DNA from: an uncultured bacterium
GTDB taxonomy: Bacteria > Desulfobacterota > Binatia > HRBIN30 > CADEER01
Direction of reading: 5' to 3'
Length of the DNA stretch: 40,571 bases
Assembly: GCA_902826395.1 (NCBI GenBank)
Contig: CADEER010000027.1
Span: 1 to 40,571 of the forward strand
The first letter of the stretch is position 1. The number at the start of each line of letters is the position of its first letter. The translations under genes were made by a program, and so were the position numbers. Shown one piece after another: positions 1 through 40,571 of this stretch. The notes under the pieces are model-generated. The model saw only the letters and a program-made list of their open reading frames with translations. It was not told the origin of the DNA and did not search any database.

Positions 1-31
1 GTACGTGTACGGTCACTGATCTTTCGTTTTC

Positions 32-124
32 CGACAGTCTCGGAGGGAGAGGGGATCCTTTGCGGTTCGGGCTCGAGAAACTGTTCGCATCTCCTTTTAC
101 GACAGTCCCGGAGGGAGAGGGGAT
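32..124. repeat. Pair of 25-bp direct repeats at the 3' end of the ABC transporter gene
   Basis: Two nearly identical 25-bp copies (one mismatch) occupy 32-56 and 100-124. Each reads CGACAGTC, then T or C, then CGGAGGGAGAGGGGAT. The second copy overlaps the last codons of the ABC transporter gene, whose TAA is at 97-99, so the repeat supplies the C-terminal residues SPLPPGLS. The first copy lies just beyond the stop. The pattern looks like a small dispersed intergenic repeat that has invaded a gene end. The window edge prevents seeing the rest. Confidence 0.6.
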
Positions 125-1944
125 TTCTGCGCATCTCCCGTCATCGCCATCAGGCGGAACTCTTCGACGTTGCGCGACAGCTCGTCGAAGGTGCCGGTGG
201 CGCGTACCCGGCCGTCGAGGAGGAAGGCGATGCGGTCGAAGCCGCGTACGCTGTTCAGCCGATGCGTGACCGCCACCAGCGTGGCGTCGCGCAGATCGCT
301 GCGCAACGCCGCCAGGACCTCGGCCTCGGTGCGCGGATCGAGCGAGCTGGTGGCCTCGTCCAGTATCAGGACTCTCGGCCGATGATAGAGAGCGCGGGCG
401 ATCCCGACCCGCTGCCGCTCCCCTCCCGAAAGTCGAATGCCGCGATCGCCGACGGTCGTACTCAAACCCGCGGGCAGCGATCGCACCAGATCGCCCAGCC
501 GAGCGCGCTCGAGCGCCACGCGCACTGCGTCCGCGTCGATCTCGGCGTCGGCGATGCCGAAGGCGACGTTGCGCAGCAACGTGTCCTCGACGAGATGCAC
601 CTCTTGCGGGACATAGCCGAGCTGATGCCGCCAAGGCTGTAGACAGCTCGCCAGCGGCCGCCCGTCGATCTCGACCGCACCGCGGTCGGGTTCGAGCAGG
701 CCTACCAACAGGCGGACGATCGAGCTCTTGCCAGAACCAGTCGGACCGACGATCGCCAGCGACTCTCCGCAGGCGATGCTGAGATCTACGTCGGCGAGCA
801 CTGCCTTGGGCTGATCCGGATAGCTCAGCGACACGCCGCGCAGCTCGACGCGATCGCGGAAGCTCAGCGGCTCGGCGCCTCGCCCTTCAGGCAGTGCCTG
901 CCCTTCGATCTCGGCGAGGTCGCGCCGCAATTGATCCACGCCGGGGCGCGCGTGGCGGATGGTGTGCACGTGGTAGAGGATGCGGTTGGCCGAGGGAATG
1001 ACGCGGAAGCCGGCGTAGGCGAACAGGCCGAGCAGCGAGATCGTGCGGGCGCTCGACGCGCCGAGCAGGATGAGCGCGATCGTGACCACCAGCGCACCGC
1101 AGATGAACAGCGTCTCGACGATGATGCGCGGCAGTGTCGAGGAGAAGGTCTCGAGTGCGCTGACCCGCGCGAAGCCGTTCCAGGTCTCGGCAAATTGGCG
1201 AGCAAAGCTCTCGGTCCGACCGAGCACGACGATCTCGTCGACGGCGCTGAGCGCCTGCGTCTGCTGGCGCATCGAAGCGGCGCTCAACGCGTGCGATCTC
1301 TCGCCCAGCCGCGATGAGAGACTGCGCATACCGGCCACAGTGATACCGCCGATCACCAGCAGGGCGGCGGTCGCGGCCAACGTGACGACCGGGGAGGCGA
1401 TGATCAGAACGGCGACGATCGAAGCGAAGATGATCGCCTCGGTGAAGATGTGCAGCATCGCCGATACCACCATCCCGAATACCACCCCGGCCACGCGTTG
1501 CGTCGTGTGGACCATGTCGGCCGAGTTGCGTGCGGCGTGAAAGAGATACGGTGCGCGCAGGTATCCCGTGAGCATCCGCACCGACAGATTGGCGGCCGTG
1601 CGCGCCGAGGCGGTCGCCTGCGCGTATTCCGTCACCGCGAACAGGGCGCTCTTGATCAGGTAGAAGAGAAACACGATCACCACGATCACCAGCGAGAAGC
1701 GCTTCGGCTCGGCGCTGGCGAAGCCGTTCAACAGGTCGCCGAACAGAGGCAGCCCGGCCAGACTCCGCGGGTCGGCCAGCGCCGCGACCAGCACGAAGAT
1801 GCCCATTGCACCGACGACTTCCGTCATGCTGGTCAGTGCGATCAACGGCACGAGCCGCAGCCAACGGCGGCGATCCGCCGGCGTCAGCAGCGAGTAGCAA
1901 TCGCGAACGTAGTCCCACATCCCCGCCGCCTCACTCGTCGGCAT
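97..1944 (-). CDS. ABC exporter, probable lipid-linked oligosaccharide flippase (PglK/MsbA-like)
   Basis: A 615-residue half-transporter with the fused exporter layout: an N-terminal membrane domain with about six hydrophobic segments (residues ~25-320), then a nucleotide-binding domain. Walker A GPTGSGKSS, signature LSGGE, Walker B VLILDEATSSLD and the switch histidine in VTHRL are all present, so it should be an active ATPase that works as a homodimer. It is last in a four-gene overlapping operon with WecA-like, STT3 and ALG1-like genes. By analogy with PglK, I infer that it flips the lipid-linked glycan to the periplasm. Two starts are possible: ATG at 1944 overlaps the previous gene by 14 bp, and ATG at 1920 leaves a 10-bp gap behind a GAGG-like stretch. 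The last codons lie inside a dispersed repeat. A lipid or peptide exporter is the alternative. Confidence 0.85.
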   Translation of the reverse strand: MPTSEAAGMWDYVRDCYSLLTPADRRRWLRLVPLIALTSMTEVVGAMGIFVLVAALADPRSLAGLPLFGDLLNGFASAEPKRFSLVIVVIVFLFYLIKSALFAVTEYAQATASARTAANLSVRMLTGYLRAPYLFHAARNSADMVHTTQRVAGVVFGMVVSAMLHIFTEAIIFASIVAVLIIASPVVTLAATAALLVIGGITVAGMRSLSSRLGERSHALSAASMRQQTQALSAVDEIVVLGRTESFARQFAETWNGFARVSALETFSSTLPRIIVETLFICGALVVTIALILLGASSARTISLLGLFAYAGFRVIPSANRILYHVHTIRHARPGVDQLRRDLAEIEGQALPEGRGAEPLSFRDRVELRGVSLSYPDQPKAVLADVDLSIACGESLAIVGPTGSGKSSIVRLLVGLLEPDRGAVEIDGRPLASCLQPWRHQLGYVPQEVHLVEDTLLRNVAFGIADAEIDADAVRVALERARLGDLVRSLPAGLSTTVGDRGIRLSGGERQRVGIARALYHRPRVLILDEATSSLDPRTEAEVLAALRSDLRDATLVAVTHRLNSVRGFDRIAFLLDGRVRATGTFDELSRNVEEFRLMAMTGDAQKSPLPPGLS

Positions 1945-3202
1945 CGGCGCACCCGAGTAGCGGCGCCGTTCGCTCGCGCCACTCCTGCTGCCAGCTCGGC
2001 AGCTCCGCCGCCCGCAGCCGTTGTCGCATCTCGACCAGCACGCGCGGCGATTCCACCAGCAAGTGTCGCCACGCCGTCGCCAGATCCGCCGCGGTCGTGA
2101 AGAGGAATGCGTTCTCGCGATCGCGCACCACCTCGCGCAGGCAAGGCCCGTAGTCGAGCACGCAAGTCGGCAGCGCGGCGCCCATCATGTCGGCGAGCTT
2201 CATCGGCAGATCGACGCCGGACGACGAGCGGTGGAAGCACAGCCCGAGATCCGCGGCGGCGAGCAGACGCGCGTAGTCGCCCTCCGCCAGCCACACGGTG
2301 CGAAAGACGACGCCCGGCACGCCGGCGGCGGCAAAGCGCCGTTCGTACTCGGCGCGCAACGGACCGCGGCCCGACACGACGACGATCAGCTTCGGTCGGT
2401 TCGTCTCTGCACCGGCGCGCGCCCAGATCTGCAGCGCATCCTGCAGGAGCGAGAAGTCCTCGTCGGCGCTCCAGCTCGTCGCACTGACCAGCAGCGCTGC
2501 ACGCCCGTCGAGCAGTTCCTCGCCCGCCGTCGCCGGCAGATCGAGGATAGGCATAATGCCGCGCCTGAGGCGGTCGCGATCGGCCGCTGCGACGTGCATG
2601 AAGGTGGCGGCGGGCCGGTCGCGGAAGACCACCGCATTGATGCCGCAGAGCTCGGCGAGTCTCTCCCGCATCGCCTCCGAGACGCAGAGATGATCGCTGG
2701 CGCGCCGCGCCATCGCTCTCTCGAGCAAGCCGGCGACTCTGACCGCGGCGCCGTCGCGATCGCGGCGCAGGCCGAGCATGGTCCAGCCGAAGTTGTGCCA
2801 GTCGATGATCAAGGGCACGCGGTGGCGACGGCAGAGACTCAGCACGATCGGCAGAATGTGCACCGCCGGAGGGTTCTGCACCAGCACCGCTTCGGGTGCC
2901 GACACGGTCAATGCCGCCGCGACGTCGCGCGAGTCGCGCAGGAGTCTGAACACACCAGCGATCACACCGCGGCGCCCTTCTCCCGCCGACGCGCCGAGAG
3001 CGTGAACACGGATCGCATCGTCGTTTGGCCAATCGTCGAGCGGCGTTTCGACATACGCCAGCACGTCGACGGCGGCGCCCGCCGCGGCGAGACACTCCGC
3101 ATGCCGCTTCATGCGAGGGCTGCGCGCCAGATCGCCGAGCACGATGACGGCGAAGCGCCGCCGCGTCGTGTCGCCGCAGCGCGCGACGGCTGCCGCACTC
3201 AC
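1931..3202 (-). CDS. ALG1-like glycosyltransferase (GT33-type, beta-mannosyltransferase-like)
   Basis: A predicted 423-residue GT-B glycosyltransferase. Motifs match eukaryotic ALG1, which adds the first mannose to chitobiosyl-PP-dolichol: GDLARSPRM at 23-31, QNPP at 109-112, DWHNFGW at 134-140, and near the C-terminus SSGVDLPMKLADMMG followed by an LREVVRDRENAFLF acceptor/donor region. The open frame extends upstream to 3589, but that part is an Arg-rich shadow of the STT3 gene. The GTG at 3202 is chosen because it overlaps the STT3 stop as GTGA and starts just before the conserved GDxxRSPRM region. I infer that it extends the polyprenyl-PP-linked sugar made by the WecA-like enzyme on the cytoplasmic face. 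The actual donor (GDP-mannose in ALG1) cannot be read from the sequence. Confidence 0.85.
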   Translation of the reverse strand: MSAAAVARCGDTTRRRFAVIVLGDLARSPRMKRHAECLAAAGAAVDVLAYVETPLDDWPNDDAIRVHALGASAGEGRRGVIAGVFRLLRDSRDVAAALTVSAPEAVLVQNPPAVHILPIVLSLCRRHRVPLIIDWHNFGWTMLGLRRDRDGAAVRVAGLLERAMARRASDHLCVSEAMRERLAELCGINAVVFRDRPAATFMHVAAADRDRLRRGIMPILDLPATAGEELLDGRAALLVSATSWSADEDFSLLQDALQIWARAGAETNRPKLIVVVSGRGPLRAEYERRFAAAGVPGVVFRTVWLAEGDYARLLAAADLGLCFHRSSSGVDLPMKLADMMGAALPTCVLDYGPCLREVVRDRENAFLFTTAADLATAWRHLLVESPRVLVEMRQRLRAAELPSWQQEWRERTAPLLGCADADE

Positions 3203-5874
3203 CAGAGGATTCTCCAGGTGATCACTTCGCCGGCGGGCCCACTCCGCCGATCGAAGGGCTCGAATCGATCGAGGTGCTCGTCGCCGAGAAACAACAGGCG
3301 GGTCGCGCTGGAGCGCAGCACCTCGACGTCGCCGACCAGGACGCGCCGCTTCTCGAGATCGACGAGAACGCTTTCGATTCCGTCCGCCGATCCCTCGATC
3401 ACGCGCATGCGGTCCGGCGCCGGCACGACGATCCACCGCGGCCTCACTTCGCGTTCGCCGCCGTCGCGCCCGCGCACGATCAATCGCGCAGCGGCCGCGT
3501 CCGCGATCGGCGCGGACACGGCGACCAGAGTCTCTCCACTCGGCTGCGGCAGCTCGATAGGGCAGCGCAAGATGCTGTCGCCGTCGCACGGCTTCCAGCG
3601 CAGCGTCGCATAGCGCGGCGCCCGCGGCCGCGGCGTCGCGGCCGCGGCGATTGCGGCCGCGGCTTTCTCCTCGTCGATTCCGAAGTACGCGGCGAGAAGT
3701 GCCGAGCGATTAGGGTCGCCGGCGGCGGACGCGGCGAGAAAGCTCCAACTTCCGAACTGCCGCCAGCCGATCGACTTGCCGAAGTCGGCGGGCAGGACCA
3801 GGTAAGCAGGTGCCGGTTCGCAGTGCGTCGCCTGCAGCACCGCCGTGCTCTGGTCGCGCGACAGGCCAAGCGCCTCCAGTCGCTTCTCCGCCGCCGGCCG
3901 CGGCAGCGACGCCATCTCTACGATCACGGCCTGCGCGACCCCGTCGGAGACGCCGGCGTCGAGCAAGCGCCCAAACGCGCCAAGCCGGCCCTCGGGCTCG
4001 GGCAGCGCATCGGACCCGCAATTGAGCATTCGCAACAGGCCCAGCATTTCGGTTTCGCTGTCGGCGCTGAGCGCGCGCGCGAACCAGTAGTGCACATGAG
4101 TACCCAGCGTGCCGCCGTCGGAGAGCACGCGTCGCTCGGCGGTGTGCTTCACGAAGTATCCGTAATCCCACCAGGTGTTGACGATCGACTCCGGCGGCGT
4201 CTCGTCGCGCAGCTTGGTGAGCGCACCATGCCAGTTGTCGTTCATGATCGGCATGTAGGTGCGCGCTACCCTTTCGCCTCGCGCCACCGGCGGATAGAGC
4301 GCGGCCAACAGGGCGAACAGAATCGCCGCGGACAGCGGTGGCGAAGCCCAGGATTGGCGCTCGACCCATTGATACAGCCGCCCGACCGCGACCGCGCAAA
4401 GAACACCGAGCGGCTGTGCCAGGATGATGAGAAAGCGCGTGCCGCGGAACGACAGCAGCAGGCCGGCCATGAACCAGAAGATGATCATCGCCCCCGCCCC
4501 CTGGTCCTCGAGCGGACTGTCCCGATCGGCGAGGAAGGCACCGACGGCGACCGCCAGCGGCAGGATCAGCAACAGTGCCAGAGTCCACGGGTCGATGCTC
4601 TGGTAGCTGAGAAGATAGCGATACAGCAGGTTACCCCCGATGAGGATCGCGAAGTGCCACGGTTGCCAGTTCGAGCGCGGCAGCATGAGCAGGATCAGAC
4701 CCAGCCAACCGACGAAGAAGTAGACCGGGCCCGACATCGACTGCGCCACCGCGGCCAGATTGGGCTTGCGCAACTCGCCGACCGTCTCGAAGACACTCGG
4801 CCAGTGCATGGAGATCTGGTCGCCGACATCGCTCGGACTGCCCTCGATGGCGCGCGTCACCTGCGAGACGAGGGTCGCGGCGCCGGACAACGGGCTGGAC
4901 TCGGCGCCGACCGCCAGGGTGGCGAGCGTAGCGGCCACCAGATAGCCGCCGAGCAGCAAAGCCGCGGTCTCGAACGCGCCCCTGTCGCTCTCCCCGCCGG
5001 GGCGGACACCGTGCAACAGGCGGCGCACGCTCCAGAGCAACACGTACGCGGCGAAGCCGAGCACGATGATGCCGGAGGTCAGGAACCAGCCGCGCCAGAT
5101 CGCCGCGTGCAGCCCGGTGACGGCGGCGGCGACGAGGACGTAGAAGGCGCGTCGCGAGCGCTTCTCGGCGTAGATCGCCTCCACCGCCGCCCAGATCTCG
5201 AACAGCGGCAGGACGATGTTCCAGATGTCGTTGTCGGCGGCGAACGTGCGGTAGAGCACGGCCGAGTTGACGCTCACCAGAATCGCACACGTCGCACCGC
5301 CGATGGCGCCGCCAAAGCGTCGGCCGAGCCAGAACGCCGGCAGCATGCCGATCAGCGCAACCGCGAACGACATGTAGAAAGCCGATAGGCTCAGCGGCAC
5401 ATCGGGAGAGAACACCGTGAGGAGGCGATGCGTGAACGCCAGCGCCTGCACATGGAACGACGAAGCGTAGCGACTGATCGTGCCCACCGGGGCCAACGTG
5501 AAGTCGTCGCGACAGGCGCCGTCGACGATGGAATCGCAGGGCGTGCCGCTGCGCAGCACGTTGCGGGCGGCGCGCAGCCACACGAAGCTGTCGAAGCCTC
5601 CGCTGTAGGGAACGCGATCACCGCTCGGCGTCTCGAACGAGAACGCCGCCTGTTGGCGTTCGACCTCGTCCCGCAGACGATCGTTGAAAGCCGCGCGGTT
5701 GGCGGCGATCCAGCGCTCGACCTCCGCCGCGCCGCCGCCGACCTCGGCCGCGATCTGCGCGCGCACCGCAGCCGCTGCGCTGCCCCGCACTCCGTCGATC
5801 TCGAGCGGCAGCAGCCGCACCCATCCGACGAGGACGAGGACCGCTGCGAGCAGGCCGAGCGGTACTAACTTCAT
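3199..5874 (-). CDS. STT3/PglB-family oligosaccharyltransferase
   Basis: A protein of 891 residues with an N-terminal membrane anchor, about a dozen further hydrophobic segments, and a soluble periplasmic C-terminal domain. OST landmarks are visible in order: an acidic residue in the first loop (GGFDSF, D95), the metal-binding DND at 214-216, a TxxE motif (TVGE, E367) in the fifth external loop, RGTRF at 477-481 (lipid-phosphate arginine region), and the acceptor-sequon-binding WWDYG at 568-572 followed by DGGTLG. A later stretch (AYLVLPADFGKS, then WSFLAAS) resembles the PglB region after WWDYG. These point to en bloc transfer of a glycan to asparagine in N-X-S/T. The start overlaps the WecA-like stop (ATGA). 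It is longer than Campylobacter PglB (about 710) and closer to archaeal AglB length. Between the membrane anchor and the first motif there is an extra charged region (residues 30-85). Confidence 0.93.
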   Translation of the reverse strand: MKLVPLGLLAAVLVLVGWVRLLPLEIDGVRGSAAAAVRAQIAAEVGGGAAEVERWIAANRAAFNDRLRDEVERQQAAFSFETPSGDRVPYSGGFDSFVWLRAARNVLRSGTPCDSIVDGACRDDFTLAPVGTISRYASSFHVQALAFTHRLLTVFSPDVPLSLSAFYMSFAVALIGMLPAFWLGRRFGGAIGGATCAILVSVNSAVLYRTFAADNDIWNIVLPLFEIWAAVEAIYAEKRSRRAFYVLVAAAVTGLHAAIWRGWFLTSGIIVLGFAAYVLLWSVRRLLHGVRPGGESDRGAFETAALLLGGYLVAATLATLAVGAESSPLSGAATLVSQVTRAIEGSPSDVGDQISMHWPSVFETVGELRKPNLAAVAQSMSGPVYFFVGWLGLILLMLPRSNWQPWHFAILIGGNLLYRYLLSYQSIDPWTLALLLILPLAVAVGAFLADRDSPLEDQGAGAMIIFWFMAGLLLSFRGTRFLIILAQPLGVLCAVAVGRLYQWVERQSWASPPLSAAILFALLAALYPPVARGERVARTYMPIMNDNWHGALTKLRDETPPESIVNTWWDYGYFVKHTAERRVLSDGGTLGTHVHYWFARALSADSETEMLGLLRMLNCGSDALPEPEGRLGAFGRLLDAGVSDGVAQAVIVEMASLPRPAAEKRLEALGLSRDQSTAVLQATHCEPAPAYLVLPADFGKSIGWRQFGSWSFLAASAAGDPNRSALLAAYFGIDEEKAAAAIAAAATPRPRAPRYATLRWKPCDGDSILRCPIELPQPSGETLVAVSAPIADAAAARLIVRGRDGGEREVRPRWIVVPAPDRMRVIEGSADGIESVLVDLEKRRVLVGDVEVLRSSATRLLFLGDEHLDRFEPFDRRSGPAGEVITWRILW

Positions 5875-6974
5875 CCGTCCCCTTCCGCCGCCGCTTCCAC
5901 GACAGCGGGCGGCCGGCTGCGGCGATCCAGGTGACGCGTCGCCAGGAACGCGCTGGCCGCCGCCAGCCCCACCAGCAGCGACTTGAACGGACCGCGCGCC
6001 AGGACGGTGAGAAAAGCGAACGCCGAGAATGCGGCGCAGCAGCCGTACAGAAACAGCACGGCGCCGCGCGCCGTGAAGCCGGCGCGCAGCAGGCGGTGGT
6101 GGATGTGGTCGCGATCGGCGCGCACGATCGCCGCGACCCCCGAGACCAACCAGCGCCGCACGACGGCGTAGGACGCATCAGCAATCGGCAAGCCCAGCGT
6201 CAGCAGCGGCACCGCGACCACGACCGCCGCGGCGCCCTTTTGTAGAGACTGCACGGACAGGACGGCAATCGTGAAGCCGAGGAACAGACTCCCGGAGTCG
6301 CCGAGAAAGATCGAAGCGGGGGGGAAGTTGAAGGCGAGGAATCCGACGAGGCAACCGGCCAGGGTCGCCCACAGCAGCAGCGCATCGGTGCGCTGCTCGA
6401 CGGCGGCGACGCCGAGCAGGGTCAGCGCGGCAATCAGCGCAACACCGGCGGCGAGACCGTCGAGACCGTCGATCAAATTGAACGAATTGGTAATGACGAC
6501 GATCCACAGCAGCGTGGCGATCGGCGCGAGCATCCCGAGCTCGATGTGTCCGCCGGTGAGCGGATTGGTGATGGCGCCGAAGCCGTAGCCGCCGGCCATG
6601 ACGAGGCCGGCGACGCACGACTGCACGACGACCTTGGCGAGCGGCCCGATCCCAATCACATCGTCGACGATGCCCAGCGCGAGCATCGACAACGCCGCCG
6701 GGACGATCCACGGCAAGGCGCCGGCGTGCTCCGCGAGCGGCCCCAGCGCGCCGGGCGATATCCTCGCGACGATGGCCAGCGCCATCGTGAAGGAGGCGGC
6801 GACCGCAATACCGCCCAACATCGGCACCGCACGGCTGTCACCGTGATGGTCGCCGTGCTTGTCGAGCACGCCCAGACGCCGCGCCGACCAAGCCACCAGC
6901 GGCGTCGTCGACAGCGCCAGGAAACAGCCGATCAGCGCCAGGCCAAAGGCGGCAACGCCAACCGACTCTGCCAA
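5871..6974 (-). CDS. WecA/TagO-like polyprenyl-phosphate sugar-1-phosphate transferase
   Basis: A 367-residue multi-pass membrane protein of the glycosyltransferase 4 (MraY/WecA) family. Catalytic signatures are present: the VDD pair at 103-105, [12 protein letters not shown] around 166-177, [13 protein letters not shown] near 225, and the cytoplasmic HIHHRLL near 300. The family transfers HexNAc-1-phosphate from a UDP-sugar to undecaprenyl phosphate; WecA uses UDP-GlcNAc. As first gene of the four-gene glycosylation operon it probably starts the lipid-linked glycan. A GlcNAc start would suit an ALG1-like second enzyme. The start codon at 6974 is TTG, 18 bp after the thiolase stop. The stop overlaps the STT3 start as ATGA. 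It could also feed cell-wall or O-antigen polymers. Confidence 0.9.
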
Positions 6975-6992
6975 CGCAACGACCTCGGGCGC

Positions 6993-8216
6993 TCAGCGCA
7001 ACCGCTCGACGATCGTCGCGATCCCCATGCCCCCTCCGATGCACAGCGTGGCGAGACCGGTCGAGGCATCGCGGCGCTCGAGCTCGTCGAGCAGAGTCCC
7101 GATCAGCATCGCGCCGGTCGCGCCGAGGGGATGTCCGAGCGCGATCGCGCCGCCGTTCACGTTGACCTTGTCGGGCGGAATGTCGAGATCGCGCATCACC
7201 TTCAGCGGCACGACGGCAAAGGCTTCGTTGATCTCGAAGAGGTCGATGTCGCCGACGGTCATGCCAGCCTTGGCGAGGGCGCGTTCGCTGGCGGGGCCCG
7301 GCGCCGTCAGCATGATCACGGGCTCGGCGCCGCGCGTAGCGGTGGCCAGGATCCTGGCGCGCGGCTTCACGTCGTGCTCGCGCACGTAGCGCTCCGACGC
7401 GAGCGCTACGGCGGCGGCGCCGTCGACGATGCCGGAGGAATTGCCCGCGGTGTGCACGTGATTGAGCTCTACTCCCGGATAGCGGAGGTGCACGCGTTCG
7501 CGCAGCGTGCCCTTGCCGACCGGCGGCTGGAAGTCCATCGCCGGCGCGAACGACGCCTTCAATCCCGCCAACCCTTCGAGGCTCGTCTCGGGGCGCGGCA
7601 GCTCGTCTCTCTCGAGCAACACGTTGCCGTCGAGATCGACGACCGGCACGACGCTCTTGAAGCGCCCTTCCGCGACGGCGCGCTGCGTGCGCTGCTGGCT
7701 TTCCCACGCGAAGCGATCGCACTCCTCGCGCGAAATTCCCTCCAGCGTGGCGATCAGGTCGGCGGAGATTCCCTGCGGCACGATCGGGTGCAGCTCGATC
7801 AGATGTGGATTGGCGCCGTCGATGCCACCCGGATCGGAGCCCATCGGGATACGCGACATCGACTCGACTCCGCAGCCGACGACCAGATCCTGCATGGCGC
7901 TGGCGACTCCCATCGCCGCGAAGTTGACCGCTTGCAGACCGGAGCCGCAGAAGCGGTTGAGCGAGACCCCCGTCACCTCGTTGGGCCAACCGGCCGCCAG
8001 CGTCGCGAGGCGCCCGATGCAGGCGCTCTGCTCGCCGTGCTGCTGAACGCAACCCGCGACGACGTCCTCGACGTCATTCGGATCGAGGCCGCAGCGCAGC
8101 AATCCGTTCAGCGCCTGACCGAGCAGCTCCTGCGGATGGACGCCGGCCAGCGCTCCGGAGGCCTTGCCCTTGCCGCGCGGCGTGCGAACCGCGTCGAGAA
8201 TGTATGCGACTGCCAT
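6993..8216 (-). CDS. Thiolase family protein (acetyl-CoA acyltransferase)
   Basis: A 407-residue thiolase. It has the nucleophilic cysteine in NRFCGSG (C90), the [15 protein letters not shown] histidine block, and the second catalytic cysteine in the C-terminal TLCIGGGMG motif. It should cleave 3-ketoacyl-CoA with CoA or run the reverse condensation in fatty-acid or steroid/aromatic catabolism. An in-frame codon lies 30 bp further upstream, but ATG at 8216 is preceded by GGAGGAG at good spacing and begins the conserved [15 protein letters not shown], so it is preferred. It lies 18 bp upstream of the glycosylation genes on the same strand. That may mean shared transcription without shared function. 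Confidence 0.93.
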
Positions 8217-8289
8217 GGCTCCTCCAGCGGACTGAGTGCGGCACACCTAACCGCGTTGCCGGGAGAACCACAAGACGGCGCCAAGGAGG

Positions 8290-8327
8290 CGAGGTCCGCC
8301 GCCGCGCCGTAGCGGCGGCGGACCTCG
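8290..8327. terminator. Strong hairpin between PF10118 gene and thiolase
   Basis: There is a perfect 16-bp inverted repeat: the arm at 8290-8305 begins CGAGGTCCGCC, the loop GCCGTA is at 8306-8311, and the complementary arm is at 8312-8327. It lies 57 bp past the stop of the minus-strand hydrolase gene and before the thiolase ribosome-binding site. No T-run follows on the minus strand, so it is a terminator or 3' mRNA stabiliser rather than a textbook intrinsic terminator. The remainder of 8217-8383 shows a short GGCGATCGCC palindrome and nothing else I can support. Confidence 0.65.
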
Positions 8328-8383
8328 TGTCGGGGGGGACGGCGATCGCCCGGGGGACGGTCGATCGCCGGGTCGAACGCTTT

Positions 8384-9196
8384 TCAGGCAGTCGCAGCGA
8401 TCTCGTTGAGGTGGGCGTGCGCCATGTCGAGGTCGTCGATCTGATTGGGATGGAAATCGCGGCGGAAGTAGATGCGAAATCCATCGCGGATGGCGCGCCG
8501 CATCTTGCCGCCGTCGCGGCGCTCGAGGTCGCGCAGCATCCGCTTCGCCTGCTCCTTGCTGATGCCGTCCTGTCGCAGCAACATGCGCGTGCCCGCCACC
8601 GTCCAGCCGAGCAGCGTCGCGGTCGCGATCAGAAAGCCGGCGATGCGCAGGGCGTAGCTGGGATTGGTCGCGCGCAGCACGTCGAACGCGACCGCCTTGT
8701 GCTCGATTTCCTCGATCGCGTGCCAGGCGATCAGACGGCGCATCACCGGGTGAGCCTCGTGCATGCGGGGATTCTCGAGCGCGAAGGCACCGAGCGTCGC
8801 CGTGTAGTGTTCGGCCCCGGCGGTGACCGAAAGTCGGAGCGACGCCGGCAGATACTTGGTGTGCCAGGCGACGAACTTGCGAAAGCTGCGCAGGAAGCCG
8901 TCGATCCTGTAGCCCTGCGCCCGCATGGTCGCGAAGTACCGCTCGTGCTCGTGCGCATGCCACCCTTCCTGGCCGGCAAAGCCCTTGATCTGGGCGCGCA
9001 GCTCGGGCGACTCGATGCGATCGACGTGATCCATGACCGCGCGTACGAAGAAGCGCTCGCCGTCGGGGAACACCAGGTTCAGCCCGTTGAAAATGTGGGT
9101 CTGCATGGCGTTGTCGCCGAACCAATGCTGCGGGACGCCCTCGAAAGGCAGGTTCACCTTGCGCACCGGAATTTCATGCTGGGCCGTGTCGCTCAT
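8384..9196 (-). CDS. Predicted metal-dependent hydrolase (PF10118 family)
   Basis: A 270-residue protein of the family annotated as predicted metal-dependent hydrolase. The His/Glu content is arranged like a ferritin-type diiron site: GQEGWHAHEHERY around 90-102, AEHYTATL near 140, and HAIEEIEHKAVAFD near 180. A hydrophobic hairpin follows (FLIATATLLGWTVAG). The name comes from database convention; the residue pattern equally suggests a diiron oxygenase-like fold, and no substrate is known to me. The start is well defined by AAGGAGA upstream of ATG 9196. It stands alone between two intergenic regions and is preceded by an imperfect 20-bp palindrome. Confidence 0.8.
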   Translation of the reverse strand: MSDTAQHEIPVRKVNLPFEGVPQHWFGDNAMQTHIFNGLNLVFPDGERFFVRAVMDHVDRIESPELRAQIKGFAGQEGWHAHEHERYFATMRAQGYRIDGFLRSFRKFVAWHTKYLPASLRLSVTAGAEHYTATLGAFALENPRMHEAHPVMRRLIAWHAIEEIEHKAVAFDVLRATNPSYALRIAGFLIATATLLGWTVAGTRMLLRQDGISKEQAKRMLRDLERRDGGKMRRAIRDGFRIYFRRDFHPNQIDDLDMAHAHLNEIAATA

Positions 9197-9233
9197 GGTC
9201 GAATCTCCTTCGCTCCTCGGGAAACGGGCTCAA

Positions 9234-9253
9234 GTACTGATTGGTATAAGTAC
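9234..9253. promoter_or_regulatory. Imperfect 20-bp palindrome upstream of the PF10118 gene (candidate operator)
   Basis: GTACTGATTGGTATAAGTAC pairs at 7 of 10 positions about its centre, including all five outer pairs. It sits 38 bp upstream of the minus-strand ATG at 9196. Length and position fit a dimeric repressor site such as a TetR-family operator. No regulator gene lies next to it, so the binding protein is unknown. The rest of this 231-bp spacer also has a TTGGCGC/GCGCCAA inverted repeat (9328-9351) without a T-run on the right side. Confidence 0.35.
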
Positions 9254-9427
9254 CCTTCTGTACGATTCCGCCGGACGTGTCAATAGAAACCTCGAGAATA
9301 TTCCCGGTCGGGGGGCGACTACTCGAATTGGCGCGTAAGCTCGAGCGCCAAAAAAGGGGGCTACAAAATCGCTCGCAACACGCCGCGGGCAACCGCCGGA
9401 CTTGATCCGGGGCCGCTCGACGTCCCT

Positions 9428-9913
9428 CTACAGCGCTTCTTCGATGGCCGTCGTCAGATCCTTGGACGTCGGCTCGGTCGCCGGGTCGAAGCGCGCCACC
9501 ACGTTGCCCTGCTTGTCGACGATGAACTTCGCGAAGTTCCACTTGATGTCGCCGGGGCCGTCGGGTTGCGTCTCCTGGGCGGTGAGAAACTCATAAACCG
9601 GATGGCGATCCTCGCCATTCACATCGACCTTTGAGAACAGCGGGAACGAGACATCGAAGCGCGTCTCGCAGAAGGTCTTGATCTCCTCGTCGCTGCCCGG
9701 CTCCTGACCGGCGAACTGGTTGCACGGGAAGCCGAGCACGGCGAAGCCGCGGCCCTTGTATTTGCGGTGCAGTTCTTCCAGGCCCTTGTACTGAGGCGTC
9801 AAACCGCACTGTGAAGCGACGTTGACGACCAGCAAGGTCTTGCCTTTGAAGTCGCCAAGGCTCTTCTCATTGCCCTCGATCGTCGTTGCCGTGAAGTCGT
9901 GGAATTTGGCCAT
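9428..9913 (-). CDS. Glutathione peroxidase family thiol peroxidase
   Basis: A 161-residue protein, normal length for the bacterial family. The peroxidatic Cys36 sits in NVASQCGLT. The remaining tetrad residues are Gln70 in FPCNQFAGQ and Trp125-Asn126 in KWNFAKF. A further Cys64 is in FPCNQ and Cys82 is in KTFCETRF. The bacterial members mostly use thioredoxin rather than glutathione to reduce peroxides, with a resolving cysteine around position 82, which fits here. No signal peptide is visible, so it is cytoplasmic. It is divergent from the luciferase-like gene across a 207-bp spacer (9914-10120) in which I see no clear site. Confidence 0.93.
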   Translation of the reverse strand: MAKFHDFTATTIEGNEKSLGDFKGKTLLVVNVASQCGLTPQYKGLEELHRKYKGRGFAVLGFPCNQFAGQEPGSDEEIKTFCETRFDVSFPLFSKVDVNGEDRHPVYEFLTAQETQPDGPGDIKWNFAKFIVDKQGNVVARFDPATEPTSKDLTTAIEEAL

Positions 9914-10120
9914 GGGCTCTCATGGCAAACCGACCGGTCCGTTGCAACACGGCCGCCGGAGCTCGACCCAGCAAGCGGACCGCGTCGGCGAAAGGCACTC
10001 GCTTTGCGTTGTTGGCCGCGCAACGCGCGCGTGATTCGGGGCAACTCGAGCGCACTCGCCGGCTCCAGATCCGCCTCTTCGACCTTGCTCTTTTCCGGCA
10101 GACTTCTATTGTCGGCGCCG

Positions 10121-11086
10121 GTGAACATCTCGCTGCGCTACGACCTGCGCGTTCCGTCGTTCGCTCCCGGCAACCACGCCGAGCGCTACGCCGCGTGTCT
10201 CGAACAGGCCGAGTGGGCTGATCAACTCGGAATGCGCTCGGTCACCCTGTGCGAGCATCACGGGGTCGAAGACGGCTTCATGTCGGCGCCGCTTACCGTT
10301 GCCGCGGCCGTCGCCGCGCGGACGCGCCGGGTGACGATCAACATCGTCGCGGCCCTGCTTCCACTTCACGATCCGGTTCGCCTGGCCGAGCAATGCGCCG
10401 CGGTGCAACTGATCAGCAACGGCCGCCTCATGCTCGTCGCCGGGCTCGGCTATCGCGGCGAAGAGTTCGAAATGGCCGGCGTCGATCGGCGTCGGCGCGG
10501 CGAGTTGCTCGAAGAGTACGTCACCGTGATGCAAAAGGCGTGGAGCGGCGAGCCGTTCGAGTGGCGAGGGCGCACCGTGCGGGTTACGCCGGCCCCGACC
10601 ATGCCGCCCACGATCTACGTCGGCGGCTCGACCGAGAACGCAGCGCGCCGCGCGGCGCGGCTCGGCCTGGGATTCTTCCCCGCCATCGACGATGAATCGC
10701 TCGCCGAGCTCTACCGCCGCGAATGCGATGCGCGCGGTATTCGGACTGGACCGGTGATCCTGCCGCGCGGTCCGGGCTTCGTTCACATCAGCGAAGACCC
10801 CGATCGCGACTGGCCGCGCATCATGCCGTACGCCTTACACGAGGCGACGACCTACGCATCGTGGCAGCCACGCGGGCAGCGCTCGACCGTGCGCGTCGAC
10901 GCGACCACCCCCGAAGGACTCAAGGCGAGCGGCGCCTACCGCGTCGTCACGCCCGACGAGTGTGTCGACATCATTCGCCGCAGCCGCGGCGTCGCGCTGC
11001 ACCCGCTGATGGGTGGCATGCCGCCGGCCTTGGGCTGGGAGAGTCTGCGCCTGTTCGAGGCGAAGGTCCTACCGGCGCTGCGCTGA
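10121..11086 (+). CDS. Luciferase-like (LLM class) flavin/F420-dependent oxidoreductase
   Basis: A 321-residue TIM-barrel oxidoreductase of the bacterial luciferase family. It shows the usual N-terminal barrel strand (ISLRYDLRVPSF), TLCEHHG around residue 47, the RVTINIVAALLPLHDPVRLAEQ segment, and the GRLMLVAGLGYRGEEF cofactor-binding stretch, then PPTIYVGGSTENAARRAARLG. Substrate and cofactor (FMNH2 or F420) cannot be told from sequence. The open frame extends upstream, but GTG at 10121 begins the first conserved strand; TTG 10109 is an alternative. It is convergent with the Cys-rich gene. A decayed copy of its last 28 or so codons lies 1 kb downstream, at 11984-12070. Confidence 0.85.
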   Translation: MNISLRYDLRVPSFAPGNHAERYAACLEQAEWADQLGMRSVTLCEHHGVEDGFMSAPLTVAAAVAARTRRVTINIVAALLPLHDPVRLAEQCAAVQLISNGRLMLVAGLGYRGEEFEMAGVDRRRRGELLEEYVTVMQKAWSGEPFEWRGRTVRVTPAPTMPPTIYVGGSTENAARRAARLGLGFFPAIDDESLAELYRRECDARGIRTGPVILPRGPGFVHISEDPDRDWPRIMPYALHEATTYASWQPRGQRSTVRVDATTPEGLKASGAYRVVTPDECVDIIRRSRGVALHPLMGGMPPALGWESLRLFEAKVLPALR

Positions 11087-11113
11087 GACTGCGCGTCGGG
11101 CTGCGGATGCAAA

Positions 11114-11148
11114 ACCGCCGTGCCGGACATTTGTCCGAGCACGGCGGT
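11114..11148. terminator. Bidirectional terminator hairpin
   Basis: A long inverted repeat with ACCGCCGTGC and CGGACA in the left arm, a TT loop, and TGTCCG, A, GCACGGCGGT in the right arm. That is 16 paired bases with one bulge. It is centred between the stop of the plus-strand oxidoreductase (11086) and the stop of the minus-strand Cys-rich gene (11172), so it can serve both. An A-run precedes the left arm (U-run on the minus transcript), which supports termination of the minus-strand gene. Confidence 0.8.
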
Positions 11149-11171
11149 AATAGATGTGGACTTGGTCGGGA

Positions 11172-11963
11172 CTAGCGAGCGAACCGGCGTCGCGCCATCG
11201 CCAGCAGGCCCACCGCGAGGACAGCGGCGATCGCCATCATGAGGCCGTGGTTCGACGCAGCCGGCACAGTCGCCGACAGGGCCAGGCAGTTGCCTTCGAG
11301 ACCCGGCAGGTTGCACTGCTCGTTGGCGCCGTCACAAGCGCTCTCGCAGCAGACGTCGTCGACACAGTTGCCCGATTCGCAATCGGCCGGGTCTGTGCAC
11401 TCCCCGCCGTCGGGGATCATCGTCGGTGTGCCCTCCGGCGCGGAGGTTTCCGTCGCCGTGGCCGTCGGCGTAGCTGTCGCAGTCGCCGTGTATGTGGCCG
11501 TCGGAGTGTTCGTCGCCGTCGGGGTGTCGGTCGCGGTGGCAGTAGCGGTCGGCTCCTTAGTGTTGGGCTCGCATTGACCGGAGACCCCTGACAGCGCCGC
11601 CGATGCGCCTGTCGAGCCGACGCAAGTTTCGTTCTCGAAAAAGTCCCCGCCCACCAAAAAGCACTCGAGCTCGCCTGCTTTGCCCGTGAAACACTGGGTG
11701 GCGTTGTCGTACTCGCAGCAGCCGGGGAGCGCGGCGCGACAGCTCGTGTTGTCGGCCGAACACACTTGGAAGGGTGAGAATGTGCCATTCACCGATGCGC
11801 ACAGACTATCGACAAATCCTTGTTCGCAACCGGTGCCGTTGTCGACGATACAGCAGCCCGGCGTACCGGGAGCGCCGGTCGCTCCATCAACCAAGCTCCA
11901 CAAGCTCAGCGCGACGGCAGTTGCCGTGATGACACTCCAAGCAGCCCGCCCCGATTGCGACAT
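11172..11963 (-). CDS. Cys-rich secreted surface protein with TPTAT linker and C-terminal sorting tail, copy 1
   Basis: A 263-residue exported protein. The layout is: a signal peptide (hydrophobic SVITATAVALSLWSLV); a Cys-rich domain with GCC and CC pairs; a Thr/Pro/Ala linker of TPTAT-type repeats; a second Cys cluster (GGECTDPADCESGNC, then CCESACDG); then a tripartite tail of VPAAS, a transmembrane helix and ARRRFAR. The tail resembles IPTL/PEP/MYXO-CTERM sorting signals. Five N-X-S/T sequons (NGT, NGT, NTS, NAT, NET) crowd the first domain, four of them with Asp/Glu directly before the Asn. ATG 11963 is chosen because GGGAGG precedes it by 7 bases; an in-frame TTG lies 15 bp upstream. Function is unknown. 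It is a tandem paralog of the next gene, and a possible target of the oligosaccharyltransferase in this window. Confidence 0.85.
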   Translation of the reverse strand: MSQSGRAAWSVITATAVALSLWSLVDGATGAPGTPGCCIVDNGTGCEQGFVDSLCASVNGTFSPFQVCSADNTSCRAALPGCCEYDNATQCFTGKAGELECFLVGGDFFENETCVGSTGASAALSGVSGQCEPNTKEPTATATATDTPTATNTPTATYTATATATPTATATETSAPEGTPTMIPDGGECTDPADCESGNCVDDVCCESACDGANEQCNLPGLEGNCLALSATVPAASNHGLMMAIAAVLAVGLLAMARRRFAR

Positions 11964-11983
11964 TACCAAACCTCCCAAACCTT

Positions 11984-12070
11984 ACCCGATGATGGACGGC
12001 ATACCGCAGGCTCTCACCTGGGAGAGCCTGCGGCTATTCGGGAGCGAAGTCCCGCCGTAGCTGCGCTGAG
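11984..12070 (+). pseudogene. Decayed duplicate of the luciferase-like gene 3' end
   Basis: In the plus direction this stretch encodes MMDGIPQALTWESLRLFGSE, which parallels the C-terminus of the oxidoreductase (LMGGMPPALGWESLRLFEAK). Nucleotide identity continues through the CTGCGCTGAG at the stop. A 2-bp deletion near 12050 shifts the frame to an early TAG. It sits between the two Cys-rich paralogs in the same relative place that the real oxidoreductase end holds to copy 1. It is therefore a relic of a tandem duplication whose unit was gene tail plus Cys-rich gene, not a functional gene. Confidence 0.85.
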
Positions 12071-12080
12071 CGCGAAGCTC

Positions 12081-12872
12081 TCAGACCACCGTCCGCCGCC
12101 GCAGGAACGCGGCGAGCGCAACTGCCAGCAAGCCGACCACCGCCATCGTCAAACCGGTGTTGGACGCCGCGGGAACCGTCGCCGTGAGCGCGAGACAGTT
12201 GCCCTCGAGGCCCGGCAGGTTGCACGCTTCGTTCGGCCCGTCACAGGCGCTTTCGCAACAAAAGTCGTCGACGCAGTTGCCCGACTGACAATCGGTCGGG
12301 TCAACACAGTCGCCGCCGTCCGGAATCATGGTCGCGGTCGCCGTTGGCGTCTCACTGCCATCCGGTGTCGCCGTCGCCGTGTCCGTTGCGCTCGCCGTGT
12401 AGGTCGCGGTTGGCGTATTCGTAGCCGTCGGGGTGCTGGTTGCAGAAGCGGTAGCGCTCGGAGTCGGGGTGTAGGGCTCGCACTGACCCGTCGCGCCCGA
12501 AAGGGCAGCAGACGCACCGCCCGCACCAACACACGCTTCGTTTTCGAAGAAGTTCCCACCATCCAGAACACAGGCGATCTCGGTGTTGGCGCCGTCGAAA
12601 CACGCGGTGGCGTTGTCGTTCTCGCAACAACCCTCCGCCTGCTCGCGGCAGCTCGCGTTGTCGACGCCGCAGAGCTGTTCGGGTGAGAACGTGCCGTTCA
12701 CTGACTGGCACAAGCTTGCCACAAATCCTTGTTCGCAACCGGTGCCGTTGTCGACGATACAGCAACCCGGCGTACCAGGCGCGCCGGTCGCTCCATCAAC
12801 CAAGCTCCACAAGCTCAGCGCGACGGCAGTTGCCGTGACGACACTCCAAGCGGCCCGTCCGGATTGCGACAT
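12081..12872 (-). CDS. Cys-rich secreted surface protein with TPTAT linker and C-terminal sorting tail, copy 2
   Basis: 263 residues, the same length as copy 1 and colinear with it: signal peptide, Cys-rich domain, TPTAT-like linker, second Cys cluster (GGDCVDPTDCQSGNC, CCESACDG), VPAASN, transmembrane helix and an LRRR basic end. The signal peptide and first 30 mature residues are nearly unchanged, while the linker and C-terminal residues have diverged. It has four sequons (NGT, NGT, NAS, NAT); the fifth is lost because ENET became ENEA. GGGAGG lies 8 bases before ATG 12872. The protein is presumably anchored at the cell surface after processing of the tail. No enzymatic motif is visible. 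Confidence 0.85.
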   Translation of the reverse strand: MSQSGRAAWSVVTATAVALSLWSLVDGATGAPGTPGCCIVDNGTGCEQGFVASLCQSVNGTFSPEQLCGVDNASCREQAEGCCENDNATACFDGANTEIACVLDGGNFFENEACVGAGGASAALSGATGQCEPYTPTPSATASATSTPTATNTPTATYTASATDTATATPDGSETPTATATMIPDGGDCVDPTDCQSGNCVDDFCCESACDGPNEACNLPGLEGNCLALTATVPAASNTGLTMAVVGLLAVALAAFLRRRTVV

Positions 12873-13005
12873 GTATAAAACCTCCCGATCCCTCTGTGCG
12901 GCGGACGCCAGATGATGCTCTCCGCCTAGTCTGCTGTCAACGACATAAATCCGGGCCGCACGTTGGCTGACCGACTGTTCAATCCCGTGACCGGCGCTGC
13001 ACTTT

Positions 13006-13935
13006 CTAGCGCCCGGCGCGTTTCGGGCTCTTCACCTTGCGGGCCCTTGCAGCCGCCCGCGGCCGGCCGGATGCCCTCTTCTTGCGCGGGCGGCTGCCGT
13101 AGTCCTGAAACGGATCGTCGCGTTCGCGCACCGCCTCACGGAAACCCACCTCACCGGCGCGGCGCACGAAGTCGAGGCCTTCCTGGGTGTGGCGGGCGAT
13201 GCCGTCGAACAGGGTGCCGAGCTGGCGGCTCGAGGCGAAGCCCATGTTCTCGACTGTCTGGTTGCAGAGCAACTTGAGCATCACCAACTGGTTGGTCGGC
13301 ACCCGCGCCATGCGACTCGCCAGGCCCCAGGCGTGCTCCTGCAGCTCGGCGTCAGGCACGCATTCATGGATCAACCCGATGCGCGCCGCTTCGGCAGCCG
13401 GGATCTCGTCGCCGGTGAGGAGATAGCGCTTCGCGTTCTCGAGGCCCATCCGATAGACCCACATCGCCGTCGTCGGCGTCCCCCACACACGCGACGGCGG
13501 GTAGCCGAAGCTGGCGCCCGCGCCCGCGATCACCAGGTCGGCGCAGAGGACCATGTCGGTGCCGCCGCCGATGCACCAACCCTGCACGGCTGCGATGGTC
13601 GGTTTCCGCGCATACCAGAGCTTCATGTAAGTATCGACGAAGCTGCCGATCATGCGCATGTCGGCAACCGAGTCCCAGACCCGCCCCTTGCCTCCGGCGC
13701 CCGGCGCCCGCTCGGTCGCCTGGGCGGCGGTCGACCAATCGAGACCATAGCCGGCGCAGAACGCCGGCCCCTCGGCGCGCAGCAAGATGACGTGCGCCTC
13801 GCGCCGCTCGTCGCCCTCGTCAATCGCGGCCGCCAATTCATCGCGCAGCGCCGGGGTGATGGTGTTGTACTCCTTCGCTCGCGCCAACGTGATGGTGAAG
13901 ACGCCGTCCGCAACCTCGGTGCGCAGTGTTTTCAT
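13006..13935 (-). CDS. Crotonase-fold (enoyl-CoA hydratase/isomerase family) protein with a basic tail
   Basis: 309 residues. The crotonase core (1-270) shows the CoA/oxyanion motif AGYGLDW and the second oxyanion loop CIGGGTD. Compared with classical enoyl-CoA hydratase, the first catalytic Glu position is Asp (GGGTD for GGGCE). The second, in the QPE motif, is Pro (GYPPSRVWG). It may therefore not be a simple hydratase; isomerase or other crotonase chemistry is possible. After 270 comes an unusual Lys/Arg/Ala-rich tail of about 35 residues (RPRKKRASGRPR and so on), absent from typical members. No ribosome-binding site is evident before ATG 13935. It is followed by the Cys-rich genes across a 133-bp gap in which I see no other gene. 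Confidence 0.88.
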   Translation of the reverse strand: MKTLRTEVADGVFTITLARAKEYNTITPALRDELAAAIDEGDERREAHVILLRAEGPAFCAGYGLDWSTAAQATERAPGAGGKGRVWDSVADMRMIGSFVDTYMKLWYARKPTIAAVQGWCIGGGTDMVLCADLVIAGAGASFGYPPSRVWGTPTTAMWVYRMGLENAKRYLLTGDEIPAAEAARIGLIHECVPDAELQEHAWGLASRMARVPTNQLVMLKLLCNQTVENMGFASSRQLGTLFDGIARHTQEGLDFVRRAGEVGFREAVRERDDPFQDYGSRPRKKRASGRPRAAARARKVKSPKRAGR

Positions 13936-13998
13936 GCCCGTGACTAGCGCGGATTTCCCGCCAACTTTCCACCGGCAGCGCGACGGCCCTGGCGGACG

Positions 13999-15045
13999 TC
14001 AGCCGCGCGCCAACAGACCCATCCGCACTGCCGTCTTCATCACCTTGCCCGGCAGGGGCGACGGATGAATGTAGCAGCGCAGCCAACAAGGTGTCGCGCA
14101 GCCAGCCGCCGCAAGCTCTCGGTACAGGCGCAGCCGCTCGGGCGCTCGCCATACTTCGGCGATCTCCTGGTCGTGGATGCTGCGGTGTAGCGGATAGCGA
14201 CAGATGAAGCAGCCGCCGTCCTCGCGAATCGTCAGCGTGCTGAAGATGCGCGGGAAACAGTGATCGGTGGCAGTGTTCTGCATCGATGGTGCGTCAAAGA
14301 CGAAATTCTCGAACTGCCGGTGATACGAGTCGGCGAGTACGGGATGTCGCCGGCGCGCCGTCTCGAGCTGGGTGTGCAATGCGGCGCGATCGGTCGGAGC
14401 GAAGACGCCGCCTGCCGACGCGGCCATGAATCCGGGGCTGTCATGGATCGGCTGGATCTCGATGGAGTCGGCGATTCCCTCGAATCGAGTAAAAAACTCC
14501 GTCAGCCGCTCTGCGTTTTCCTTCATCAGGACACCGCAGATAGAGATCTTCGGCAGTTCGTCACGTCGCGCGGCGCGCAGCGCCGAAACGCCGCGCAGGA
14601 TTGTCTCGAAAGAGCCGGCGCGCCTGCGGATCGCGTCGTGCAGCTCCGCCTCCGGCGCATCGATGCTGATCTGTACGTGGTCGATACCCGAATCGACCAG
14701 CCAACGCGCCGACTCTTCGAGCAGATGGCCATTGGTGTTGAGCGAGACGATCTTGCCGGCCCGCTTCAGCATCTCGACGATCTCCGGCAGCGCTTTCACC
14801 ATCGTCGGCTCACCGCCCGAGAGCGCGACGAAGCCGGTCTCCGCCGCCGCGATCTTCGCTGCAATCTTCAGCAGCGCGGACGAATCGATGGCGCGCTCGT
14901 CCCGCCACGAATCACAGTGGACGCAGCGATAAAAGCAGCGCTGGGTCAAGACCCAGAGAATCGCCGGCGGATGATCGGCAAAGCCGAGGGCGTTGCGCGC
15001 GGCCAGCTCGTACAGCGATCGCTTCTCGCGAGCTATCAGTTTCAC
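13999..15045 (-). CDS. Radical SAM protein with SPASM-like C-terminus
   Basis: A 348-residue radical SAM enzyme. The [4Fe-4S] motif CFYRCVHC is at about residues 37-44, the GGEPT motif near 77, and SLNTNGHL and QISIDAP in the expected strands. The C-terminal part has several cysteines (DHCFPR, GCFICRYPLH, GCATPCWLRCYIH) arranged like a SPASM/twitch region that could hold an extra cluster. The start is GTG 15045, with no ribosome-binding site visible, so it may be leaderless. It diverges from the methyltransferase-GT2-B12 radical SAM operon and may belong to the same pathway, but the substrate is unknown. HpnH-like or peptide-modifying roles are alternatives. Confidence 0.87.
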   Translation of the reverse strand: MKLIAREKRSLYELAARNALGFADHPPAILWVLTQRCFYRCVHCDSWRDERAIDSSALLKIAAKIAAAETGFVALSGGEPTMVKALPEIVEMLKRAGKIVSLNTNGHLLEESARWLVDSGIDHVQISIDAPEAELHDAIRRRAGSFETILRGVSALRAARRDELPKISICGVLMKENAERLTEFFTRFEGIADSIEIQPIHDSPGFMAASAGGVFAPTDRAALHTQLETARRRHPVLADSYHRQFENFVFDAPSMQNTATDHCFPRIFSTLTIREDGGCFICRYPLHRSIHDQEIAEVWRAPERLRLYRELAAAGCATPCWLRCYIHPSPLPGKVMKTAVRMGLLARG

Positions 15046-15115
15046 GGCACGGTGGTTGTACTATGGGCGTCGGGGGCGAGACCAGATTTGCAATGAGCCA
15101 GTGAACTGACTCCGA

Positions 15116-15146
15116 GGACATAAAGGACTGCAGGGACATAAAGGAC
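15116..15146. repeat. Two direct copies of GGACATAAAGGAC in a divergent promoter region
   Basis: The 13-bp sequence GGACATAAAGGAC occurs at 15116-15128 and 15134-15146, 18 bp apart from start to start, in the 177-bp spacer between two divergent genes. It may be a tandem regulator site or a short slippage repeat. The pyrimidine-rich stretch GTTCTTTTTCTTTGTGG follows. I see no clear -10/-35 pair. Confidence 0.45.
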
Positions 15147-15222
15147 GGTGTTTGGTGTTCTTTTTCTTTGTGGTGTTGGCGACACGTGGTAGCGTCGCGG
15201 CGCTCCGAGGGGATTCATTGGG

Positions 15223-16122
15223 ATGGCCGCCGCCGCATCTACCGCGCCCGATGCGCAGCGCAATTGCGCGCCTGGAGGCGCGCTCGGCCTGTTCGATCGC
15301 GCGCGGCTGCCCCTGCATCAGTTGCGGCGCGCGCTGCGACAGCCGTCGCGCCTGCGGCGGCTGCATCATGCCGCCGTGCTGGCCAGCCTGCATTCGCTCT
15401 TCGAAGAGGACGAGCTTGGTCTCCTGCGGCATCACTTCACAATCGATGCGCCGACTTTTCGCCGACTCGAAGGCGATTTGCTCGGCGACGCCGCGTTCCG
15501 CTCGGAAGTCGAATCCCGTTACCGGCGGATGCGCGGCGAGAGCCTCCAGCTCTTCGGCGCGAGCTCGGCGGAGGACTGCGATCGCGGGTACCGGTTGCTC
15601 TACTATCTCGTCCGTTTGGCGAAGCCGCGCGTCGTCGTCGAGACCGGCGTCTTCGACGGCATCTCGTCGGCGTTCCTCCTCAAGGCGCTCGCCGACAACG
15701 GCAGCGGGCGGCTCTGCTCGATCGATCTGCCGGCCCGCCAACCGATCGCCGCCAGCACGGACAAGATGCTGCACGACGCGCTGCCGGCGGGCTGTGAGCC
15801 GGGCTGGATCGTGCCCGACGAACTGCGGCCGCGATGGGCGCTGCGACTCGGCAGCAGCGCCGAGTTGCTGGCGCCGTGGCTCGACGAGCTGGGCTCGATC
15901 GACCTGTTCTTCCACGACAGCCTGCACACTTTCGCCAACATGCGCGCCGAGCTCGACGTGGCCTGGCGGCATCTCGCCGAGGGCGGCTTCGCGGTCGTCG
16001 ACGACGTGTTCTGGAACCGCGCCTTCCGCAGCTTCACCGCCGCGCAGCGCCAGCCCGGACACGTCTTTCGCGGGATCGGTCTGCTGCGCAAGGACGGCGC
16101 GGGAGCGCGAAGCGACACATGA
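15223..16122 (+). CDS. Class I SAM-dependent methyltransferase (Methyltransf_24-like)
   Basis: A 299-residue protein. After a helical N-terminal region (1-120) comes a Rossmann methyltransferase core with the SAM motif VVVETGVFDGISSAFLLKAL, the acidic strand LCSIDLPA, and a metal/catalysis strand SIDLFFHDSLHT, then GGFAVVDDVFWN. The HDSLHT and DDV motifs resemble the cephalosporin hydroxylase/Methyltransf_24 group of O-methyltransferases. It is the first gene of a plus-strand operon and its stop overlaps the next start as ATGA. The substrate is unknown; sugar or lipid O-methylation would suit the neighbouring GT2. GAGGGG lies 11 bases ahead of ATG 15223, so a slightly later start is possible. 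Confidence 0.85.
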   Translation: MAAAASTAPDAQRNCAPGGALGLFDRARLPLHQLRRALRQPSRLRRLHHAAVLASLHSLFEEDELGLLRHHFTIDAPTFRRLEGDLLGDAAFRSEVESRYRRMRGESLQLFGASSAEDCDRGYRLLYYLVRLAKPRVVVETGVFDGISSAFLLKALADNGSGRLCSIDLPARQPIAASTDKMLHDALPAGCEPGWIVPDELRPRWALRLGSSAELLAPWLDELGSIDLFFHDSLHTFANMRAELDVAWRHLAEGGFAVVDDVFWNRAFRSFTAAQRQPGHVFRGIGLLRKDGAGARSDT

Positions 16123-17105
16123 GCAGCGCACCGACGCCGCAGTTCGCAGTCATCGTGCCGGTCGCACCGGAGCGTCACGCAATGGTGTTCGACTCGCTGC
16201 GCACGCTCGGCCAGTCGGGCCCGCGCGCCGAGGTGGTGGTCGAGCGCGGTAGCAACGTGTCCCGCAACCGCAATGCGGCGATCTGGCGCTCGCGGGCGCC
16301 GATTCTCGCCTTTACGGACGACGACTGCGCGGTCGAGAGCGACTGGCTGCTCAGCGCGCAGCGGTTCTTCGCCGAGCACCCGGAGTTCGATGCGGTCGGC
16401 GGACCACAATTGAATCTGCCTGGCGAAGGCGCGCTGGGACGCGCCATCGGCCATGCGCTCGGGTCGCGCTTCGGCACCTGTCGAACTCGCCACCGCTTCA
16501 AGCGCGGCGCGCTCCGTCTCGCCGCGACACAGTGCGACCTCACTTCCGCCAACCTGTTCATCACGCGCGCCGCTTTCGAGCGTTGGGGACCGTTCGACGA
16601 GCGACTGTGGCCTAACGAAGAGACCGCCCTGCTGCAACGCATCGAGCGCGACGGCGGCCGCATCGCCTACGATCCGTCCATCGTCGTCCGGCATCAGCGG
16701 CGCGACAGCTTCGCGCGCCTGGTGCGCCAATGTTTCGGCTACGGCCGCGGCCGCGCCCGACAATGGCGGATCGAGGGAACGCAACTGCCCGCCCTAGAGC
16801 AGTTCGTGCCGCTCGCGTTCCTCCTCTACACCGCAGCTCTGCCGGCCGCGTTGCAGCTCTCGGTCGCGGCGGCGGCGCCGATCGCCGTCTACGCGGCGAT
16901 CACGCTGCTCATGTCGACTGCGGCGGCTCTGCGGCAGCGCGACGCACGTGTCGGCGTATTGTTGCCGGCCGTCTTCGCCGTGCTGCATCTCGCCTACCCG
17001 GCGGGAATTCTGTTCGAGCTGATGCGCGCGCCGCGCCTGGAGCAGCCGGCCGGTGCGGTATTCCCGATGCCGAACGCTTCGCCAGTCGATTCCGGGAGCT
17101 CGTAG
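16119..17105 (+). CDS. Family 2 glycosyltransferase with membrane segments
   Basis: A 328-residue GT-A enzyme. The N-terminal strand is QFAVIVPVAP. The region SNVSRNRNAAI leads to the nucleotide-sugar-binding DDD in FTDDDC, and an acceptor-site LWPNEETALL lies near residue 165. The C-terminal third (230-300) has two or three hydrophobic helices that would hold it on the membrane. The frame is open further upstream but ATG 16119 overlaps the previous stop (ATGA) and starts the conserved strand. It probably adds a sugar to a lipid-linked or membrane acceptor together with the surrounding methyltransferases and radical SAM enzyme. Donor and acceptor cannot be read from sequence. Confidence 0.88.
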   Translation: MSSAPTPQFAVIVPVAPERHAMVFDSLRTLGQSGPRAEVVVERGSNVSRNRNAAIWRSRAPILAFTDDDCAVESDWLLSAQRFFAEHPEFDAVGGPQLNLPGEGALGRAIGHALGSRFGTCRTRHRFKRGALRLAATQCDLTSANLFITRAAFERWGPFDERLWPNEETALLQRIERDGGRIAYDPSIVVRHQRRDSFARLVRQCFGYGRGRARQWRIEGTQLPALEQFVPLAFLLYTAALPAALQLSVAAAAPIAVYAAITLLMSTAAALRQRDARVGVLLPAVFAVLHLAYPAGILFELMRAPRLEQPAGAVFPMPNASPVDSGSS

Positions 17106-17113
17106 GCAACGTC

Positions 17114-18586
17114 ATGAAGATCGCCATTGGCTATCCGCCGCTCGAGAATCCGAACGGCCAGCCCACTCTTGGACAGAATCGGCAGTTCGAGTGGTTCGGC
17201 AACCCGTCCTACGTCTACCCGATGGTCCCGGCGATGGCGGCAACGATGCTGGCGCAGCGCGGTCACGAAGTGCACTGGATGGACGGCGTCGCCGAAGAGT
17301 GGAACTACAGCGAATTCCGCTCCCGCATCGAGCGCGAGCAGCCGGCGCTGTTGGCTATGGAAGCCAAGACACCGGTGATCAAACCGATGTGGCGTATCGT
17401 CGCCGATCTCAAGGCCGCTTCCCCCAACACCCGCATCGTTCTGATGGGCGATCACGTGACGGCGCTGCCGGACGAGACGATGCAGCGCTCGCCGGTCGAC
17501 TACGTGTTGACCGGCGGCGAGTTCGACGAGGGGTTGCTCAGCATCGCCGATCACATCGAGGGGCGCGGCGGTCTGGTACCGGGCATCTGGTATCGGGAGG
17601 ACGGCGAGGTTCGCGACACCGGTGCGTTCGTCCTCTCCAAGCGCGACTACTCGGATCGCCCCTTCTTCGACCGCGATCTGACGCGTTGGCATCTCTACGG
17701 CGAGCATCTGTACTACCGCCCCAGCACCTACACGATGGTCGGGCGCGATTGCTGGCATCCGACCTGCACGTTCTGCAGTTGGACGACCTTGTGGCCGAAG
17801 TTCGGCACCCGGCCCGCGTCGTCGCTGCTCGACGAGGTCGAAACCATCCTCGACCGCTACTCGGTGCGCGAGATCTTCGACGACACCGGGACATTCCCGA
17901 TCGGCGCATTCCTGAACGAATTCTGCGACGGCATGGTCGAGCGCGGCTACGACCGCGACGTGTATTTCTCGTGCAACATGCGCATCGACGCGCTACGCCG
18001 GCCGCAGTACGACCGCATGGCGCGTGCCGGCTTCCGCCTGGTGAAGCTCGGCATCGAATCGGCGAACCAGACGACGCTCGACCGCCTGCGCAAGGGCACA
18101 TCGGTCGAGGCGATGGTGCGCGGCTGCAAAGAGGCGAAGCAAGCGGGGCTGTCGCCGCACCTGACGACGATGGTCGGCTATCCGTGGGAAACGCGCGACG
18201 AGGCGCGGCGCACCATCGACATGGCGCGGCAACTGTTCGACGACGGCTGGGCCGACACCATCCAGGCGACAGTCGTGATCCCGTACCCCGGGACGCCGCT
18301 GTTCGCCGAAGCGCAGCGCAACGGCTGGCTGAAGTATGGCGACGACTGGGACAAGTACGACATGACGCGGCCGGCGATGCACACGCCGATCCCCGACGAC
18401 GAGCTGATGGATTTGGTGAAGGATCTCTACAGCGTCTTCCTTTCGGCGCGCTTCATCGCTCGCAAAGTGCTGTCGGTGCGCAGGTGGGAGGACGTTCGCT
18501 ACTACGCACACGGCGCCAAGATCGCGGTAGGCCACATGCTCGATTTCAAGCGCGGCGGTCGCGAGCTGGCGCGCGCGCGCGATTGA
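17114..18586 (+). CDS. B12-binding-type radical SAM enzyme with CX4CX2C motif
   Basis: 490 residues. Residues 1-190 form a Rossmann-like cobalamin-type domain (KIAIGYPPLENPNGQPTLG, EVHWMDGVAEE, RIVLMGDHVTALP). The usual B12 DxHxxG lower ligand is not obvious, so base-off B12 binding is possible. The radical SAM barrel follows, with the cluster motif CWHPTCTFC at about residue 214, spaced CX4CX2C rather than CX3CX2C, and then KLGIESANQTTLDRLRKGTSVE and an IQATVVIPYPGTPLF segment typical of the B12-radical SAM group (HpnP/BchE-like). Expected chemistry is methyl transfer to an unactivated carbon or ring formation. It is fourth in the divergent cluster, 8 bp after the GT2. Confidence 0.87.
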   Translation: MKIAIGYPPLENPNGQPTLGQNRQFEWFGNPSYVYPMVPAMAATMLAQRGHEVHWMDGVAEEWNYSEFRSRIEREQPALLAMEAKTPVIKPMWRIVADLKAASPNTRIVLMGDHVTALPDETMQRSPVDYVLTGGEFDEGLLSIADHIEGRGGLVPGIWYREDGEVRDTGAFVLSKRDYSDRPFFDRDLTRWHLYGEHLYYRPSTYTMVGRDCWHPTCTFCSWTTLWPKFGTRPASSLLDEVETILDRYSVREIFDDTGTFPIGAFLNEFCDGMVERGYDRDVYFSCNMRIDALRRPQYDRMARAGFRLVKLGIESANQTTLDRLRKGTSVEAMVRGCKEAKQAGLSPHLTTMVGYPWETRDEARRTIDMARQLFDDGWADTIQATVVIPYPGTPLFAEAQRNGWLKYGDDWDKYDMTRPAMHTPIPDDELMDLVKDLYSVFLSARFIARKVLSVRRWEDVRYYAHGAKIAVGHMLDFKRGGRELARARD

Positions 18587-18594
18587 GCGCGGCG

Positions 18595-19527
18595 ATGGCG
18601 GAGAGCCGCTGCGCGATCTGCGGCGCCAAAGCGGCAAGCGTTCCCGAGATCGACCTCGCCGGGACCGACACCGGGGAGCGGTTCTCCATCCGACGTTGTC
18701 GCAACTGCGGAGTGCTCAAGACGACACCCGTTCCGTCCGACCTGGCGCCCTACTACGCGACCGACCTCGCCGCCACCATGACCGTCGCAGGCAGCTCGCT
18801 GTTCGCGGCGCTCCGCCAGCGCCAACTCAGCCGCGAAGCGCGTCGCCTGCAGGAATACGCCGCGACGCATCGGATCGTCGACATCGGCTGCGGAACCGGC
18901 GACTTCGCGATCGCGGCGCGGCGCGCCGGCCTCCAGGTGCTCGCCGCCGACGCCGCGTCGGCCGCGCCGCGGGCGCTGCGCACCGAACCGGGTATCGCGT
19001 ACACGCGCTTCGACTTCGAGACTTACGATCTCGCCGGCCCGCGCCCCGCTGGACCGTACACCGTCGTGCTGCGCCACGTCCTCGAGCACGTGCGCGATCC
19101 CGTGCGCCTGCTCGAGCGACTGCGCGAGCAGGGCGGCCAAACCTTTTACATCGTCGTTCCCAACGCAGCGTGCACCGAGAGGCGCGCGCTCGGGCGCCAC
19201 TGGTATCTGTGGGATCCGCCGCGGCACCTCTGGCACTTCGACGACGCGACCCTCGACCTGGCGTGTCGGCGCGCCGGACTGGCGATCGCCGCGCGCGGCC
19301 GCGCCACCGCGCCGACCCTCGTTCCCAGCTTGTATCGCGCCATGCGCCTCGCCGGCTGGCCGCCGTTCGCCTACCGTCCGTTCGGCCCCAACACGCTGCT
19401 CACGGCGGTGACTGCCCCGCTCAATCTCCTGTTCGCCGGCAACGTGCTGTGGCGCATCGCCACGCGCGGCACCGCGGCCGGTGTCGATCCACGTTCCGCT
19501 GGCGAGAACACGCTTTCTCGCTGGTGA
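18595..19527 (+). CDS. SAM-dependent methyltransferase with N-terminal zinc-ribbon-like domain
   Basis: 310 residues. A Cys4 pair (CAICG at about 6 and CRNCG near 37) forms a zinc-ribbon-like N-terminus. The methyltransferase core has RIVDIGCGTGDFAIAA as motif I, AADAAS as motif II, and YTVVLRHVLEHVRDPVRLL as motif IV. The LEHVxDP block is typical of the Methyltransf_23/UbiE-like group acting on sugars or lipid tails. A C-terminal region with hydrophobic patches (NTLLTAVTAPLNLLF) follows. ATG 18595 lies 8 bp after the radical SAM stop. It is the last gene of the four-gene operon; a TCTCGTG/CACGAGA hairpin (19557-19573) sits downstream. Confidence 0.85.
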   Translation: MAESRCAICGAKAASVPEIDLAGTDTGERFSIRRCRNCGVLKTTPVPSDLAPYYATDLAATMTVAGSSLFAALRQRQLSREARRLQEYAATHRIVDIGCGTGDFAIAARRAGLQVLAADAASAAPRALRTEPGIAYTRFDFETYDLAGPRPAGPYTVVLRHVLEHVRDPVRLLERLREQGGQTFYIVVPNAACTERRALGRHWYLWDPPRHLWHFDDATLDLACRRAGLAIAARGRATAPTLVPSLYRAMRLAGWPPFAYRPFGPNTLLTAVTAPLNLLFAGNVLWRIATRGTAAGVDPRSAGENTLSRW

Positions 19528-19714
19528 GAATCCGCAAGCGCAAAGTCGTTTGGGCGTCTCGTGCCCCACGAGAACGGGAAGAGGGCACGGTCGTTGCTTC
19601 TTGAAGTCAGTGTCGAAGGAAAGTGAGATGTACGGAGCTGTCTCGTGCCACCCGGTGGCGCGCCAACAGCCGTGACGCGCGCACCGCGACCGATCGGCGA
19701 CGAAGGAGAAGACG

Positions 19715-20143
19715 ATGCCCTCAAAGGCCAGTGCAACCAAGAAACGTCCCGGGGCGGCGAAGAAGCGCCGTGCCGCCGCGAGCGCGCCCCGGCGGGCGCA
19801 AAAGGCGATGTCGCGTGAGGTCCGGGCCGTCTACACCGAGGTCGAACAGGGCGTCAAACACCTCGAGCAGTCGATCGACGAGATCCAGCGTGGCCTGCGC
19901 AGAGCCGAGCGCAAGCTCGAATCCGACGCGCGCAAGCAGATCCGCGAATTGCGCAAGGACGCGCGCATCCACGTGAAGGCATTGAAGTCGAAGCAGCGCG
20001 AGGCCGCGGGAACCCTCAAGCGGGTCTCCACCGCCGCCGGCGAGTCGTGGGACGATCTCAAACGCACGGTGGATTCCGTCCTCGGCGATGCGCGGACAAC
20101 CGCCGCGGCAGCCGTCAGGCGCTTCCGCGACGCACTGAGCTGA
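19715..20143 (+). CDS. Basic N-terminal tail coiled-coil protein, function unknown
   Basis: 142 residues. Residues 1-32 are Lys/Arg/Ala/Pro-rich (SKASATKKRP, AAKKRRAAAS) like a histone-H1 or DNA-binding tail. Residues 33-140 form long amphipathic helices with heptad-like hydrophobics (VEQGVKHLEQSIDEIQRGL, then ESDARKQIRELRKDAR). No membrane segment, signal peptide or enzyme motif is present. AAGGAG precedes ATG 19715 at 7 bases. It could bind nucleic acid through the tail or act as an apolipophorin/phasin-like coiled-coil protein. I do not recognise a named family. Confidence 0.7.
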   Translation: MPSKASATKKRPGAAKKRRAAASAPRRAQKAMSREVRAVYTEVEQGVKHLEQSIDEIQRGLRRAERKLESDARKQIRELRKDARIHVKALKSKQREAAGTLKRVSTAAGESWDDLKRTVDSVLGDARTTAAAAVRRFRDALS

Positions 20144-20252
20144 ACCTGCGGATAGCAACCGGCGCGGCACCGGACCGCGCCGGGCCCTCGAAGACGCCGC
20201 TAAGAGGGGTTGGTCGATTCCGCCTCGAAGTCGTGGTCTGTTGTTCCGCGCG

Positions 20253-21119
20253 ATGCAGTCATCTCAGCGACCTGCCCTCGAACCCCTCCGACTCGAGCTT
20301 TCGAGCGCCGACGGTCTCGCTCTCACCGCTGATGCTTGGGGCTCGCGGGACGACCGGCCGGTGCTGCTGCAGCACGGCGGTGGGCAGACGCGGCATTCGT
20401 GGGGCCGTACCGCCGCCGCGCTCGCGGCCGCGGGCTGGTATGCCGTGTCGCTCGATCTGCGCGGTCACGGTGACAGCGGGTGGGACCCGGAGCAGGACTA
20501 CAGCCTCGACGCCTACGCGCGCGACACCGCGGCCGTGGTCGAGCAACTCGGCGCGCCGCCCGTTGTCGTCGGCGCGTCGCTCGGCGGGCTGGCGGCGATG
20601 CGCGCCCAGGGCGATGCGACGGCCGATCTGTTCGCGGCGCTGGTGCTGGTCGACGTAACGCCGACGCTCAACCGCGAGGGCGCCGAGAACATCATCCGCT
20701 TCATGGCCGCCAACATGGAGGAAGGCTTCGCCGACCTCGACGCGGCGGCCGACTCGATCGCCGAGTTCCTGCCGCACCGCAAGCGGCCGTCCAACCTCGA
20801 AGGCCTGAGCAAGAACCTGCGCCGCGGCGAGGATGGACGCTACCGCTGGCACTGGGACCCCGGCTTCGTTCGCTCGCGGCGCCGGGTCACGGGAGCGGAG
20901 CGCGAGCCTCTGGTCGACGCGTGCCGCCGCCTGCGCATGCCGACCCTGTTGGTGCGCGGGCGCATGAGCGACATCGTCACGCCCGAGACGGCGCGCGAGT
21001 TCCTCGATCTGGTGCCGCACGCGCGTTTTGTCGACGTCACGGGCGCCGGCCACATGGTAGCGGGCGACAGCAACGACGCGTTTACCGACGCCGTGGTTGC
21101 GTTCCTGCGCGAGCTCTGA
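20253..21119 (+). CDS. Alpha/beta hydrolase
   Basis: 288 residues of the alpha/beta-hydrolase fold. The oxyanion motif is LLQHGGG (residues ~33-39), followed by SLDLRGHGDSG. The nucleophile elbow is VVGASLGG (Ser near 105). The acid is presumably Asp in GRMSDIVTPE, and His is in GAGHMVAGD. Sequence style is that of the epoxide hydrolase/peroxidase-like esterases acting on small hydrophobic esters or acyl compounds. ATG 20253 is preferred over a TTG 12 bp upstream, as no ribosome-binding site distinguishes them. It is followed after 105 bp by the EF-P gene. Substrate unknown. Confidence 0.9.
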   Translation: MQSSQRPALEPLRLELSSADGLALTADAWGSRDDRPVLLQHGGGQTRHSWGRTAAALAAAGWYAVSLDLRGHGDSGWDPEQDYSLDAYARDTAAVVEQLGAPPVVVGASLGGLAAMRAQGDATADLFAALVLVDVTPTLNREGAENIIRFMAANMEEGFADLDAAADSIAEFLPHRKRPSNLEGLSKNLRRGEDGRYRWHWDPGFVRSRRRVTGAEREPLVDACRRLRMPTLLVRGRMSDIVTPETAREFLDLVPHARFVDVTGAGHMVAGDSNDAFTDAVVAFLREL

Positions 21120-21224
21120 GACCAGCTCCCACCGACTTGCGGGCCGGTTGACGACCCGGTAGCCACTGGGCGCTGGACCAGCGACACCAACGGCGCCCCA
21201 GGCCGGCGCCCGACGAGGAAAAAC

Positions 21225-21791
21225 ATGGAAAAGGTACAAGCCACCAACTTGCGCGCCGGAATGGTCGTCGACTACCAGGGCGCCCCGCACCGCGTCATGT
21301 CGTTCACGCACCGCACACCCGGCAAAGGCAACGCCGTCGTGCAGGCGAAGCTGCGCAACGTACGCACCGGCATCCAAACCGAGACGCGTCTCGGGTCGAC
21401 CGAGACCATGGAGCGGCTGAGCGTCGAAGGCCGAGAGATGGAGTACCTCTACGACGACGGCACCGGCCTGGTGTTCATGGACACCTCCAACTACGAGCAG
21501 GTCATCCTGCCGCGCGAGCTGATCGAGGACGAGCTGCCCTGGCTCGAGCCCAACATCAAGATCGTCGTGCAGTACATTGCCGACGAGGCGATGGGCATCG
21601 AGCTGCCGAAGACCGTCGACATCGAAGTCACCATGACCGAGCCTCCGATGAAGGGCGCCACCGCGTCCGCCTCGCCCAAACCGGCGACACTCGCCAACGG
21701 CGTCGTCATCAAGGTGCCGCAGTTCATCGAGTCCGGCGAGTTCGTGCGCGTCGACCCGACCGAGGCGCGATACGTCGAACGCGTGAAGTAG
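21225..21791 (+). CDS. efp: Elongation factor P
   Basis: 188 residues, the standard length, with three OB/KOW-type beta domains: KOW-like 1-65, OB 66-130 and C-terminal OB 131-188 ending EARYVERVK. It binds the ribosome between P and E sites and relieves stalling at polyproline runs. The tip loop reads HRTPGKGNAVV, with Lys34 at the position modified by beta-lysyl transfer in E. coli. No EpmA/EpmB genes are seen in the window. GAGGAAAAAC precedes ATG 21225. The C-terminal domain signature (GVVIKVPQFIESGEFVRVD) is intact. Confidence 0.98.
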   Translation: MEKVQATNLRAGMVVDYQGAPHRVMSFTHRTPGKGNAVVQAKLRNVRTGIQTETRLGSTETMERLSVEGREMEYLYDDGTGLVFMDTSNYEQVILPRELIEDELPWLEPNIKIVVQYIADEAMGIELPKTVDIEVTMTEPPMKGATASASPKPATLANGVVIKVPQFIESGEFVRVDPTEARYVERVK

Positions 21792-21966
21792 CGCGGCGCG
21801 GCTCGCAACGCTGGGCGAACGATCGCGGCGCCGTCGGTTGCGATCGCGGCTCGGCTCGGCGGGAGATTCGACTTCAGATCTCAGTCCGCATCGCCCGCTC
21901 GGGTAATTTACTAGAGCCAAAGCCTCCGGTAGCCTCCGACAGCGTCATTCGGAGGAAGGCAAGGGC

Positions 21967-24342
21967 ATGATGCGCTTGCGCGACGGCGACACCCTGCAGC
22001 GTGGCTTGTTCGTACTCCTGGTCGGCGTCTACGTATTCGGCGCCGTACTGAGCCTCTACGAGAAATCGGCGCGCATCGGCCGTCCCGACATCGGCTGGCT
22101 GGTCGACGACGGCAACATCTCTCCAACTCGCGCCGAAGTCTCGGAAGCGGGATTGCGCGGCGGCGGCCGGCCGCTCGAGATCAACGGCGAGCCCTATCCT
22201 CTGCTGCCCATTCGCCCGGGCTGGCAACCACCCGGCCTGCACACGGGCCCCGGCGAGACGAATGTCCTGAAGTTTCTGCGGCCGAACGGTGAGACCGCCG
22301 AAATGGAGATCCCTGTGCGCCACTGGACGTGGCACGACGCGATCTTCAGCGAGGGCGCGACCTTCGTCCTCGGGCTGCTGTTCTTCGCGGTGGGCGTGAT
22401 CACGTTCGTCTTGCGGCCGTACACGCAGCGCAGTTGGGCGCTGCTGACGGTGTGCTCGCTGACCGGCGGCATCCTCAGCACGCAGATGATCTCCTCCGTT
22501 TCCAGCAACCCTGTCGGGCTGATCTATTTTCTTTCCCTGGTGGGATTCGCGAACGCGGTCCCCCTGCACAGCGCGCTCGTCTTTCCGGTGAGCCATCCAT
22601 TGCTGCTGCGCTTCCCCGGACTCCCGTGGCTGCTCTACGGCTACGGTGCGCTGATGGGTTGTGTCTATTTGGTCGCCTGGCAGCGCGGATTTCACGGTCC
22701 GTTTGCATTCACCCGGGTACTCGGCGCCGTCCTGCTGTTGATCTCGATCGTCCTGTTCATCGCGCGCTGCGTGCAGACATCCTTCGATCGCGACCGGCTG
22801 GTACGCCAGCGAGCCCATATCCTGCTGTTCGGCTCGCTGCTCGGGCTGGCACCGGTGGCGATCGTCCAGGTCCTGCAGCAGGGCTTCCGCGTGTTTCCGG
22901 TCGACAGCCGATTCACTTACTGGACGCTCGGCATCTTCCTGCTCTCCCTCGGCCGCGTCACGCTACGCGAGGACATGATGAACGCGCAGATCGCGGTGCG
23001 GCGCGCCGTCCTCTACGCGACCGCAGTCGGCGTGCTGACCGCGGCGGCGTGGGCACTCACCCTGCTCAGCCCCTACGCGGTGGCCGGCCTGCTGCTGCCG
23101 CTGTTGTATTGGTGGCCGCGCTTCGTCGAGCGACTGAATCGCATCCTCTACCCAAAGCGTGTGCGCTTCCCCGAGATCCTGCGCAGCATCGGCGACGATC
23201 TGGCCGATTCCACGTCGGTCGACGCCGTCCTCGACAAGCTCGCCGATGCGCCGGATCGGCTCTGCGACACCATCCGCAGCGTCGCCTTCATCCTGCCGGG
23301 CGACCACCATCCCGACGAGCACATCCGCATCAGCGATCGCTCCAGCCTACCGCCCGGCACGAAGCTACAGCGCGAACCGCTCGTGGAGATCATGGTCGCG
23401 ACCCGCAAGATCATCTCGCGCGGCCAGATCGCCATCGAGCCGCATTTCTCGGAGATCCAGGAAGAGTGCTACGCCGGCTTCGACAGACTCGGTGCCGACG
23501 TCCTGATTCCGATCGTGCGGCAGGACCGCGCCATCGGCGGCCTGGCGATCGGTCCGCGCGCCACCGGTGACCTGTACGAACGCCCCGAGCTCGACGCATT
23601 GACTTCGGCCGCTCAGCAAGCGGTGCAGTCGATCATCCGCGTCGAGGCCACCGATCGCCTGCGCTCGCGCGAGCTCGAGTTCGCCGACCTCAAGCGCTTC
23701 TTCTCGCCGCAGATCATCGACCAGGTGATGGCGCGCGGCGGCGCCTCGGAGCTGAGGAGCACGCGCAAGATCGTCACCGTCTTCTTTGCCGACTTGCGCG
23801 GCTTCACGTCGTTCTCCGACTCGGTCGAGCCCGAGGAGGTCATGTCGACGCTCGCCGAGTACCACGCCGCGATGGGCGTCCGCATCGCCGAGTACGCCGG
23901 GACGCTCGAGCGCTTTGCCGGCGACGGCTTCATGGTCTTCTTCAACGATCCGCTCCTCCAGGAAGACCACATCACGCGCGCCGCCCGGATGGCGCTCGGC
24001 ATGCTCGGAGACGTCGAGCGCCTGCGCTCCGTTTGGCTGCGCAAAGGCTACGACATGCACATCGGCATGGGCATCCACACCGGTTATGCGACCTGCGGCT
24101 TCGTCGGCTACGAAGGCCGCCGCGACTACGGCGTCATCGGCAACGTCACCAATCTAGCCGCCCGCTTGAGCGACGCGGCCGGCGCCGGCGAGATTCTCGT
24201 CTCCCAGAAAGTGCGCAGCGAGCTCGGCGCCGACTACACCACCCAGCCGATCGGCAATCTCGATCTCAAGGGATTCGCCCACCCGCAGGCGGCCTTCCGC
24301 CTGCTGCACAACGGTAACGGCAAGGCCGCACCGTCGCTCTGA
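21967..24342 (+). CDS. Membrane-anchored class III adenylate/guanylate cyclase with GAF-like sensor region
   Basis: 791 residues. The N-terminus is a single hydrophobic segment and a periplasmic region (40-130), then about eight hydrophobic segments to ~390, a GAF-like domain (~410-570, DRLGADVLIPIV then RAIGGLAIGPR), a coiled linker, and a C-terminal catalytic domain (590-790). The cyclase has both metal aspartates (FFADLRGFTSFSD near 608, FAGDGFMVFF near 652) and the transition-state Asn/Arg in GNVTNLAARL (near 725), so it should be active. Purine specificity cannot be settled here. It should make cAMP or cGMP in response to a membrane or GAF signal. GGAGGAAGG lies before ATG 21967. Confidence 0.92.
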   Translation: MMRLRDGDTLQRGLFVLLVGVYVFGAVLSLYEKSARIGRPDIGWLVDDGNISPTRAEVSEAGLRGGGRPLEINGEPYPLLPIRPGWQPPGLHTGPGETNVLKFLRPNGETAEMEIPVRHWTWHDAIFSEGATFVLGLLFFAVGVITFVLRPYTQRSWALLTVCSLTGGILSTQMISSVSSNPVGLIYFLSLVGFANAVPLHSALVFPVSHPLLLRFPGLPWLLYGYGALMGCVYLVAWQRGFHGPFAFTRVLGAVLLLISIVLFIARCVQTSFDRDRLVRQRAHILLFGSLLGLAPVAIVQVLQQGFRVFPVDSRFTYWTLGIFLLSLGRVTLREDMMNAQIAVRRAVLYATAVGVLTAAAWALTLLSPYAVAGLLLPLLYWWPRFVERLNRILYPKRVRFPEILRSIGDDLADSTSVDAVLDKLADAPDRLCDTIRSVAFILPGDHHPDEHIRISDRSSLPPGTKLQREPLVEIMVATRKIISRGQIAIEPHFSEIQEECYAGFDRLGADVLIPIVRQDRAIGGLAIGPRATGDLYERPELDALTSAAQQAVQSIIRVEATDRLRSRELEFADLKRFFSPQIIDQVMARGGASELRSTRKIVTVFFADLRGFTSFSDSVEPEEVMSTLAEYHAAMGVRIAEYAGTLERFAGDGFMVFFNDPLLQEDHITRAARMALGMLGDVERLRSVWLRKGYDMHIGMGIHTGYATCGFVGYEGRRDYGVIGNVTNLAARLSDAAGAGEILVSQKVRSELGADYTTQPIGNLDLKGFAHPQAAFRLLHNGNGKAAPSL

Positions 24343-24354
24343 GGCGCCGGCGCA

Positions 24355-25569
24355 TCAGACGAAGAAGGGGCCGGTGACCTCGTAGGTGATGCCGCCGCTC
24401 GGCGGGTCGCCGGCGCCGCGCTGCGAGCTGAAGTACAGGAACGTCCCGGAAGGATCGAAGGCGACGCCGGTGATCTCCGACTCGTCGTGGCCGACGAGCT
24501 GGGCGATGGGCACGATCTCTCCGGAAGGCACCAGCGCGATTATCTGCATGTCGCCGCCGTCTTCGGCGACGACCACATCGCCCTGCCCGGACACGGTCAG
24601 GTCGCCGGGGCCGGTCAGGATGGGCGTCTGCGCGGTATCGTCGTCGTAGACGATCTCGATCGTCTCCGCCTCGACATCGTATGCCCATACGCGGTTGTCG
24701 GCATGGGTCGCGAAATACACGACGCCGGTGCCGTACCAGATGCCGGCGCCGCCCAGGAAGACGGTGCTATCGGATACCTGGGCGCGGGTCGGCGTGCCGG
24801 CCGAGTACGTGGGATCCGGCACCGACAGCCACTCGACGGGCCCCTCGCCGTCATCGCGCACGACGCGCGCCACCTCGAGCCTGCCATCGTCCAGATCGGG
24901 CGGCTCGCCCGCCACGTCGTCGTTCGGCACATACCGGTACAGACGCCCGTCCACCGCCGACTCGGTCATATAGATGTGATCGCGCAGCGGATCGACGGCG
25001 GCCCCTCCGTGTTCGAAGACACCGAGTGCCGGCCTCGCCAGTGCGATCGCGACGCCTGTCGGGTCGCACTCCCAGACCATGCCGCGCGGGATTCTCTCGC
25101 ACGAGAGCCATGTGCCCCAGGGCGTTGGTCCACCGCCGTGGTTGCGCGTCGTGCCACTGAGAATCGAGTAGGCCGACGTCGGGCGCCCGTCGATGGCGAA
25201 GCGCAGCGCGCTCGCACCCGCCGCACCTGCCGTCAGCTCGCTGTTGGAGACATAGATCCAGCCACCGTCGGTGACTGCGAAAGCCGCGCCGGCCGCCGGT
25301 GCCTCATGCCAGAGGTAGCCTGCCGTCCCAGTCGGGGCAGCGCCGCTCATCGCCACCACGCGGCTCGAGAACCCGGCCGGCAGCCGCACGCCGTTGGCAT
25401 CAGCGGGGCCGAGCGGTCCGACATTGGCGAGGTTGCTGACGCGGCGATCGGGTCCCTTGCCGCCGCAGCCGGGCCCGAAACCAGCGCAGTAGAACCCGAA
25501 GGCGGCGATGCCGCCGCGCAACACGGTGCGGCGCGAGATCGAGGAGCCGCCGGATCTCGTTAGCCGCAT
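24355..25569 (-). CDS. PhoX-like (DUF839) exported protein with Tat-type signal
   Basis: 404 residues. The N-terminus carries a twin-arginine motif (ISRRTVLRGG, Arg13-Arg14) and a hydrophobic stretch, indicating Tat export. The mature part resembles PhoX-family beta-propellers: YVSNSELT at 107-113, the iron-coordinating-type cysteine in TWLSCERIPRG (C157), VFEHGG, YMTESAVDGRLYRYVP and later GPGDLTVSGQGDVVVAEDGG. PhoX uses Fe and Ca for alkaline phosphatase activity. This copy is much shorter than typical PhoX (about 600-700), so activity is uncertain and it may be a related propeller hydrolase. It overlaps the desaturase-like gene by 10 bp and is third in the TetR operon. Confidence 0.85.
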   Translation of the reverse strand: MRLTRSGGSSISRRTVLRGGIAAFGFYCAGFGPGCGGKGPDRRVSNLANVGPLGPADANGVRLPAGFSSRVVAMSGAAPTGTAGYLWHEAPAAGAAFAVTDGGWIYVSNSELTAGAAGASALRFAIDGRPTSAYSILSGTTRNHGGGPTPWGTWLSCERIPRGMVWECDPTGVAIALARPALGVFEHGGAAVDPLRDHIYMTESAVDGRLYRYVPNDDVAGEPPDLDDGRLEVARVVRDDGEGPVEWLSVPDPTYSAGTPTRAQVSDSTVFLGGAGIWYGTGVVYFATHADNRVWAYDVEAETIEIVYDDDTAQTPILTGPGDLTVSGQGDVVVAEDGGDMQIIALVPSGEIVPIAQLVGHDESEITGVAFDPSGTFLYFSSQRGAGDPPSGGITYEVTGPFFV

Positions 25570-26438
25570 GCTTCACCCGCGAGATCGGCGCGGGCGCGCA
25601 TCTCGCGCGCCGTCATGGTCGATCCGTCGGGGCTCCAGCCGGGAGGCTGCAGAGCGAATCCGAGCGCGTCGCGCCACGAGGCGCTGCCGCGCACGTCGCG
25701 CAGCAGCGCACGCCACTCGTGAAACGCCACCTGCACGGGATTGTAGGTCTCGATGTTCTTGGTCAGGCCGTAATCGACCGGCGCGCGCTCGGGCTCGAAG
25801 GTTCCGAAGAGCTGGTCCCAGATGATCAGGATACCCGCGTAGTTGCGGTCCAGGTACTCGATGTTGCGGCCGTGGTGAACGCGATGATGCGAGGGCGTGT
25901 TCAAGAACGACTCCAGCGGGCCGGTCCGCCCGATCGCTTCGGTGTGAATCCAGAACTGGTAGAGCGTGTTCAGCGCGCTCGCCGCCAGGATGTGGAGGGG
26001 ATCGAAGCCGATCAACGCCAGCGGCCAGTAGAACAGGAGCATGGTAAACGGCGTCGTCCACGACTGGCGCAGCGCCGTCGACAGATTGTAGCGCCGACTC
26101 GAGTGATGATTGACGTGAGCCGCCCAGAGGAATCGCACTTCGTGCGACAACCGATGGAACCAGTAGTAGCAGAAGTCGACTCCGATCATCAGAAGCAGCC
26201 ACTCCCACCAACGGCCGCCGATGTCGAAGAGCGCGAAGCTGCCTACAGCGGCCAGCAGCGCGAAGTGCACCGACTTCATGAACAGATCGATCAGCACGTT
26301 GCCGACGCCCATGGTCAGGCTGGTCGCCGTGTCCTTCGCTTCGTAGCCGCGCAGGCGCCGGCGCGATGCCACCATCGCCTCAGCGACGATGAGCACGAAG
26401 AAGGCAGGAATCGCGTATACCGTCAGGTCGAGACTCAT
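25560..26438 (-). CDS. Sterol desaturase/fatty acid hydroxylase superfamily membrane protein
   Basis: 292 residues with four or so hydrophobic helices and the eight-histidine diiron signature: HRLSH at 95-99, HVNHH at 108-112 and HHRVHHG at 184-190. These bind a non-heme diiron centre for hydroxylation or desaturation of a lipid; the family also includes ether-lipid and sterol-modifying enzymes. ATG 26438 is chosen, 17 residues inside a longer frame, because it gives a natural membrane N-terminus and sits 13 bp from the TetR stop. It is in operon order TetR, this gene, PhoX-like, which suggests joint control in response to a lipid or hydrocarbon. The exact substrate is unknown. Confidence 0.92.
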   Translation of the reverse strand: MSLDLTVYAIPAFFVLIVAEAMVASRRRLRGYEAKDTATSLTMGVGNVLIDLFMKSVHFALLAAVGSFALFDIGGRWWEWLLLMIGVDFCYYWFHRLSHEVRFLWAAHVNHHSSRRYNLSTALRQSWTTPFTMLLFYWPLALIGFDPLHILAASALNTLYQFWIHTEAIGRTGPLESFLNTPSHHRVHHGRNIEYLDRNYAGILIIWDQLFGTFEPERAPVDYGLTKNIETYNPVQVAFHEWRALLRDVRGSASWRDALGFALQPPGWSPDGSTMTAREMRARADLAGEACG

Positions 26439-26451
26439 CGCGGCTCCACCA

Positions 26452-27087
26452 TCACGACCGCCGCCGCGCCGCGCGCGCCTCGACGACATCCCTCGCCAGG
26501 CGCTTCAGCTCTGCCAGCCGGGACTCGCGATCCGCCAGCGCACCGGTGGCAAAGCGCGTCACGGCCATCCCCTGCATCGCGTCGAGGATGGTTCGCAAGG
26601 CGCGGTCGAGATCGCCGGCACCGGGAAAATACTCACGCGCCAGACGGTAGACGTGCGCCTGATGGGCGTCGGCGATCGGCGCCAGACGCCGCCGCAGCTC
26701 CGCGTCGGTGCGCGCCGCCGTGTAGAGCTCGAGCACCGCGGCAAAGTCGGGCTTGGCGAAGATCGCCCACAACAGGTCGACGGCCTCGTCGGGGTCGGCA
26801 ACGTCGGCAGGCGACAGCGCCGATCGATACTCGTCGCGCATGCGGTCGAACAGGTGCTCGATCGCCGCCGCCACCAGATCGGCGCGGGTCGGAAAGTGGT
26901 GCAACTGCGCGCCGCGCGAAACTTCGGCTCGCTCGGCGACGGCCGTCGTCGTGGTGCCGGCATACCCCAACTCCACGAGACACTCGACCGCCGCGTCCAA
27001 CAACCGACCGCGCGTGTGCGCCCGCCGCTCTGCCTGGGTTCGCCGAGGCCGCTCCCGGCCCGGCTCGGTTTCAGTAACCGTCTGCAT
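26452..27087 (-). CDS. TetR/AcrR-family transcriptional regulator
   Basis: 211 residues. The N-terminal DNA-binding domain (20-66) has the family pattern TRGRLLDAAVECLVELGY, TTTTAVAERAEVSRGAQLHHFPT. The C-terminal ligand domain is all-helical and rich in Ala, with no recognisable ligand signature. It is first in an operon with the desaturase-like and PhoX-like genes. A 20-bp near-palindrome lies 29 bp upstream of ATG 27087, so autoregulation is likely. The inducer is presumably a lipid or aromatic/hydrocarbon effector. Confidence 0.95.
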   Translation of the reverse strand: MQTVTETEPGRERPRRTQAERRAHTRGRLLDAAVECLVELGYAGTTTTAVAERAEVSRGAQLHHFPTRADLVAAAIEHLFDRMRDEYRSALSPADVADPDEAVDLLWAIFAKPDFAAVLELYTAARTDAELRRRLAPIADAHQAHVYRLAREYFPGAGDLDRALRTILDAMQGMAVTRFATGALADRESRLAELKRLARDVVEARAARRRS

Positions 27088-27115
27088 GACGGCGTCCCAT
27101 AGCCGCCAACAAACA

Positions 27116-27135
27116 AACAGTCAAGCCTGATTGTT
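27116..27135. promoter_or_regulatory. Candidate TetR-family operator upstream of the TetR operon
   Basis: AACAGTCAAGCCTGATTGTT has two 8-bp half-sites (AACAGTCA and TGATTGTT) that pair at 7 of 8 positions around a 4-bp AGCC centre. It sits 29 bp upstream of the minus-strand TetR start. The rest of 27088-27224 shows no gene. Binding by this TetR is inferred from position and symmetry. Confidence 0.55.
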
Positions 27136-27224
27136 ATTTACCGGCCTTGGCGAGGACCGCCTGGACCCGCGGATACGTTCGCCGCGGTCGCAGGCGGTCC
27201 GAGCGGATCAGAGCTGGAGCGGGC

Positions 27225-28127
27225 TCACTTGAGCGAGTTCATGATCAGGCGGAGCTCGTCTCCGATGTTGGCCGGGATCGAGTAGCCTTCCGGGTTGCGG
27301 ATGGTTTCGATCTTCGCCGCCACGTCGTCGGCGCTGACAGCGGCGCCCTTGCCGGCGACCCAACCCGGGGTGACGCCGACGAAGATGCGAGCGAACCGAC
27401 CACCGCCCACCGAATAGATCTCGTGATTCACCTCACACGCCTCCGACGAGAGGTAAACGACGAGCGGGGTGACCGTCTCCGGCGCGAGAAACTCGGCCAT
27501 CGGACCGAGAAGATCTTCCGTCAACCGAGTCTTGGCGGTCGGCGCGATGGCGTTGCACTTGATGTTGTACTTGGCGCCTTCCACCGCGAGCACGTGCATC
27601 ATACCGACCAGGCCCATCTTGGCGGCGCCGTAGTTGGTCTGACCGAAGTTGCCGAAGATACCGGCGCCCGACGAAGTGAAGATGATTCGGCCGTAACCCT
27701 TCTCCTTCATCACCTGAAAGGCGGGCTGCGTGACATAGAAGGCACCGCGCAGATGCACGTCGAGCACCAGGTTGATCTCTTCGACGGTCATCTTCACGAA
27801 GGTCTTGTCGCGCAGGATGCCGGCGTTGTTGATGACGATGTCGACCGTACCGAAAGCGTCGAGCGCCGACTGGATGATACCCTTGCCGCCCTCGGGGGTT
27901 GCCACCGAGTCGTAGTTCGCCACCGCCTGGCCGCCGGCGCTCTTGATCTCGTTGACCACCTGATCGGCCATCGAGTGGCCGGCGCCGGTGCCGTCCGCCT
28001 TGCCGCCGAGGTCGTTCACGACCACCTTGGCGCCCCGCTTTGCCAGCTCCAGTGCGTAGGTTCGCCCCAGACCGCCGCCGGCTCCCGTGATGACCGCGAC
28101 GCGGTCGTCGAAACGGATTTCACTCAT
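27225..28127 (-). CDS. Short-chain dehydrogenase (MFE-type 3-hydroxyacyl-CoA dehydrogenase-like)
   Basis: 300 residues, longer than a minimal SDR. NAD-binding TGAGGGLG is at 14-21, followed by VVNDLGG, typical of the dehydrogenase part of multifunctional enzyme type 2. Then come the NNAGILRD motif, the catalytic SSGAGIFGNFGQTNYGAAK (Ser, Tyr, Lys), and the C-terminal region NPEGYSIPANIGDELRLIM. The overall pattern points to (3R)-hydroxyacyl-CoA or steroid oxidation. The frame is open 216 bp further upstream, but ATG 28127 carries GGGAGGA at correct spacing and starts the conserved MSEIRFDDRVAVITG. Next on the same strand (downstream) comes the TetR operon after a gap. Confidence 0.93.
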   Translation of the reverse strand: MSEIRFDDRVAVITGAGGGLGRTYALELAKRGAKVVVNDLGGKADGTGAGHSMADQVVNEIKSAGGQAVANYDSVATPEGGKGIIQSALDAFGTVDIVINNAGILRDKTFVKMTVEEINLVLDVHLRGAFYVTQPAFQVMKEKGYGRIIFTSSGAGIFGNFGQTNYGAAKMGLVGMMHVLAVEGAKYNIKCNAIAPTAKTRLTEDLLGPMAEFLAPETVTPLVVYLSSEACEVNHEIYSVGGGRFARIFVGVTPGWVAGKGAAVSADDVAAKIETIRNPEGYSIPANIGDELRLIMNSLK

Positions 28128-28372
28128 TGATCGATCCTCCCTTGGTGAATTGGCCCCGCGACGCGCTGCGCGCGTTCCACCGGGCTCGGCGACACGTGTC
28201 GAGCTCGCGCCGCTTCCCTTGTTGCCATCACACCGCCCGGGTTCTGAAAGGGCGGCCCTCGGTTGTAACGGAAGCGTTTTACAAAGCAGGCACGGCGCCC
28301 GCGAGCAAGATGCCCGCCCGCCGACTATCCGACCGGGCGGCAACTCCAGCCGGCGCCGCGCGGTCCCGTCAC

Positions 28373-28981
28373 TCAGGCGCTGCGACGCGACGTGGCCCCG
28401 TGCCGCCGCAGCTCGCGCTCGACTACCCGATCCGCACGCGCCAGCAGCGCCCGATCGTTGCCGTATCGCTCGATCATCAGGCTCAGGTCGCTCAGGTCGT
28501 GGATCAAGCTCATCGCGGCCCGCTCGCGCTCCCGCCTTCCACGCAACACCTGGAGCAGGTCGAGCACCAACTCCTCGACCTCCGAGCTCTCGATGTCGAG
28601 CGCGATCTCGAAGGCACGCGTCAACTTCAGGCCGCGTTCGGCTTCGCGCTCGGCGCGGTCGAGCAACTCCTCGAGCCTAGCGACGTGACCGGCCGCCGCA
28701 TCCGGCACGGCCGGCATCGGGCGCTGCGCGTCGCATTCCAGGAGGCCCGACACCAAAGCCAGCGCTCCGACATGACGCGACTCGTGCTCGGCCATGTCGA
28801 GCCAGAAGGCGCGCACCGGGTCGGGCTGGGGGAAGAGAATCTCGAACCGGCAATACAGCTCCATCGTGCGCCGCTCGAGCGCGGTTGCAGCCCGAACCAA
28901 TTCCCCGATTCCAATCGGCGTCACTTCCTTGCGCGCTATCCGTCCGCCCATGTCAGCCGCCGTCGATACCAGTTTGTCCAT
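28373..28981 (-). CDS. Ferritin-like/rubrerythrin-type diiron protein
   Basis: 202 residues, mostly helical. Candidate iron ligands lie in two helix pairs: ALERRTMELY (Glu36 or Glu41), AEHESRHV (ExxH, Glu67 and His70), and later IALDIESSEVEEL (Glu131/134). This is the pattern of a four-helix ferritin-like bundle. It lacks the rubredoxin domain of classical rubrerythrins. Of three possible starts (GTG 29002, ATG 28981, ATG 28951) I prefer 28981. It lies upstream of the SDR gene with a 245-bp spacer that holds no recognisable gene. Role: probable iron storage or oxidative-stress function, not assigned. Confidence 0.6.
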   Translation of the reverse strand: MDKLVSTAADMGGRIARKEVTPIGIGELVRAATALERRTMELYCRFEILFPQPDPVRAFWLDMAEHESRHVGALALVSGLLECDAQRPMPAVPDAAAGHVARLEELLDRAEREAERGLKLTRAFEIALDIESSEVEELVLDLLQVLRGRRERERAAMSLIHDLSDLSLMIERYGNDRALLARADRVVERELRRHGATSRRSA

Positions 28982-29299
28982 CTGTGTTCCAGCAACATCC
29001 ACGTCCCGACCAGCGTCGCGAACGACGTTATAGACGACTCGACGGGGCGTAGCCGTCGGTGCCCCGCCCTCTCACCTGCCTTGCAAGATTGCAAGAAAGG
29101 CCCTGCGCATGGATTGGCGCAATGCGACATTTCGCTCTTCGCGCCGTCAATTCCCCAGCAACCAAAGGCCATCACTTAGATTGCCTTGTGACTGAGGAAG
29201 TCGGCACGCCGCATGCATAGGTTCCTATGCGCCAGCACCCAAGCCGGCAAAGCGAAGGCGAGACAAAACCTGCCACAAGCGACCTGAAGGGACACGACC
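28982..29299. other. Intergenic region with short palindromes
   Basis: No open frame of quality is present. It holds CTTGCAAGATTGCAAG (29080-29095; it can be read as the inverted repeat CTTGCAA/TTGCAAG or as two direct TTGCAAGA copies) and the perfect palindrome described separately at 29215-29230. The two flanking genes diverge, so both promoters must lie here. Confidence 0.4.
29215..29230. promoter_or_regulatory. Perfect palindrome upstream of the XRE regulator
   Basis: GCATAGGTTCCTATGC is a perfect 7-bp inverted repeat with a 2-bp TT centre, ending 69 bp upstream of the XRE-family gene ATG at 29300. Symmetry and position fit the autoregulatory operator of a small HTH protein. No other feature explains it. 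Confidence 0.5.
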
Positions 29300-29596
29300 A
29301 TGATGAAAGCAGATGAATCGTCAACCAGCGCAGTCTGGGCCGCCGCGAGCGCCGCGGCGGGGGCACCCCGCCGCAACACACTCGGCGTGCTGGAGCTGCG
29401 CAAGCGTTTGGGAATGACGCAAGAGCAGCTCGCGCGCGAGCTGGGAGTGACGGTGGGAACCGTCAATCGCTGGGAGAATGGCCGATTCCGTCCGAGCCCG
29501 CTCGCACTGCGCGGCCTCGAGCGCCTCGCTGAGCGCGCCATGCAAGTCGAGCGTCTCGACGCCTACGCTCCCGCAGCCTTCTCGAACGGTCGCTGA
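29300..29596 (+). CDS. Small XRE-family helix-turn-helix protein
   Basis: 98 residues (or 97 from the adjacent ATG at 29303). The single HTH domain covers 33-75: LRKRLGMTQEQLARELG (first helices), VTVGTVNRWENG (recognition helix and turn), then FRPSPLALRGLERL. It is compact, with an Ala-rich N-terminal arm and no second domain. GAAGGGA lies upstream of the ATG. It stands alone with a palindrome before it and a hairpin after it, as expected for a self-regulated transcription factor. No toxin or phage gene is adjacent. Confidence 0.9.
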   Translation: MMKADESSTSAVWAAASAAAGAPRRNTLGVLELRKRLGMTQEQLARELGVTVGTVNRWENGRFRPSPLALRGLERLAERAMQVERLDAYAPAAFSNGR

Positions 29597-29605
29597 ATCG
29601 CCGGA

Positions 29606-29635
29606 CCGGCGCGTCGCCCCTCCACGACGCGCCGG
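29606..29635. terminator. Hairpin after the XRE gene
   Basis: An inverted repeat with perfect 11-bp arms, CCGGCGCGTCG and CGACGCGCCGG, around an 8-bp loop, begins 9 bp after the XRE stop. There is no T-run after it, so it is a GC-rich hairpin terminator or mRNA end structure. The following 29636-29950 has no convincing gene; it includes a GTCCGC/GCGGAC hairpin and the YceI promoter region. Confidence 0.6.
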
Positions 29636-29950
29636 TACCCGGTACGCCGCACGCGCGGTCCGTGCCTCGCGACTCGCGCCAACCCGGTGGACCTAGAACC
29701 GTGAGCGCAGATGCGCTCGGTTCGCCTCGCGTGTCCGCGGCCTTGCGGACCCGACCCGTTTCCAGCCTAATTGGCGAGTGACGCGGACCCGGGAACTTCT
29801 CGCCGATCCGCTGCGGTTCGACGATCAAACCGTGCTTCCGACGACACATGGAGCGAACCGACCCGCCCGGCCTCGCCGCGCGCAGCGGCCGCGCCAGCGC
29901 GATATCGCGGTGTCTCCGCAGCGCCCGGCTCTTTAACTCTTTATCGACTC

Positions 29951-29956
29951 AGGAGG
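29951..29956 (+). promoter_or_regulatory. Ribosome-binding site that decides the YceI start
   Basis: AGGAGG lies one base before ATG 29958 and 7 bases before ATG 29964. Only the second ATG has a workable spacing, so translation should begin at 29964 and the protein starts MHRRLIG. Confidence 0.75.
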
Positions 29957-29963
29957 GATGTAC

Positions 29964-30554
29964 ATGCACCGAAGGCTCATCGGATTGGCCGCCCTTGCCC
30001 TGTTCGCGGTGCCGTTTGTCGCGAGCGCGGCCGAGTACAAGGTCGACGCGGCGCACACCAACGTCACGTTCAAGGTCCGCCACCTGTTCACCAACGTCTC
30101 CGGCCGCTTCGACGACTTCGAGGGCACCGTCGTCTTCGATCCGGACAACTTTGCCACCGCCACCGCCCAGGGCACGATCAAGGCGGCCAGTATCAACACC
30201 AACAACGAGAAGCGCGATGCCCATCTGAAGAACGCCGACTTCTTCGACGTCGAGAAGTATCCGACCATCACCTTCAAGAGCACTGAGATCACCGACGTCG
30301 ACAAGACGAAGATGACCGGCAAACTGCACGGCAACCTGACCATGCACGGCGTCGAGAAACCGGTCGTGCTCGATGTCGCCTACCTCGGCACCGCCAAAGA
30401 CCCCTGGGGCAACACGCGCGGCGGGTTCAGCGCCAAGACGACGATCAACCGCAAGGATTTCGGTATCAATTGGAACCAATCTCTCGACAGCGGCGGTCTT
30501 CTGATCGGGGAAGAGGTCGAGATCGAGATCAACGTCGAAGGCGTCGTGCAGTAA
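29964..30554 (+). CDS. YceI-family periplasmic lipid-binding protein
   Basis: 196 residues. The signal peptide is MHRRLIGLAALALFAVPFVASA, with cleavage likely at SAA/EYK. The mature part is the YceI lipocalin-like barrel: YKVDAAHTNVTFKVRHL, VSGRFDDFEGTV, DVEKYPTITFKST, GNLTMHGVEKPV, and a terminal GLLIGEEVEIEINVE. Family members bind polyisoprenoid lipids. It carries four N-X-S/T sequons (NVT, NVS, NLT, NQS). It lies 92 bp upstream of the bufferin precursor on the same strand and could share its promoter. Confidence 0.93.
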   Translation: MHRRLIGLAALALFAVPFVASAAEYKVDAAHTNVTFKVRHLFTNVSGRFDDFEGTVVFDPDNFATATAQGTIKAASINTNNEKRDAHLKNADFFDVEKYPTITFKSTEITDVDKTKMTGKLHGNLTMHGVEKPVVLDVAYLGTAKDPWGNTRGGFSAKTTINRKDFGINWNQSLDSGGLLIGEEVEIEINVEGVVQ

Positions 30555-30646
30555 CGCCCGGCGCGGCGAGCTCCGATCGACGGACTCGCCGCCGACAAAC
30601 AAGCCGCGTCGGTGTACGCGGCACAACGAGCGAAGGAGGGAGTCAC

Positions 30647-30922
30647 ATGAACACCAAGCGCATCCTGATGGCCTCGGCGGTCGCAGGCCTGCTTTCCACC
30701 GGCGCGGCGGTCGCCGCCGAGCACGGCGGCGGCGCCGGCGACAAGGTCCCCTGCTACGGCGTCAACAAGTGCAAGGGCACCGGTGCCTGCGGCGGCAAAC
30801 ACGACGACGGGACGGCGTATTCGTGCGCCGGCAACAACGGCTGCAAGGGCAAGGGATTCCTGATGATCGACAAGGACACCTGCCTGAAGATCGAAGGCGG
30901 CCGCCTGACGGCGGCCAAGTAG
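30647..30922 (+). CDS. bufA: Bufferin-type Cys-rich RiPP precursor (BufA2-like)
   Basis: 91 residues. A signal peptide (MNTKRILMASAVAGLLSTGAAVAA) replaces the usual cytoplasmic leader. The core has six cysteines (PCYGVNKCKGTGACGGK, YSCAGNNGCKGKG, DTCLKIEGG), closely following the known bufferin pattern. Family knowledge: bufferins are exported copper-binding peptides in which MNIO enzymes turn cysteines into thiooxazole heterocycles. AAGGAGG precedes ATG 30647 at 7 bases. It is followed after 17 bp by the MNIO gene, as in characterised operons. Which cysteines are modified cannot be seen here. Confidence 0.88.
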   Translation: MNTKRILMASAVAGLLSTGAAVAAEHGGGAGDKVPCYGVNKCKGTGACGGKHDDGTAYSCAGNNGCKGKGFLMIDKDTCLKIEGGRLTAAK

Positions 30923-30939
30923 AGCGCGACACGATCGAA

Positions 30940-31842
30940 ATGGACTCGCGCGCGCGCAGACCGGAATCGCCGTGGCCGGCTCTCGGCTACGGCGCCGGCC
31001 TGCGCGCGCAGCACTACACCGAAATCTTCTCTCAGCCGTCGCGCATCGATTGGTTCGAGGCGATCACCGAGAATCACTTCGACAGCGGCGGCCGCCCCCT
31101 GCACGTGTTGGAGCGCCTGCGCCGCGATCACGCCGTCGCTCTGCACGGAGTGGCGCTGTCGATCGGCTCCGCCGATCCACTCGACGAATCGTATCTCGCG
31201 AAGTTGCAGGCTCTCGCCGAGCGCATCGAGCCGGCGCTGATCACCGATCACCTGTGCTGGTGCGGCGTCGACGGCACCGTGCTGCACGATCTCCTGCCGC
31301 TGCCCTACACCGAAGAGGCGCTCGCACACGTCGTCGACAAGGTGCGCCGGGTTCAGGATCGGCTGCGGCGCCAGATCCTGCTCGAGAACCCGTCCACCTA
31401 CATCGCCTTCGCTCACTCGACGATGCCGGAGTGGACGTTCATGGCCGAGCTCGCCGCCGCCGCCGACTGCGGCATCCTGCTCGACGTCAACAATATCTAC
31501 GTCTCGGCCCGCAACCTGGATTTCGACCCGTACGCGTACGTTGACGGAATTCCCGTCGACCGCGTCGCCCAGATTCACCTCGCCGGCTTCACCGACATGG
31601 GTACTTATCTGTTCGACACCCACAGCGCGCCGGTCAGCGACGACGTATGGAGCTTGTACGCATACGCATGCGAACGATTCGGCGAGGTATCCACCCTGGT
31701 CGAGTGGGATGCCGACATCCCGCCACTGGAACGGCTGGTTGCCGAGGTCGACCGCGCTCGCGCCATCGGCGCGCCGCGTGGCGGCGATGATGAGAAAGCA
31801 GATGCCGGAGCTGTGCGCCCTGCAGCGACAATTGGCGGCTGA
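30940..31842 (+). CDS. bufB: MNIO-family (DUF692) RiPP-modifying iron oxidase, BufB-like
   Basis: 300 residues of the DUF692 TIM-barrel family (multinuclear non-heme iron oxidase). Metal-ligand regions are recognisable: RAQHYTE (H25), ITENHF near 42-47, LHGVALSIG (H69), TDHLCWCG (H104), ILLENPSTY (E149), LDVNNIYVS (D182/N184), QIHLAGF (H213), DTHSAPV (H228) and EWDADIP (E255). The expected role is oxidation of precursor cysteines together with the DUF2063 partner. No clear ribosome-binding site precedes ATG 30940, so it may be translated by coupling to bufA. Its 3' end overlaps bufC by 56 bp. Confidence 0.93.
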   Translation: MDSRARRPESPWPALGYGAGLRAQHYTEIFSQPSRIDWFEAITENHFDSGGRPLHVLERLRRDHAVALHGVALSIGSADPLDESYLAKLQALAERIEPALITDHLCWCGVDGTVLHDLLPLPYTEEALAHVVDKVRRVQDRLRRQILLENPSTYIAFAHSTMPEWTFMAELAAAADCGILLDVNNIYVSARNLDFDPYAYVDGIPVDRVAQIHLAGFTDMGTYLFDTHSAPVSDDVWSLYAYACERFGEVSTLVEWDADIPPLERLVAEVDRARAIGAPRGGDDEKADAGAVRPAATIGG

Positions 31843-32584
31843 GATCCTCGCCGCCGTCGCGCCGGCTGCCTCCGGCTTGCGCGAGCACCTTCGCCTGCCG
31901 GAAGGCGTCGACGTCGAAACCCGGCTCGCCGTCTACCGCAACGGCTATCCGGCTCGCCTGCTCGATGCGATGCGCGACGTCTTCCCGGCGATCGCCAACA
32001 TCTGCGGTGCGCCTTCGTTCGCCGATCTCGCCGGTCGCTACCTACAGTCGCGCGACTTGTCGCGCACGGCACTCAACGAAATCGGCAACGAGTTTCCCGA
32101 CTACGTCGCCGGCGATCCATTGCGCGACGAGCTCCCGTTCCTGCCCGATCTCGCGAACCTCGAGTGGAAGGTTCTGCGATCCTTCCACGCCTGCGATCGG
32201 CCGCCGGTCGACGCGGCGCGCTTCGCCGCTTGGGACCTCGACGACTGGGATCGCGCCGTGTTGTCGTTTCAGCCCTCGGTCGCCGTCGTGCGATCGAGCT
32301 GGCCGCTGTGCGATCTATGGACGTCGCGCGACACCCCGCGCGATGAGATCGACATCGACCTCATCGGCCGCCCGCAGATCGTGCTCGTGCATCGCCACGG
32401 CGACGACGTCGATTGCACCGTACTGGAGCCGCCGGCCGCGCTGCTGCTCGGGACGCTGCTCGACGGCGCCACTCTCGGCCAGGCGATGGAAGCGCTGGCC
32501 ACGTGCGCCGACGGTGTCGATCCAGCAGCGATCTTCGCAGGCTGGCTGGGCGACGGCTTGATCGCAAGCGTCGATGTGCGCTGA
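31787..32584 (+). CDS. bufC: DUF2063 putative DNA-binding/partner protein of the MNIO, BufC-like
   Basis: 265 residues. The N-terminal domain (1-100) has the DUF2063 pattern (LCALQRQLAAEIL, TRLAVYRNGYPARLLDAMRDVFPAI, GRYLQSRDLSRTALNEIGNEFPDYV). The C-terminal part continues as LEWKVLRSFHACD and ends in a region typical of BufC. In the studied systems this protein helps the MNIO act on the precursor and is needed for its activity. ATG 31787 (or 31790) overlaps the bufB 3' end. It ends 12 bp from the convergent thioesterase stop. No DoxX-like gene, sometimes found with bufferins, is present. Confidence 0.9.
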   Translation: MMRKQMPELCALQRQLAAEILAAVAPAASGLREHLRLPEGVDVETRLAVYRNGYPARLLDAMRDVFPAIANICGAPSFADLAGRYLQSRDLSRTALNEIGNEFPDYVAGDPLRDELPFLPDLANLEWKVLRSFHACDRPPVDAARFAAWDLDDWDRAVLSFQPSVAVVRSSWPLCDLWTSRDTPRDEIDIDLIGRPQIVLVHRHGDDVDCTVLEPPAALLLGTLLDGATLGQAMEALATCADGVDPAAIFAGWLGDGLIASVDVR

Positions 32585-32596
32585 GTCGCTGCAGCC

Positions 32597-33037
32597 TCAG
32601 CGCGCGCCAACGGCCTGCCCATCGAGCTGAGCCTCCGGCTCCAGGCAGAGCAGGCGCACTCTGCCAGTCGACACGGTGCGGCCCTGCTCGTCGCGCGACG
32701 TCGCTTCCCACACCTGCGAGCGCCGACCGCGCGTGATCGGCACCGCCGTCACCGTCACGCGGCCGGAGCGAACGGCACGGATGAAGCTGGTGTGGTTCTC
32801 GACGCCGACCACCGATCGCCCCTCGGCGAGAGCAAACATACCGGCGCCGATCGAACACGCCGACTCGACCACCGTGCAGTGCATGCCCCCGTGCACGATG
32901 CCGTACGGCTGGCGGTGGCGCTCGTCGATGTCGTATTCGAGGACGACTTCATCGGCACTGGCGCGCACGGTGCGCACGCCGAGGTGCTCGTCGAGCGGAG
33001 CGATCTTCAGCTTCTTGTTCGTCTTGTCGTCGGCCAT
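32597..33037 (-). CDS. PaaI-type hotdog-fold thioesterase
   Basis: 146 residues, the usual size for a hotdog thioesterase. The conserved motif YGIVHGGMHCTVVESACSIGAG contains the HGG loop and the Glu that acts as base. RVTVTAVPITRGRRSQVWEATSRDEQGRTVSTGRVRLLCL forms the second half. It probably hydrolyses (phenylacetyl- or other aryl/acyl-)CoA esters. The frame is open far upstream, but that extension is Arg-rich and overlaps the neighbouring gene, so ATG 33037 is used. It follows the DUF7065-type gene on the same strand with a 41-bp gap and is convergent with bufC. Confidence 0.92.
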   Translation of the reverse strand: MADDKTNKKLKIAPLDEHLGVRTVRASADEVVLEYDIDERHRQPYGIVHGGMHCTVVESACSIGAGMFALAEGRSVVGVENHTSFIRAVRSGRVTVTAVPITRGRRSQVWEATSRDEQGRTVSTGRVRLLCLEPEAQLDGQAVGAR

Positions 33038-33078
33038 CGCGGCAACGTAACGGCAACGCTCCGCAAAGGCGATAGCGG

Positions 33079-34200
33079 TCAGCGGGCCGGGTCCATGAAC
33101 TCCTTGAAGCCGTAACGCGCGTGTGGACCGATCGCGAGTTGCTCGAGAACGCCGACTCCCGTCTTGCCCTTCGAGGTAGCGCGCATCACCTGCTGCACGT
33201 GCTGGTTTTCGATCTCCATCGGGTCGAGATCGTCGCCGCGCCACGATTCGCCGCCGATCGCCAGATCGCCCTTCCAATGGCCGTGCCCCCAGGTCGGATG
33301 CGTGTAGCCGATTCCCTTCATCTGAAAGCAGATCAATGGCTCGAGCTCGATGTCGTGACGCTCGCCGCCGACCTCGATGAGCGAGATGGTCGCCCCGGCG
33401 GCGCGGCGCGTGCCCGGAATGTATCGCAGGGCATGCTCGACGCCGGCGATCTTGCGACCCGTCGCCTCGAGCTCGGGGATCCGATCGGGGCTCTCGTAGG
33501 CAGGGACGATGTGTCCGTCCCAGTGCCACGGCTGGCCGTCGCCGTCCTCGAAGATGCCGAAGTGCGTGCAGTGATCGTCCCAGTGGACCGGCGACCACAG
33601 GAAGAAAAATTGCGGCAGTTGCGTCGACGGCGCGCCGCCGCGGTCGGGATCGCCCACCGGGCGAACCCCCCACGAGCGATCCTTGGTTCCGAAAACGCGC
33701 GCCGGGTCGATGGCGACCGTCTGTCCCGCATAGCGGATCGTACCGCCCCAGCGGCCGAACTGCGCAAAGCGCGTCGCGTCCATCGCCACGCGCCCGCCCT
33801 GCCGCCACGTCTGTCGTCCCTCTTCGATACACGCGGTGCGGGCGGAGAACGTCAGGTCGCACTCGATGCCGGTCTCGTTCGCATCGAGCGTCACCCGCAA
33901 TACGCGCATCGGCTCGACGACGGCGATGCGAAACGGGCCGACGACGGTATCGGTGGGCTCGAGAGGAGCGCGGCGCGAGGCATGGAACGCGTGCTGCTCG
34001 CCGCCGCGCACGATGCTGAACCCGCAATCCATGATGCGGAGGTTCGGGTAGATCGCGAGGCCGATGCCGAAATAGAACTCGCCGTCGGCCGCGTAGCCGT
34101 TGAACCAGTACCGGTCGTAGGCATTGCGATCCCCGGTGGCGACGTGGGCGATCGGCTCGGGAGTCTGATGGATCGGGTAGTCGTCGAACTTCGAAAGCAT
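33079..34200 (-). CDS. Uncharacterised lipocalin-like protein (DUF7064/DUF7065 or CrtC/AttH-like)
   Basis: 373 residues, two beta-rich halves. Conserved-looking segments include YPIHQTPEPIAH, YDRYWFNGYAADGEFYFGIG, WGVRPVGDP, HWDDHCTHFGIFED and THPTWGHGHWKGDL. This is the style of the AttH/hydroxyneurosporene synthase-like domain family that is common next to steroid and hydrocarbon catabolic genes, but no function is established. There is no signal peptide. ATG 34200 is used; the longer frame begins with a poorly conserved 19-residue extension. It is preceded by a cruciform repeat element. Confidence 0.65.
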   Translation of the reverse strand: MLSKFDDYPIHQTPEPIAHVATGDRNAYDRYWFNGYAADGEFYFGIGLAIYPNLRIMDCGFSIVRGGEQHAFHASRRAPLEPTDTVVGPFRIAVVEPMRVLRVTLDANETGIECDLTFSARTACIEEGRQTWRQGGRVAMDATRFAQFGRWGGTIRYAGQTVAIDPARVFGTKDRSWGVRPVGDPDRGGAPSTQLPQFFFLWSPVHWDDHCTHFGIFEDGDGQPWHWDGHIVPAYESPDRIPELEATGRKIAGVEHALRYIPGTRRAAGATISLIEVGGERHDIELEPLICFQMKGIGYTHPTWGHGHWKGDLAIGGESWRGDDLDPMEIENQHVQQVMRATSKGKTGVGVLEQLAIGPHARYGFKEFMDPAR

Positions 34201-34268
34201 GGCGGCCCCTCGAGTTGGCGGTTTGCGCAGCTTCGTATCCGGGCGGCGTGAGCGCAAGCTAACGAGGG

Positions 34269-34409
34269 TTCAGGGGTCAGGGGTCGGGGATCAGGGAAGG
34301 TGGAGTCTCCGCTGACGCGGAGACTCATCAATGACTTGATCGCTGGAATCTTCGCGGAGCGAAGATTCCCACCGCCCCCGACTCCTACCCCCGACTCCTG
34401 ACCCCTGAA
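34269..34409. mobile_element. Cruciform REP/MITE-like intergenic element
   Basis: A 141-bp element is bounded by inverted repeats TTCAGGGGTCAGGGGTCGGGG (34269-34289) and its near-complement at 34388-34409 (about 20 of 22 positions). Inside are two separate perfect hairpins: GAGTCTCCGC/GCGGAGACTC with a TGAC loop (34303-34326), and GGAATCTTCGC/GCGAAGATTCC with a GGA loop (34345-34369). There is no coding frame. The layout (terminal inverted repeat plus two stem-loops) is like REP/BIME or a MITE mobilised by a transposase elsewhere. It begins only 3 bp beyond the stop of the GT2 gene and may act as its terminator. Confidence 0.7.
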
Positions 34410-34412
34410 ACG

Positions 34413-35387
34413 CTAGCCGCGTTCGCGGGCGACCTCGACATGCCGTGATTCGCTGCGGATCGGCTCGCCGCGGCCGTCGAGCTTTTCGAAGAACGACTCC
34501 GGCGGCGCGCCGTAACGGCCACGCGCGTAGTCGAGAAATCCGCGCAGCCGGGCCGGTGGCGCAAACAGCAACGGTCGAACGCTCGGCTTGAGCAGCCCGC
34601 GCACCAGGCCGACGACGGCGATCGCGAAGCGCGTCAGGGCATGCGTGCGTCCGGAAAGCTCGCGCACGATCAGCAACGTATTGCGCTCCATCAGATAGTC
34701 GACGGCCCGCACACCCAAGCGCGACGTCGGATTGACGACGCGCGCGCCGCGCACCAAGCCGACTTCCCACCGCGCCGCGCGAGCACGCGCGCCGATCTCC
34801 ACTTCTTCGCCGTATGCGAAGAAGCGCTCGTCGAACAGCCCGATCTCGTCGAGACAGCGACGGCGCGCCAATAGCAGGGTGCCGTGCACATAGTCTGCCG
34901 GCTCCCAACCCCGCTGCACACGCGCCGGCACACTGATGCCACCGAGATAGGGGTTGATGTACGGAGTGACTCCGTCGCCGACATCGGCACAGGCGAGCCC
35001 CGCATCGGGCCGCGCATCGAGCTCGCGCACGATCTCTTCGACGCAGTCGGGCGCGGGCAGCGCATCATGCGGTGCCACGCCGAGGTAATCGCAGGCGGAG
35101 TGCTCGAGCAGACGGCGAAGCCCGGCGTTGGCGGCCGGGCCGAAGCCGTGGTTGCTGCCGAGCTCGAGAACGAAGAGAGACGGGCGAAAGGCGCGCAGCT
35201 CCGCGAGCACCTCGGCGCGCGAGCCGTTGTCGACGACGACGATGTCGAGCGAGACCGACTGCGCCTCGAATGCTTCGATCGTCCGCTTGCAGCGATCCGG
35301 CTGGTTCCAGTGCACGAGCACGAGCCCGACCCGGGCGCCAACCGCGCCGCGACGCTCTATCGACTGCTCCGACACAGCTTGACCCAT
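34413..35387 (-). CDS. Family 2 glycosyltransferase (rhamnosyltransferase-like)
   Basis: 324 residues, single GT-A domain. The motifs are VGLVLVHWNQP, LDIVVVDNGS (the ubiquitous nucleotide-binding strand), GSNHGFGPAANAGLRRLL, a substitution APHDALP in place of the usual DxD, and ERFFAYGEEVEIGARARAARWEVG in the acceptor-side helix. This pattern is of the WbbL/RgpF-like rhamnosyl- and related glycosyltransferases that make surface polysaccharides. A weak hydrophobic C-terminal segment is present. ATG 35387 is preferred to TTG 35396. It diverges from the MgtC gene and has no polysaccharide neighbours beyond it. Confidence 0.9.
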   Translation of the reverse strand: MGQAVSEQSIERRGAVGARVGLVLVHWNQPDRCKRTIEAFEAQSVSLDIVVVDNGSRAEVLAELRAFRPSLFVLELGSNHGFGPAANAGLRRLLEHSACDYLGVAPHDALPAPDCVEEIVRELDARPDAGLACADVGDGVTPYINPYLGGISVPARVQRGWEPADYVHGTLLLARRRCLDEIGLFDERFFAYGEEVEIGARARAARWEVGLVRGARVVNPTSRLGVRAVDYLMERNTLLIVRELSGRTHALTRFAIAVVGLVRGLLKPSVRPLLFAPPARLRGFLDYARGRYGAPPESFFEKLDGRGEPIRSESRHVEVARERG

Positions 35388-35473
35388 TGCCAGCAAATTC
35401 CGGTGATGGCGAGCCCTCCCTCCGCATCGATGACCACTTTCCGTGCGCGACCCATCCGGGCTAGCAAGGAGTC

Positions 35474-35908
35474 ATGGACTTCATCCCCATCGAGTGGACG
35501 ACCGTCCTCTCGCATCTCGTGCAGATGGGCGTCGCGTATGCCCTGGCACTTCCGATCGGCTGGGATCGCGAGGAGCACGAGCGCAGCGCCGGCCTGCGCA
35601 CGTTCCCACTGGTCGCGGTCGGCGCATGCGCCTACATGCTGGTCGGCATCAACGTCTTCGACGACCCCAACGCGATGAGCCGTGTCCTCTACGGAATCAT
35701 CACCGGCCTGGGATTCATCGGCGGCGGCGCGATTCTCAAGACCGGCGACGGGGTTACAGGCACTGCAACTGCCGCGTGCATCTGGAACACCGGTGCAGTC
35801 GGCATCGCCGTCGCCTGGCAGCGCTACGACATCGCCATCACCCTGGCTGCGATCAGCTTTCTGACTCTGCGCATCGTGACGCGGATCAAGAAGGCAGTGC
35901 ACAAATGA
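35474..35908 (+). CDS. MgtC/SapB-family membrane protein
   Basis: 144 residues with about four hydrophobic segments. Family-typical stretches are AYALALPIGWDREEHERSAGLRTFPLVAVGAC, MSRVLYGIITGLGFIGGGAILK, and TGTATAACIWNTGAVGIAVA. The family is linked to magnesium limitation and virulence, in some cases through control of ATP synthase; here only membership can be asserted. This copy lacks the long C-terminal cytoplasmic domain of Salmonella MgtC. AAGGAG precedes ATG 35474. Its stop lies within a short hairpin shared with the convergent gene. Confidence 0.93.
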   Translation: MDFIPIEWTTVLSHLVQMGVAYALALPIGWDREEHERSAGLRTFPLVAVGACAYMLVGINVFDDPNAMSRVLYGIITGLGFIGGGAILKTGDGVTGTATAACIWNTGAVGIAVAWQRYDIAITLAAISFLTLRIVTRIKKAVHK

Positions 35909-35922
35909 CCGGCAGCCGCCGG
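35907..35922. terminator. Short hairpin between convergent genes
   Basis: ACCGGC and GCCGGT form a 6-bp stem with an AGCC loop spanning the MgtC stop. It lies between two convergent stops and could terminate either transcript. There is no T-run, so the call is weak. Confidence 0.35.
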
Positions 35923-35929
35923 TCTCGGC

Positions 35930-36334
35930 TCACCTGCCGGCTTGTCCGTCGCGACCGAGCTTGCCGAGTAGGTCGCGGCGCAGTCGGTCGACCTGCCGGC
36001 CGAGATGCGGTCGCAGCAAGGCGGCGCCGCCGCGGATGAGGGCGTTGGCGAGCGTCGCCGCAATCGAGAGCAGGCCGATCGCCATCCCGTAGGCGCCGAT
36101 CTCGAAGAGACTCGCCGGCATCTCGACCTGCTGTCCCTCGATCATCAGAGACCGGGCCGCGCGCGAGATCGGGACGAGGCGTTCGATCAGCCCGACCTCT
36201 TCGCCCGCCAGCAGCTCGACCACGCGCTGGAACGTCCAGCCCCCGAGCCCCAGACCGGCAACGATCAGAACGACCCCAACTCCCCGCCCGACGCTCGACG
36301 AACTCTCCGTCTCCGATGCAGCGCCGATCTCCAT
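35930..36334 (-). CDS. Small two-transmembrane protein of unknown function
   Basis: 134 residues from ATG 36334 (the longer frame adds an Arg-rich shadow). The layout is a short acidic N-terminus (MEIGAASETESSSS), a hydrophobic segment GVVLIVAGLGLGGW, a charged region with ELLAGEEVGLIERLVPISRAARS, a second hydrophobic segment LFEIGAYGMAIGLLSIAATLANAL, and a basic C-terminal end. I do not recognise a family. It lies 34 bp from the next minus-strand gene, which encodes a secreted protein. Confidence 0.55.
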   Translation of the reverse strand: MEIGAASETESSSSVGRGVGVVLIVAGLGLGGWTFQRVVELLAGEEVGLIERLVPISRAARSLMIEGQQVEMPASLFEIGAYGMAIGLLSIAATLANALIRGGAALLRPHLGRQVDRLRRDLLGKLGRDGQAGR

Positions 36335-36368
36335 ACCCGACTCTACATAGATGCCCGACGGACTCGCG

Positions 36369-37733
36369 TCACGGCGGACAGATGCCCGGCAGCGAAGACG
36401 TCTTCGACAGAACCTTGGTCCCTGTGCCGCCCGCGATCGCCGTGATCGCCGGCGCGTCGAACTGGGCACACATTCGATACGACGACGCGTCGGAGGCGTT
36501 TTCGATCGAGATCACCGCGATCAAGCTGTCGGCCCCGGTGAGTGCAGCGAGGTCGATGTCGCCGCTGCCCTGATCGCCGGTCGCCGAGTCGCCGTCGCCG
36601 AGGTTCCGCGCGACCACCTTCACCAGCTTGTCCGGCTTGACGGCGGCGACCTTCACGCCCGCCGCGCCGGGGGCGGCGAGGCTGTTCTTGAACTTGGCGA
36701 TCTTCTCCTTGTTGTGGATCCAGCCCGCCGTATCGAGCTCGTAGACGGCGCGATTGGTCGGGTCGGAGAGCGGGAAGATCTCGACCGTGCCCGACAGGGC
36801 GGGTGGCTCGGCAGCGGGGCCCTTGTCGATGGCGCCAGCGCTGTCGTCTTTGAGGATCATGACCATCTTCGCCTTACCCGATGTCGCGTACTTGTCGATC
36901 ATCAGAAGCTTGGCGCCGCTCACCGGTGCGAACATCGGCGGCGGTGGAGTCAGCGACGCCGAGATCTCCACCAGTGACGCCGTTACCTCGCTCGTCGAAT
37001 CGGCCGCGGCGCCACTGCCCGAGGTCGACAGGTCGTAGTCGACGAGGAGCTCGAACGTGCCGCCGAGCGGCAGCATGAAGGTGAGTGTGCCGGTATCCGC
37101 GAACGGCGTATTCCCCACCGCCGCAATCGCCGCCGATCCGTTGATGACCGTGCCGTAGCCGGTGGTCGCGACGTTCCAGAATGCATCAGCCAGCGCAGCA
37201 CCGCCGACGATCTCGACGTATCCCGCAATCGACGCGTCGATCGTCACGTAAGCCGGCGTTCCCGCGATCTCGGCGCCGCTCGGATCTACGTGGATCGTCC
37301 ACGGGTCCGGCGATGTCGACGTCGTATCGCCGGAGTGCGAAAAAGCGTGCGCCGAGTACGAGCCGCTGGCCCCTACCGTCTCGCCGTGGGCGCGGAAGAA
37401 CGTCGGATTGAATGGGGCGAACACCGAACGCGTCCCGGCACCGAGCGGCGCATTCAGATTGGTGCCGAGCTCGGCGCCGCTGTACGCCATGGCATCGAAT
37501 GGCGGCGGAGACGGCCCGAAGAGCGTGTCGTTGCGGCTGAACGCGGCGGGATCGGCGACCAGGTCGGTCGTGGTGTTGCCGGACGCCATGTTGTCGAAGC
37601 CGACGAACACCCTCGAGTCGGCCGGTCCGGGATTGACGTAGGTGATGGTGATCGCAGACGCCGCGGCGGCCGCCAGTGTGGTCGTCGATACTACCGCGAG
37701 CGCGCGGCGCGCTATGGACCAGAGTCGTGCCAT
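36369..37733 (-). CDS. Secreted protein of unknown function
   Basis: 454 residues. The signal peptide is MARLWSIARRALAVVSTTTLAAAAASA. The mature chain is Ser/Thr/Gly/Ala-rich with beta-repeat character: ITYVNPGPADSRVFVGFDNMASGN, then segments like GTLTFMLPLGGTFELLVDYDLS, a central TPPPPMFAPVSG hinge, and a second half with KLLMIDKYATSGKAKMVMILKDD repeating a similar theme (VFVG/VEIF strands). It has four sequons (NTT, NDT, NGS, NAS) and no anchor motif; the C-terminus is SLPGICPP. The frame is open upstream but ATG 37733 has AAGGGGG at good spacing and begins the signal. No named domain is recognised. Confidence 0.75.
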   Translation of the reverse strand: MARLWSIARRALAVVSTTTLAAAAASAITITYVNPGPADSRVFVGFDNMASGNTTTDLVADPAAFSRNDTLFGPSPPPFDAMAYSGAELGTNLNAPLGAGTRSVFAPFNPTFFRAHGETVGASGSYSAHAFSHSGDTTSTSPDPWTIHVDPSGAEIAGTPAYVTIDASIAGYVEIVGGAALADAFWNVATTGYGTVINGSAAIAAVGNTPFADTGTLTFMLPLGGTFELLVDYDLSTSGSGAAADSTSEVTASLVEISASLTPPPPMFAPVSGAKLLMIDKYATSGKAKMVMILKDDSAGAIDKGPAAEPPALSGTVEIFPLSDPTNRAVYELDTAGWIHNKEKIAKFKNSLAAPGAAGVKVAAVKPDKLVKVVARNLGDGDSATGDQGSGDIDLAALTGADSLIAVISIENASDASSYRMCAQFDAPAITAIAGGTGTKVLSKTSSLPGICPP

Positions 37734-37813
37734 GAAGACCCCCTTGCTCGAGATGAGAGCTGCGACCCTAACAAACCGCTGTGACGCCGCAAAAGGTTTT
37801 CGCGGCGCACTCC

Positions 37814-38188
37814 TCAGACGAAGATGTGCGCCAGGACATAGAACACCATCAGCAGGCCGATCGCCGCGACGATGATCACCAGCGCCAGGTCGGTGCGCGA
37901 GCCGCGAAAGTCTCGATGCTCGTCCGACGCGATGAGCGTCTTGAAGTGCAGATAGCGCCGGCTCGAAATTGCCAGCACGACCACACCGAGCACAATCAGA
38001 ATCAGGCCCCCGGCCCGGACATAGCCGGACGACACCGCGCTTGGCGCATCGGCCAGCCCCGGCAGCGAGCGCACGAACAAGTCGAAGCGCTCGACGAGCA
38101 GGCCGAAGGCCATGAACGCCAACCCGGTGCGCACCCACGCTAGATAGGTACGCTCATTCGCCGCGTGGTCGGTGTAGCGCTCGATCAT
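37814..38188 (-). CDS. DUF202 (YidH-like) small membrane protein
   Basis: 124 residues. The family's signature ANERTYLAWVRTGLAFMAFG lies at 10-29 and is followed by FVRSLPGL. Hydrophobic segments follow (GGLILIVLGVVVLAIS and LALVIIVAAIGLLMVFYVLAH), giving three transmembrane helices. DUF202 proteins are short membrane proteins of unknown function, often encoded in pairs. ATG 38188 is the natural start; the longer frame upstream is not conserved. It is 80 bp from the secreted-protein start. Confidence 0.92.
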   Translation of the reverse strand: MIERYTDHAANERTYLAWVRTGLAFMAFGLLVERFDLFVRSLPGLADAPSAVSSGYVRAGGLILIVLGVVVLAISSRRYLHFKTLIASDEHRDFRGSRTDLALVIIVAAIGLLMVFYVLAHIFV

Positions 38189-38304
38189 CCAAAGGCGCTC
38201 GTCGGAGGGCCGACGTCTACACCGGACGGACGAAGCGGGAAACCCGAAACTGCATCGCGGTCGCGGCCGTGACTCGCGGTTGCCCGGCGCACGACGCCCA
38301 ATCG

Positions 38305-40571
38305 TCAGCAGCCCGCGTCGGTGAACAGCTTCTTGAGCGCGGCCCGCAGCTCCTCGTCCTGCAAGCCCGCCATGGCCGTCCGCATCGCCGTGAGGCGGGC
38401 GCAAGCCGCGGCGGCGTCGCCGGCGGCGAGTTGCAGGCGCGCTTGCTCGAACTGGCCGCGGTACCAACCGGTATCGCCGCCGCGCACCGTTTCGGTGTAC
38501 TTCGCCCAATGCGCGAGTGCCTCCTGGGGCTTGCCCTGCGCCTCGGCGATGCGCGCGAGACCGCGCAGCGCCTCCAGCGCCGCGGGGTTGCCCGCCAGTA
38601 CTTCGCGATAGCCGGCGGCAGCAGCGTCGAGCTCGCCGGCCTTTTCCCTCAGTTGGGCAATCGCCAGTTGCTGGCGCGGGCTCGCCTCCTCACCGCCGAC
38701 CTGGCTCGCCAGGGCGTGCAGCTCGACGGCGACACGCGCCGCCGCAGCGGCGTCTTGCGGCGCCTCGCTCATGCGCGCCTCTCTGCCGAACTCCGCCGCC
38801 AGCGCGCGCAGCGCATCGGCGCGCCGCTCGTCGCGCAACACCGTCGTGCTGCGCTGCATCTCCGCCTCGGCGTCGGCAAAGCGCCGCAGCCGCAGCAGCG
38901 CTCCCAGTCGCATCCGCGCCGCCTGTGCCGCGAGATCCGCATGGCCGGGATGCCGCGCCGCAAAGTCGGCCAGGATCTCCGCCGTGCGCGCGTCGCCGCC
39001 CTCCGTCGCCAGCGATGCGTGCACGGCTCGCAACAAAGTGACCTTCGCGTCGATCTCGGCGAACTCCGCCGCCTCCTGCTCGGCACTCTTGCGACCGGCA
39101 ACGCGCTCGTCGTAGCGCTGCAGATCGTCGCCGATCGCCGCGACGATCGGCGCGCGCGCCGTCGGATCACTGGCGCCGCGCAACAAGTCGAAACGGCACT
39201 GCAGGGTGCCGAAGGCGGCGCGCAGCAGTAGCGCCGCATCGTTGTCCGCCTTGGCATACTCGTCGATGGCGGCGGCGAACTCACCACTTCCCTGCAAATA
39301 CTCACCGAGGCGGTAGTGCGCCTCGGCACTCTTCTCGTGGTCGGGATGATGCTGCAGAAGATCGCGCAGAGCCGCGACGTAGCTCGACGCGAGCTCGGCC
39401 GGTGGCTCCTCGGCCGCCATCAACGCCTCGAGCGACTTGAAGCGCAGGTAGCGGGCATCGGCGGCAAAGGCCGGCTCGCCGTCGCCCTCCATGGCCATGG
39501 CAAACGACGCCGCCGCGGGCTCGTAGCGCCCGGCGCGAAAGTCGCAGACAGCGGACCAGTACCGCGCGTCGCGCTGATGGCCCGTCGCGCCATCGCCAGC
39601 GAGCAGCTTCTCGAGCAGCGGCGCGGCACCGGCGCAGTCCTCCTTCTCGAGATAGAGCTGCGCCAGTTGCCACTGTGCCGCCGGCGAGTCCGCCGAGCCG
39701 GCCCACTGCGAAGGATCCTTGATGCTCGCCGCGAAGAGCGCGTCGACCTTCGCCCCCCAACCACCTCCGGCGCGGCGCAGCTCGGCGGCAACCTTACCTG
39801 CCTCGCTTCGATAGCGCTCGGCGGCGGCGCCGCGGGCACTATCCGCCGATTCGAGCAGCGCCTGCAGCTCGTAGAAACGCACGACCGACTTTTCGTCGGC
39901 TGGCACCAGACCGCCGTCGATCAGCTTGCGCGCCAGCTCGATCGCAGCGGCGCGGTCACCGCTGCGGTACGACGCGTCGAGCAGCGCCAACCGCGCCTTG
40001 GTCTTGCGCTCCGCGGATGCCTGGCCGGCGATGACGGCCTCGAAGTCGCGGCGCGCCCAGTCGAAGTTGTCGAGCTCGAGATAGCAGAGCCCGCGGCCGA
40101 GCAGACTCTCGTCGACCAGCTCGCCGGCGTGGTCGCCGACGGCGAACTGTGAGAAGCCGCTCTCACAGGCCTGCAGCAGCTCCTTGCGACGAGCCCCTTC
40201 GCTGGCTCGCGCCCCGTAGTAGTTCAGCCAGTTGAGGTAATAGAGCGAGTTGGCCGCAGTCGCCTGTGACGACTTGAAGTCGGCCGTCTCGTAGAGCGCC
40301 TCGAGGTCGCCGTCGGCATCCATCACGGCGCGCGACATCTTCTCCAGGCGATCGGCGTTGCGCCGATAGATGCCGTCGAGCGGGGCGTGCAGCGCCTCGA
40401 AGGCGCCGCGCAGCTCAGCGGTGCGGCGCTCGTCTTCCCCGTCGCGCTGCAGGCGATCGCTCTCGTCGATATAGGCGAGCACCAGCTCGCCGAGCGGCTC
40501 GATCAATCCCTTCTCGGCTTGCGCATTCCCCGCCGCGGCGCGCACCTCGCCGGCAAGCCGATCGGCGCCCG
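38305..40571 (-). CDS. TPR-repeat protein, 5' end beyond the window
   Basis: At least 755 residues, open at the right window edge (the frame runs to 40571 without a stop, so a GTG at 40545 is not the likely start). It consists of tandem TPR helices with the repeating A-x-Y/F-x-x-G-x-Y pattern: LLDASYRSGDRAAAIELARKL, LAQLYLEKEDCAGAAPLLEKL, ADARYLRFKSLEAL, AHYRLGEYLQGSGEFAAAIDEYAKA, and LAGNPAALEALRGLARIAEAQGKPQEALAHW. The C-terminus is LKKLFTDAGC. TPR proteins scaffold complexes, often envelope or secretion machinery. No other domain is seen in the visible part. Confidence 0.9.
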   Translation of the reverse strand, partial: GADRLAGEVRAAAGNAQAEKGLIEPLGELVLAYIDESDRLQRDGEDERRTAELRGAFEALHAPLDGIYRRNADRLEKMSRAVMDADGDLEALYETADFKSSQATAANSLYYLNWLNYYGARASEGARRKELLQACESGFSQFAVGDHAGELVDESLLGRGLCYLELDNFDWARRDFEAVIAGQASAERKTKARLALLDASYRSGDRAAAIELARKLIDGGLVPADEKSVVRFYELQALLESADSARGAAAERYRSEAGKVAAELRRAGGGWGAKVDALFAASIKDPSQWAGSADSPAAQWQLAQLYLEKEDCAGAAPLLEKLLAGDGATGHQRDARYWSAVCDFRAGRYEPAAASFAMAMEGDGEPAFAADARYLRFKSLEALMAAEEPPAELASSYVAALRDLLQHHPDHEKSAEAHYRLGEYLQGSGEFAAAIDEYAKADNDAALLLRAAFGTLQCRFDLLRGASDPTARAPIVAAIGDDLQRYDERVAGRKSAEQEAAEFAEIDAKVTLLRAVHASLATEGGDARTAEILADFAARHPGHADLAAQAARMRLGALLRLRRFADAEAEMQRSTTVLRDERRADALRALAAEFGREARMSEAPQDAAAAARVAVELHALASQVGGEEASPRQQLAIAQLREKAGELDAAAAGYREVLAGNPAALEALRGLARIAEAQGKPQEALAHWAKYTETVRGGDTGWYRGQFEQARLQLAAGDAAAACARLTAMRTAMAGLQDEELRAALKKLFTDAGC

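Follow-up and report, generated by a model that had tools for sequence, protein, structure and literature searches.

ALG1 (CAZy family GT33) transfers a beta-1,4-linked mannose onto GlcNAc2-PP-lipid. Lombard (2016) could not determine the closest prokaryotic relatives of Alg1 and regarded the enzyme as possibly a eukaryotic innovation (PMC4973528). Among bacteria, N-linked glycosylation that proceeds through a lipid carrier has been regarded as confined to the delta- and epsilonproteobacteria (PMC4973528), and none of the papers covered by our literature search joined Binatota with N-glycosylation and oligosaccharyltransferase. We analyzed a stretch of DNA (the window) that comprises bases 1-40571 of contig C27 (43790 bases) from a genome of 6.09 Mb, very likely that of a member of the Binatota. 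This window contains an operon that probably encodes the central steps of N-linked protein glycosylation and whose STT3 was apparently acquired from DPANN archaea, as judged from the protein families, gene order, predicted fold, motifs, co-occurrence and phylogeny. The archaeal-type STT3 and an ALG1-like enzyme are what make the operon worth following.

Layout and conservation of the operon

Four open reading frames occupy positions 97-6974 of the minus strand and read toward the contig end (Table 1). Their junctions are, in order, an ATGA overlap of 4 bases, a GTGA overlap of 4 bases and a 14-base overlap. The coordinates and junctions given in an earlier note on this DNA were therefore correct, and Pfam placed each of the four proteins above the cut-off in the family that the note had named. 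Only 96 bases separate the ABC exporter gene from the contig end, which coincides with window base 1, indicating that the 3' end of the operon was cut by the assembly. A CCTCTCCC...GACTGTC-type repeat lies at or near several contig ends (window 32-117 and the ends of C214 and C141) and probably broke the assembly. Where the ABC gene and the contig end, there are two copies of a CTCCCTCCG[AG]GACTGTCG repeat, which likely caused the break.

Table 1. Features of the operon and of the adjoining contig end (window coordinates)
Feature	Position	Strand	Remarks
WecA-like polyprenyl-phosphate HexNAc-1-phosphate transferase (predicted initiator)	5871..6974	-	TTG start; PF00953
STT3/AglB-type oligosaccharyltransferase, 891 aa, Woesearchaeota-like	3199..5874	-	PF02516 + PF21436
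ALG1-like (GT33-like) GT-B glycosyltransferase	1931..3202	-	GTG start; PF13579, PF13439
Half-size ABC exporter, candidate lipid-linked oligosaccharide flippase (PglK/MsbA-like)	97..1944	-	PF00005, PF00664
Two copies of the CTCCCTCCG[AG]GACTGTCG repeat, end of the ABC gene and contig end	32..117		comparable words also close to two other contig ends in this genome

A thiolase gene (6993-8246) runs in the same direction and ends 18 bases upstream of the operon. In the sister genomes no thiolase was called at this position, and the upstream neighbour there encodes a PF10118 hydrolase. We rejected the idea that archaeal DNA contaminates the window, because it shares the flanking genes for the PF10118 metal-dependent hydrolase and for a 161-aa MA.FHDF.ATTI protein with the sister Binatota loci and because STT3 is present in three other genomes of the genus. 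The window also contains a RiPP-type cluster (29958-32584), in which an MbnB/TglH/ChrH enzyme (PF05114, 358 bits; 30940-31842) comes after a 91-aa protein whose N terminus looks signal-like (30647-30922) and before a 265-aa protein.

STT3 was found in all four searched genomes of the genus and, with a patchy distribution over five families, in 9 of 58 relatives. A homologue of the ABC exporter scoring more than 340 bits was present in exactly these 9 of the 58 genomes, the next best score being 255 bits (Fisher p = 9e-11, ignoring shared ancestry), and the ALG1-like gene was present in 8 of the 9 STT3 genomes and in one of the 49 others, namely G017 (Fisher p = 4e-8, likewise ignoring shared ancestry). 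Shared ancestry makes both p-values too small, but in several families the genes were gained and lost in concert. Co-conservation of the four genes in relatives was thus borne out among the 58 genomes by the joint occurrence of STT3, ABC and ALG1-like genes. Together with the intact catalytic motifs described below, it supports the original reading of the locus as an N-glycosylation operon made up of a WecA-like initiator, STT3, an ALG1-like glycosyltransferase and an ABC flippase.

The order WecA-STT3-glycosyltransferase-ABC recurs in the sister species G001 at 45-57% identity, indicating that the arrangement is not due to chance. In G003 the first three genes follow this order until the contig breaks off, and a different contig bears the ABC gene and the one after it. 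G006 has the same order, interrupted between STT3 and the glycosyltransferase by a GT28 gene on the opposite strand. The STT3 pair and the glycosyltransferase-ABC pair of G002 lie on separate contigs, showing that linkage is not needed. No ALG1-like gene was seen in the STT3 genome G013, which is 85% complete, and G017 (L151, G017:C43:245000-264900) lacks STT3 while keeping the second glycosyltransferase gene along with ALG1-like, ALG2-like and ABC genes; the genes for glycan assembly are therefore not tied to STT3 alone. The G017 cluster adjoins genes for an O-antigen-ligase-family protein and for a protein in which a PglC-type initiator is fused to a GT28 domain, and perhaps this genome makes the same glycan for a different final ligase. 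Outside the Binatota, STT3 occurs together with GT28, ALG1-like and second glycosyltransferase genes at a locus (L115, 3650-11683) of Telmatospirillum sp. J64-1, an alphaproteobacterium whose record does not bear a MAG label. A search of 79 relatives found STT3 in none.

Initiator, exporter and glycosyltransferases

The WecA-like protein scored 133.5 bits against PF00953, above the cut-off. Its best NCBIfam model was ECA_wecA (TIGR02380), at 105.7 bits and below the cut-off of 326; for this reason we call the protein WecA-like. It contains one 14-residue motif (letters not given) and HIHH, and its gene adjoins STT3 with 49-62% identity in four relatives. ABC half-transporters as a group handle many different substrates. 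The exporter of the operon scored above the Pfam cut-offs (PF00005, 109 bits; PF00664, 43.2 bits), reached 249 bits with the MsbA model, which is under the model cut-off, and reached 239.9 bits with the PglK equivalog NF050066, short of the cut-off of 1000. Its context makes it a candidate flippase. Because the cut-offs of the WecA and PglK models were missed, the substrate assignments of both proteins are loose.

The glycosyltransferase encoded between STT3 and the exporter matched PF13579 at 54.7 bits and also matched PF13439. The alignment of its family (A2) shows the motifs LGDxGRSPRM, VQNPPA, DWHN, DRPA, TSWTADEDF, GxGPLR and SSSGxDLPMK. For comparison we used a provisional sequence of yeast ALG1. 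The A2 profile scored 369 bits over nearly the full length of this provisional sequence, as against 34 bits or less for the other glycosyltransferases compared, and identity to the same provisional sequence was 30% over 415 aa for the window protein and 37% over 410 aa for the protein of another locus (L044). A search for published ALG1 motif letters with which to compare the provisional sequence found none, and the papers on ALG1-CDG variants gave too few positions. At the level of sequence, the full-length resemblance of this glycosyltransferase to eukaryotic ALG1 is a strong lead. Searches for ALG1-like genes gave no more than weak partial matches across 98 DPANN genomes and none in the viral contigs scanned; a scan for the pattern DLPMK..DMFG and a sequence search of the PDB for an ALG1-like structure also gave none. 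It is possible, and we propose it tentatively, that the Binatota clusters hold the closest known prokaryotic relatives of ALG1, in some cases with ALG2-like and GT28 genes as well, beside an archaeal-type STT3. In that case the clusters would be the bacterial equivalent of the cytosolic part of N-glycan synthesis in eukaryotes, and a step whose origin has been described as unknown might have come from them or been passed to them.

At its end, the ABC gene of G001 and G003 shares bases with a second glycosyltransferase gene (P0005), the fifth gene of the operon in these genomes. Homologues scoring at least 200 bits were present in all nine STT3 genomes and in 2 of the 49 others. In the window genome, this gene lies among unrelated genes at C228:1893-3032. 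Because the operon is cut at the contig end and the second glycosyltransferase is encoded elsewhere, neither four genes nor one elongating enzyme accounts for the full system, and the description of the operon as "minimal" with "one elongating enzyme" was an undercount. A GT28 (MurG-like) gene is present in many other Binatota clusters and an ALG2-like gene in some of them, the ALG2 resemblance being judged by eye. A second GT28 gene and an ALG2-like gene were looked for in the genus of the window and were absent, which suggests that its glycan is probably short. We infer a glycan of about three sugars for this genus, and probably a longer one for relatives with the extra GT28 or ALG2-like genes.

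The predicted oligosaccharyltransferase and its probable origin

STT3 scored 70.6 bits against PF02516 (cut-off, 24.5) and 32.3 bits against PF21436 (cut-off, 23). In PglB and STT3, the WWD and DND motifs and the TVGE glutamate bind the sequon and the metal. Both DND (214-216) and WWDYG (568-572) are intact, as the earlier note had claimed, and no catalytic motif is lost. In an alignment of 13 homologues, D214, D216, E367, R480 and W568-W569 were invariant and D95 was nearly so; D95 and DND supply the acidic metal motifs expected in the external loops. E367 lies in TVGE and was compared, by sequence, with the catalytic glutamate of EL5 (TIXE/SVSE); D570 is kept in the operon copies. The AlphaFold model had a pLDDT of 86.4, and its top 19 structural matches were all STT3/PglB/AglB oligosaccharyltransferases (Z 24-30, 503-638 residues aligned). 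The model matched yeast and human STT3, C. lari PglB and A. fulgidus AglB end to end, in keeping with the multi-pass GT-C fold and the periplasmic C-terminal domain of this family. Oligosaccharyltransferases ranked above PMT and DPY19 relatives in the VIA-align list, which is a re-ranking, so that a fold missing from it is not thereby excluded.

An alignment-based scan of the genome collection for STT3 succeeded where a single-sequence scan gave no match. A second STT3 paralogue is encoded in the same genome (L032; G000:C214:4382-6391, plus strand) beside polysaccharide-type genes and has WWS instead of WWD, and a similar paralogue in G002 (L030) has WWP. At L044 (7107-12751), two tandem STT3 copies lie upstream of ALG1-like, ALG2-like and ABC genes, in a chromosomal setting that is conserved and was also found in L040.

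The nearest named relatives of STT3 came from "Candidatus Binatia" and from loosely labelled "Deltaproteobacteria" MAGs, which makes it very likely that the host belongs to the Binatota. The earlier assignment to PglB was not upheld: the protein scored 26 bits against the PglB equivalog NF050801 (cut-off, 1300) and grouped with Woesearchaeota STT3s, remote from the bacterial PglBs. With a profile of the Binatota STT3s, Woesearchaeota proteins scored 211-862 bits (the lowest being fragments) and Desulfobacterota-type PglBs of the same phylum 27-86 bits. In a careful tree, the Binatota STT3s formed one clade (100/100), nested in a larger clade that also contained three Woesearchaeota sequences (100/100, 98/91), and this larger clade itself lay inside DPANN diversity. 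Forcing the archaeal STT3s into one clade cost 60 log units (p-AU 5.9e-8), and archaeal monophyly was thus rejected. The archaeal part of the tree consisted of DPANN sequences only, and the direction of transfer rests on rooting with PglB. No homologues of the WecA, ALG1-like or ABC genes were found within about 10 kb of the nearest archaeal STT3 loci. On the simplest reading, STT3 appears to have moved from a DPANN (Woesearchaeota-like) archaeon into a bacterial lipid-linked glycan pathway.

Inheritance of an ordinary PglB system within Desulfobacterota-type bacteria would agree with the presence of STT3-family genes in 52 of 247 genomes of the phylum and with the N-glycosylation reported for delta- and epsilonproteobacteria (PMC4973528). 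However, every tree split the Binatota STT3s from the PglBs with full support, and this explanation, rejected on the trees, the archaeal-monophyly test and the gap between PglB and Woesearchaeota profile scores, is highly improbable. The archaeal nesting would be an artefact if the three nearest "Woesearchaeota" contigs (L042, L046 and L050) were mis-binned bacterial DNA or if long branches misled the tree. These loci have a G+C content of 56-67%, which is high relative to most Woesearchaeota loci; letter composition also varies between the rows of the tree, from which other archaeal AglBs are absent. Nevertheless, the STT3 neighbours at all three loci are small SMR-type proteins and a GT2 gene, as in low-G+C Woesearchaeota, and the genomes carry archaeal S6e. 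The three independent MAGs concur, and the scores of more remote Woesearchaeota likewise lie well above those of PglB. We consider such an artefact improbable, and transfer from a DPANN archaeon remains the preferred reading.

The acceptor is a separate matter, since STT3 could be a ligase that hands the lipid-linked oligosaccharide to an acceptor outside N-X-S/T sequons, for instance a lipid, a polymer of the cell surface or side-chain hydroxyls. Acceptor use may have diversified in the family, given that WWD is replaced by WWP or WWS in two paralogues. In G017 the ALG1-like, ABC and second glycosyltransferase genes stand beside an O-antigen-ligase-family protein without STT3. The operon copies, on the other hand, retain WWD, DND and the TVGE glutamate, and the top fold matches are all oligosaccharyltransferases acting on asparagine. 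A different acceptor is therefore unlikely, and we retain N-linked protein glycosylation as the predicted function.

Predicted pathway and comparison with known systems

From the protein families, the WecA-like enzyme would transfer HexNAc-1-phosphate to undecaprenyl phosphate, and the ALG1-like enzyme and the second glycosyltransferase (C228) would then extend the chain on the cytoplasmic face of the membrane. Once the ABC exporter had flipped the resulting lipid-linked oligosaccharide, STT3 would attach it, in the periplasm, to asparagine residues of exported proteins. A DPANN-derived (Woesearchaeota-like) STT3 would thus now be working with a bacterial lipid carrier and flippase. A bacterial lineage seemingly runs N-glycosylation with a DPANN transferase, so that an exchange of the key enzyme between domains can be tested directly. 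The ALG1-like gene is relevant to the origin of Alg1, and the new oligosaccharyltransferases are of interest to glycoengineering, since they may take sugars or sequons other than those of PglB.

The predicted pathway resembles the Campylobacter pgl system (PglB, PglK and PglC) in its use of a lipid carrier, in the single-subunit STT3-family transferase that acts last and in the ABC exporter as candidate flippase. It differs in that the initiator is of the WecA type rather than the PglC type, STT3 is of the DPANN type rather than PglB (26 bits versus a cut-off of 1300), the flippase falls under the PglK cut-off (240 versus 1000), and the glycosyltransferases are an ALG1-like enzyme and another of the GT-B type. 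With archaeal AglB (the STT3 of DPANN/Woesearchaeota), the homology is full-length, including the C-terminal domain, and the two are sister groups in the trees; in the archaeal loci the genes next to STT3 encode SMR-type proteins and a GT2 enzyme, whereas the Binatota loci have WecA, ALG1-like and ABC genes. In eukaryotes, the lipid-linked oligosaccharide is assembled on the cytosolic side by ALG7, ALG13/14, ALG1, ALG2 and ALG11. WecA corresponds to ALG7, an ALG1-like enzyme occurs in both systems, and other Binatota also have GT28 (MurG-like) and ALG2-like genes. In contrast to the eukaryotic assembly, the Binatota pathway has an ABC flippase and presumably an undecaprenyl rather than a dolichol carrier, and the genus of the window has neither the extra GT28 gene nor the ALG2-like gene.
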